The notes under the pieces were generated by a model. The model was not told where the DNA came from, did not search any database, and saw only the letters and a list, made by a program, of their open reading frames with translations. 64,000 nt of DNA from Bryoerythrophyllum caledonicum (Eukaryota; Streptophyta; Bryopsida; Pottiales; Pottiaceae): positions 24,756,754 through 24,820,753 of the forward strand of contig OZ020520.1 in the NCBI GenBank assembly GCA_963971425.1, read 5' to 3'. Numbering within the stretch: position 1 is the first letter of the stretch; every line of letters starts with the position of its first letter. The translations under genes and the position numbers were made by a program. Below are positions 1 through 64,000 of the stretch, piece by piece.

Positions 1-65
1 CACCTCCTTCCTCTTTTAGATATTTAGAGTAATTTATTTACAATCGTGTGTCTATTCATATGCAG

Positions 66-134
66 ATGCGTGCAGAGGGTAAAGAGTATACCGTGAAAGA
101 GGGCGATGTCATGCTATTCCGTTTCAATGTGTAA
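66..134 (+). CDS. YchF/OLA1-type GTPase, last exon only
   Basis: This is the final coding exon of a YchF (Obg-like) GTPase/ATPase; the rest lies left of the window. A pyrimidine-containing stretch ending in CAG (63-65) is followed by 22 codons reading MRAEGKEYTVKEGDV...FRFNV and a TAA stop at 132-134. The MRAEGK-Y-V-GDV-F-FNV pattern is the conserved C-terminal end of the TGS domain of bacterial YchF and its plant organellar or cytosolic relatives. YchF proteins bind ribosomes and hydrolyse ATP or GTP, and in plants they act in stress and translation control. Seen: the splice acceptor, the motif and the stop. Inferred: the family, from only 22 residues, though this tail is highly characteristic. 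Whether the organellar or cytosolic paralogue is present cannot be decided here. Confidence 0.75.
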   Translation: MRAEGKEYTVKEGDVMLFRFNV

Positions 135-2037
135 ACATTCAAAGCGGACTATTGTTTTCCCCTTCCACAGATTGATAGATCGCCTCTTTGTTTGGAGGGG
201 GGTACTGTAGCTGTTTCCTCCATTTTAGTACGAGAGAAAATAGGTTATTAGAACGGATTTATTTCATTAGCCAAATCACATTAGGGACAGGTTGATTACA
301 ATTTTTATGTCCTCCAATAAAACCTAGCAGACTTCATTCCCTGTGGTGTGAACGTTCAATATTCAATGGGATCGTGCATGTCAGAAACAGGACCTTGAAT
401 GATTGCTAATACCTGTTTAGTACCTTCCATGTGACCCCATTGAAAGCTTAAAGGTACTAACCCTCCTGTTCTTCCTACAGCGATTGTCTCAGGCCCAAAA
501 TCTCTGTAGACTCTTTGGCTTAAGAATCATCAATCAGGTATCTCTTTCGTTGACAGCCTAAATTTAAAACCATGCTTGTGTGTGAACTCAGGTGAAGCCA
601 TAGTCAACATTTTGGAGATTTGTACTTCTGAGTTGGAGTTTTCCACTCATTTTCCAGTACTATTTTTGTGTAAGGCCACCAAGTAAGTCATCTTTTTTGT
701 CTCTGTCGTGAATTAGCGTTTTCACATCGTAATCTGACAGCGTCGTTGGGGTTTTATCATGTTGACAGGTTTAGTTTGCAGTCAAACTCTACATCGTTAT
801 GATGTTAGTACAGGTACCTGTTAAAACGAATCAACGAACTTGATTTCGAAGTGTGTAATCTTGTTCATGTTGGCACCCAAGCTGCCCGACTTTTATTTTT
901 TTGATGATTCCTCACATTATGTAGGCATTGATGAGCTCTTTTCTATTTATGATTTCTCAGACGCTGGTGTATTGATATACACTGACCGTGAGAATAAATA
1001 TTGAACGCTCTGTCTACCTAGAAAGTAATTGGTTGGAGGAGGAACATCAAACTCTGCTCTGATAATTGATAATATTGAACGTGGGCCACCGTTATGACTG
1101 GTAACAACCTGCCCAGAGTCACCATTTCACAAAGCCAAAATAATCAACGGTTTTCTGTGGAGTGCGTCAGGTTCTCCACATTGAATGCGGTCAGTCTGCC
1201 CAACTCTTCTGCAGGTCAGGCTTTCCACTTCTTCTCTCTTTAATGGCTCCGTTAATCATTCTTTCCCAACGTCAATCATCTCCTCTGAAAATTATTGAAA
1301 TATCTCCCTCTGTGTCTCTCTGTCTCTCTTTTCAACTACAGGGATTAAGCAACTAATACACCATCATTCCTGTTTTGTGTAGATTGCAACCATGATATGC
1401 CGGTCGCTTCCAAAGCTTTGCTGGACCTGGAACTGATTGGGGTGCTGTGCAGGTGAGGCTGCAGGGTTGGCAATAAATAGCATCCACATGAATCTGTGCC
1501 AGCTCTGAAACTCCTCATGATGGTGCCCAAGTAGAAGCCAAATCCGGTTCCTGGAGAGCGAGATGAAAACTGCTCCGGTACCCTCTCTCTCCGACGAAAT
1601 CAGCTGAAAATGCAGATATCCTCCACCGTAACTGTCTGTAGAAATGCCTCATCTGTATCATGTTATGTTCTCATCAGAATAGTATTGCTACTCTCTGTAC
1701 AAATCCGTCTCATCATCCCCCCTTCTGTCATATTCTCATCAGGAAAGTAGCAGGATTATTAGCAAAGTAGCAGGAAATTGTGTTACATCCGCATCAGGGA
1801 AGTAGCCAGACCATCAATGCCATGTTCTCATCACAAACACAGATTACTGCTAACTTTTCTATGATTTGGCACATTGATGGTGCACAGGATAGCGCTGGAG
1901 CGGGCAGAGACAGTTGGTGGCCCTTTTTGGACTGATGCTCTGCTACAAGTTCCTATATCATGCCCCCTCGTCCATCCTCAGAGCACCATCTCCTTCTGCA
2001 GCATCACCTTCCCCCTCAGCTCCTCCTTCGTCTCAAG
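135..2037. other. intergenic spacer between YchF 3' end and proline-rich protein gene
   Basis: This stretch holds the 3' UTR of the upstream gene and presumably the promoter and 5' UTR of the proline-rich protein gene. I see no convincing coding exon, RNA gene or transposon. A CTATATCA stretch about 90 bases before the ATG at 2038 is the best TATA-like candidate, but it is weak. Short imperfect repeats of the type TTCTCATCA...AGTAGCAGG occur at about 1670-1830. Confidence 0.5.
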
Positions 2038-2457
2038 ATGAAGTCTTCCCTAGTGCTAGTCCTGGCCCTGGTGCTCTTCTCATCGTGCACCATCTTCACA
2101 TCCGCCAGGTTGCTGGGAGAAGAGTCTACTTCGTTCGGCGAGGCCAAGTTCAAGGGGCACAAGCATGAGCTGCCGCCCCTGCCCGCCCTGCCCACGCTCC
2201 CCTCGCTTCCGACCTGCCCTCCGCCTCCCGAGTCGCCAGCGTACGAGTCGCCGGCGTACGAGTCGCCTCCTTATGCCTCCCCCTCGCCCGTCTATGAGTC
2301 GCCCCCTTATGTCTCTCCCTCCCCAGTGTACAAGTCGCCCCCTTACTCTCCTTCCCCCGTCTACAAGTCTCCCCCCTACTCTCCCTCTCCGGATTACAAG
2401 TCTCCCCCTTACTCCCCCTCCCCGGTCTACAAGTCGCCCCCAGCTGGTGGCTACTAG
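2038..2457 (+). CDS. secreted proline-rich (extensin/PRP-like) cell-wall protein, single exon
   Basis: A 139-residue structural cell-wall protein. The ATG at 2038 was chosen over the in-frame upstream ATG at 1960 because it opens directly into a signal peptide: MKSS, a Leu/Val core, and a likely cleavage after T-S-A near residue 23. The mature protein starts with a short charged segment containing Lys, His and Glu. It then becomes a repeat domain from about residue 45 with PPLP/PALP-type segments, followed by tandem units of the kind SPSPVYKSPPY and ESPAYESPPY. The repeats supply Pro for hydroxylation and glycosylation and Tyr for cross-linking. There is no SPPPP block, so this is closer to PRP/hybrid proline-rich proteins than to a classical extensin. 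It ends KSPPAGGY. Family-level assignment is secure; the specific role in the wall is not. Confidence 0.85.
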   Translation: MKSSLVLVLALVLFSSCTIFTSARLLGEESTSFGEAKFKGHKHELPPLPALPTLPSLPTCPPPPESPAYESPAYESPPYASPSPVYESPPYVSPSPVYKSPPYSPSPVYKSPPYSPSPDYKSPPYSPSPVYKSPPAGGY

Positions 2458-2547
2458 GACCCTCTTGCTGCTCTAACTGAGGTAACAACTGAATCCTTAC
2501 ATGTTATGTCTCGAAGTTCATGCCTGTGATGAGGTCTCACGTCTTTT

Positions 2548-2897
2548 GATCTTGTTTTCAGCTCTAGTATGCACTGCATTCTGTTCTCTTGTTCTCATTG
2601 ATTCTCCAGTCGAAGCCCATCTTTCAGGTGATGTATTTTCAGTGTGACGAGTTGCTTAAATCCACGTTGCATGTCAGAGCTGTTGTTTGTGAACAAGTGT
2701 CTGTTTTTTGGGAAGAGGTTTTGATCTTGTTTTCACCTTCTGTATGCACGGCATTCTGTTCTCTTGTTGTCATTGATCTTCCAGCCGATGCCTATCTTTC
2801 AGGTGATGTTTGTTCCTGTTGACGAGTTGCTTAAACCCACGTTGCATGCCAGAGCTGTTGTTTGTGAAGAGATGCCTGATCTTGTTTTGATCGTCTT
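2548..2897 (+). repeat. tandem duplication (~175 bp x 2) downstream of the proline-rich gene
   Basis: Two imperfect copies begin with GATCTTGTTTTCA at 2548 and 2723. Both continue through ATTCTGTTCTCTTGTT, CTTTCAGGTGATGT, GACGAGTTGCTTAAA and CAGAGCTGTTGTTTGTG. A third partial start is at 2878. The duplication lies in the 3' UTR or downstream spacer. Each copy contains an intron-acceptor-like CTTTCAG/GTGATG sequence. No coding role is visible. Confidence 0.7.
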
Positions 2898-3555
2898 TTT
2901 GTTGTTTTCCAGATTTTGTATGCACTGGAGCTTCAGCGACAACAGTGGATGAAGCTCTCGGCGTGAGCACTGCTATTTGTTTGTGTAGACTTTTCATTCT
3001 TGATGATGATTGATTGGATCCAAGTTGGTTGGAGCAGCTTGTTTTTTCCAGTGTTGGCAGCTGCATATGGTAATAAAATGCGAGTGGAAATAGTAGTAGT
3101 AGTAGGATGTTTACTTCTAGCGGGTGATCGGTCTTCCACTGTTGTTTGCACTTCAGTGCAAAGGGTATTAATTTACCTGAATTGTCGCTGAATCATGAAT
3201 AAACACGGAGATGGTGCAATATTACTCAGTTGTGGTTCCAGACTTTCCAAAGAGAATGCATCCTTGTGTTTGCTGATTCTCAAGTCAGATCTCTACGGAA
3301 AAATGCAGCCAAACTTTACAACACGTCCTACAGAACAACGTGCACATTGTTATCACTCGAAATGAGTGTAGAAGTTGCACCCAGATGATGTTTATTGTTC
3401 TTCTAAGCTCTTAAGTGGACCTTTAGAGCTTCATTTTTTCGAAACAGATTTGCACCACATCTTCGAAACATGTGTACATTGCTTGGAATTTAGGAAGGAG
3501 AATGGGAGAATCTTGAAGTTTAACAGACGAGAAACGTCAATTTTGCATTTTCACA

Positions 3556-6032
3556 ATGTCTTTTGCGGACACGAGGAGTTTCAGTTGCGGTTGCGGGAGC
3601 AGCATCTTCACCATGCTCACGGCGCAACCGCTGCGCTTGTTCTTCGCTTGCCGCAGCAGCAGCTATGGCGCAGCTTCACCGACGGCGGCGCTGGCAGGAA
3701 GCCGCGCTTATGTCGCGATCAGAGTTTGGAGCTCGCGGAGTGGTGCGCGTTCGGTTCGCCGCGAGGAGGATGGCGCAGTAGGAGTGGCGAGCAGCTACAC
3801 GACGCTCGCGGCGCCGTGCGGAGTGACTTTGGAAGTGAAGAAAAGCAAGTTCATCGCCGTCGCGGCTCCGGTGGACGACGAGGCCGCGGCGTTGTCGTTC
3901 CTCTCACAGGTTGTGGAGAAATCGCATCGTTAGAGTCTCTCCTCTTGCGGAATACTTCCCTGTCTCTCATTCTTACTGTTTCTGATGTTCTTGTCTCGGA
4001 TTCTTGCTGTTCCGGCTTCTTAATGTTTCTTCTTCTTGCTTTTCCTGATTCGTAATGTTCCTCATTCTTGCTGTTTCTGATTCATGCTGTCTCTAATCTC
4101 GCTGTTTCTGACTCTTCACTTTTTTGTGCTGTTTCTGAATTCTAGTTGTTCTTTTTTCTTGCTGTTTCTGATTCTAGCCGTTTCTGATTCTCATTGTTCC
4201 TGGTTCTTGCTGTTTTCTTGCTATTTTTTATAATTCTTGTTGTTTCTGACTGGTTTCCTCTTTTTCTGACGATTTGTTGCGGTGTTGGAGTTGCAGGTGC
4301 GCGACTCCAGCGCGTCTCACAACTGCTGGGCCTTCAAGGTCTGTAAAATGCAAATGATTTGCTTGTTTTAGTGAGGGTTTAGGGTTTCAGATTATTGATC
4401 TGAGAGGTTTCGTTTCTTTGTTTTCTATGTGTTATTTTGGTGCAGATCGGGGACCGGACACGCTTCAGTGACGATGGAGAGCCGGGAGGCACCGCGGGCC
4501 GGCCCATGCTCACGGCCATCACCGCCTCTGGAATCAACCATGTCATGGTGGTTGTCACTCGGTGAGTTTTACTATGAAGGAGCTTGAAATACAGTATTCA
4601 GAATTTTGGCACCAGAGTGATCTGTTAAGTTTGGCTAAGATACCGTGAAGCGCCTCTTCTCTCATTTTTGATGATGAAAGTCAGCTCTAGATGCTCTGAG
4701 TTGATCTATAATCAGTTCACAGATGAAAATGGCGCCCAAGGTTCATGACTTCTCCTTCCTTATCGAAGGCAGCTAAAACTGATCTAACTTGAGTTTAGAG
4801 ACCACCAAACTCTTCCATCGATCTAGTAGCTATTACGAATGAGAAAAGAGTAGAAATACAAATTAAAAGACCTGTATCTTATGGAAAGTATATCTCACAA
4901 ATGTTGGCCACCGACATACAATAATGTCACAGATTTTCTAGATGCCAACGTCCGTAAAATGGCCAACAGAAAAAGTCGCCAATATCTTGATTTGATACTT
5001 AACATGCTTGTATGTCATTACTTGCTGCTATTTTGATATTAAAGTTTTGATATTCTTTTGATATCAGAGGTTTGATAGATCCTTTTTTCTGCAGGTTTTT
5101 TGGTGGAACCAAGTTAGGAACTGGAGGGTTGGTGAGGGCGTATGGTACTGTGACAACGGATTGTCTCAAGGGCGCAGAGACTATCATTGTCAAGGCGAAG
5201 GTGCTCTCTCTCAAACTATATTTTTCGGCCTATATATACTTAAACCATCTAGTATCTTGTATCTGATAATGCTCCTTCTTGGAATTGTCAGGTGTTTATG
5301 AAAATTTGGGCGCCTTACGATGTTCTTGGTGTACTTTACCCACTTGTAAGTCAACGTAACATTCTAAAACCAACGCTAGGGTTGCCTTTTGGGTTTTTGG
5401 AATCACTTATCTTAACAATGATTGATTTCTTTGCTCACTCCTTTACTAACATATATCTAGTTCTAGTTCTTCCCTTTGATGGCCACTAGCTTCAGTCACT
5501 CCTTTGCTAACATAAATCTAGTTCTTCCCTATGATGGTACTTGCTTCAGTTTTACTAACATAGATCTAGTTCTTCCCTTTGTTGGCCACTTGCTACAGTT
5601 TTGTTAGCCTCTTCCAGTTTGGTGTTAATGGTTTAGGAATCCACTTCCTGAAAGATTTTTGAATGGAAGGTCGTTATAGGGATGGTCCTAGAATGTTATG
5701 GAATGTTTCCATGCTCGTTAGATTTGTTAGACGATTGCACTGTGCTTGCAAGTAGTTATTTGAGATTGACATGTTTGCTCTTGCAGCTTCAGAAGTATGA
5801 TGTCCAGAAATTGGATGAGAGTTTTGATTTCGAAGGAGAGGGAGGTGTAAAGATGGACTTAATGATTGACGCGGAGAATTTGACGCTCTTGGAAAGGGAT
5901 TTGGAGCTCACAACGAAAGGGCGCGCATCTGTGTCAAAAGTGGTGAGTGACAATTTTGTATCACTTCGGCCAATCAGGGTTTTGATGTGGGTACAAATGT
6001 CTCTACTCATGCTCTATTTAACTCCTAGTTGA
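3556..6032 (+). CDS. IMPACT: IMPACT/YigZ (UPF0029) family protein, six visible exons
   Basis: Exons read from splice sites and frame: 3556-3909, 4297-4338, 4446-4561, 5095-5200, 5292-5345 and 5787-5942 or onward. All introns are GT-AG and all junctions keep phase. The product starts with an N-terminal extension of about 85 residues rich in Ser, Ala and Arg, which looks like an organelle transit peptide. The UPF0029 domain follows, with the signature [14 protein letters not shown] (exon 3) and [17 protein letters not shown] (exon 4). The YigZ-type C-terminal subdomain is in exon 6. Animal and yeast IMPACT/Yih1 restrain the kinase GCN2 through an additional RWD domain. None is seen here, so this is the YigZ-only form, whose molecular role is unclear. 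The 3' end is uncertain: a donor-like GTGAGT follows 5942, and reading through instead gives a stop at 6030-6032. The final few residues may lie on a further short exon. Confidence 0.85.
3960..4265 (+). repeat. pyrimidine-rich ~20-bp tandem array in intron 1 of the IMPACT-family gene
   Basis: About fifteen degenerate units of the type ATTCTTGCTGTTTCTGATTC follow one another and fill most of intron 1, ending about 30 bases before the exon 2 acceptor at 4297. The array is strongly T/C-rich on the transcribed strand. Confidence 0.7.
4680..4860 (-). repeat. dispersed intronic repeat, copy 1 (inside IMPACT-family intron 3)
   Basis: Read on the minus strand, this stretch contains ATCGATGGAAGAGTTTGGTG, then GTCTCTAAACTCAAG, a GTTTTAGCTGCC segment and GGAGAAGTCATGAAC. 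The same order of words appears on the plus strand at 12395-12530 and 12930-13060 inside the SNARE gene, and on the minus strand at 9228-9310. It is probably a short non-autonomous element (SINE- or MITE-like). The ends are not defined. Confidence 0.6.
5428..5605 (+). repeat. three ~60-bp tandem units in IMPACT-family intron 5
   Basis: Three imperfect units each contain CTTTRCTAACATA-ATCTAGTTC, a TTCCCTTTGATGG-like segment, and an end in CTAGCTTCAG, CTTGCTTCAG or CTTGCTACAG. Each unit therefore ends in a pyrimidine-plus-CAG string that resembles the true acceptor (CTCTTGCAG at 5778-5786). Confidence 0.65.
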
Positions 6033-6833
6033 CCATACTCAAAATGGAAACCTCCACTTCAAGATTCGATTTCTAATTATAGAAAATGCAAAAAAGTATT
6101 TGAATCGTTCAGTTGTAATACATAAATAATTGTCAAAACTTGCATGGATGAAAATAATGTTTTTTTGGTAAAAATTAGCTTGAAAGATTTTGTTTGTAGT
6201 TTACAGGTGGATGCTTGGGCAGTTAGGGGTAGTACTCCTTGTATTTTAAAATACATAACATTCTAGAACAACTGCTAGGGCCGTCTACTAATTAGGAATT
6301 TACGAGAAGAAAAAGATGTGTATCAGTGAAAATGAATCTGTGTTGAGTCTTAACAATGATTCCAAAAATTTAGGAGGCCACCCTAGCATTGTTTCTGTTA
6401 TGTAAAAGTCCACTTGCGGAATACCTGAAGGAATAACATTTTCTTGAGAGAACTACTCATGAACAAAGACTTTGAGTATGCACAAAACAAATGTGATTTT
6501 GGACCCTACAGTATGTGGTTTCTCAAAAAAGATTTGTTTATATTCCTTGCACTCATTCAACTTTGTATCGCTCTTCACAGATCCAATGCTCATGATCTGG
6601 TGGAGAAGACCGATTACACTTTCAAGGTTCAATTTCAGTGGTGTAATTTGTAGGCTTGCTAAATCAAGGTTTGATGGTGACAACTTCCTAAGTCCCCTTT
6701 TGTAAATTTGAGGATGATATTTCTATGAGTGGAAATGCTCTTATTTTGTGATTAACCATGATAACTAATGTGTACATGTTTACTTCATACATTGTGTGTC
6801 AATATCATAAAGTATAGATTCTTACGGATTTTC

Positions 6834-6889
6834 ACACAAGATGAATTAAAACCACATAAGCATTGTGCTTGTTTTAATTCATCTTGTGT
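6834..6889. repeat. perfect 19-bp inverted repeat (hairpin)
   Basis: Arms ACACAAGATGAATTAAAAC (6834-6852) and its exact reverse complement (6871-6889) flank an 18-base loop. Pairing extends a few bases further outward with one mismatch. It could be the remnant of a MITE or a small-RNA-type hairpin. Confidence 0.8.
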
Positions 6890-7019
6890 AAAAATAAGTA
6901 CTACAAATTAAATTTATGTGATAAACTCTGTTTCTCAAACATTCTTTCAACCCTTGATTGCCTGCGAGCCTACATTGTGGTCTTAGTGTTTATAAATATT
7001 CCAATTGACAAAAAGTCTA

Positions 7020-7440
7020 TGAACAACTAGATTTTAATCCCTAAAGTACCTTGACAATTTCACACCAAAAACACTTCAAAATTGTTGGTTATGATATAAT
7101 GAGTGGAGAAGGTAACAAAAACATTTATCTCCAGTTCGAACCGTAGGATCTTAATCAGGACTTCCTTAGTAACATGCTTGTAAACTTTGGTTGCACCGAT
7201 TGAAAATTTTAGTGCTTGAAGTAGAGAAAGATGTTCATTTTCTTCTCTTGCGTGGAGAGGAAAACGAGAATTTGACTTCACTTGGTGTTAAATTTTGCAC
7301 TACTACACTAGTTCTAAATTTTATTCCATCATGTTGAACATGATATTAGTTCCTTGGACACCAATTTTAAAACCGGGTGTAGCATATTCAAAAAGTTGTG
7401 CAAGAGTGGAACTTCGAAAATTGCCGTTACACATTTAATT
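7020..7440 (-). repeat. dispersed foldback-type repeat, copy 1
   Basis: The stretch contains the words CTTGACAATTTCACACCAAA, ACCGTAGGATCTTAATCAGG, CCGATTGAAAATTTTAGTG, GATATTAGTTCCTTGGACAC and GGTGTAGCATATT. The same words, in either orientation, recur at about 23280-23990, 27180-27700 and (weaker) 35380-35740. This marks a dispersed repeat family. No coding capacity is seen. Confidence 0.6.
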
Positions 7441-8063
7441 TGTTTGTAAAGTAATTTATATGTTTCAAAAAGAATCCAAACGTAGTAAAGTAATAAATTT
7501 GAAGATCTCTAATTCTCACAGCACGAGGTGCTTTAATCATAACAATGGAGTACATACCAGTTGATAATCACAATTTGTATGAGAACAAACAGGTATCAAT
7601 GGCACTAAATTCAAGTAAATGTTATGTATCACCATTTTTTGTTTCTTTAACGACTCGGGATACATTAAACAGAACCACAACGAGAGTCACAAGCGAGACC
7701 GGCACCGAGCCCAAGACACATCACAAGTTATTGTTTCTTGCACTCCACTAACTCCACTTCTTATTACCTGTGATAAATAAGCTAAACATTAGTATTGCGT
7801 CCTTGTTACATGAAGGGTGTTACAGGAATTTCTTCACAAAAATGGTTGATAACTAAGCCTCCGATTGAGACGTCATTGGATTTTTAGCTACAAGCTGATG
7901 GATGCAAGTTCTACATGCTATCAGGGGTTCAAAAACACAGCCTCTCTTTCTTTCCCCACACGCCATAGATACAAGTAGTCGGGGAAAGGAACTCAGCTCC
8001 GGAGAGCGCTATAAACCTATGCGTTTGACAGGGATGATTTCTTCCCTGAAAATCGCCTCACAA

Positions 8064-9838
8064 TCAGACCTCATTGGCGCTGTCAATCTTCTGCATCACC
8101 TGAGGAAACAAAGTCACAATGGCCAAGCACGTCATGCGCCCTGCAAGCCCCATCCAGAAGCCGGCCACAGCTGATGGCACCGAGAATGGCCCCCTCACAC
8201 TCCGGTAGCTCTCCTCCACCTGCCGCAGCGTCTCGGACACCACCAAACACGCCAAACTCGAACCTGGAAAAGATGCCAAAATTGCACCTGCAAAACATCC
8301 CAAACTTGCACCTTGAACAGACGCCAACACTTGCACCTGAAACAGACCTCTAACTTGCACCTTGAACAGACGCTAAACTTGCAAATAGCAAACGATATTA
8401 CCAAACTTGCACCTGCAAAAGATCATCGCAATCTTGCACGGAAAACAGACGCCAATCTTACACCCGAAACAGACCCCAATCTTGCATCTAAAACAGACGC
8501 CAATCTTGCACCTGAAACAGACCTCAATCTTGCACTTGGAACAGACGCCAAATTTGCAAATAGCGAAAGATATTACCAAACTTGCACCAACAGAAGACAC
8601 CAAACTTGCACCTGCAAAAGATCCCAATCTTGAACCTAAAACAGACGCCAATCTTCCACCTGAAACAGACCTCAATCTTGCAACTGAAACAGACCTCTAA
8701 CTTGCACCTGAAACAGATGCCAAACTTGCACCAAGAAAAGAGTCCGCTAAATTTGCACCTGGAAAAGAGACCGAATTGGTACCTGGAAAAGAGGATTTCT
8801 CACAAGTGACATCCTGGTGACGCGTGATGTCGTCGACTTCTTCTACTTCGTCTTCTTCCTTTTTGGAAGAGATGATGATGGAGCAGTCAGCTGGGTCAGG
8901 AACTTGGTTTGTGAAGGGCCACCAGGAGCGTTCGAGCTCGGTGGTGAGGTGGGTCATGGTTTGGGAGTGGATTTCTTGGCTGGCCCAGCGGATGAATTCC
9001 GACGGGCCTCCGCAGACGAGGCGGACGAGGAGGTCGCGGTGGCTTTGCAGCATGAGGTGGATGTGGGCGTTCCTCTCGGCCAGCTTCCTGCTCGCCTCCT
9101 CGGCTGCCTGCCTGTTGGCCTCCAGAGCTTTCCCTAGCTCCTCCAAATCCCTACATCGTGCAAAGCACTTGTAAAGTGAGGCAGAGATGCCACTAGTTTT
9201 GACCTCTTTTCTCATTGATGGTTTGAGAGTTCTCCTTCTATCTTAAGTTGAGAGACCGCCAAGCTTTTCCATTGATCTAATAGAGGTTGAGAGTGAGAAA
9301 AGAGCAGTATTATAGACGCTTACCTCGCGGATGTGGTGTGCTGGTTGATCAAGTCGAGAAGAGCGTGATGACACTCCTGCTGCACTCTCTGCAACGCGAG
9401 CGTGGCGTCCTGCATCCGCTGCCTCTCCTCCTTGATGGCCCCGTGCTCCGCCTCCAGGATCTGCGCCATGGGAAACAGCATCCTCATCGTGACGGTGTGC
9501 AAGCGCTCCTCCGCTCCTTCGCTATTCTCCGCATCCGCAACCTCCTGAATCAATCCAACAAAGAATCCAATCGACGCTCTCAAACCAGGCCTCACACATA
9601 TTGTGAAATCAGGCGTCAATGGATGTAAATTCAATCCTCAGTCATGCCTACATCGGAGTGAAACCACCAGGCCACAATCAGCATGTAAAATCTTGAAGCC
9701 TTAATCAGCGTGTGATGAGGAAGATGAGCCTACCCCGAGGAGGTGATGCATGGAGGATTCGGTCCAGACATCCGGGTAAGATCGCATACAGCGCTCCAGC
9801 GACTGCATCATCTTGCCAGACACGAGCTTCTCCTCCAT
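8064..9838 (-). CDS. unrecognised plant protein, coiled-coil rich, four exons
   Basis: Exons on the minus strand: 9838-9734, 9544-9324, 9150-8804 and 8263-8064. The junction phases fit exactly (phase 0, 2, 1), giving 290 residues from ATG 9838 to TGA 8064-8066. I do not recognise the family. Exon 1 has an MEEKLVSGKMMQSLERCMRS start. Exons 2-3 are Glu/Gln/Ala/Leu-rich, heptad-like helices, with ILEAEHGAIKEERQRM, then EELGKALEANRQAAEEASRK. An acidic segment with KKEEDEVEEVDD sits at the end of exon 3. The C-terminal exon has a hydrophobic stretch around GFWMGLAGRMTCLAIVTLFP, possibly a membrane or buried helix. Intron 3 consists almost entirely of a 24-bp array. Without that splice the frame would run into the array and stop at 8697. 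The gene is divergent from the SNARE gene. Function is unknown; a cytoplasmic scaffold or membrane-associated coiled-coil protein is only a guess. Confidence 0.7.
8264..8800. repeat. 24-bp minisatellite filling intron 3 of the minus-strand gene
   Basis: About twenty units of the type CTTGCACCTGAAACAGACGCCAAT (plus strand; mostly 24 bp, some 27-28 bp) run from the acceptor of exon 4 to the donor of exon 3. On the transcribed (minus) strand most units read CTGTTTCAG/GTGCAAG, an acceptor-like sequence resembling the true acceptor CTTTTCCAG/GTTCGAG at 8264-8270. A longer word, GCAAATAGC-AA-GATATTACC, occurs twice (about 8379 and 8557), showing higher-order duplication. Because 24 is a multiple of three, open frames appear on both strands; they are by-products of the repeat. 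Confidence 0.85.
9228..9310 (-). repeat. dispersed intronic repeat, copy 2
   Basis: The stretch lies in intron 2 of the minus-strand gene. It shares the plus-strand words TTAAGTTGAGAGACCGCCAA and TTTTCCATTGATCTAATAG with copy 1 (4680-4860). Only the core is visible. Confidence 0.5.
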
Positions 9839-10846
9839 CACGCACAAATGTGATCTCGACTACCGCAACTCGCCATGGAAAACTCAACCACCTGCAGCTT
9901 CACCTTTAACTACTCCATGACATCTCCGAGCAAGCTCACAATCCAACGAGCTCACAATTTGAACCTCTAGGTCTCGCCGAAACTTCAAAGATGATTAACT
10001 ACCTCAACATGTCTTCTCCACGCAAGAATAAGAGCTTCCCTGCCTCAAACTCATGGAAAACTACTAATTCCCCTTCACTCACTGCACATGCTCCTCGCAA
10101 GCTCACAATCCACAAAGAAATCCCTGTAACTCCAACACGCGCACGACCCGAAGCTCTAGGCCGTGTTACCTCAGCGATGAAACCTCAACTACCCCAATTG
10201 CCATCTCCAAACAAACTCCTCACGGGGCCCAACTCCATGGATTTACATCGCAAGACCAGAGGAGAACAAGAGAAACCCTAAACTCCAACACACGCAAATT
10301 CGCTCTCGCGTCGACGTTACGTTCTCTCAAAGAAAACTTGCCGCAACTCAGAAATCAATCACAATCCTAATCTGAGAGTAATCCAAAGTCGATTCTCTCC
10401 GACACCTCAATTCATTGACGAGAATGCACCTTCCCGCTGCACGACAGGCAATTCGGAAGAGAGATAGCGACGAGGAATCGATGAAACAGTCAGCAACCAA
10501 CTCTATCCGGAAAAACCCACGGAATATAAGAGGCTAAAGTAAGAAACCCAAACTAACCTACAGATGCCGGTGGATGTAGCGTGAGGAAAACTGTAAACTA
10601 ACGCCACTGGCTTCGAGGGTTTCATTCCCACACACTGCTCATCAACTACTAGTGCATGAATGATGAGCAGGCGCCCTCAATCGTGGCCTGGCATTATTGC
10701 AAATCGAGCAGGACGTTTGGATTTCGCGGAGTTGTTGGAGATGTGCGAGAGATCGGAGTGTTTCAGGCGGAGTTGTGAGGAGGCGATGGTGGGTTTTGTG
10801 TAGAGTTTGGAGGGAGTCGGATCGAGGACGGTGTTTCAAGCTGGCG
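9839..10846. promoter_or_regulatory. shared divergent promoter region (coiled-coil gene / GOS1)
   Basis: About 1 kb separates the start codons of two divergently transcribed genes, so both promoters and 5' UTRs must lie here. No clear TATA box or shared motif is visible. An AACCCTAA-like element (AAACCCTAAACTCC, about 10272-10285) is present; such telo-box words are common in promoters of plant housekeeping genes. I see no further gene. Upstream non-coding exons of either gene are possible. Confidence 0.5.
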
Positions 10847-13255
10847 ATGGCGCTGGGATCTGGGTGGTCGCCCACCGCGAGTAGCGCGGGGTGGGACGAC
10901 TTGCGCAAACAGGTACAGGCTTCAAAAGAGAGATCAATCAATCAACCAGCGAGAGAGAGAGAGAGAGACGATGATGTTGCGCTTGTGACCTAACTTAGGG
11001 TTACAAAAATCGGATCACATCTGTTCTTCGCCTTTCGACTCTTGTGCTTTCTTCTTCAAATCTGTCTTCGTGAGAATTTCAGAAAGGATACCGTCTCATG
11101 CTTTGATTTCACAAGATTTTCTGGCTTCAGATTCAAAGGGACGTGAAGCAGTCTATGATTTTTTTTCCCTTCTCCGATGCTCCTTGTGAGTGCTACCTCT
11201 TGAGGTTTTGGATTTGGTTGCAGGCGAGGAAGCTTGAGAGTGAGCTGGACGTGAAGCTGGCATCGTTTCGGAGAGCGGGGACAACGCCCAAGACCGGACA
11301 AGGCGGCGGCGATGGAAGCGAGGCGGAGATCGAGCGGCTGCTGCAGGAGCTCCATGACGTGAACAAGCAGATGCAGAGCTGGGTGTCGAACGCGGGATCG
11401 GACGTGCTCTCGCACACTCTCGCGCGTCACCGCAACATCTTGCACGAACTCAACCAGGTGTGAAAAACTACAAATTGCAACAATCTCAGTCATGTCGTCA
11501 AGTTTTTGTAACCTTCTCAGGTGGTTAGTTTTATATGTTTCTTCAAGAGTTTGCAACAAGCCCAGGCATGTCGTCAAGTGTTTTTGTAGCTATCTCAGGC
11601 ATGCCGTCAACTTTTTGTAGCTTTCTCAGGTGGTTAATCTTATATGTTTTTTCAGGAGTTTGCAAGTTTTGTAGTGATTTAGGCATAGTTTTTTTTTTAT
11701 GGTGTTTAGGAGTTTGCGAGGATACGAGTGACGGCGAAAGCCAACCGGGAGCACGCGGAGCTGCTGCAGCATTTCAGCCGAGGCGATGAGAGAAGTGGGT
11801 TCATGGATGACGGCGAGTTTGGGTTACAGCAACAGTCTCTTCTTCGGGAGCAAGCCACTATCAACCGAAGCACTGCTCAGGTCACAAGTTCAACCACCCT
11901 CACACTTTGCTCCAGTCTTTCTTAAGTCACCCTGAGTTTCACCCCCTATTTTGATCCTTCATACCACTCTTTCCTCACTCTTCATAGAAGATCAATGGAA
12001 GAGCTTGGAAGCACTCCTCTGGTCACAAGTCAAACCACCCTCACACTTTGGTCAAGTCTTTCTAAAGTCGCCTGAGTTTCAACCCCTATTTTGATCCTTC
12101 ATACCACTCTTTCCTCACTCTTCATAGAAGATCAATGGAAGAGCTTGGAAGCACTCCTCTGGTCACAAGTCAAACCACCCTCACACTTTGGTCAAGTCTT
12201 TCTAAAGTCGCCTGAGTTTCAACCCCTATTTTGATCCTTCATACCACTCTTTCCTCACTCTTCATAGAAGATCAATGGAAGAGCTTGGAAGCACTCCTCT
12301 GGTCACAAGTCAAACCACCCTCACACTTTGGTCAAGTCTTTCTAAAGTCGCCTGAGTTTCAACCCCTATTTTGATCCTTCATACCACTCTTTCCTCACTC
12401 TTCATAGAAGATCAATGGAAGAGCTTGGTGGTCTCTAAACTCGATATAGAAGTGGTATTAGTTTCAGAAGAAGAGGCCATGAATTTAGCTGTCTATTTCC
12501 TCTGAGCTGATCCTAGAAAGTTAGTGCTATTTAGGGTTGATTTTGATGCCTTTTCTCATTTTCAAAGACGTCAAAATTTCACACGACTCTAGTATTTTCT
12601 GTATCGATTTTCAAATTCGAGGCAGGTCTTGACATGATTGAACTCTCTTTGTTGTGCAGATGGATTCTGTGATTGGCCATGCTCACGAAGCATACTCCGC
12701 CTTGAGATATCAACGGTCCACATTTGGTGACATCTCATCAAAGATCAATACCATCGGCAGCAAACTCCCATCGGTGAGTTCCCAGTTTCCTTATACTTCT
12801 TAGAGCAATTTGTAAAGTCACCCAAAGTTTCAACAAGATGCCCATTCTATTCATTGTATTACTACTCTTTCCTCACTCTTGACAATGTAAACCCCCCATA
12901 ACCGACATAACAAATTTATTTTTGAGTGATAGCCAATAGAAGTACAAGAGCTTGGTGGTCTCCAAACTAAGTTGGAAGTAGTTTCAGCTTTCTTTGAGAA
13001 GGAAGAATCAGAGGTCATGAATCTTAGCCGCCTTTTCCCTCTTTGAGCTGATGATAGATTAATTGAGAGGTGATTTAATTAAGAAAAAACGTCACAAGTC
13101 ATGGTATCTTTGCCTCACTCTACTCTTATTGTTTGTGGCAGGTGAATGGTGTTTTAACTGCAATTCGAAGAAGGAAGTCGCGTGACACAATCATTGTTGG
13201 ATCTGTGGCTTCTTTGTGCACCATTTTGATTCTCTTGTACTGGTTGAGCAAGTGA
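10847..13255 (+). CDS. GOS1: Golgi Qb-SNARE, GOS1/GOS28 family (GOS11/12-like)
   Basis: Exons 10847-10912, 11224-11457, 11710-11880, 12660-12773 and 13142-13255 join in phase 0 to give 232 residues, close to plant GOS12. The order fits the family: an N-terminal start MALGSGWSP...WDDLRKQ, an antiparallel N-terminal helical region (ARKLESELDVKLASF; LHDVNKQMQSWV; HRNILHELNQ), the Qb SNARE motif beginning INRSTAQMDSVIGHAHEAY with the zero-layer Gln in YQRSTFGDI, the family-typical LPSVNGVLTAIRRRKSRDT linker, and a C-terminal membrane anchor ending LLYWLSK. GOS1 proteins act in intra-Golgi and ER-Golgi vesicle fusion as part of a four-helix SNARE bundle. There are no in-frame stops or missing residues, so the gene looks intact. 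Intron 3 is enlarged by a 140-bp array that repeats its own donor. Confidence 0.93.
11870..12430 (+). repeat. 140-bp tandem array (4 units) spanning the exon 3/intron 3 boundary of GOS1
   Basis: Units begin at the word GTCACAAG at 11881, 12022, 12162 and 12302 (spacing 141, 140, 140). Copies 2-4 are almost identical; copy 1 is slightly diverged. Copy 1 starts exactly at the true donor (GAAGCACTGCTCAG/GTCACAAGTT). Later copies carry GAAGCACTCCTCTG/GTCACAAGTC, so the exon end and donor were included in the repeat. Confidence 0.9.
12395..12530 (+). repeat. dispersed intronic repeat, copy 3 (GOS1 intron 3)
   Basis: This copy carries ATCAATGGAAGAGCTTGGTG, then GTCTCTAAACTC, AGTTTCAGAAGAAGAGG and CATGAATTTAGC, followed by CCTCTGAGCTGAT. 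It is in the opposite orientation to copies 1 and 2. Confidence 0.6.
12930..13060 (+). repeat. dispersed intronic repeat, copy 4 (GOS1 intron 4)
   Basis: This copy carries AGAGCTTGGTGGTCTCCAAA, GAAGTAGTTTCAGC, GGTCATGAATCTTAGC and CCTCTTTGAGCTGATGATAG, in the same order as copy 3. A degenerate version of the 140-bp unit (GTAAAGTCACCCAAAGTTTC...CTTTCCTCACTCTT) precedes it at about 12815-12885. Confidence 0.6.
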
Positions 13256-13548
13256 GTCCTATTATTTTTTCGTCAGATTTTAGTATTGAAATTCTACCGT
13301 ATAGATTAATGTATGTTGGCCATAAAGAGACTCTTGATTTGTTTTACCGAGTGTAAAGCGGCGCTATTTTTTGTGCATTTTCACATTCCCTTTACTCGAC
13401 ATAATTCTTTTGATAGCAGTACTATTGCGATCATTTCTTAATGAATTTCTCCTCATTTTTAATCCCTAAAATCCCATGTACCTATGGTGTCAATTTAAAT
13501 GCGGACAGAGGTCCAAAGTGATCGCCGCGGGAACCCCATCATATGTTG

Positions 13549-13630
13549 TCCGGATTGGGCAAATGAGGTGTTTTATTGACATCTAGAGAAAATGTAGATG
13601 CCAAAAAACACCTCATATGCCCAATTCGGA
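13549..13630. repeat. ~36-bp imperfect hairpin
   Basis: The left arm begins TCCGGATTGGGCAAATGAGG (13549-13584). The right arm (13596-13630) is nearly its reverse complement and ends CATATGCCCAATTCGGA. The loop is about 11 bases. There are only a few mismatches across the arms. It resembles a small MITE or a small-RNA precursor. Confidence 0.75.
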
Positions 13631-13850
13631 TGAAATTTGAGTGAGTTATGCTCTTCAGAAGATTGTTGATCAGATACTTTGACAGCTCTCGACTTCTGGA
13701 CCTTTTTTTTTACTTCTACTATTGATACACTAAATGTCTACAACTGGGAAAAAATTATGTTGCAATCTTTACTACTTTTGACGAATAGTGTATTTAGTGT
13801 TTGGTTCAGTCACTGCACTGAATGCGTAGTTTGCGATTGGTGTATGGGTT

Positions 13851-13881
13851 CACTACACTAAATATCATTTTTAGTGTAGTG
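13851..13881. repeat. perfect 12-bp inverted repeat
   Basis: CACTACACTAAA (13851-13862) and its exact reverse complement (13870-13881) are separated by 7 bases. Related words TACACTAAAT and TATTTAGTGT occur about 60-125 bases upstream, suggesting a small eroded foldback element. Confidence 0.7.
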
Positions 13882-14924
13882 TTCTAAACACTTCGTTGTG
13901 CGCCCAGTCCTTCACCTCACAAGCATAGTCCAAACCTCACTTGGTTTTCAATCCTCCATTCATGGCCATCTATCAGTCTTGGTTTTGTAACATCAAGTGG
14001 ATTTTTCAGTTGTATATTTTTTGTAATATATGTCCCGTATATTATCTTGTATATATTTATCAATGTATTCCATACTTCATCTTGTATTTTTATTTTGAAA
14101 TAATCCATATTTTCATAGCCAACAACTTAGGGGTAGATACCCTCGATCAAATTTCCATCCTTACCAATATCTTAGTTTTGCATGAAGTCTTGGTTTTGAG
14201 GAATTTAACCCTATTGATACAGATTCAGAACTTTAAAGGAATAGGTTTCTCATACGGAATAAGTATTTATAGTTATAACCAATGCTTGCCTACCACCTCT
14301 TCTGGGCATGTTGAGATTGTGCAAGCATTCTTTGTTGTGAAAAATAGCTATACTGAACATGGGATTGAGAAGGCATGTTATATTCATGACCAAGAGTTGC
14401 TAAGACATTACCAGAAAAAAATAAAGTCAATGGTTGGATTTTGTTCAACTTCTTAAATTATGATCACCTATGGTCAAAGAAGAAGAGCATATTACTCCAA
14501 GGAAGCCCTTGATTATGGGAAATAACGTTGCCCTACTGTTAAATCATGGCTCCTTGCCAACTCTATTGATTTTATGAATGGCTACATTTATGATATTGGC
14601 AATTTTTATCATCTTACTTTTCCTATTTTATGATTAGTACTCTTTACACATGTGATAAATCTAGCACATTGAATTATTGCATTTATACAATAGAGCATGT
14701 TTGGTAACCAAAAAAGATATTAGAAAATGTTTGAATTGCAATTAGAATTTGCATCTAAAAGCCTATGTAAAGGAAACATCTCCACTAATCCATTGCCTTC
14801 CATGCCCAACTTCACCTAAACCCACTCTCTAGTGTTAGGTATCTTTGTTATCAACTACAAATCATGATTCAAAAACTGACTTTGCACTGCAACCTATCTC
14901 TAAAAGATCTCATTACTAACCCCT

Positions 14925-17140
14925 GTCCACAGTGGGTCGTGAAAGGAGGGGCACCCGACCCTGCCCACCACGCTCGCTACTCGTTCTCGTCCTGCCAACG
15001 TGTCATCACCGCCACATCAACCCCGCCATGTCATGACCTCGCCACAGCGGGCACAACCGCTGTGTCCGCCCCCTGCTAGGCTGGCGCCGGCCCGCCCGCC
15101 TTCGTTCCATTGCCCGCCCTCATTCTCCTTCTTTTTCATCCTCAGTCAAAAACATTCGCTTAGGTTAAGGTTTGTTTGTTCATGGTAAATACTTTTGTTG
15201 CAATGGAACTCCATATTCTTGGAATGTTTCTAGTGGCTTTTGCCTTATTGCTTTAGTTTGAAGTGTAATTACGTCTACTTTGTTCTTCATATGATTTCAA
15301 CATGTCTCTCTTTGTGTATAGACCCCTTCTACTTTCTCTTACATATTGGACAGGGTTTAGTGTCGAAGAATTTTTGGTGTGGAGTGAACCTCTGATAGTA
15401 GGGTGTGCATTGTATTCCAGTGTTCCTATACAAGATTTAGGGTCTAGAGTTTAGGGTTTGGACAAGGTGTCAAGGAGATCACATACATCCAAAATCCGGG
15501 GCCCCAGACGTCTCGGATGTCCTAGACACAATTTCCGTCCGGGACGTCATCCGGACGTGGGTAAATTGGGGGCTGCCCAATTTACCCCCGGTTGATGCAC
15601 GGTCGCCCGGCAACCGGGCCAGGACCGTGGTGACCGGTAGTAAAAGAGGGAAAAAAAGTTTTAAGAAAAAACCTTCTCAGTTACAAATGTCCGGCAGAGC
15701 TCCCGGACGAGACGTCTTGTCCGGTCCGTCCGAACAATCTACTAGGGTGTACGCTGCTGAGCCGGTTCTTGACATGGATTAGGAATTTTGTATGTATAGG
15801 TCATTATGGACAGTATTGAGAGTACTCTAGACCTTGGTGTTGGTAACAAAGTGCACCTCTAGCCATACAACGTTGACAGCTCCGATGACAGTGAGGCGGA
15901 CCTCAGAAGCGATGTTCGGACAACCGATGCCATGGGTGCAATGAAGGCCCTGGCTGAAGCTTGTACCTTGCAAACCTGCTGCGCCCCCTGGACAACCTAA
16001 ATCCTAGTAACTCCTCCATGTTACAAAACTTCCTCTACTCCCTTGGCGGAATCCTCCCAACATATTTTCCTTGCTCTCAAGAAGTTAGATACAATGATAA
16101 CATCCCGCGCTCCAAAAACGTCTGAAGCGCAGCCAATGCCCCCTTGCAGCGACTAAGGTAGGGGCATCCAATTCCGATCAATAGAGTATGCATGGCATGG
16201 TGCAAGAAAATGGAAAATGCTTGAAATGGTGCATGAAGTGATCCAAAAGTGATAACTCAAAATCTAAAAACACTAGTCATTATTGGCATTGGGTCATGAT
16301 GTGTGCAATTTTGGGTTGCTCCACCTCAATTGAGCTCTCATTGGTGGCATTGCCTTGGAAGTCAAACAAGGCCGATCGGTATTGGATATACCCTCCATGA
16401 GTTGGTTATCCATGGCATGTCTTCTCTCTTTTACTCACTCTCACTTATTGGCATTGGGTGAAGGAAGGCACCAAATCTCACCTACTCTAGAGTTTGATTA
16501 TGGGCTCCGATGATTTTTGGGCTTTTGAATTCTATATCAATTCCAAATCTTTGTGATTAAATTTGAAAAAACATTTGTTGAGTTTCATTCCTAATTCCGC
16601 ATCTCTACATAAATGTTTTCGACATACAATGTCATTTGAGTCCCAAACTGACTTAAGTGATCAAAATTGGGTGCCTCTACTTTAGTATCTTTCAGAAAGT
16701 GCCCCCTACATAGGAAACGGGGCATGCCTAGGCAATGCTATATGCTGTGGTATTAGACATTGCCCCTTGCACAGCGGCTGTGGCATGTCCAGCTAATAAT
16801 CTCCCCCATAAGAATACCATCACAGCCAAAAATAAAGACTACGCCAGAGAATCTGAAAGTAAAGCCCTAGTCAAGAGGAAGGAAAAAAATCTTGAAGAAA
16901 TGTTCTAAAAAATGTTCATAAAGTTGTCATGATGCCGCTAGGTTGGAGCACCTTATCAGCATGGCGGGCGCGGCTAACGTGGCGAGGTCGGGAGGTGGCG
17001 GGGCTGATGTGGTGGGGGGATTATGCTAGCAGGACATGGACGGGTCGCGAATGTGGTGGACAGGGTTGGACGCTGAACCAGCCGCCACTCCAAGCCTCCC
17101 CTCACGACCCACGGTGGACCTGGGTTAATAATGGGATCCA
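14925..17140. mobile_element. putative DNA transposon or foldback element with ~160-bp inverted repeats
   Basis: The arm at about 14925-15080 (ACAGTGGGTCGTGAAAGGAG, CCCTGCCCACCACG, CCACATCAACCCCGCCATG, ACCTCGCCAC) matches, in reverse complement, about 16960-17140. The arms are GC-rich in an AT-rich setting. A similar word, AACTGACTTTGCA-TGCA, lies outside both arms in direct orientation (14873 and 17196), so the real ends may be further out. The interior has no intact gene. An acidic patch (VDSSDDSEADLRSD in one frame, about 15870) may be a coding remnant. The class is unknown. Confidence 0.5.
15480..15730. repeat. cluster of CCGGAC/GTCCGG words and short palindromes
   Basis: A GC-rich patch inside the putative element above. 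It holds GGGTAAATTGGG-GGCTG-CCCAATTTACCC (12-bp perfect arms, about 15559-15587) and an imperfect palindrome around CCCGGCAACCGGG. It also has at least five CCGGAC/GTCCGG words, including CATCCGGACG and CTCCCGGACGAGACGTC. No gene is seen. Confidence 0.6.
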
Positions 17141-17142
17141 TC

Positions 17143-17271
17143 TCAAGTGGTAATGGAATCCTGGATTTCAAGATTGTTTATACTCATGTTTCTGGAACTG
17201 ACTTTGCAGTGCAGTGGACAGTGCAGCTTGTCTTTAAGTGGTAATAAAATCCTGGATTTTAAGATTGTTTA
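17143..17271 (+). repeat. 92-bp spaced direct duplication
   Basis: AAGTGGTAATGGAATCCTGG continuing to AAGATTGTTTA (from 17143) recurs as AAGTGGTAATAAAATCCTGG to AAGATTGTTTA (from 17235). It lies at the outer edge of the putative element. Confidence 0.65.
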
Positions 17272-18429
17272 TTTTTAACGCTATGTTTATTCCTTTGCAA
17301 CTAAGTTGTGCTAGATTTTGTTATCTCTTTCACCGGTTTATTATCCCTTTAACCTCATGATCCATGACCGTGATATAAAAACGACCACTTTTGGTCTTGT
17401 TGGTCATTAGAGGGTTAATTTCTCTCTAATGAGGCACGTCATAAATCTTCATTGACATGGCATCTTTAGAATTTAGATTCAGTAACATCAAATACCTTAA
17501 ACCCTAAAGGTTGGAGTAGCCAATAAGTGGCTTTTTGGATGATATTTTTAGGATGATAATCAATGTAAACGATCCATTTTCATCCAATTCTTTTGTGGAG
17601 AGTTCATTGAATGAGTAAGCATTAGTTGATGAACAAACTTGTACAAAAACATTTGTGATTTTTGTGACATAACAAGACATGTGATCTCATCTCTTAAATA
17701 TAAAATAAAAATATTTCCACTTATATTTAACTAGTAATGTAATGATCAATTGTTCCAAATGGTTAATTCGAGTTTAGGAAAGTTTAATCAAAATTCTAAC
17801 TTCACTTAACTTAAAGTAAAAATATTTATTCGGAATATCACTGTCCCCATGGCTTTACCCAGTTTGCTAAAACTATGCACATGGCTTCATATGGAAACCC
17901 ACGTGGCTTCACCTAGCAACCCACATGGCTTCATTTGGCAAGGCTACCACAACTATAATAAGGGATGAAAAATTAGAATTGCGCCAACAAGAAAGGCCCA
18001 AGGCAAATTGACCCCCTCGCTGAGAGTTACCCGAGGTGGGCCCCATCTTTATTACATGGGATCATTTTTCTAGCCCTCTTATTTAGGAGGTTCCAATGAT
18101 TTTTTTTGAAATTTTTTGGACAAATTTGGGACCTTTTTTTTAAAGATTGTACAAATTTGTCCACTGCTGCTTTTAGCTTGGATGCCAAGTATTTGTACTA
18201 CCCAGAGTTGAATTCAACCCTCAAATAAGCTTGTGGTATTTTAAAAGAGTTACTAGGTAGAAAAACCGAGTCCCTTTTAAAAGCAACGTAAATTACCTAC
18301 CTGCTGAACTAAAAGTACTCATACCTCAGCTTTAAACTTTCCAATCTTTAAAACGAATACAATCTGACATCCGATGAAAGCATTTAACCCTTTACCGCCC
18401 AAGGATGTCTCTGGAAATACCGTACATTG
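17272..18429. other. AT-rich spacer, no gene seen
   Basis: There is nothing coding. A small run of three ~25-bp units of the type CCCACATGGCTTCATTTGGCA lies at about 17875-17945. Confidence 0.45.
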
Positions 18430-18628
18430 GTAGTGAAAATTGTGGATTTTGGAGGGTGCACTACTTTGATATGAAAATTCTAACCATACAAACTTGTAGT
18501 AGACATGTTATAGATGATGTGGATGAAATTTGGATTCATTGTGTCAATTATATTAGAACATTATAAAAAAAAATTGTGAACAAATTTGTGTCATAACATT
18601 TGGTTGCTGACACTTTCAATTACTTTCA
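18430..18628 (+). repeat. repeat X, left part (flank of the 13-kb element)
   Basis: This sequence matches 51645-51800 in the same order: GATAATGTGGATCATATTTG-type words, CATTGTGAACA, ACATTTGGTTG-TGACACTT. The match breaks about 13 bases before the terminal inverted repeat at 18629. Confidence 0.6.
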
Positions 18629-19206
18629 CCTAGAACACGCAATTAAGCAATTATGCACTTAGCCAAGTGCACTGGTTGCTGGTAGAAAGCCACTAGTTAT
18701 TTGCTCATAACTTTTTAAAAAATCAAAATTTGGCAAAAGTTTAGTATGTTTTTTGTCAAAAAAATTTGATATTTGTCGTGTCATACATTGGAATCTTTAT
18801 GTTCATATTAGTAATATATTTTTTACATTCGCTACCTTTTTTAAGAAAATATATGATTTCTAATCTAGTTTACAAATCCTGCTACAAAATTATAATCATG
18901 TGCCCAAAGAGATTATAAATGTGATATGTTATTATAGGATTTTTGAGTACTGCACTACAAATACAATGTGTAAGAGATACAAAAATATATATGCAATTTC
19001 CTAACACAATATAAAGTACCTCACTGTGTTTTATAATGCAAAAACATACATAATCAAGCAATTCCACACTATTGCTGAGGAATTCTAAAATCAAACATAT
19101 CATATGGACCAGCCAATATATAAATATATAGCACCCACCGAACGATAGACACATCTCAACTGCATTATACTAACGTACTTGCCACCTAAACTGCGTGCAT
19201 GCTCTA

Positions 19207-22200
19207 CTATAGTATATAGCTCCAGGGCTCAGAGCTCATCTTCTGGCGGAACGACTCCCTCAACATGTCCATGGCGCTACCTACCATAGCGGACAGTTCA
19301 TGATCCTGCATTGGACGATTTCCTACATCTTTGATGTCAATGGACGCACACTCAACAAATCGGTAATTCCCAGGAACACCCTCCCGTGTATGCCTTATGC
19401 TATCATCATTGTAGAAAAAGCCATCCTCTAAATTGAAGGACATCTCTCGCTCTGATGAGAAAGCCCCCTGAAATACAATGATGTCCTCGGATACGTTAGA
19501 TCTTGGAACGGAAGGCAAACCTGGTCCGGTATCACTATGAGTACCTCCGAACGTCTCTTATGTCTCCGATATTGGCTCTGATTGAGAAGGCATCGAAGGC
19601 TGTGGAATCCTCCTCTACACTGAAAAAAATTCCAATGAGTCCAATTCTTCTTCCTTCATCTTCAGCCTAGGACCATCAAATGTACGCCCCCCTTATGCCC
19701 CTGCCGCCAAACTAACATCTACTATACCGGTATCTTGCATCCTCTCTGTAGGTGTTGCAAACGTCTCCCCTGAAGTATCTCCCACCGCCCGCTGCGTTGA
19801 TGGAATCCTCTCTCTTGGAGGAGATTGGTTCACTCCATCTTTTTCGACGTCTGAACTACAGCGAGATGAGAAATCTTCAGTGGTACTTGAACGTGACAAT
19901 CTCTCATTTAAATCACCTCCATCTTCATTGTCGTCTTCATTCCTTACTCCACCAACCGCCTCTTCCGTCTCAGGTACGATGTTGCAACCAATACTTGTTC
20001 CACCAGTCCTGACCAACAGTTGTCCTTGGAAATTGTCGGACAACTCATTGTACAGGAATGAAACTCTGTCTGTATAATCGTCAATGATACAAATCTCAGA
20101 TCCCTAAAAATCTCCTTCAAGGATCGAGGGAATGGCCGTAGATATGTTACACGCCTCTAAACCCCAAGCATGGGGCAAGTATGAGCCCACTAGTCTTGCC
20201 AGCTCTGATGGAGATCTCTCAACTGAATCAACTTCAGAGGGTTGGCGTGCCTCATTCCAGTGATCCAAGAATACAACTGGAAGTGGAACGTCTCCAGAAA
20301 CATAGTTCGGGCCAGGAGATGTACCCACAGGATGTTGCATACAAATCACAACATCGCCAATCGGTTGTATTACTTGCTCCAGACGCCCATTCTCTGTAAA
20401 ATCGAGAGCATAGGGATTAACCGAGTTGGGATTAAATGCCCAACATCCACGTCGCATAGTACATCCCTCTAGAAGCTTCACCTTCATGAAAAATTCTTTG
20501 TTAGCATACACGGCCGCTGGTTACAAGAAGATGACGTTCCATCGTTCAATATTTGCCATCCATAATGACAGCTGTGCAAAAGCTGCGGATAACTCGGCGT
20601 CTCCCCAATGGCCATCTCCATGCCTCCCATCGCCACATCGACAATCAATCACCCACAAACATGGTTTCCCGAGCTCTATGTAGTCGGTGCGGAATAACCC
20701 TCTTCTATACCGAACCGGAAGAAGATTCTTTGTGTCGTTCTAGCCTAGCCTCTTGACTTCCATCTGCCATTCCCAAATTGTAGTAGCCAGTCCTCCCACA
20801 TCCACGGATAGTCCAATGTATCCACGCCCCCCTGCTGCAATGTCACCATAATGAAACCTGATGGAAGGGAGGATGAGGTAGCCTATGTCTTCCAGTTTAG
20901 ACACCTTCGCCCACACATGAGCAGTCCAAACTTTTTTTGTAGAAGCATTCAAAAGCTTTCTAAAGGTATCAAGTTGTACGTTACTCCTCGGAAAATACTT
21001 CCCTACACGGATATGAAAGAACTCCTCCATGGAATTAGGTGAACTTTCCTTGTTCTCCACCATCAACCAACGGATGGAATTCATCACAGCTTCTCGTCTG
21101 TGATATCAGTCAACCACACCGGCAATCGTACGAGGATGTGGGTTCTTGTCTTTGACACCGTCGAAGTGAAATGCTTGACGAGGTCTTACTCCATCCTCCG
21201 TCACCGGCTTCGTTGCAGCAGACTTTGCCAACCGAAGATAATGTGGATTTGAAACCCTACCTAACGGCCTCAACCAATTCTGTGTCATCTCCTTTCTTGT
21301 TGGTCGTACGTCTACATTTGGATCCAGCTCTTTCTTCCTCGCCATATCCTTCCACTTGTCCTCTTCCTCCTTGTTGTAAAATAGAATGCCCTCTTCGTAG
21401 TCCTTGCGTACTTGAATGATAGCTTCGAAGCAGTCATTGCTCGGATTCCATGCATGATTGGTCAGATCCTCCATGTTTTTGGCCAACGTCTTCACCGTGA
21501 TAACTCCATCCCCCTTCGGCAACTTATGCACTGCACTTGCCGCACTCACCAAAGCAACAGCCCTGCGTGCATCGTCGGCACGTAGTGTGCTATCAGGCCT
21601 CCCGTATAGATCCCAAATCTAACAGAGCTTCCTCAAATCCTCCTCCATGGTAGAATATGATTGTCTCTGGAACTCCGCCACGTTGCTCCGTGCTGACTTC
21701 TCAATGTAAAAGCGACGATCATCATACACCACAAAAGAGGCCTCCCGCCGCTCGAACGTGTCGAGGTACTCATTTAAAGGCATAGTACCATCTCTCCACT
21801 GCTGTTGTGCAAACTTACAAGCTGCTACTATGTGTTGCCCATCCACCGGTTCTCAAATGATATGATCTTGAAGCCAAGAATACTGGGATCCCTTGGCACC
21901 CTGTGCAGAAGCACTCCCGTGTACAATGAACATGTGCTCAAACTCTCGTGCCGTTCCTACCAACAGAAATGGCAGCTTCTCCTTCTCAATGACACCATCA
22001 TTGGTGGTAGTATACACGATGTACCTGATCGGTCGAAGTACCAATCTACTCACCCGACTCGCGGATTCTGGATCTCCTAGGCGGTTAAATACTTCTCTGA
22101 CCGTCTTTTGTGATAAAACCCGGTGGTTCGTTTCCGGATTCTCCACAGAGACAATGCGGTCTATGTGTGCCTTAAACACAAAATTCCCCCACATTGATCC

Positions 22201-23274
22201 TTTTGCAATCTCCTCCGTTGTAGGCACTGGTGCTTTTAAATACGTTGAAGTTGGAACAACCTCTGGTATCTCCGCATTGTCTTCAAAATCCTCTTGAATA
22301 CTGTCTGGAAGGTTGTGAAATTCTTCTTCTTCTGGCGCCGTGGCTGACAAATCACCTAAATCTCCCGGTGTAGATGCTTGGGCCCTACGATGACCATCGG
22401 ACGTCCTGAGGCCCGACCTAGGAACCCTCTCATTCGAACTTACACTTCTCACAATCAACCTCCTCCGGCTGGGATCTAATCTTGATGGGCCTTCTTTTGA
22501 ACCAGAAGCTTCATCTCTCTCAACACGTCGTGGCCTCTTCGTAGGAAGTCTACTCGTTAGTGGAGGATTGGATAATGTTTGTACCTCAGAAGTCGTGGTA
22601 GGATGTTGGCCTCCACTTCCACTCCCCCCCTCCATTGGTCGCCAATCTAATTGCAACGGCTCAGCAAGAATCCGATAAACTTCTGTTTCTTCAGGTTCCG
22701 TTGGTGGGGCTTGAGCTGTCGCACGTGATGGGTCCCTCTCCCGTACTGCCTCAAACCTAATATGTTCCTCCATAATCTTCTTAGCCTTCAGCACCATCTC
22801 CGGTGATAACGCTAAACAAGCTAAGACGTTATTGTGTCTAGCAGTACGTACCGCAAGAGAGATGTTCAACCAAAACGTCTGCAATGATTTTAGGAATTTC
22901 ACTTGACCTGGATTTTGAAGAAGATTCAAAGGGACAGGTGCAAGAAACAACTTCTTCAAAAGAGAAGTCTTCACCTCCGATTGACCTGGACCAACTACGC
23001 AAGTAACGTAAACCATATCATCATGTCGAAGAGTGATTGTCTGGATTTTGCCAAAACTCTTCCCTAGCGCCGATGTACGCTTCCCCAGCTCAAAGGGATA
23101 ATCCGTCACCCACAAGAAGGCGCTCGGCTCATCCACTTCTGCGATCCACCAGCCGTGGCTCTCCCAAATTCTGTCAATTTTTGGTGGTGCCGTAACGCTA
23201 CGCTCAAAAAACCTGTATATCATTAGAAAACGATAGTCACTATTAGTATGGAATAAGAATTTCTGAACCTCCAC
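19207..23274 (-). pseudogene. decayed gene for a ~1,355-aa unknown protein, second gene of the 13-kb element
   Basis: A single minus-strand frame from ATG 23274 to the stop at 19207-19209 stays in register for 1,356 codons. It carries nine in-frame stops at 21853, 21619, 21106, 20740, 20521, 20104, 19693, 19615 and 19558 (lowest base of each). All are TAA, TAG or TGA, each one C-to-T step from CAA, CAG or CGA. I found no frameshift. Composition between stops is protein-like. The N-terminal ~190 residues have mixed globular composition (WWIAEVDEPSAFLWVTDYPF). Then comes a low-complexity Ser/Arg/Pro/Glu linker (about residues 190-340), then further globular segments, among them CLWVIDCRCGDGRHGDGHWG (around 20650), and a Glu/Ser-rich C-terminal region. 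I recognise no family. The glycine-rich segment only loosely resembles nucleotide- or SAM-binding loops. It is divergent to the transposase gene, as expected for an accessory protein of the same element. Confidence 0.6.
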
Positions 23275-24000
23275 TCATTGCACATTTTATTGAATATCCT
23301 ACACCCCTTGTCCACCTCTAAAAACTTTTGCACCACACAAGATCTAAATCCAATACCATCGTGTTAAGCATGATGTTAGTTCTTTGGTGAAATAACATAT
23401 TAATCCAAGTCAATGATTTTCACACATTGTTACACATTTTCGGCCACGATACCAAAAGATCTTCTACCTTTCCACATAAAACTTTGAGATCTTTGTATGA
23501 TTCACTTATGATTTTTCCTACGGCATTATGTGATGTAAACCTTCTTATTGACCATTTGGATTCTCATTTAATACAATATAAAGATCACAAAAAAATATAA
23601 CGTGAATTGTGAATTATTGAACCTCCACTCATTGCACAATTTTTTCAAACATGCTACACTCCTCTGCTACGTCTAGAAATTGGTGTACAAGGAATTAACA
23701 TCATGCATAACATCATGGTAATTAATTGAGACCTTTTAAAGCCCAAAAATTGAACACCAAGCGATGTAAAATTCTGCTGATCCAATATATGCAATGAAGA
23801 TAATGAGCCATTTTCTCTACTTCAAACACTATAATCTTTCAATCCATGCTATCAAAATTTATGAAATTTAGTGAGTATCCTCCTTATTAAGTCATACTTG
23901 AGATCCTACGGTTAAAACTACAATTTTTTAAAAAAAATTCTTCCTTATTCATTGGATTAAAACAAGCAATTATAACTATTTGTCTTAAGAAATTGTTACA
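23275..24000 (-). repeat. AT-rich spacer with dispersed foldback-type repeat, copy 2
   Basis: The stretch contains TGGTGTACAAGGAATTAACA, GAACCTCCACTCATTGCACA (twice, near 23265 and 23622), ACTTCAAACACTATAATC and TTGAGATCCTACGGTTAAAA. These words match copies at 7020-7440 and 27180-27700, in part inverted. No gene is seen. Confidence 0.5.
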
Positions 24001-24116
24001 TGTTTTATGGGATAAGTTACTTAGGATATAGGGTTACCAGGGTATCACAACCAGGGTATAAGCACTGCGATATCAATCTAAAGTTTAAATCCGGGTAACA
24101 GTCTTGGTCATCTCCT

Positions 24117-24200
24117 AGGGTTTCGGGCAGGGTATAGGCAAGGGTTTCTGGCAGGGTATAGGCAAGTCTTCCAAGGGGTGTGCACGCGCACACCCCTGCC
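24117..24200 (+). repeat. short direct repeat and 9-bp palindrome
   Basis: GGGTTTCGGGCAGGGTATAG and GGGTTTCTGGCAGGGTATAG follow each other about 25 bases apart. Next comes GGGGTGTGC-ACGC-GCACACCCC (about 24176-24197), with perfect 9-bp arms. They mark the left edge of a GC-rich island inside the element. Confidence 0.7.
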
Positions 24201-24409
24201 GTTAATTGTGAGGCACAGTCTTTCGTGAGGGAAGCTAGGTTTTCTTGAGGGAGGTTTTTGTGAGGGAGGCTAGGGTTTTACTAACATCTGAGGGATCGGT
24301 GTAGGAGAGCTACAATTTGGGGGAGGAGAAAGGAGAGAGGGGCTTCGAGGAGAGAGGGGCTGCGATCAAAAAGGGGCTGCGAGAGAGTTGGGTGGGGGCG
24401 TCGAAGGGG

Positions 24410-24995
24410 GGTTCTGGCGAGAGACAGTCTGGGAGTCGCGCCGCGTCGCGCCAGAGAGTGAAGGAGAATAAGGGGGTCGGGACAGTACGGGATATGGAGA
24501 GTTGGGGGTGCTCCGAAAGCGGAGGGGACAGGCACTACCGTGCCGACGCGAGGGAGCCGCGCCGCGTCGCGCCAGAGAGGGAGGAAGAGTAAGGGGGTCG
24601 GGACAGTAAGGGATAGGGCGAGTTGGGGGTGCTCCGAAAGCGGAGGGGACATGCACTACTGTGCCAATGTGAGGGAGCCGCGCCGCGCCGCGCCAGAGAG
24701 GGCGGGAGAGTAAGGGGGTCGAGACAGTAAGGAGGTCGGGACAGTAAGGGATAGGGAGAGTTGGGGGTGCTCTGAAAGCGGAGGGGACAGGCACTACTGT
24801 GCCAACGTGAGGGAGCCGCGCCGCGCCGCGCCAGAGAGGGCGGGACAGTAAGGGGGTCGGGACAGTAAGGGGGTCGGGACAATAAGGGATAGGGAGAGTT
24901 GAGGGTGCTCCGAAAGTGGAGGGGTCAGGCACTACTGTGCCGACGCGAGGGAGCCGTGCCACGCCAGAGAGGGAGGGAGAGTAAGGAGGTCGGGA
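24410..24995 (+). repeat. GC-rich ~120-140-bp tandem array (5 units)
   Basis: Units contain GAGCCGCGCCGCG-CGCGCCA, AGAGAGGG, GTAAGGGGGTCGGGACAGTA, GTTGGGGGTGCTCCGAAAGC and GGCACTACTGTGCC. They start near 24430, 24554, 24674, 24813 and 24951. The longer units contain an extra copy of the GGGGGTCGGGACAGTAAG submotif. The array is non-coding; the long open frames across it are repeat artefacts. Confidence 0.8.
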
Positions 24996-26050
24996 CAGTA
25001 AGGGATAGGGAGGGTTGAGGGATAGGGAGGGTTGTTCCTGCGACGAAAGTACACCGAGAGAGGAGTGTGCGGAGAAAGCCGCGGAGGGGGTGATGGACAA
25101 TCTGCGAAGAGCCGAACGCGGAGGCAGTGAACCAGATCAAGGCGCAGTCGCTCAAGGCAGATCGAGGCGCAGTCGCCAAAGGCCGAACGCGGAGGCCGTG
25201 AACTCGCTCTTCGCCTAGAAGCCGATCGTGGAGGCCGTGAGCGAGATCGAGGCACAGAGGTCGTGGCGGCGATCGAGGCACAGGCGGCGCAGTCGCCCGC
25301 AGGAGGCGAGCCGCAGCAGCTGACTCCAAGGAGCGCCTCGTCGAGCCTGTGAAGGTGCGTTGACGTGAAGGCTGCGCGCTGCTGACGTGAAGGAGCGCCT
25401 ACGACGGGCTCCACCGATGCGAAGTCTGTAAAGGCGTGCCGTGAAGGAGCGCCTCCGTGAAGGTGTGTCGACGAGCTCCGTAAAGGCTGTGAAGGCGCTG
25501 TGAAGGACAGGTATGCGCGCACACACCTCTGTTCGAGAATGTCGCCGCTAGGGTTAGACCTGTTAGGTTTGTGTTATTAGGGTCGGCGGCGAGGGTTGGC
25601 GGCTAGGGTTGGAGGATGTGGCGGCTAGGATTTGGGGCTATGAGTTAGGTTGGTTGCTAGGGTTAGCTTCATGCTGTGCATCTACAGTCGTAGAGTTCAT
25701 TCGAGCTACCTCAAACATCGGGCTACCTCAAACATCAAGTATGATGCTCCCCATCTTTCTCATCACTTGTTGTTGTTGCCAAATTAGGTTGAGTCTTTTG
25801 TACTCTTTTTGTAGTTTAGGTTTAGGTTTGGTTCATCATGGAATGGATACTCAATTTATTTGCTTCTCTCTCTTCCTTCATTTGATGCAACGGCTGTCTC
25901 AATTTGTATCAATGTTTGCATCTTGTATGATCGGTCACATTGTGCACTTCTTGTAGTTGTCTTATATTCATGGATGCTTGTTGTCTTGGGTTCATTATGT
26001 CTTGGCTTCAGAAATTATGTTGTTGACAGGCTTGATTGCTCCTTTTAACC
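24996..26050. other. GC-rich to mixed spacer with short repeats, no gene seen
   Basis: The part at 25080-25510 is built from overlapping short words (GGCCGAACGCGGAGGC, CGATCGAGGCGCAG, GTGAAGGAGCGCCT). It may be promoter or leader sequence for one of the divergent element genes. GCTAGGGTT-type words at 24260-24280 and 25540-25660 resemble the plant telomere-like motif. A 115-codon open stretch at 25609-25956 has no recognisable domain. Confidence 0.4.
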
Positions 26051-27179
26051 CCTAAAGTCGAAATCGACCAGAATGTGGTCGATCTGACTCTGGTCAGCCT
26101 CTCAGTCACTAAATTTATATCGTTTGAAATTACAATTTTGGAAGATTGTAGAGTTTTCCCATACCTTTGAAATGACACCATTTATGCTTCAAAATTCCTC
26201 ATACTTTACGAGATATTCACGGTCAAAGTTTAAAAAACACTATTAGGGCATGCTGAAATCTGCCCAAAACTGCGGTATATGCTCATTTATTCTCAAAATC
26301 TGCCCAAAATCAATTAGATCGCAATAACTTCAAAAATTCACCAAAAATTGAGATTTTACTTTTTTTCGAATTTTATTTTTCTTAAATGCAAAAGAGGTAG
26401 TAAAGCATGATCTCTCCGTTTGGATTTTCAATCCAATAATTTTTTACATGCCTTTTTAATTGTTGAAAATGGGCATTTGTATTTGTATTTCGGCATACCT
26501 CCATGTGAAAAATTAAGCATTTCTTTAGGTTTTATAGGTCCTATGAGGGTAAAAATTACATGGACATATTCCTTACTCACATAGGAACAATAATTTGAAG
26601 AGCCTCATGTCAAATTTCCTTTCAAAATTGGTTTTTTTGGCCCCCAAAACATTAGTTTTCCATTCTACAACAAGGAAAAAATATTTCTTTTCAACTTTGA
26701 ACATTACGATCTCACAAATGGAGAGGAATTTGAATCTAAGATTCGGTATGCATGTACATGTACAAGTTAGGTACTAGATCTTACGGTTTTATACTCGATA
26801 TTTTAATTTCATTTTTGGATTCATGGTGTGAAAGTTAGTACCACTCAAAGTTAGAAATGGGCACTCCGGGGTGCTTCCAAATTTTGCTACTAGTCTCTAT
26901 TGACATTGAGATTTTCCATACAAGTAGATAATATTACCCTCTTTGAAGATGCAAAGAATTTTCTTTGTCTGTAGTGTAATTTTATTTTTTTAATTGAAGT
27001 CAAACATTTTTATACATTTTGGGCAAGCGTGGGAAAAAACTTATTCTTTTCTACATAAAACCTAGAGATCTTTTTTTTTCACTATTTATTTTTTCAAGAA
27101 GAGTATGTGGCGTAAACCTTCATCTGACTGTTTGGATTATCATTCTAAAACATATCAAACACTCGGAAGAATAAATTGT
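26051..27179. other. AT-rich spacer, no gene seen
   Basis: There is no coding, RNA or clear repeat structure that I can support. Confidence 0.4.
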
Positions 27180-27700
27180 GAATTGACAATTTTTGAACTT
27201 CCACACTTTGCACACAAAATCAACCAATTTCTTGACTTCAAACAATAGATTCTTTCATTCCGTGTGGTGAAAGTGTATGAATTTCTTTGAGTATGTTACT
27301 TAGTAAGTCTTGATGGAGATCCTACGGTCAAAAAGATAAATATAAGGTTTTATTTCTTTCCTTACCCATTGCACTAGAATCAACAATCAGGAAGTGTTTT
27401 TGGAGTGAAATTGTCACGGGCTTTTAGGAGTTAAGTAACATACTCACAAAGTTTCCTGAAATTGACCGCACGGATTGAAAATTTATAGTTTTTATAGTAG
27501 ACAACATTGGTTCATTTTTTCCCTAGATTAAATCGATTACTAGAATTTTAGTTTACTTGGTTACAAAAGTTTGCGTTACATAGGGTCAAGGTTCATTACC
27601 ATTATGTCAAGAATGATATTAGTTCCTTGTACACCAATGTTTAGGGATGGAGAAGAGGTGTAGCATATTGAAAGCCACTTTGCAAGGAGTTGACGCTCTA
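27180..27700 (+). repeat. dispersed foldback-type repeat, copy 3
   Basis: The left half (ACTTCAAACAATAGATTC, GATGGAGATCCTACGGTCAA) and the right half, read in reverse complement (ACCGCACGGATTGAAAATTT, GTGAAATTGTCACGGGC), carry related words, so the copy is itself partly foldback. GATATTAGTTCCTTGTACAC and GGTGTAGCATATTGAAAG match 7335-7395. Confidence 0.55.
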
Positions 27701-27887
27701 CAAATGTTAAATTTTTCATTTCAAAAATGTTTTATCAAAAGATTCAATATCAACATCAAATTATGAACATTAAATATGCGATCATAAACATATCTTCTAT
27801 CAGATGCATGCTGCTTTAGAGGTTAACAATTAGTACAATTTTTTGACTAATGTGCAACCAAAATGTTTTTTATTTTCAATAGTGATA

Positions 27888-30800
27888 ATGGAGAGCCGTA
27901 CAATTCAGACTCCTTCGATACAGCCACACATTCAAAGGGATAATACGGTTTTCAATATCTCAGTGGGGGCCCGATTAGTACGAGCGGCACGTGCAAGGCA
28001 AATTCAACAAAGATCTCTCGAGGTCATGACATCTGAATTGGGAAGGACAGTAGAATTGCTCTCTGAAAGAGGAGATGTGGTGGGCTTAGGAAACATGGAG
28101 CATGCATTCAAAAGCAGCATGGAATTGAATGGATCAAAGTTGTTCCCGTTCGAAGTGGCGGTGCGTATCACTAGGGTAGATGATGCATTGCATTGGACTC
28201 GAGAGATTGTAGGAGAACGACTTCGCATGTGTGTGGGCTTGATCATTCGTTGGCACCGGTCTTTGCTACGTATAGTGCCTGTAGAACCGGGTATTCCAAG
28301 TGCCCCTAGTGACTTTGGATCACGAGTAGCGCCTACAGGAATGATGGCCCCAGAATTTGATTTTCCCGAATTCATCAACACATCAGGATCAACCGAGAGG
28401 TCGCAACGCAATAGTCAGGCTTCTAATGCCGTAGATGAAAATTCACCGTTTTCCCAACCTACTCCCTCAAATATCCAAGATTTGCCCCATGTAGATGGTT
28501 TTGCTAATGTTAGACCAGCACGTCGTCCCTATTCTATGCAAAATAGGAGAAGGAGAGATTCAAGGGAGCCATCATTGATAGAAGCTGCACCATCTAAGGT
28601 ATCCCTTAGAAGCGTGCAAATTGTAATGGCACAAGGTGGATTCAAACGGAATTGTTTGAGGGACGTTCCAACAAGATATCTATTGGACATGCGATATAAT
28701 GCATGGGTCAGTGAGTTTTCAGTACGAAGTACGTGGATGAGACAGATGTTGGTTTCTTTTTACACAAGGGCGGAAGGAACTCGTCGAGACAAGTTTGTAA
28801 CAAAGTTAGATGGGAAACAAGTTTGCAATGCTTGCTACGCTCTTGGGGTTGGATATTCACAGAGGCGCTTTAAGCAATTGAAGAAGGATTGTTTAATATA
28901 TGGAAGAGTGACATCTATTCACGGCAATATCCTTTCAGATCCGATAAGAGAGAGTACTAGAATGTCTGCAGCAGAGGCTTGCTTTAAATTGTTTGTCGAT
29001 GAAGCTGGTTGTCCTCAACCTCATCGCTGTATTCGCCGTAAGAGTGACAATGAAGTGGTGCCTCTTATTCTCCTTCCTATGAATACTGCCAAATTTGATA
29101 TATTCAATTACGTGAACGAGGAGGTGAAAAGAATTTGTAATGGAGAAACCATTTCTATGAGTTCGTTCCGGAAGATGTGGCGCATGAAATATCCACGTTC
29201 AGGTACCTCCATTCTCGAGATTCTCAAAGTGCTATCATTGTTGGGAGTATAAATGTGCCATGGAGGGAACCACCAATGCGGATGCAAGGATAATGATATA
29301 GGAGTTGTTTATGTTGCATCTACGCAACCAGATGGAAGAACGTAGGCATTATTGGATATTCAAGAGGTCGTGCTTTATTAGCCCTGAGTTGTACATGTGC
29401 ATCATAGTGGATGGCATGGACCAAAACACAACTATGGTACCCAGGATGCGTCAGACTGTGAAGAACATTGAACACCAGTTTGTGAAGACTCACATGTGCG
29501 GAGCTCTTGTACATGGGATCGATTTATATTGTGACGTGTGGTTTGGGGCTCACCACAAACATGATAGCAACCACGTTGTGAGTACATTGTTGTACGTGAT
29601 AAGAGATGTGTTGCGGAGGAAGGGCTTTGTGCCACCAACATTACAAATCCAGACGGACAACTGCACACGGGAAAACAAAAACATTTATATGTTTGCTCTA
29701 TGTGCTACATTGGTGGGATTGGGGTTTTTTCAGGAGGTGGAGCTATCTTTTCTCATAGTAGGCCATATACACGAAGATATTGATCAGCGCTTCAGTTGTA
29801 TATCAAATATGTTGAAGAGGTCGGACGTGGACTCGTTGAAGGAAATGATGAGTCTTATAGAACAAGGAACATCTCCTATGGAGGCATTTGTTAGCGCCCG
29901 GCTGCTAGAGAATGTATGGGATTGGAAATTGTTCATAACTCCTCACTTACTAACTGGTCAGGATTCATTAGTGGGCATAACATTTCCGCACCACATACGA
30001 TTCTACATGGACAATCGAGAAGGGCCTTGTGAGGTTCGAGTACAACACAAGGATTATTGCAAGGATCCATGGGGACCGGAGGCAGGGACAAAAACTTTGA
30101 GGTCGTTGCCAAGTAGGGATGAGCGACCATCGTTTGCGGAAGTATTTGCAGCGGACGAACGGGAGTTGAAGGCGTTGAATGACTTCATCGTATATAAACA
30201 AAGGTGCATTCAAAGATTGCAGCATGAGGACAAGAATCGTGAGGCAAAAGTAGAGGCTGAACGATTGAAAATCTATTTAGCTGAATTTCCACACAAAGAC
30301 CGTAGCAATGAGCATTGTTCCTCACCGTTTTGGCCTTCAGAGTTTTCCAACACCAGACCAACAGAGAGTGCATCTTTGGATGTAATACATGGTGCAAGTG
30401 AAGAAAATCGCGATATAAATGTCGTAGAGCAGGTAGTGGCGATGCTTCCAAATGCCGAGGCTCGAGGATACTTTGGTCCTCGTAGAGGAAGACCCTCTAA
30501 TCAAGCACTGCGTAGGGCACAACGAACAGAGCGCAACTATGTTGAGGAACAAGCCGAAGAAGGAGCAAGGTATGAAGGTAATCACGACCATTTCCACCAT
30601 TTAATCTACAATCTGATATCCGTTGTGGACAATTTGTAGCCCTGAGTGTTGATCGAGCAGAAATAGAAGGTGGTGTACCATTCTATGTAGGGAAAGTGAT
30701 TGAGAAAGGAAAAAACCGATGGAGACTTAAGATAAAGGTTTGTTGGTATTGGCCCATCATCCAAGGGGGGGTTGTTGATGAACATGGGTCATCTGCACAG

Positions 30801-31076
30801 CGGTATGCAAATTGCATGGATTCATTCTGGGAGCCATCTGGGGAGAGCCATAGTTGGGTAGAGAAAGATGCATGCATTTTTTCATGGATAGATACACCGG
30901 AAAGAACCATATCCAGGGCTAGTGGGTGGAGAAAGCGCAATGTATTTGGAGTGCAGGTTGAAAGCAAGATTTGCATTCTTCAATCGGCTAAGGCTCACAT
31001 ACTACAGTATATTGCAATGCAAACCGAAGCTATCGACGACGACCATTTGCAACGAGCCCCAAATTCTATGGAGTAG
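27888..31076 (+). pseudogene. DUF7869-like putative DDE transposase, frameshifted
   Basis: The ATG at 27888 opens a frame to about 29202. The reading then shifts by one base and continues (VPPFSRFSKCYHCWEYKC) through an in-frame TAG at 29299-29301 to about 30575. Another shift leads to the C-terminal part ending at 31076. The middle matches a widespread uncharacterised eukaryotic family I know as DUF7869: a KVCNACYALGVGYSQRRFKQL block with SIHGN, a Cys-rich KCYHC segment, then an RNase H-like core. Candidate catalytic acids are Asp in IIVDGMDQ (29410), Asp in QTDNCTRENKN (29656), and Glu/Asp in VGHIHEDIDQRFS (29773-29784). The tail has a basic segment and a Tyr/Trp-rich part (VPFYVGKVIEKGKNRW; IKVCWYWPII) like the C-terminal domain of that family. 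The DDE role is inferred from the spacing and from the TIR setting. Introns cannot fully be excluded as an explanation of the breaks. Confidence 0.65.
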
Positions 31077-31604
31077 GTAGTGTGCCTTTATGAGAGTATA
31101 GTAGTTGTGTATGATAAATGCTATATAGTGTATGTGTAAGAGTAGTATATTCTAAGGGTGATGTAAGATGTTATGTCATTAATCCTATAGAATAAAGTGA
31201 TTTTAATATTGGTGCTAAGTCCATTTGTAGAAGCATCTATATTTAGTTTCCACCATTGTATGCAATATGTACTACGTAGAATATATTTTAATCAATTGCC
31301 AACCCTTGCATAAAGTATGTTTTTTGTGATTTCGCCTATTTGTATACTACAATCCTTCAAATCTATCTTTGAAACATTGTGAAACTACATTAAATATACA
31401 TTTATCTAGTATTATTAAGGGACCACCAAAAATTAGTTGAAAATGCCAAAAAATCGCTTCCAATATTAACAACCATGATTGTACATAGTATTGTTGAAAA
31501 GGCTCAATTTTTAATTTTTAATTTTTTTAATTTCTGAATTTTTTTTTTTTTGCCAAATTTATTCGCAATGGCCGCCGTTGTACCTAAGTGCACTTTCATT
31601 TGGT

Positions 31605-31636
31605 GAGTGCATAATTGCTTAATTGCATGTTCTAGG
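31605..31636 (-). repeat. right terminal inverted repeat of the 13-kb element
   Basis: The reverse complement of this 32-bp stretch matches 18629-18660 with two mismatches. Confidence 0.8.
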
Positions 31637-32400
31637 ATATTGTAAGAATTGTCTTAAGACCATCATGTTCATACAAAACAATTTCATGGAAATTGTTTTT
31701 ATATACATAAAGGAATGCTCTTGTATTGTCTAGAAAAGACCAATCCCTTTCCCCCATATTCTAGAATGTTTGCCAAATTTTAGAACATCTTGGATTGAGC
31801 TGAGAGTTTTATAGCACAATCTAACTTGAATCAAAATCCAACTCAACACATTCTATTGACATTCAAGAGTGGATGAAGGAGGAGCATGTCCTTGTAGTTT
31901 TAGTCATTCAAAGTGTCAAAAGAATGACATTGTTTTGTGCCTATAGAGGTTTATGTAAGGCAATCATGCCTATAATATGAAGTGCTTACCAACTAGTATG
32001 CATTATATTGCTTATTGCATCAAGCACTTAACTAAAAAGTACTTCCATAATTTGAAAGTGGATCGATGAAGTATATTTTGCATATATGGTCTTTGTGAAT
32101 GACATCCTATGGACGTCCTATCACTTTGTTTTATATTGCTCTATTATATTGTTTTTTTTTCAAATTGAAGTATGGAAATTTAGCCTTTTAGAGCCACTAC
32201 GTCTTTAAATCTACAAACTAGGTTTATCCTTTCTTTTCCAACCTTTCTCCATTCTCTTTTCTTCAGATTTATTCTAAATCTTCGTTGATCCTTTTCTTCA
32301 TTGAAAACTAGTTTTGTGCTTTGCTTTGGTCCTTTTTCTCATGTTGTACTTTGGAGCTCCATTTAAACAAGGACAACTTGAGAAAAAAAATTTCCATAAA
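31637..32400 (+). repeat. repeat X, right part
   Basis: The sequence is co-linear with 51870-52640. Shared words include ACAAAACAATTTCATGGAAA, GAGAGTTTTATAGCACAATC, CAAGAGTGGATGAA, TTGTAGTTTTAGTCATT, AAGCACTTAACTAAAAA and GTCTTTAAATCTA. The family is not identified. It is non-coding and could be an LTR-like or MITE-like repeat. Confidence 0.75.
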
Positions 32401-35400
32401 CACAAAAAAAGAATAAATAATGAAATATAGAGTAAAAAAAAGGTTTCTTTATTTAACCTTGTTTCTTGAGGGTTTTTGATATAAACCAAACATGCGATAA
32501 CATGTGTCTTGTAAGAACTTCATGTAGTTTTGCAATACAAAACGTTTTGTTGTAGAACCTTTAGATTTCAACAATATGATTGAATATAATTTTGCTAATG
32601 TAGGTTTACATTAATGCTTACTTGAAAGAATTTATGAAAAATTCATAAGAATATGTACTACGAAATACTTTTAGTTAAAATAAATGATGTTTTTAGATAA
32701 AATTGAAGATTTTTTAGTTAATTCTCGAGAAAATGAATAATTAAAGTGTAACATATAAAAAGTATACAAAATGACATACAAAGTATAGCAAGGTTAACAT
32801 GAACCAATCATCCTATTGAAGTTGTTTTTTTTAATAAATTATACTTGGACTTGAACTGATTGATCATTTTCTAATGTTTTAAACTAGTGGAAATCCCGTC
32901 GTATTCGTCTAGGCAAGGGTAGTCTTTTGAGACCTTGTTCCATAGCGACACCCTATCCTGCGAGATACCATGTCCCGGCACAAGATATCCTATCCCGTGG
33001 CAAGATAGTTAACGTGATCTCTAAAACTAGAGTCATAATAGGTCTAAATGTTCTTGAAATTGAATAAAAAGTTTGCAAGGAATACCATGAATATTAGTTG
33101 TGTTTTCCTCCCTCAGCTAATTTCATATTATTTGGGAACTATTTTTGAGTTGAATTCAAAATGAAAAAAAGCAAGAGTATCATGTTCAAACTATGTTTAA
33201 TCTATGTTATATTAGGCAATAAATAGCTTTAAAACAACTCCATGAATATAAAGGACGTTGACACTTACAACAACATTTGTTTTCTGTTCGTGCAGACTAT
33301 TTTGCAGAATTTTTAGTTTGATTAACCTGCAAGTTTAGAGTAGACATGAAGTAGCATGTACATTGAAGGAATGCAGTTCCCTTTTCGAGGGTTTCTCTTT
33401 TCTGGAGGGATATGAGAGTTTTCTTGAAAGTCTGAGTTTTAAAGGGTCGCTACTTTGTGTCAGCCAAAAAGTCCCGGTGCAACATCCATTAAGGATCTTA
33501 GAGTTATCCGCAAAGTACCCCAAATCCTCAGTTTCTAACCTGTAAAATGGAAAAACCAGGGTCGCTAAGTCCACTGGCAGGGTTTCACTGTAGACCTTGA
33601 ATGGAACACTGGATAGATTAGTTTTTGAGCCCTAGAATTTCCAAACTCCTGTTTGTGCCTGGCTTTTATTTTAAGCAAACTCTGACCTTTCAAGTCATGC
33701 ACAACTCTAGGATTGTAGGATACATACCAGAGTGTCATGACGTTCAACATTGTTATTGTTTGTTTTTGGGAGATTTGTGCCATTTGTGCCATAAATAACA
33801 CCTCCATAAAACCCTCAAATCCTGAATTTATTTCACAGGATTACTTTGCGGCTACACTCAAATACAGGTTAGATTCTCTTTTGCATGAAAAAAGGAGGAC
33901 AAAAGACCGGTTCCCTATACGAAGAACTCACTTGTGTCTTTCTCTATTCACCAAAGCAGGGTGAGATTTAAATACGGCAATATTTGCGGGGTGAAAGTTC
34001 TCACCCTCCATATTTTATGGTCCACGCGCATGGAACAAGCTAATGTAACCAAATTAGTAATTTGGAGTCACCAATGCCACCTTGCATCTAAGTTTGGACG
34101 GTGGCTATGCCTAGATGATTATCCCTGTAGCATGTAAGTTGGCTGACAAAGGACCATATTTTATGGAATAAACCCCAATGTTAACCAAACCACCATGTTT
34201 CTCAAAAACAAGTGGACTTTCAGGTGTACAACCCATGTCAGCGTTTTGGGTGACAGTCAGGGTTTTAACTTTGTGTACTTTCAGGAGAACTCTATTTTGT
34301 GACTGATTTGACTGTTTGAACAATCTTGAGTGATTTAACACTTGCAAACAGGGCCACTGATGAATTTTTGTGTGGTCAGGTTGAACACGGTACGGTCATC
34401 TACAACAGATTATGACATCAAAAAAGCATACTACAAATTATGGCTCACATAGCATGTGAACTTATGCAGCTTCTGTGATTGAGTTTTGAATGCTATGTAG
34501 AATACCTTGAATATCAACACCTGCCAAATTCACATCACAAAGCAGAATTCAGATCACCAAGTGCATCAGTTCCTGGCCAATCCCTTACTCAAGGTGTCAA
34601 CACTTGAACAGCTGAATTTCTAACCCTAACAAAAATTTGTGAGAATTCTGCAGATAGGTGAGACATGCTTCTAAATTCAATTTTACCTTGTTTGGAAGAA
34701 AGGGTTCATGCTGCTAAGCGTACCTTCAAGTCTGTGAAATGAATTTGTTTTAGAATGACAACACAAACGGTCAATAAGAAGGTTTTCACCACATATAAAA
34801 AAGTAAAAAATATGAACATCTCTAAATTTTATGTGGACAAGAAGAAGTGTTTTTGGTACCTTGTCCAACAATGTGTGAATTTGTTTGACTAGAGTTGAAA
34901 TGTTTGTTTCCTCTAAAGGCAAGATTTTTTTTGACATTACCGAAGAAAGTAATTTGTATGTGTGAGAAATCAATATGTCAATAGAAACTTCTAGCAAAAA
35001 GTTTGGAGCTGCATGGAGTCCCCAATTTTGCACATAGAACATCATAACTTTTTCAAAAAAGGTATAATGTGGAGTAAAAAAATATTCCCACGGAGCTACT
35101 ACTATGTCTCATCTTCATAAAAAAATCAGAAATTTATGATCAAATCTGAGATAATAGGAACCTACCCGTGATGGAAAACATCCACCCAAGGAGATTTGGT
35201 CCTTCAGAGGTTAAAACCAAGTAGAAGTTAAGTATTTATCTTATCATTGAAAAAAGCCCGTAACAGGAGAAGGCATAATGATTTAATCCACCATAATGAT
35301 TCATTTCCTTTGTGAATGGCTACTTTCTATACCCCTAGTCATTGAAAGTCCATTTTTCTAATCCTAAACACCTCCATTACTTGTGATTTTTGGCGTGCAA

Positions 35401-37015
35401 TGGCCTAATACAAGGTGGAATATACTCCAAAAATATTATGCAATGTGTAGTGGAAAAATATGCCATTATCTTGAGTCAAAGTACACTAAGCATGTCCACA
35501 CATGAAAGAAAAAAACCATGAAGCACTTTGTAAATGCATGTATCTTACAATTCATGTGGTCCAAGTTTACGAAATGTTTTGAGTGTCTTCTCGTAGTAGT
35601 TAACTTCAAGATTCTACGGTTGAAAATAGCAAAATATTGTTTGAATTAATCTTATAATATCTCATCTTATAGGGGCAATTTTGGAATGGTTTTGGTGAAA
35701 CATAGTCAAATTCCTTTGGGGGTTAAGACAACTCAAATTGAATTGTTGAAGTTAAATCATTTCAATTGACTAGATAGATTAATAAGAGGTTAGGGGCTGT
35801 ATAGAGTTATTTAGAAAATTAATAGAACTCTCGTCGTCCCCGACATGGCAAGGGCAATCCACAGTTAAGTACTTGTATGTAAATGCAAAAATCAAACACT
35901 TGATATTTACCTTATATACCCGTTTAATATTCCGATACCCTAAGCTTCATTAGAGTAATTGAGATGGCTTTGAGCCCTTTTTCGACTATCTTGCTAGATG
36001 TCTCTTTGGACTGCATGAAGCAAATTTTGTATGGTGATTGTGGGAGTTTTGGGTTCCTAGACATGGAGAAACATCTTACATGATTGTGAGCTCTCTTGTT
36101 TGATGGAGAGATTTCCGCAAGTTGTGGCGGTGTGTGCAGGCTCTATGTTATGGATGCACAGTTTTGGTGACTTGATGGCGATTGCAGACAAAAGAGAGCA
36201 TGTTGTGGTTCTCGTTTTATGTCAAGTAGTAGGTTTACAATGAGCATCTTCTTCGCATCACGGTTCATTGTTTCTCCATGGCTATGCAATTTGACAACCA
36301 TAGTAACACATGTGGGTGCAATGTATGACATTTGAAATTCAATGTACATATGAAAGATTGTGGGAGCTCGCACATCAATTTGGTGGTGTTTCATGCAGCA
36401 AGAAGTTGCAACTCCTGCTACTTTGTATGTCAGAGGTTAATTGACCTCTTTCATCTCGAATTTCAAGCACTATGTCTTCGACATAGTACTTCGGATCAAT
36501 TTTCCTCGGGCTCTTTTTTGGGGAGCAGTATCCGCTTCTCGCTATGATCGTTAGAGTATAACCTGTATCTTTCAAATGCAAGATTTGCTGTCCAAATCCG
36601 CTTCTGGGCCTCCTTGTATGTGAAGGGAACCTCCAACTGTCGACGGCCTCCACCACCTTCTTCAACGTCGAGCTCGCTAGTTCACCTTATCAACACGACT
36701 TCTCCCTTTGATCCTCAACCTCTACTAACATAATCCATACTTACATCCTCGTAGTACATCGGATATCTACCGGGTAGCTTTATAGGGTTTTGGCTGAATT
36801 CATTATGTAAAAAAAAAAATTGGGAGTCTGTCTCTAAATTGCATATATCATACTCTGATGTTTAGTTCGTCAAAAAATAACTTGAAATTTCTTTGTTCAA
36901 ACTTTTGAGTTTACTTCTAAAGTTATGAATTATTATTCAATCGCAGGATGCCTATGTATACAATGAGATGGATGTATGTTATGAAAATTACGCACAACCT
37001 ATTAAGGAGCTAAGG
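32401..37015. other. AT-rich spacer left of LINE A, no intact gene seen
   Basis: I see no supportable gene. A GC-richer patch at 32890-33010 carries CCTATCC/CGGCACAAGATATCC words, and CGTCGTCCCCGACATGGCAA occurs at 35832. At about 35380-35740 the words AAGATTCTACGGTTGAAAA and CAATTTTGGAATGGTTTTGG suggest a further eroded copy of the foldback-type repeat. A minus-strand open stretch at 36375-36665 (96 codons) has mixed composition but no recognisable motif. Confidence 0.4.
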
Positions 37016-37022
37016 AGATGGT
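37016..37022 (+). repeat. candidate target-site duplication, left of LINE A
   Basis: AGATGGT here is repeated at 48690-48696, immediately outside the LINE's 3' end. LINE A and LINE B sequences start to agree at the very next base (TGTGTGAGGTC versus TGTGTAAGCTC), which supports the boundary. Confidence 0.6.
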
Positions 37023-37173
37023 TGTGTGAGGTCCGAGATTTCTGGTGAGGGGAGGTGGTATGACTTAGCCGCAAAACAGAGGTTTAGGAGCAACAAGAGG
37101 TAGCTAGCCTTGTTGAGAGCTCCCCCGTGCATCTATCTTGCGATGTAGGACTGGTCGAAATGCAGAGAAGATT

Positions 37174-37510
37174 GGAAGTAACTCACAAACGTTAGATCTG
37201 GGCTGGTGATGCTGAAAGAGGTAGCTAAACATTAGATCTGTGTGAAGCAAGTCTGAAAAGCGGGGAGCTTGTGTTGGTCATATAGATCTCATACCTTAGA
37301 AGCCAGATCTGGCCCAGATCAGGGTGCTACAAGCAAGATTGCTTGAAGAAACTCATAGACGTTCACTCGGGTTAGTGAGATCGGAGTGGTATATGGATAT
37401 GTGATCTGTGCGGAGTGTACTAAAAGCGTGGGACTAGTGTTGGCCACACAAGTAACGCATCCTTATCTCAGTGGTCAGATCTGCTCCAGACCGAAAAAAT
37501 TTAGATCTGC
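37174..37510 (+). repeat. tandem ~170-bp leader monomers of LINE A
   Basis: GGAAGTAACTCACAAACGTT (37174) and TGAAGAAACTCATAGACGTT (37344) start two imperfect units. Both contain GTGATCTGTG/TTAGATCTGTG words, an AAAAGCG-GGGA-CT-GTGTTGG segment and CAGATCTG words. Such monomers often carry LINE promoters; that role is inference here. Confidence 0.6.
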
Positions 37511-38205
37511 CACAGTCCTACAAGGTCTCTCCGTCCTTCCTGACCCAGATACTCAAGTTTAGAAGTCATTGGAGAGAACAACAACAGTTTCCTTATCCCA
37601 GCTGACAAAACGACAAGAGCAACACCACAGTAGGAAGGAGCGACAACCAACACAACAACGAGATCGATCGACTACGGAACATGACACCATGCCATCTTAA
37701 CTCCTTTCCTGCTTGCACACCTTATTGCCTTCTCATTTTCTCTCTTGACTTATCACATCTCTTGCCTTGTTTAGTAGATTTCTCTGTTCCTTGCTTTGTT
37801 TCTTGTTATGTTACTTGCATTGCTTCTAGCACCCCTCCTAGAAGACAAAGATGCACAAGAAAAGATCACGACGGCAACCTCCTTCGGACTATACGAGCCC
37901 CACCCACACACGACCAGACTCCACGATCAGCACTGACGTCAAGGATACACAACAATCAGTAGACGTCAGCACCAAACCCTGGCGACACAAACGAGACATA
38001 CAGACCTCCGCCAACCGTGAAGAAGATCAATAACTCCGACGCCCCCCACCAAAGGCAACATGCATTGAAGACTCTACAAAGATCACCACATGGAGCACCA
38101 ACAACCAACCTTGCAACCCGACTCAACTAGAACGAGCAAAACCACATAGGTAAGCACACGATCCGACACACTGTTACTAATCAAACGCCTGCAGGACCGG
38201 ATCGG

Positions 38206-38832
38206 GTGCTCACCCGATGTACCACAGACTCGAAACCCCCGGGAGTGGCCTTTAGTAAGCAACAAACTCGGCGTACAGGAACTCTAGCACCAACAAGAGC
38301 AAGAAGCGGCAAGAGCTACTCGTATGAGGAGCCATTACTCAAGAGTCCAAACTTGAAGGAAAGCCTGTTACGAAGAGGTAAAAGACCAGGCTATAATTGC
38401 GGAGCCGGAAGCAGCTGGGGACGCCTGTTACAGAAGGGTCTAGGTCTAGGCAGTATACACCGGAACTTGGAGGAGAGCCTGCTACGCAAGGATACAAGAC
38501 CAGGTTGTAAGAGTCGAGCCAGAAGCAGCTGGGAACGCCTGCCAAAGAAGAGTCCAGGTCCAGGAAGGAAACAACGGGCTGGAAGCAGCTTGTTACCAGC
38601 ATCAAGAATTGTTGCCCTCAAGGTGCTAGGAGAGGAGGGAGACTCCAAGATAAGAGAAGGGAGCACACTAGACGCCAAGTGCCACAGTCGATATACACAA
38701 CCTCTTCAATCACTAGAAGAGGACAGCTCAAGTCACCATCCACGGCCGCCAAAGGTGAGCTATCCACATGTGCTAGAGTCTACTCCAAATCATAACGAAG
38801 CCACATCGACTCTCCTTCCAGGCTCCAGGTAA
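38206..38832 (+). other. 208-codon open stretch in LINE A leader with 114-bp repeat
   Basis: This Arg/Lys/Ser/Gly-rich open frame contains two 38-residue units, beginning ESLLRRGKRPGYN and ESLLRKDTRPGCK. The DNA period is 114 bp (38362 and 38476), a multiple of three. I cannot see a counterpart in the LINE B leader, and no domain is recognised. It may be a leader peptide or simply repeat-derived. Confidence 0.35.
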
Positions 38833-38885
38833 GTCCCCTCAAACATCTCATTCAAACGTTCTGACACCAAAAGAACAACCAAATT

Positions 38886-40571
38886 ATGAGTAAAAGGAGC
38901 ATTGTGTTTGATGAAGAGATGGACGTTGACGTTGTGGATGAGATCAAAGCAATAGCTCCAAAAGAGAAAGGTTCGAGGAAAATCACAGAAGAAACCGGGA
39001 GCAGTAAGAAGAGCAAGAATGCCCAAGGAGACAAAGGTAAGTCCACTAAACCATTACCACTAACTACAGACCTCAATCTATGGCTAGGTTTTTAAGTCAT
39101 GGAGCGCATTACAATAGAAGAAGGAGTGGAAGCCCCAACAAGCGAAGAAACGACAGAAGAAATGATGGCTAGAGGATTCAAAGCCAACGAAGCTGAGGAG
39201 GCAATGGAAGCTAGAGTGGCATTCCCACGGATCCCTCAACCACTCTACCCATGCATGAGGAAAGGAGCACAAGATCATCACTACAACATTACACAAATTC
39301 CACTAGATATCAAGACCAACGAAGCCACAAGTTTGGCCTTGGACTTCCATGTTGCAATTTTCTTCGAACCTCCCATCAATGTTGTGTTGCATGATGATGT
39401 TTACAACATGATAACTAGAAGACTTTAATTAATGGACATCAAACTATGCACGAGTCTAATTGACCCTATCTACATTCAATGTCATAGTGTCAAAAGAGGA
39501 GGTAAAAAAGGAGTATGGACGGCCCGGATGTTAAAACTACACTTACTTAACCCCGACACGGATGGTCTCATGTTGCTCAAAGGCCTTAGGCCCTTCATAC
39601 TTGCACTAGACAACCATAAGGTCATTGGTAAATTGTACAAGATTTATCATCATACGGCTAACTCTACTAACCTTTCCGTACGCATTGGAAGTGACTCATT
39701 GATAGGTATCCCGGTTCACCAACTCTTCATGGATATCCTCAACAATAGCTTCAACCGAGGCCAAGACTTCGAAATCACGGGAGTACAAAAGGTTATTAGC
39801 GACCCTCATGCCTTCATCTCCACGACCACCCCACAAGAAGCTTTGAAGATTCAACTCCATCAAGTTACAACTCAACACGAAGTCCTTCAAGCAAAGAAAA
39901 CCTCCACCGGGGGCCGTATGACACCTGAAGCAAAGGCAAAAAAGGATGCCCTCACTCTCACCCTATCCCCCTTGCCCATCCTTATGAGTGTTGTTGACAC
40001 CACTAATGCCATATACAAAGTACTAAGGAATGATAATACTAAAAACATATGGTTTCATAAGGAGAATGGTGAAAGGCATAATGGGAGTGCAAATGTGGAA
40101 TGTGCTAACCCCATCGTGTATAGGAACTTTGTGAAGAAGACAATCAAAATTGGAGGAAACCACGTGGATTTGGCCCCACATAGGAGGAGTTTGGAAGGAG
40201 TGGAGCCACCAACTCAAAAACAAGTCGAAAGCTTTGGGTTTAATGACATCAACACTGCCATGGTTAACACCGTTGCTACATTCAAAATCCAAAATGCCCC
40301 CACGTCCACCAATACTAATGTCACGAAGAAAGACCTTGAGGATGCATTGGAAGAAAACAACAAGAAGATGAGGAAAGAGAATAGAGAATACACCGACAAG
40401 CTTCATGAAGAACTTGTTGCTCAAATGGAAGGCATCCAAAATTCCATGCAAGCTACCATTGAAGCCATGAGAGCCATCAAAGAAGAGTCAAACCAAGATA
40501 AATTGAAGACACACCCTGAAACATGTGAAGAACAAAGACCACACGGTAAAATATACTTACCACTATTGTAG
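38886..40571 (+). pseudogene. LINE A ORF1, unrecognised nucleic-acid-binding candidate with C-terminal coiled coil
   Basis: One frame of about 561 codons is interrupted only by TAA at 39093-39095 and TAA at 39426-39428. LINE B has CAA at the first position, so that stop is a C-to-T change. Blocks shared with LINE B ORF1 mark a conserved protein: FPRIPQPLYPCMRKG, LALDFHVAIFFE, LRPFILALD, NSFNRGQDFEITGVQK, AKKDALTLTLSPLPI, WFHKENGERHNGSANVEC and HRRSLEGVEPPT. A Lys/Glu-rich heptad region (about the last 90 residues) should form a coiled coil, as in trimeric LINE ORF1 proteins. There is no RRM, CCHC knuckle or PHD-like pattern. The N-terminal 70 residues are charged and probably disordered. Its role by position is RNA binding or chaperoning of the LINE RNP; this is inferred from ORF order only. 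Confidence 0.65.
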
Positions 40572-43500
40572 ACATAGTATCTCATATAGTATAATACCAA
40601 TACTATGCAAGTACATGAGTATTGTATATCAATATTGTACCTCTCAAAATACTCAATACAATTACAGTATACTACTCACATGGCCCAAAATACATACAAA
40701 TACAAACACTAAATACATACATGTACATAGATATACACATACAAATATATATATATATACATGAATATACAGTCACACATACACCTATATACATACTTAC
40801 ACACATACATATACATACAAAATCACACACTCTTACTACCATGAATACCAAAACATATACACAAATATACATAGACACAACAAAACTCATATACAAAGGT
40901 ACATACAAACGAATACCCAAACAAACACACACCTTCACACACACATACATACATTCACCTACACAAATACAACCACAAAAGCAAACAAATACACCGACAC
41001 GTACATTGATATACATACATACACATAAACGTACAAAAACCGGCACACAAACATATATACACTCGAACATACACATAAACACACAAAATAAATCCACAAA
41101 CACACATACCCACATATACACACGAACACAATCACACAACAAAACATGCATGCATAAACAACAACACAAACACACTAACCCATATCCACATATAAACACA
41201 CGACCACTCACACACTTAAAAAAATATATAAACACAACCCATGTAGGTACAAACTCAAAGACAAACATAAAACCTTATCAAAAATACTACACACAAATCC
41301 ACAAAATAATCTGCAAAGATACACACCCAAATATATTGCTCAAAATCATAATAAAAAAAAAAATCACAACAAATCCCACTAACAAAAACATACACACGTA
41401 CATAATCCAAAATACTAAAACCAAAAACATAAAAACAAAAAAATACCATAAATACTCACATAATCCATTAAACCAAAAACTACACATTAAACCCTCACAC
41501 TATAAAATCCTACTATTACGAAGTGGAGATATTGAAACTAATCCGGGACCTATGCCTAATATACTAAAAAAGACATCCCACTACACATAAGAAAAACGCC
41601 AAAATATACTTTATCCCAAACACCATAAAACTACAACCGGAATACAAACTTATTGCTCAGACATTCGCACCTTTTTTTAAAAACACACATATTTCACATC
41701 AACTACACAACACAACACAACCAAATATTGTCCAATACATACAACAAAAACATACGCACCCACCCACACATATCCTACACCACCCACCCAAACATAGACG
41801 GATGTAACCGTCTCTTGGATACACAGAACCAAAATATAATTACATGGCCTAATACACTACTACAAACCTTATTAAACTTACAAAATCCACCAGAAAGACA
41901 TATTCAGACTCCACACCCTTATACAAAATTCCTGGAACGAAACCTAAATACCATAAACCACGGAAACTCAATACTTAAAGAACTATACGACTTCCTACAT
42001 AGTCAAAACAACCCACCCTCAAACAACACAATAAAACAAAAATTTCCCTATCTTCCTAACAAACTAATTAATGAATCACTCAGATGCTTTGACCCCATAC
42101 CGGAATATATCCAATCACCCCCTCCACCCTCCTACCTTCCTCCACAGAACCAAAATATTTACTCCAACAATGAAAACACATACATGATTACATGGAATGC
42201 TTCATCCCTAAACACCGCTCTCCCTAGTTTACAAACCTTGGTCACAAAAACAGCCATGCCACTGGCCGTCATAGCAATACAAGAAACCAAAATATCGGCC
42301 ACTAAATCCACAAAATACATACAAAACTTATTTCAAGACTACAAACTTATTTTTAATAATATACATGCACTAACAAGATGCATCCAACAACCCAGACCAT
42401 ATACACCGAGCCGTGGTGGCCTCCTTACACTAATACACAAAAAATACGCTTTTTCGAGCAACATCAAAAAATTCCTACTTCATTAAACATATCCCCCTGC
42501 CTACAAATAATCAAAATTATGAATCAACCACTACAACCATGGTTGATCTTTCACATGTATATGCCCTCACACCCCAAAGATACTAGACTTATCATTGAAA
42601 TACAAAATACTATTACATCTCAAATAAATAACAACCCTAACCACACCCACATGTTATGTGGAGATTTCAACAGAGACACAACGTTAATTGGTAGACAAAA
42701 CGAAAACCAAAACACTCCCCCTCAAAACATAGACTATTAATGGCACATCTTTACAGAAAGTTTGAACCTCACCTACATAAATACCAATACACAATACTCC
42801 CGACAAGGCGGATATAATTATGGCAACTGGAGCCTAATAGACAGATTCTACATAAATACAAACAATAATACACAGTACACCTCCACAACAAACAAAGACA
42901 TTAGCCTCAACTCAGACCACTCACCCTTACAACTCTACATTCCCGACAACACACTAATTAGTCGTACCCCCACAACTACAATCAATGACACCACACAAAT
43001 AGTCAACCCCATCCCAAAAGATAACTTAGAGAAATTCAACACAAATTTCTTTGAAGAGAATTCCACACAAATTGACTCCCTCATAAACACTTTTGAGCAT
43101 AATAATCAACTCTCTCAAACACAATCGCACGAGACATGCCATACCCTAGATATACTCATCAATAATATCTCCAACACACTAGAACAAACATGCAAAGCAC
43201 AACCGATACCAAAGGTGACAAACCACACATCACAACAAGGCAGATACCTACCCCATAAACTTGCTAAAACTTGGAAACAACACCTAGACACATACCATGT
43301 AATACAAAAAAACCATTAGAATTGTAAAAAATAACCTCCAATGGCAAAGTCACCCCATATGTAATGAATTACTAACAATACAACATACCCAAATCCCTAC
43401 CCCACCCTCTCCAGACCTTCCACATGATACATGGATAAATGATATTGCTAAAATAGCAAAAAATGCCAATAAACAAGCCCAGAATATCACTACAAAATAT

Positions 43501-46500
43501 ACCAAGGAAAATATCAAAAAAGCCATATCAAAATATAGACATCTATACGAAATATGCTCTAAAAAATAAATAGAAAAGTCTTTAAACACACTGAATCCCC
43601 ACCACTAAATTGTATCATCGACCAATACAATAACATTCTAACTAGCCCACACGACATTGCAAACGAAATATTTAACCAACAAGTAAAAAACAATAGACCC
43701 ATAGTACCAACATGTAACTACCAACCACAACACCCAATCAGCTGCACGTGTGCTGTACGGCAATATCCATGGCATGACCTAGATGGTTATACCTTAGACA
43801 AACGGGGCCAATCCGAAACCCCACTACATACATACTTTAACAAAACCACATACGACACATGCCTTTGAAACCTTGGAAACAACAAAGCTCCAGGGCCTCA
43901 CCAAGTACCAAATTCAATACTAAAAAACATGCCCTCTAGATTTCATAAACTACTATCCCTATTCTTCTCCTACTATGTTACAAACAAAAACAACTACCGG
44001 ACACATGGAAAACAAGCCTAACAATATTACTATACTAAAAAGGAGACCCCTCAATACTATCCAACCACAGACCAATCACACTAGCTAACACAATCTACAA
44101 ATTATACACTAGAACATTCATGTACATACTATCCTCATACGGGAAAAAATTCAAAATCCTACACCACAGTCTAGAAGGATTTAGAGCAACAAGAAGCACA
44201 TCCAGACAAATACAAACCATAATTGCCGCACTCGAAGATGCAAGATTTACAAACTAAGACATATATATCCTTTATATTGACTTCAAAAATGCCTTCGGTT
44301 CTATAGACCACGCTAGATTATTGGCAATAATGACAGTTCTTGGCTATCCAAAGGATGCAACCGCATTAGTTGGAAACATTTACTCTCAATCAACTACCCA
44401 CTACATTGGAGAACACTTCGGAAAAACCAAACCCATTCCCATTCAAAGAAGAACTATACAAGGGGACACCCTCAGCCCATGCCTATTCATTATATTCCTA
44501 GAACCACTACTCAGATGGCTAGAGAGAGGGAATAATGGATACACATTTGGTACCTTACAAACCACTATAAATTTAGCCGCATACGCCAATGACCTCGCGA
44601 CCATAACCAACAAAATAAAATCACTACAAACCCAAATCAATAAAATCGACGGATTCTGTAAATGGATTGGTATGGAAGTAGGAGTCTCTAAATGTGTTGC
44701 TATTGGATGCCCAAATAAATCCAAAATAAACCCAACCACATTCAAAGCCATAATGCAAGCTTCTTTAACATCAACTTTAGGAACCAACCAATCCCTATAC
44801 TACACCAAAATGAACCATACGTATACCTAGGCACAAACCTAGTCCCATCACTAAAATGGAAAATCCAAATTCATAGCACAACAACAAAACTCATTAAACA
44901 ATGCAAAGATCTGACAACATGCCCAGCTACTATGAAACAAAAAATAAAAATGGTTGACAGTGTACTACGACCAGGGATAGCATACAGCTTCTATGCAGTA
45001 CCATACTCTATGCGAGCCATCAAAAAACTAGACCAAAAAATTATAGCCATCCAAAAAACCATCTGTGGTATGCCTAAATGTATGTCAAACGCGATAACCC
45101 AACTCCCACAGAATCTATTTGGCCTGGAAGCCTTCTCCCTCAAAAATACTTACCTCAGATGCATAGGCGAACAACTACAAAATGCTCTAAACAACAAGGG
45201 AAGACTCGGGAAAATATATACCGGGCTAACTCAATATGTCCTCGCTCAACACAGTGGAGCCAAAAATATTCCAAGAATTAAAAAAACGGATTGCACAAGA
45301 TCACCAATAACCCGTACACTATACCTATTAAAACACATAGCTAAAGTTCACCTCAAAAGCACACTTCCAAACTTCCTCCTCGATCCCACACCATTAGAAG
45401 TATCATGGCGCCAAGAAACACAAAACCATATTACAATCAATCCCCAACACTCCAAAAAACTACGACAAAAATTCATTTCAATTTTTTTTTGGGAATTCAA
45501 ACAAACTACCCTTCCAAATGGCACACACATCATGAACAACGAAGACTTCAAAATCTACCACTTTACCCCATCCAAACTAATTGAATGCGCCCTAAATATT
45601 GCCAAACAACTCTTTTGTCGACCAACATGTCCAACAACATGCAATACCCCTTGCCTCATACACCCATACTCACATAGATTTGAAGACCCATACACCCGTA
45701 CTCACATAGACTTGAAGACCCATACACCACTACCAACAACAACAACTCCACAAGAAGTCCTCCCCAAGAAATCCACCCCCCAACCCGACACTACCCTTTC
45801 ACTCTCGGCCTCCAACAAACCTCCCTAAGAATCCCACCCTATACCCCATTAACAAAATAATACACCATAATCACATACAACGTAAAGATATCAACAACAT
45901 ACAAAACACAAAAACCAAATACCTATGCCAATGGCAACACAACAACAACACATTTAACAAATGGCTCCCTCAAAGAAACCTCTTTCCGAGACACGACCAT
46001 AATACCTCCATCCACAACATCGAGAAACTGAAACAATACTATCAAACGATCCAAAATAAAATTTACTTCAAAATCATTCAAACCCACCACCCCAAGACCA
46101 ACTCCAAGACACAAGATCCGTAATTCCACCAATAGTTATCCCACTCCTAAGCATCCATACTACAGAATGTAACCCCGAAAATGATATCCTCACAATCTCA
46201 AACACAATCAAAATAGACAACAATCTAGCACACCTATATGAAGAAAGTGGCTGACATCTACAAATAACATAGAACAGTCATACTTTTCCTCCCCTATCAC
46301 ATGCCCCACCAAACTACTAAAATTCTACTCCCCATTTGAAAGAAATAAAATATTTGGTTCTCTAGGGAAAGCCTTCGATCACAAATGGATAGGTAATGAT
46401 ATAGCACATCTCCACAACGAAGACGAAACACGACAAGAAATACACTGGGCACGCCTCGTTGCCAAAAACGACCCAAACCACACATCTACACTCATCATCA

Positions 46501-48380
46501 CCCCAGATAAAAATTGGTACCAAAACTTTAAACAACAAGGTAGCCCATTCCCAGACTCTCATACCATTGTCTTATTTGAAGCAGACCTAATACCATACGA
46601 AGAATTCACTATCCCACCGGAACTAAAAAGCCCCGAATTGAACCATCCACACTACAAATAATATGTGTCCACCACCAAAATCAAACCCTCAGCACCCAAG
46701 AACAACTAGAAGAACTTTCCTCCATAGCAAAGACTTTAAACATACACCGGCTATACACAAAAATAGCCCCACAGACACCTATGCAAACATCCGTCAACAA
46801 AAATAAAAAATGGTCAAAACTAAATTACAGCAATAATACACTAAATTACATCCTAACACAGCCACCCCTCCCGGAATACCAAATTACCACCCCACCCAAA
46901 TTTGACCCCGCATATAGCTACTGTACCGATGGCTTCCTCAAACCGCCAGAACAAATTAGCCCGGGTAACTGGCACAGAGAAAAAGTGGGTTATGGAATAT
47001 ACAATTCTACGAAAGAAATCAAATTAGCCAAAAGACTACACGGATTGCAAAATATCCTCAGAGCATAACTCATGGCCATCCACAAAACACTCGAAATTAT
47101 CACAACAAAATACAACAACAAACCAACGCACATATTCACAGATTGTATTAACGCACTATACTTATTAAACACTCAAATAACACACCCTACCCTCCACAAT
47201 AGCCACCCCAACCAAATCATCTTAGAATCATTGGTCCAAATGATACTAAAATGAAGACAAATCACAACCCTCCACAAAGTTCAAGCCCATGCCAATATTG
47301 ATGGTAATGAGCAAGCGGATAAACTAGCAAAAGAGGGCCGAGAAAAATGGCACAAAAATGCCAAAGATCCACACAAACACGCCCACGCCACCCCATACTA
47401 CTTCCAGAAAGATGACTGGCCCTCCAAAGAAGACACCCCCGATAAAGGCCCGATTAGATTCTTGAACAAACACCTTAAAAAACAAGACCTATATAACAAC
47501 CTTGACACAATCTCAGACAACCTCCCTAACATAGAAAAACGGACTAGTAATAACATTATAGACAATGAACTCTTGACAAATTTCTGGAAAAATCCCATCA
47601 TCACCGACTCACAAATAACATGCCTTATCAAATTCCGCACCAGACAATACATGGGAAACGCCCGAAAACAACTCTTCTTTGGTATAGAAAGATTCCCATC
47701 CATAACATGCCCGATATGCACTTCCACAGATCCCGACACATGGCTACATGTTCTTCTTAAATGTCAAAACCACCATATACACTCTCAAATTGTCAAGAGC
47801 ATAACTAAGCCATATGGGAAATCCAAAAATTAATCATCTCCCATAACAAATTGAGATGCTTCATCCTCATGAATGCCGGCACCTTTAATAACAACCCACA
47901 AGAAAATACGGTGCCACCATGGCTACTCCTATGTACATGTGAAACCCAACGATGCCACTGTAATGCCCGATTCAAACCGGACATACTTTGCGTTAGAGAC
48001 CTACCATACAACGACTCCCCACCCGACCACATAAATCAAAATTACACCATTCAATTCATCGAATTTACTTACTGTAATGAGAGATTCTCCCCTAAACAAT
48101 CGAAAAAAAAATCAGTAAGTACCAACCCCTTATCGATGACATAACTACCCTCGGATGGAAAGTGGACCCCCTTATAGTAATCACAGCCGGCGCCCAAGCC
48201 ACCACCTTTATTCCATCTATGAAAACCCTAGAAGACACCTTCAAAATTCCTATTGATACAATTACAAACACTTTCAAAAACATTAACATCATTGCCATTC
48301 AACATGCTATGTCCATCTTTCTACATAAACGCAAAATTGAAAAAAACCAAGCCCTTCCCGAGACACAAGATCCCCCGTAA
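40525..48380 (+). pseudogene. LINE A ORF2: 2A - AP endonuclease - RT - RNase H - CCHC - restriction-like endonuclease
   Basis: The frame starts overlapping the ORF1 end, is broken by several frameshifts and stops, and ends at 48378-48380. Order: Thr/His/Tyr/Ile low-complexity leader (40622-41520); 2A motif (41525-41551); linker; AP endonuclease about 42184-42960 (TWNASSLN, IQETKIS, GDFNRD, NSDHSPLQL); RT about 43880-45000 (NNKAPGP, DFKNAFGSIDH, QGDTLSP, AYANDL); RNase H about 46918-47340 (YCTDG, FTDCINALYLLN, HANIDGNEQADKLAKEG); CCHC finger 47708-47764 (CPIC...H...C, spacing C-x2-C-x9-H-x4-C); and a PD-(D/E)XK-like domain 47968-48330 (RFKPDIL, IEFTYCNER, KISKYQPL, GWKV, VITAGAQA). The RT motif C reads AND where LINE B has ADD, so this copy has lost a metal-binding Asp. 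The RNase H Glu position is TAA here. Reverse transcription by target-primed copying is the family's function; this copy cannot perform it. Confidence 0.75.
41525..41551 (+). other. 2A-type ribosome-skipping motif, LINE A
   Basis: Codons read KILLLRSGDIETNPGP then Met. D-(V/I)-E-x-N-P-G/P preceded by a Leu-rich, G-ending stretch is the 2A (StopGo) consensus, in which the ribosome skips the Gly-Pro bond and releases the upstream peptide. Here it would split the low-complexity leader from the enzymatic part of ORF2. The identical core GDIETNPGP occurs in LINE B. Confidence 0.8.
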
Positions 48381-48689
48381 ACTTTCTCTTTGCTTTATTT
48401 TTAAAACACATGTAAACACTCCCCCCTTACCGTCTTCCCCACTCCCCTTCCACTTTCCCCTCTCTCTCCCTCCCCCCCCCTCTCTCCCTCCTCCCGTGGT
48501 ACTCTTTGATTGGTTGATTTTGTGGTTTTTTGGCTACTTGTTACATAGTGTCTACCCTCGAAAGGGGGAAGTAGTTCCAGCTTGCTAATTCCCTGTTCGG
48601 TGGACTTGGTCTTAGTAGTGGAACAAACGGACACTTTATTCACGCCTGCCTCTTTTGGAAACCGGCGTTCTTCTTCTTCTTCTACAATA
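48381..48689 (+). other. LINE A 3' UTR with C/T-rich tract and TTC tail
   Basis: Non-coding. A tract of CCCTCTCTCCC type at 48420-48500 is followed by GGCGTTCTTCTTCTTCTTC and the end ACAATA just before the second AGATGGT. There is no poly(A) tail; short 3' microsatellite tails are usual in several LINE clades. Confidence 0.6.
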
Positions 48690-48696
48690 AGATGGT
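48690..48696 (+). repeat. candidate target-site duplication, right of LINE A
   Basis: AGATGGT, identical to 37016-37022. Confidence 0.6.
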
Positions 48697-51644
48697 GAAG
48701 TTAGGGCTCAATTTTAAGGAATACTAGAATTTTTGGAATTTAAAGAATATTCAAGGTGTCTAAAATGGATAGGGATAAATATAAAACGATTTTGATGTTG
48801 AAGTGTTGAACTAATGTCTCTTGAGGGTGCATAGTGGATTTTCCTCTTTAAGTTTTAAGAGGTTATGACATAATCCAATGATAAATGCTCCAAAATTATC
48901 AAAATTAAGGTTACATAGTAAAAGTAAATTTAGAACATAATTTTGTTGTGAACTGAAATTTCAAACTTGAATAATAGGTAATTCAAACAAATGAATTATT
49001 TATAAAAATCTAATAAGTGGATTGGATGATTATTCTGTTTGAATTAAAAAGGGATTTTGAGGAGGCTCTACAATATATTAAGATCAATATTTTTGAATCA
49101 TCCCATAGACAAAAGTGTTTCTTTCACTTTGATTCTAGATGAGAATTACAAAGAAGATTGTGCTAATTATTGATATACAAGATTTAGTTTTCACAAATTA
49201 GGGTAGCATTTTTAGAATTGATTCATAAAAGTAAAAATTCCAATTTGGATCTCTTTACACCTATTTAGAATATCAATTCAATACTTTCAACCAATAATAG
49301 AAAAGGGAACTTTGGTTTATGAAGAGAGGCCAATGTGAATAAAGTGTATGGTTGTCCCACCATTGAGCCTAGAACATTTTGAGGGTGGAGATCTATCTTA
49401 AAGTACAATCCAAACAATTATAGAAAATAATAATGGTATTTCTTGAATGGAAAAATTAAAATTTTAAAATTTCCAATTCTTTTAAAATTGGAAATTAAAA
49501 ATGGAAATTTCCAATTCTTTAAAAAAGTCTCATAGTGAATATTACTAGCTATTTGTCACACAAAACCTCATAGAAAACAGTAGAAGATGATTGCTTGAAT
49601 ATTGCAATGACAAGAAAACCTATTTTATGCATCAATTTTTTTCCAATATCCAATTTAAGAAAATAAAATATTTCCATTAATCTTGTAGGATTCCTCACCT
49701 CATCATAAAAGTGTCTGAAAATTATAGTAAAATTAACATCATACAAATTCACTTGAATGGTCGAAAGATTTTTGTATAGGCTCTGGTCACTTAGGATATC
49801 AGGACCATGAATGCCTAGAAAATTGTGTAGTCTAATCAAATGAGGACCGTTAAGCATCATCAATGCAAAATAGTTCATGGCCTAAACTTGTAGCCACTTT
49901 TTAGATAATCTTTGTGGATTAATTAAAATTAGATGAAATTTCTATTTAGAAACACAAAAAGAATGTAATTCAACTTGTAGATCTTAAAATTTTACTTTAC
50001 CTTTATTCACATTGAACATGATTCTGTTTAAATCACATATATGAATTACATTATATATGAATTACATTATATATGAATTAAGATTCCTCGCACCAAATGC
50101 CACACATAAGCATTAAGCCTTTCATGTTTTGATCTGAATTTTAATCATAAATTTTGAATGAAGATTTTCAATCACAAAGTTTGAATTTAGGTGATTAACA
50201 CCAAAATGCGATTTTGAAGTAAATATAAATGGTTTGAATGCCACATTTATTATAAATGGTATAAAATCCATGAGGTTGACATCAAAAACTTACAATAATC
50301 TCTACATTCATGCATCAAGGGAAAACATTCTTACAATAGAAGAATTAAACATGATATTGAAATCATTGATCAATTGGAAGTTACTGATGTAGTATATCTA
50401 ATCAAATCTCTAGAAGAGTGCCATGTTGAGAGTGCCATGAGGGTGCCATGATGTTGCTCTCAAATGGAAAAGAAATTACGTAGTGTCAATAAAATAAAAG
50501 AATACATATTGAATTCTCTTGTTTGAAATTTTGCTTCACCTAGAATTTCATTAAAAGTTATGAATTCACAAGACACATGTTAATCATTATTGGTAGGTAT
50601 AAAGAAGTTCAAGCATCATGACAACCATTTGTTCTAAAGAAAATAGAATGACATACTGCAAACAAAGGAATGTACATTGAAGGACAATCTTGGAGACAAG
50701 TTGTGTGAATGTATGTCACGATAAGTCAAAATCACAAAAGACTATGAAGGAAAGCTAAATGCTTAAATATACTCTTTCCAATTTCTTGAAAATTTGATGA
50801 AGAGGAAAATGTACAAAAATAAATATTGTAAGGATTATTGTTCAATATTTGAGTTTCTATCAATCAATAGTAGGCAGTAATGGTGTTTGTTTGTCTTCAT
50901 ATGGTAAGATTACATGATACTCATGGGACTCTCAACATCTTCAATGGCTTTGGTAAGTTTAAAATGATGAACTTTATTGTGCATTTAGAGCACACAATTG
51001 AATCTCCAATTGTCACCTCTAATCTTTAAGGATAATTTTGTTATATTGGTCGTTTTTAATACCATAAATACTTTTGTACAAATCTTCTAACATGCATATT
51101 CTAAAGTGATATTTGAATATTTTGGAAAGACTCATTTCATTTTACCATATTCTAAACATATTATGTTGTGGTGACCCAATAAGGCATGTTTTATTTATGA
51201 TTTATATAGAAACAATTGTATAATGGTTATAAAAATATAACACAATTGGAAATGAAGAAACCACCAATATAACAAATATGGTCAAATAGTGCAAGGTGAA
51301 TACTAATGCAAATTTTGTCAATGACGCCATCTCTGCTCCATGTTGATACTCAAACGTATTTAGCATGGGACGGATTATTAACAAAATTCTATACTAATTT
51401 TGGAATAAGAAGAAAGTGTAAAACACCAACTAAAACTATCATAGTGAATGTAGTATTACCAATTGATAGTTGCAATCATTGACAATGTAAATGCACTACA
51501 CTCACACTAAATATGCTAGAAATGCTAAATATCATAATTCACCAAATTCACCTAATTCACCTTGCAACTGCTCAACGATATATGGATTTAATCTTTGGAA
51601 GACCAAGGCTTTTAATCACTTACAAAGCTTTTTAAGTGTTGTAG
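48697..51644. other. AT-rich spacer between the LINEs, no gene seen
   Basis: No coding or RNA gene is supportable. Contents: a cluster of AATTTCCAATT/AATTGGAAATT inverted words at 49465-49525, and a triple ATATATGAATTACATT-type repeat at 50036-50083. Confidence 0.45.
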
Positions 51645-52640
51645 GTGGTAATAAATTTTGGATGTGAAATTTCAACTATATAGACTTCTGGTACTAGTTA
51701 AAGATAATGTGGATCATATTTGAATTCATCAAGTCATTTAAATTAGAGGATCATAATGTTTCATTGTGAACATTTTGTCTTGACATTTGGTTGTTGACAC
51801 TTAAAATATAGATACTAAAATCAAATCTTCTTCAATAAGATGATCTTTACTTACAAAATTGGAAAGAATTGTCCTAAGACCATCGTGTTTATACAAAACA
51901 ATTTCATGGAAAATTGGTTATTAGCATAATCAAAATGCTCTTGTATTGTCAAAAAACAACCAAATCCTTATAAAGGGGAAATATCCCAAAACAAGCCTAT
52001 TCTAGTGTTCAAGAATGCTTGCCAAATTTTCACAAGATATTAGATTGAGATGAGAGTTTTATAGCACAATTTAGACTTGAATTCAAATCCAACTCAAACA
52101 AATTCGATTGAAATTCAAGAGTGGATGAAAGATGAACACTCTCTTGTAGTTTTAGTCATTTAAATTGTCAAAAGAATGACATTTGGTGCCCTAAGATGTT
52201 CAGGTAAGCCATTCATGTCTATCAATATGAAGTGCTCACCAACTATGCATCATTGCCTATTGACTTAAGCACTTAACTAAAAAGGACCATACTTCATAAA
52301 AAGTAGATTTATGTAGTATATTTTTCATGTTATATGGTATTTTGTAAATGACATCTTACATTGCATCCTATTATTTTATTTTATATTGCTCTATTGCAGT
52401 GTTTTGTTTAATTGAAATATGAAAAGTTAGCCTTTTAGAACAGCTGGGTCTTTAAATCTAACAAGCTCGGTTTATCCTTTCCTTTCTAGTTTTTCTCCAT
52501 TCTCTGTTCTTCTTATTGATTCAAAATCTCCCTTGATCCATTCCTCCGTTGAAATTACTTTTGAGTTTTTCTTTTAGTTTTTTTTTGTCATGATTTACTT
52601 TCAAGATCTCCATTCAAAGAGGGACAACATGAGAAACAAG
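51645..52640 (+). repeat. repeat X, uninterrupted copy (paralogous empty site of the 13-kb element)
   Basis: The left part (51645-51800) matches 18430-18628. The right part (51870-52640) matches 31637-32400 in the same order. About 60-70 bases without the terminal inverted repeat lie between them. The copy therefore lacks the 13-kb insertion. It ends about 120 bases before the start of LINE B. Confidence 0.7.
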
Positions 52641-54519
52641 AACCTAGTATCGTATGTGAAATGAAATCAAATAAACAAGAAAATCCAATATAGATTATAA
52701 TGGTTGTGGGCTTGAAAGTTTGTGGAACCTTAGGGAGGCTGTATGTGGAATGGAAAATGACTAGTGTGTAAGCTCTGTATTTCTTGGTGAGGGGAGGTGG
52801 GGGACTTAGCCTGTGAGCTGCAAGCTACGTGCGATAGGAGTTGGTTGGCCCTATTGTGAGCCCTCGTAGTGAGCAGATTTGTGGTGGTATGGTAAGATTT
52901 GAGATGCAAAGCAGACATAATGGACGGCTCAGTACTAGATCTGAGGAGGGGAGTTTGAAGATGACCTAAACAGGTGTAGATCTGTGCAAGTTTGTTTTGA
53001 AGCGGGGAACTTAGTGTTGGGGCCAGATCTGCAATCACTTAGTTCACACAGAAGACGACCCATCCCAGATCTGGAGTACCGGGATTCAATCTGTAAACCT
53101 CCCCATCATGTCTCCCCTTCCCCAATCCAGGAACTCAAACTTCAAGATCGCGTGAGGTCATCACCCAGCACTACTGCAACGCAGCTCCAATTCACCATTA
53201 CAGGCTACCCCTCACCCTCCCATGTCTTGCAAATATTTGTTACTAGTATTCGATTTCGTTAACACTATATGCAATCTTGTACACACATCAGTGTGCTTTA
53301 TTAAGTGGATGAGTTGTAGCAACACCAGAGCTGCCCAGTGTCCTCAGAAGAAACGAAGTAACAACATCCCCCAAAACACTGTGGAGCACATCATGCATAT
53401 CGCCAGATCTGCACAAACAACCCAACAAATCAGCTCTACCGGATCTAAGTACATCTCTTACCAACTCCCATTATCATTCTCATGTTTATTGCATTAGCAA
53501 GGTCATCTTTATTTTACAAACCCTTGCCTCTTTCTCATTTAACACCACATTTCGAGCATCTAGACATACCACTAGTACCACAACATCTAGACAGAACATA
53601 CCACTTAGACAAAACTCAGAATACCCCTTTCCTCTTTCACATATACTACTAGATAGACACAACATCACAAGAGATAGATCTACTTCTTCCTTGCATACCT
53701 TCTTCAACAACTCGTGGCCTAGATCTTCCCCTCCCACGCGTTGCTTATTTTTCTGTAGAAACAAAGCAGAAAAACCACAAAATTATCAATAGGTAGAGCC
53801 AGAAACCCTGAAAAGGCAGCGACGAAAAAACTTGACGATTTGGAGGTAGCATAGTGAGACAGAACCAACATCAAGAACAGTAGGAAGATAGAGTCGACAC
53901 TGCAACAAAGAAAATCAACATCATATCAAGACAACAACGCACCCGACATCGCAGCAAGACGAAGACCCACATTGTATCAAACCAACACTCACGACAATAG
54001 GCCATGCAACAAGACAACAATCGAGGAGCGCACACGAAGTAAACACAAGCTAGTGCACATGAGGAAAACACTCGAGGACAAGACCAGAGAGAAAAACAAC
54101 ATCCACAGCGAGACAAGACAGAACTTGCGAGACAGCACATGCGAGAAGCACACACAAGACACCACATGCACCACAACACGCGACAAGAGTCACACAGGAG
54201 GAGGTGCACAACACGAAACAAGACCCACATCACAAGACAACAAAACATGAGTGCAGCAGTGAAGCCAAGTAACTGTGCAGCAATGTAGACAAGCAACAAT
54301 GCAGCTGTAAAGACAAACAAAAGCGTAGCAGCAAAGACAAACAAAAGCGTAGTAGCAAAGACAAGCAGCAGCAGCAAAACAAAAGTGGAGGAAAGAAGTC
54401 ACGCAGCAGCAACACAACAAGAAGAATCACCCGATCCAGGTGCACGGAGAGACAAAGACCCTCCGAAAAGGAGCGACGGAGCAGACTCCACACCAGAGAT
54501 TGTAGAAACTCGGTACACG

Positions 54520-55075
54520 CACACTCTCCCTCCCCTCACTCCCACTGCTCCGTCTTCTCCCCTCACTCCCACCTCTCTCTCTCTTCTTCCCTTCCTTCTA
54601 CAACTTCCTCCGCTTCCCTCCCTCCACTCCTTCCTCCCCCTTACCTCCCACAGCTCCCTTCTCTCCCCTCTCCCTTCAATTTTGTCGTCCCCTACTCCCT
54701 GTTCTCTACTACCCAGTTGGTTCCCCCCTCTCCCCGCTCAGTCCTCCCCCTCTTCTTCCCAACAACTCTCATGTCCCCTCCCTGTCAACCCCCCGCAACT
54801 CATCTGCGACCCCCCTCTCCCCAGTACCGACCTCCCTGTCTTCAACAAAGACTCCCCTCCCACAGCCCGTAGTGACCCCCCTATTACAAGCTGCAACCTT
54901 CACTTTCTCACACCAACATACCCCCCTACTATAGCAACCCTCCTCCCCTTAAAACCAACCTTCCTCCCTTCCAAAGCGACTCCAACCTCATCATCAGCGC
55001 CCCTCCCTCTTCCAATAGTGACCCAACCCCCTCCGGCACCAACTCTCCCCCTTTCTACACCAACCCAATAAGCGA
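54520..55075 (+). repeat. C/T-rich (polypyrimidine) tract in LINE B leader
   Basis: About 550 bases made largely of CCCTCC/CTTCCC words, such as CTCCCACTGCTCC and CCCCCTCTCCCC. It gives a Pro/Ser/Leu-rich open frame (54385-55071) that I regard as a composition artefact. LINE A has no equivalent at this place. Confidence 0.6.
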
Positions 55076-55247
55076 GGTAAGTCACTCTACCCCTACTACT
55101 TACGTTTTGCATTAATATTACCTACAACTAATAGAAACAACAAAACCCCAATTTACTTAACTAGTGTCTTAAATACCCAGCGACTCAAACTAGAGCTAAA
55201 ATCAAGATACAAGAAGACACAAGAAGTATAGTTCAAAGTACCCTAAA

Positions 55248-56922
55248 TTGCCTAACCAAGTGTATGAGTACGACGTAGATATGGAACAATGGGGCAGTAG
55301 ACGCACCTTCATGTATGGAGACGCCATGGAGATTGAAGCATCCGGTGACAAATTCAAGAGATCACCAAGCATTGCCTCTACAACAAGCCAAGATGGAGTA
55401 TCCTCCTCTAGCAAGAAAAAGATGAGCTCCAATGATGAAGATATGATGCACACAATTGACCCCGTTGTCTCTTCTTTCAAATTTTGGTTAGGATTTCAAG
55501 TCATGGAAGATATGGCCAAGGAGGTGGGACTCAAGCCACTTAGCAACGATGAATCCATACCCGACATGGTAGCGAGAGGAATTAAAGACATGGAGGCCAA
55601 AGAAATCACCCTAGCAACTCCGGCATTTCCACGAATCCCCCAAACCCTCTACCCTTGCACAAGAAAAGGAGTTGTTGGACAACACCTCAATATAACTCAA
55701 ATCCCGTTCGACATCCCGGTTGATGAAACCACCGGACTTGCCCTTGACTTCCATGTTTCAATATATTTTGAGTTATCTAACCTTGTGCTCATGCACGATG
55801 ATGTCAAAGCTTTGGTAATTGACAGGTGAAAATTCATGGAGATTGAAGTTGGCAGAAAGGTAATTGACCCGATCTCCATCCTTTGCATGAGTTTGAAAAA
55901 TGCGAGAAAAAGGGGGTTTGGGCGGGTGTAATTAAATTGCACTTGCATAAGCCCAAGATAGATGGCATTGGACTTCTCAAAGATTTTAGACCTTTTATCC
56001 TAAAACTAGACAAACAATATGCTGGTGGCAAAGTATGTAAGGCTTATCATGATATTTCAAAAAACTCTAACCTCTCCACCAAAATCAAAAGTGAATCCCT
56101 TAAAGGCATGTCGGCAAATGATCTTTTTGTAGAGATCCTCCAAAATAGTTTTAACCGTGGGCTTGAGTTTGAAGTAACAACTGTGCAAAAACTCAAGGAA
56201 GAATCTCATACTTTTATTATTGCACCAACTCCCCAACAAGTGGCAAAGATCAAGCTACACAAAGTGGCAACCAACCATGAGCTCTTGCAACCTACGAGCA
56301 ATGATGGAGCTTCATCAATTGGCACTAATCGTGAGAGTAAGGCAAAGAAGGATGCTATTTCCCTAACCTTATCCCTATTGCCTATTCGTATGAACATGGT
56401 AGATACTAGTGAAGAAATCCACAAAATCATGGGAGTGGGAAATGCCACCCACATTTGGTTTCATCGTGATGATGAAATTAGGCACAATGGTAGTGCTAAT
56501 GTCCATTGCATCAATCTATAATCTATAGGAAATTTGTGGGTAAAGTTATCAAGATAGGAGGAGACTACGTGGAGTTTGCACCACACCAAAGAAGTCTTGA
56601 TGGAGTCGAGCCACCCACCAAGGACCAAGTTGCGGAGTTTGGATTCCTAGATGTCAACAAAGCCATTGTTAACACCTTGGAGGCCTTCAAGATGGAAGAG
56701 TTGACAAAGAATGACATCATTGTCATTGTGGAGTCCAAGGTGGAAGAAAACAACAAGAAGGTAAGACTAGAGACACAAGCGTACGCGGACAAGAAGCATG
56801 ATGAATTGAAGGCCCAAATGATCACCATCCAAGAGTCAATGAGCACAGCCCTTGCATCCTTGCAAGCCATCACCAAAGTTATGACCACCCCAAGAATTGA
56901 AGATAGGAAGTCAAACATGTGA
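55248..56922 (+). pseudogene. LINE B ORF1, frameshifted
   Basis: Three open blocks follow LINE A ORF1 in order: 55248-55829 (ends in TGA), about 55883-56521 and 56506-56922. Frameshifts lie near 55880-55900 and 56515. Shared blocks include FPRIPQTLYPCTRKG, LALDFHVSIYFE, KKGVWAGVIKLHLHKP, NSFNRGLEFEVTTVQK, AKKDAISLTLSLLPI, WFHRDDEIRHNGSANVHC and HQRSLDGVEPPT, plus a C-terminal coiled coil (VEENNKKVRLETQAYADKKH). The last codons are AAC ATG TGA, overlapping the ORF2 frame that reads GTG AAG from 56919. Confidence 0.65.
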
Positions 56923-59900
56923 AGATTGAAGATTGCAAAGCAAAAGGTATTATACACATACCACCCCTTCTTATATACAAGTTACACACACTTTGCAACC
57001 ACTACAATAGAAGGCAATACAAGGTAGAATACTTGATAGCTTACAAAGTTGCATACATAGTAGAATACATTGTATTGAACAAGGTGGATAAAGTAGTCTA
57101 CATGGCACAATATAAGAGTAAATATAGGGCAATATACATAGCTGTACACTCCCTAGGATATACATACCTCAATACATATATCCTATATTCATCCTGTATT
57201 GTAACAAAAAAAAATAAAAAAATTTATACCAAATATATATTATCTTGTACAAAAACGCCTGGTACAATTACTAATACTGATATAAATACTAATACGAATA
57301 CTTATACGAATATCAAGACGCATACTAATACGGACATACGTATGAATACTAATACAAAACCAAACATAACTACACATACACACACATATACAAAGACAAC
57401 TACATACCATCAAAGAAACACATACACATACACACACACATACAAAGACGAATACATACAATCAAAAAAATACAAAATCAAATACCAAAGCCACATACAA
57501 AAACAAAAAACTCTAAAACAAAACAAAAAACCCTCATACTACAAACTACTCATACTAATTGAGGGGGACATAGAGACTAACCCAGGACCCATGCCGAACG
57601 TATTAAAAAGACACCACGCTTCACACAAAAAGAATGTCAAAATATACTTTATACCAAATACCATAAAACTACAACCCGAATACGAACACATCGCCCAAAA
57701 ATTTGCCCCCCTTTTAAAAACCACACACATATCACATCAACCACATAATGACACATATCCATATATTTCCAGATATATGAACCAACACAATGGACACCCA
57801 CCATCCCACATCCTATATGCCCTAGTCATTACTATATACCCAAACATAGACCTCTGCAATCAACTCCTAAATACACAAAATTAGAACATAACTTAATGGA
57901 CCAATACACTCCTACACACTCTACAAAATCTACAAAATCCACCCAAAAGACACATTAGCATCCCACACCCTTACACAACATTTCTTGAAACTAACCTAAA
58001 CACCATAAACCACAACACATCGATAAACAAAGAATTATATGACTTTATACACAACAAAATACACCCTCATCAAATGACATGATAAAACAAAAATTCCCCT
58101 ACCTCCCAAACACAATAATAAATGAGTCAGTAAAATGCCTAAACCGCCTCCCGGAATACACACCCACCCCCACCGCCGAATCACATCCCATCACAAAACC
58201 ATAACCCACACACGAACAATAACAACGAGAGCATAATAACATGGAACGCATCATCCCTTAACACCGCGCTCCCAAGCTTACAAAACATAGTTATGTACAC
58301 TAACACACCACCGGCACTCATAGTTATACAAGAAACAAAAATCTCGGCCACAAAATCCACAAAATACATACAAAGATTATTTCCCGACTACAAACTTATC
58401 TTCAATAATACACATGCCCTAACACGATATATACAACAAAGAAGACCATATACACCGGGCCGAGGGGGCCTCCTCACTCTCATACACAAAAACTACGACT
58501 TTTCAGGCAATATTAAAAAAATTCGCACCCCGATGAACATATCCCCATACTTCCAAATTATGGAAATTTCCAATCACCCACTACAACCATGGCTAATCCA
58601 CCACATATACATGCCGTCCCACCCCAAAGACATTAGATTCACCGAGGACATCAAAATTAACATCACCTTCCATATTACCAACAACCCCAACCACAACCAC
58701 ATCTTATGTAGTGACTTCAATAGAGACATTGCCCTCATAGATAAACAAAACGGAAACCAACATACACCACCACAAATGATAGACCTACCATAGAAACATT
58801 TTACAGAAAACCTATACTTTATTTACATACCCACAAACACTACATACTCCAAACAAGGAGGATACATCTATAGCGACTGGAGCCTAATTGATGGATTCTA
58901 TATCCGTGCGACCAACCATAATACATTGACTTCTACAACAAATAACATTTACCTGAATTCCGATCACTCACCTGTACAACTCCACATTCTAAACAACACA
59001 CTCATAAACTGTACACCAACCACCACAAACAATGACCACATACGTATCCTCAACCCCATTCCACAATACAACATAGAATTATTCAACACAAAATTCTTTG
59101 AGGAAAACTCATTACGCATTGACTCCCTAACAAACGCATTAGAATCTAATAACCATCTTTCCCAAACTCAATGGCAACAAGCCTGTTACACTCTAGACAT
59201 ACTCATCAACAAAAATCCAACACAATTGAACAAACCTACAAAGCCCAACTCATACCACTAATGACAAATCGAACATTACAACAAGGTGGATATTTACTTC
59301 GTAAATTATGTAAAATATGAAAACAACACTTAACCATTTACCACTCTATACGAAAAACCATTAGTACCGTATATAACAACCTCCAATGGCGTAGCCACCC
59401 TATCCTCAACGAAATACAATATTCAACACACACAAATCCCAAATCCATCCCCCATACATGTACCTCACGACACATGGATAAGTTTATAACACTAATTGCA
59501 AAAAATGCCAACATACAAGCCCAAAAGATTACCACCAAATATGCTCAAGAAAACATTAGAAAAGCCATCTCAAAATACAGACAACTATATGAAACTAACC
59601 CCAAGAAAATAAATAGAAGAATATTCAAAACTATGAAATCCCCACCATTAGACTGCATCACCGACCAATATGACAATATACTAACTAGCCCAAAAGACAT
59701 TGCAAATGAAATATTAAACCAACAAACAAAAAACAACAGACCTACAGTAGAAACATGCAACTATCAACCGGACCACCCCACAACATGCACGTGAATAGTA
59801 CAACAATATCCATGGCACGACCTAGATGGATTCACATTAGAAAAAAGAGGAGACCCGGAAATTCCACTACACACATACATTAATCAAGCTACATATGACA

Positions 59901-62900
59901 CTTGCCTACGAAACCTAGGAAATAATAAGGCCCCCAGATTGGACTGGATACCGAACTCTATACTAAAAATATGCCCCCAAGGTTCCACAAACTATTAAAC
60001 CTCTTCTTCTCCCATTGCTATAAACAAAAACAAATTCCTACTTCATCGAAAATAAGTGCAACAATTCTACTATACAAAAAAGGAGATCCATCCATGCTAC
60101 CAAACCATAGACCTGTTGCATTAGCCAATACCATATAAAATAATTTACAAGCACATTCACATCAATACTATCATCATATGGCGAAAAACACAAAATACTG
60201 CATGATAGCCAAAAGGGGTTCCGTGCAAAATGAAGTACCGCTAGACAAATCCAAACAATGATAGCCGCATTAGAAGATGCACGCTTTACAAATCAAGACA
60301 TATTCATACTATATATTGGCTTTAAAAATGCCTTTGGATCCATTGACCACGCTAGGCTTTTAGCCATAATGACGGATCTTGGATACCCCAAAGATGCAAC
60401 CGCACTAGAGGGAAATATGTACCCTGAATTCTCAACCTCCTACATAGGAGAACACTTTGGAAAAACTAAACCCATAGCCATTCAAAGGGGAACAATACAA
60501 GGAGATACTCTAAGCCCATACTTATTCATCATATTCCTAGAACCACTACTTAGATGGCTAGATAGAGGCAACAATGGATACACATTTGGAACATCACAAA
60601 CCACCATTAACTCCACGGCATACGCGGATGACCTTGTAGCCATAACCAACAAAATCAAAGCTATACAAATACAACTCAACAAAATAGATAAGTACTGCAA
60701 ATGGACAGGAATAGATGTAGGTGTCCCAAAGTGTGCCATCACTAGATGCCCAAATAAATCAAAAACAAATCCTACCGCATTCAAAGCCCTAATACAAACC
60801 TCTAACATTAATTACCGAAACCAACCAATACCCGTACTACACCAAAACGAACCATACATATATTTAGGAACAAATATTGTCCCCTCCCTAAAATAGAAAA
60901 TCCAAATCCACGCCACCACCAAAAAACTAATTAAACAATGTAAAGAACTAATAGCTTGACCGGCCACTATGAAACAAAAAAGAAAAATAATTGACACAAA
61001 TTTAAGACCGGGCGTGGCATATAGCTTCTACGCAGTACCATACTCAATGCCCACCATAAAAAAACTGGACCAAAAGATAACGGCCACACAAAAAAACGTA
61101 TGTGGCATGCCAAAATGTATGTCTAATATAATAACCCAATTACCGCACAATCTCTTTGGACTTGAAGCTTTTTCACTAAAAAATGCATACCTTAGATGCA
61201 TAGGAGAACAATTACAGAACGCTCTAAATGACAACGGTAGACTTGGAACAATATATAGGGGCCTAACACACCACATCCTTGCCCAATATGGAGGGGCCAA
61301 AAACATACCCAAAATAAAAAAAGACGAATTGTACAAGATCACCAATAACACGTACCTTCCTCTTACTAAAACACGTAGCAAAAGTCCACTTAAAAAGCAC
61401 TCTCTCCAACTTTCTTATAGAGCCAACAACACTAGAAAAAGCTTGGACTCTTGAAACACAAAATCATTGTACATTCAACACACAATTATCTCAAAAAATA
61501 TTACAAAACTCCTATAAAAAAAAATCTACAAACTAAAACAAATCTCCCTACCTAATGGAATACACATCATGAACAATGAAGAGTTTAAAACCTTCCACTT
61601 CACCCCATCAAAACTAATCAAAAGTGCCCTCAAATTCGCACAACAACTCTTTTGCCACCCAATACACCCCTCCTCATACCAATACACATATGTACTCCCA
61701 TACACTTAAAGACCCATTCATCACTATAAACAACGACATCATCGCAAGAAATACCCCCCCACCACCGATACACCTTCACACCCACACCACCCCCGCCCCC
61801 CAAACCACATCCTCAAAAACCCCACCGCATACCCCATTAATAACATCATATACCACAAATACAAGGAAAAAATAGATAATAACCAAATTGAAAACAACTA
61901 CACCATATATTTATGCCAATGGATTCACAATAACTACACCTATAACAAATGGCTCCCCCAAAGAAACCTCTTCCCAAGACACAACCAAAACACCACTACA
62001 CATAATATCAATAAATTGACACGATATTATCAAAGAATTCAACACAAATTCTACACCAAAATTATTCAAGCTCACCACCTACAAAATCAACCCCAAGACA
62101 CAAGGTCCATCACCCCACCTATAATAATCCCCCTATTAAACATTTACACAACGAAATGTAACCCCGAAAACGACATTCTTACCTCATCTAACACAATTAA
62201 GACCAAGCACACCTGTACAAAAAAGATGGGCAACACCTCTTTACCATCCCAATCACTAGGCTCACATGGTTGTGGAACCAATACAATACTAAACTACAAA
62301 CCCCTACAAACATTGAACCAATAACTCAACCATTTGAAACTGAAGTCATTTGGATATACCAAAGATACAAATATAGAATACCAAAAATTAACCCCCTTAA
62401 ACTTACACAATATACACTACCCACACCTATACTAAACTCATTAATTTCAACATTCAACATATAACATTCATACTTCTCCTCCCCCCTCACATGCCCCACC
62501 AAACTTAACAAATTTTACTCCCCCTTTGAAAGAGATAAAATATTCGGATCACTAGAAAAAGCTTTTGACTACAAATGGATAGGCAATGGTATAGCTCACC
62601 CTCACAATGAAGAAGAAACACAACAAGCACTACATTGGGCCCGCCTCGTGGCCAAACATGACCCAAACCGCACCTCCACCCTCATCATAACACCCGACAA
62701 AAACTGGTACCAAAACTCTAACCTACACCCGAGCCATTTTCCTCACTCACACATCATTGCACTATTCAAAGCGGACTCAATAACATACGAAGAACCCACT
62801 ATCCCACCCGAACAAAAAAAACCTAGGCTTGAACGAGCTACAATACAAATACTACGTGTTCATCACCAAAACAAAACAATGGGAACCTCAGAACAACTCA

Positions 62901-64000
62901 CCACGCTCACATCCATAGCCAAAACTCTGAACATAAATCGGATACACACAAACATTGCCTCGCCCACACCCCCCCAAACACTAGTAAACCGTAACAAAAA
63001 ATGGTCTAGACTATAATAGAATAACAACACATTAAACTACTCAATGACAAATCCCCCTCTCCCTAATTACCACACAAATACACACCCAAAATATGACCCC
63101 ATACATAGTTACTACACGGATGGATCCTTCAAAGAACCGGTAGAAAGGTGACCTGGACACTGGCACAGAGAAAAAGCCGGATATGGCATACACAATCCCA
63201 ACAAAGAAATTAAATTAGCCAAAAGACTTCATGGACTTCAAAACATCCTCAAGGCAAAGGTGATGGGCATACATAAAACACTCCAAATCATCAACACAAA
63301 ATATGCCAACGAACCCGCACATATTTTTACGGATTGCATCAGTGTCCTATATCTACTGAACACACAAATAACACACCCTACTCTCTACAATAGCCACCTC
63401 GACAAAATAACACTTATATCCATGGTACAAATGCTACAAAATCGAACACAACCTACTACACTTCGTAAAGTGAGAGCCCACGCTAATATAGAAGGAAATG
63501 AACAAGCCGATAAATTAGCCAAAGAAGGAAGAGAAAAATCACATAAAAACGCCAAAGACCCATATGAACATGCACATGCCACCCCATACTACTTCCAAAA
63601 AGAGGATTGGCCCTCCAAAGAGGACACCCCGGACAAAGGCCTGGTCCGTTTTTTGGGAAAATATCTCAAAAAACAAGACACATACAATAACATTGACACG
63701 ATCTCAGAAAATTTCCCCAACATAGATAAATGGACCGGCAATAAGAACATAGACAATGAATTGTCTACAAATTTCTTGAAAAATCCCACCATTACCAATT
63801 CACAAATTACATGCCTTATTAAATTCTGCACCGGTGAATGTATGGGGAATGCCCGTAAACAACTCTTCTTTGGAATAGAACACTTCCCATCCATAACATG
63901 CCCCATATGTACCTCTACAGACCCCGACACATGGCTACATGTTCTACTTAAATGCCAAAACCACCACATACACTTCCTCATTGTTAGAAGACACAACAAA
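56919..64000 (+). pseudogene. LINE B ORF2, incomplete at window end and disrupted
   Basis: Frame open from 56919 to a TAG at 57882-57884, with the low-complexity Thr/Asn/Tyr leader (57240-57480) and the 2A motif at 57563-57589. Then: AP endonuclease about 58236-58985 (WNASSLN; IQETKIS; SDFNRD; NSDHSPVQL); RT about 59920-61050 (IGFKNAFGSIDH, QGDTLSP 60498-60518, AYADDL 60619-60636); RNase H about 63115-63535 (YYTDGSF; FTDCISVLYLLN; HANIEGNEQADKLAKEG); and CCHC finger 63899-63955. Frameshifts and stops occur throughout (for example a TGA inside the FRA-STARQ block near 60230). The motif A Asp is Gly, and the RNase H Glu is Lys. The coding sequence is more complete around the RT than in LINE A. 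Confidence 0.72.
57563..57589 (+). other. 2A-type ribosome-skipping motif, LINE B
   Basis: Codons read KLLILIEGDIETNPGP then Met, matching the 2A consensus. The upstream leader is largely different from LINE A's, but the 2A core and the following MPN-LK are kept. Confidence 0.8.

Follow-up and report, generated by a model that had tools for sequence, protein, structure and literature searches.

The described system that comes closest in design to the element reported here is the Dualen/RandI group, LINEs in which an AP endonuclease (APE) and a restriction-like endonuclease (RLE) are found together, according to the available parts of two accounts (PMC4640811, PMC3636483). The available text of the first also reports RNase H for Dualen, gives most RLE elements a shared insertion target, and uses dual-endonuclease LINEs to connect retrotransposons that encode an RLE with those that encode an APE (PMC4640811), and that of the second describes R2-group elements with a C-terminal endonuclease only (PMC3636483). 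As for hosts, a 2015 survey, in the portion available, places Dualen/RandI in green algae only (PMC4438587), and the excerpt of a 2025 paper records LINE/Dualen in cryptophytes (PMC12747079). Non-LTR retrotransposons bearing 2A sequences are described, in the accessible part of another report, from trypanosomes and, among other species, from sea urchin (PMC4981915).

The LINE copies in the window

The window, by which is meant the whole stretch of 64,000 nucleotides that was analysed, contains on its + strand, at about 36,972-48,682, a full-length LINE copy designated copy A, and a second, diverged copy, B, that runs to the window end. Their features are as follows.

36959..36971, + strand, 5' target site duplication (TSD) of copy A, 12/13 bases matching the 3' TSD
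36972..48682, + strand, LINE copy A, full length and decayed (TSD on both sides; blastn against intact copies)
38982..40478, + strand, ORF1 remnant (tblastn, E 9.9e-128; 44% identical to the C-terminal portion of an intact ORF1)
41444..48377, + strand, ORF2 remnant, 14 pieces in three frames (tblastn)
41525..41551, + strand, 2A-like GDIETNPGP near the ORF2 start (motif)
42190..42926, + strand, AP (EEP-type) endonuclease motifs (motifs, Pfam, PDB)
42190-42213, + strand, TWNASSLN
42277-42291, + strand, IQETK
42660-42677, + strand, GDFNRD
42912-42926, + strand, SDHSP
44057..44704, + strand, reverse transcriptase (RT; PF00078 3.4e-24)
46251..46640, + strand, PCIF1-like domain with AHLH at the NPPF position (PF12237 in relatives and copy B)
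46970..47341, + strand, RNase H (PF00075 1.5e-10)
47708..47764, + strand, CCHC finger C-x2-C-x9-H-x4-C (motif)
47968..48377, + strand, C-terminal putative RLE domain with KPD, E and K..KY (motifs, selection)
47968-47988, + strand, RFKPDIL
48058-48084, + strand, IEFTYCNER
48108-48131, + strand, KISKYQPL
48153-48164, + strand, GWKV
48180-48200, + strand, ITAGAQA
48381..48682, + strand, 3' UTR and (TTC)n tail, the terminal GC-rich stem decayed in copy A
48683..48695, + strand, 3' TSD of copy A, 12/13 bases matching the 5' TSD
55461..64000, + strand, LINE copy B, diverged (ORF1 match to CCHC finger), starting at or before 55,461

Copy A is dead, since its ORF2 frames are broken (14 tblastn pieces over three frames) and its RT box has AYAND in place of the AYADD of an intact copy; a frame break also lies inside its C-terminal domain, within the A run at 48103-48111. 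An earlier note on this DNA had proposed a LINE with two unrelated endonucleases, and every motif that it quoted was recovered on the + strand where it had been claimed, across three frames because the copy has decayed. The interval it gave proved too narrow for an element that occupies about 36,972-48,682 with a TSD on both sides, and neither the PCIF1-like domain, the 2A-like motif nor the abundance of the family formed part of its finding.

Copy B, about 73-76% identical to copy A in DNA over ORF2, also has GDIETNPGP (57564-57590), and the window end cuts its sequence just upstream of the C-terminal domain. Strand asymmetry is strong at the LINE copies (40001-48000 and 56001-64000), with a GC skew to about -0.5 and an AT skew of about +0.3 to +0.4. 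A further, separate group of direct repeats (81-94% alike) lies at 31644-32306 and 51864-52554 with a spacing of about 20.2 kb, and an Rfam search of the whole window at the gathering threshold gave 0 matches.

An abundant family with intact copies

The 437 Mb assembly (894 contigs) was searched for further copies. With the C-terminal domain of copy A as query, 6949 first-look candidates were obtained, and all 150 of those scored were matches, at 81-89% identity; 11 of the 150 lie in open frames of 2809 aa. A search for the PCIF1 family gave 2614 candidates, with 33 of 150 scored in a 3087-aa open frame by our own count, and a 17-base word from the 3' end has 2191 exact copies in the genome, its reversed control word having 0. 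Five full-length copies align free of gaps with 99.90-99.95% identity over the 12,578 bases that each spans between its 5' end and its 3' stem, and ORF1 is broken in one of them (c7a). The family is thus very abundant, and, since only 6-13 pairwise differences separate these five copies, its amplification is very recent. One intact copy (L049/L050) is flanked by LINE-like sequence of the opposite direction, recognized by eye from RT-like words, and seems to be nested. The earlier note had spoken of a plant genome, and family searches agree: the chlorophyll a/b-binding family is matched 58 times, and the NAC family 31 times at exon level, which we count as about 17 genes. The host is thus a land plant that photosynthesizes and has few NAC genes, a number that would point to bryophyte or lycophyte grade.

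The splitting of copy A into frame pieces might suggest that two adjacent elements had been mistaken for one. The 11 scored C-terminal places in 2809-aa open frames speak against this, as do the presence of every domain in the same frame of the one such ORF that was scanned and the single TSD that encloses the entire element. Two adjacent elements were therefore rejected as an exceedingly improbable reading, a single open frame carrying all of the domains.

In the intact copy C6 (L039 and L040), ORF1 measures 1229 aa between stops, and its first half is rich in proline; intact ORF1 had no match in Pfam or PHROGs, and by analogy with LINEs in general its product is probably a nucleic-acid-binding protein. 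ORF2 of C6 has 2809 aa stop to stop and carries, in order, the 2A-like GDIETNPGP, the APE, the RT, the PCIF1-like domain, RNase H, the CCHC finger and the C-terminal KPD...E...K..KY domain. GDIETNPGP is conserved in all four copies with an intact ORF2; in C6 it forms residues 460-468, the closest upstream Met being residue 426. Among these four copies (6 pairs, dS up to about 1.4), dN/dS upstream of the 2A region is 0.50-0.67, as computable in 3 of the 6 pairs. Because the first 430 residues of ORF2 look unconstrained, its true start appears to lie near the 2A-like motif, which presumably would serve in ribosome skipping. The stretch of C6 from the ORF1 stop to the 2A motif, about 1.2 kb, is A-/C-rich and unconstrained (41% A, 32% C, 7% G).

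The AP endonuclease that the earlier note had seen upstream of the RT is upheld. Its motifs are complete, its dN/dS is 0.06-0.11, and PF03372 matches residues ~690-930 of the C6 ORF2 at 5.5e-05 and 23.5 bits, just under the 24.5-bit cut-off; the copy in the window gives a weak PF14529 match (1.3e-4; 22.3 bits, below the cut-off of 27.4 bits), and there is a weak PDB match to exonuclease III (0.0012). The placing of RNase H and a CCHC finger ahead of the C-terminal domain likewise stood, with PF00075 found in both the window and an intact copy and the finger of the form given above. In an intact ORF2 the Pfam matches are PF00078 at 5.7e-26 and PF00075 at 1.4e-11, and dN/dS is 0.05-0.09 for the RT, 0.07-0.09 for RNase H and 0-0.13 for the finger. 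When the RT was compared with solved structures, R2 proteins scored 107, 93 and 92 bits, L1 66-68 and R2Bm 56-60; as pairwise scores rather than a tree, these would fit a lineage between R2 and L1.

Between the RT and RNase H (L040 5648-6052 in C6) sits the PCIF1-like domain, with a dN/dS of 0.08-0.18. PF12237 matched one intact ORF2 at 6.7e-10 and 39.3 bits, over the 31.1 cut-off, and was found in 6/6 aligned sequences, copy B included, in a scan that gave 43.5 bits against 31.1. A single sequence searched against the PDB did not retrieve PCIF1, and a profile of the domain gave PCIF1 (6irx) as the second of two matches at a non-significant E of 1.1, with F.SP..C and FGS.G aligned. PCIF1 is an mRNA cap N6-adenosine methyltransferase whose catalytic motif is NPPF. 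With the motif aligned by eye, NPPF is replaced by AHPH or AHPQ in the six aligned sequences and by AHLH in copy A, from which we infer a cap-related or cofactor-binding domain whose catalysis was lost with NPPF.

The C-terminal domain and its putative nuclease

The dN/dS of the C-terminal domain, 0.06-0.16, is near the values for the RT and APE and marks it as a selected part of the protein; the domain is real and under purifying selection in the intact copies. The earlier note had read it as an RLE of the R2 type. The motifs RHN, KPD, D/E and K..KY occur in the same order in three solved R2 proteins from the PDB, and GAR, judged by eye, is common to the domain and two of those three, copy A having GAQ. 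A written motif pattern, composed after inspection of both the ORF2 and the R2 sequences, fits three of the four intact copies (the fourth, with KPDM, misses) and arose in 1 of 20000 ORF2 shuffles, or in 0 with RHN added. Among 34 distinct sequences, derived from 39 copies of which 30 were best matches to the window domain, the key residues are retained as D in 33, E in 31, the first K in 34, the second K in 32 and Y in 34, with K at the catalytic E position in 3.

Direct alignments to R2 reached mainly the region ahead of the core. With hhalign, the finger and the RHNK linker aligned at a score of 21.0, above 200/200 column shuffles (highest 19.7) and at a probability of 2.9%, and the RLE core was left unaligned. 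Pairwise local alignment from the finger onward gave z values of 4.8 and 6.1 against R2Bm for two copies and 1.6 or less against the other two R2s, and core-only scores were weak (z 0.4 to 3.2). An HMM of the R2 RLE scored the four ORF2 proteins no higher than 300 shuffles.

The earlier note had named a missing PD-(D/E)XK hit as a result that would count against its claim, and the profile check of the C-terminal segment gave no such match: nothing was found for the domain in Pfam or NCBIfam, nor in the PDB with either a single sequence or a profile. One search each of viral contigs, bacterial/archaeal contigs and plasmids found no relatives. AlphaFold runs made without relatives gave no usable fold (pLDDT 42.7 and 33.8). 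The first model, of little weight at a pLDDT of 43, has the order strand, strand, helix, strand needed for a PD-(D/E)XK core, an order absent from the second, shorter run; when that first model was used to search for similar folds, none of the 57 matches reached E 0.001, and the best 50 of them included no PD-(D/E)XK enzyme.

The lack of any profile that identifies the domain as a nuclease is what an APE-only LINE would lead one to expect, its conserved C-terminal domain being a nucleic-acid-binding module that merely resembles an RLE; CCHC fingers, moreover, also occur in APE-only LINEs. Such a reading has to contend with the R2-like ordered KPD, E and K..KY motifs, whose key residues are near-invariant, and with the rarity among shuffles of the motif pattern, post hoc and missed by one copy in four as it was, and we consider it unlikely. 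The ordered R2-type motifs, the place after the finger and the selection on the domain together argue strongly for an RLE. Of the two endonucleases claimed for one LINE, the APE is supported, and the second is a putative RLE that rests on the selected domain and its motif order rather than on a profile match.

Insertion and comparison with known elements

The 3' UTR of C6 is about 300 bases long and ends in a perfect GC-rich stem followed by a TTC/TTCTCTC tail. Of the 16 copies examined, 10 showed a TSD, 10-13 bp long (6/10 large regions, 3/5 smaller regions and copy A). None was found for c6c, for the C7 and C11 small-region copies, for c7b (where a match lay only within the surrounding satellite), for c4 (3' tail not found) or for c10 (where the region examined stops short of the 5' end). 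All 10 TSDs start with T, which may be the final T of the tail; their length is uncertain by at least one base where tail and target agree, most of all for the C10 small-region copy, and the TSD of c3 is less certain, its 5' end being without independent definition. In the eight copies with both a defined 5' end and a TSD, 11-70 bases, different in each copy, separate the 5' TSD from the common 5' sequence GATGAACAC, possibly through template jumping or variable transcript starts.

The flanks of the insertion sites, compared by eye, showed no shared target, and the TSDs differ between copies. This is unlike most RLE elements (PMC4640811, in the part available), and might be taken to mark the RLE as a fossil, inherited from an R2-like ancestor and dispensable since the gain of the APE. 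The purifying selection on the C-terminal domain, close to that on the RT at a dS of up to about 1.4, led to the rejection of a fossil RLE, which we regard as very improbable. The reading that we favour, and hold to be likely, is of a two-ORF autonomous LINE with two endonucleases, similar to Dualen/RandI by design, into which a PCIF1-like domain without NPPF is built.

Insertion may be pictured as target-primed reverse transcription, for which the GC stem and (TTC/TTCTCTC)n tail of the 3' end would be the starting point. The first nick, of low specificity, would be made by the APE, and the finger and RLE would hold the target for a second nick about 12 bp away, an offset that would explain the narrow range of TSD lengths. 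The PCIF1-like domain, because it has lost NPPF, would most likely bind the capped 5' end of the RNA or a cofactor rather than methylate. That both endonucleases act in one insertion cycle, the APE in the first nick and the RLE in the second at a fixed offset, alongside a captured cap-methyltransferase-like domain that perhaps holds the capped 5' end of the element's own RNA, is put forward tentatively, as a scheme about which we are more doubtful than confident. Within a limited literature search of partly available sources, no report was found of a PCIF1-LINE fusion, nor of the three-way fusion of APE, RLE and cap-methyltransferase-like domain. A young, very abundant land-plant family in which both domains are strongly selected brings the role of each nuclease within reach of direct tests, and the PCIF1-like insert suggests that LINE replication may involve cap recognition.

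Set beside known systems, the PCIF1-like domain resembles the PCIF1 methyltransferases in its PF12237 match over the cut-off and differs in the replacement of NPPF. With 2A-bearing non-LTR retrotransposons, as described in partly available text, the ORF2 shares a D(V/I)ExNPGP core near the protein start. L1 has an APE only, whereas the present element has in addition what appears to be a conserved RLE-like C-terminal domain. R2 proteins are its best-scoring solved RTs, and the finger, the RHN linker and the PD..D/E..K order are common to both; in contrast to R2, characterized by one rDNA site and no APE, it has an APE and the compared insertion sites vary. Dualen/RandI, known to us by description only and from partly available sources, resembles it in an APE upstream of the RT, RNase H in ORF2 and, here after the finger, a putative RLE. 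Judged by that same description, the present element would differ in its PCIF1-like domain and 2A-like motif, and its host is a land plant rather than a green alga or cryptophyte, so it probably extends a dual-endonuclease design described mainly from algae.
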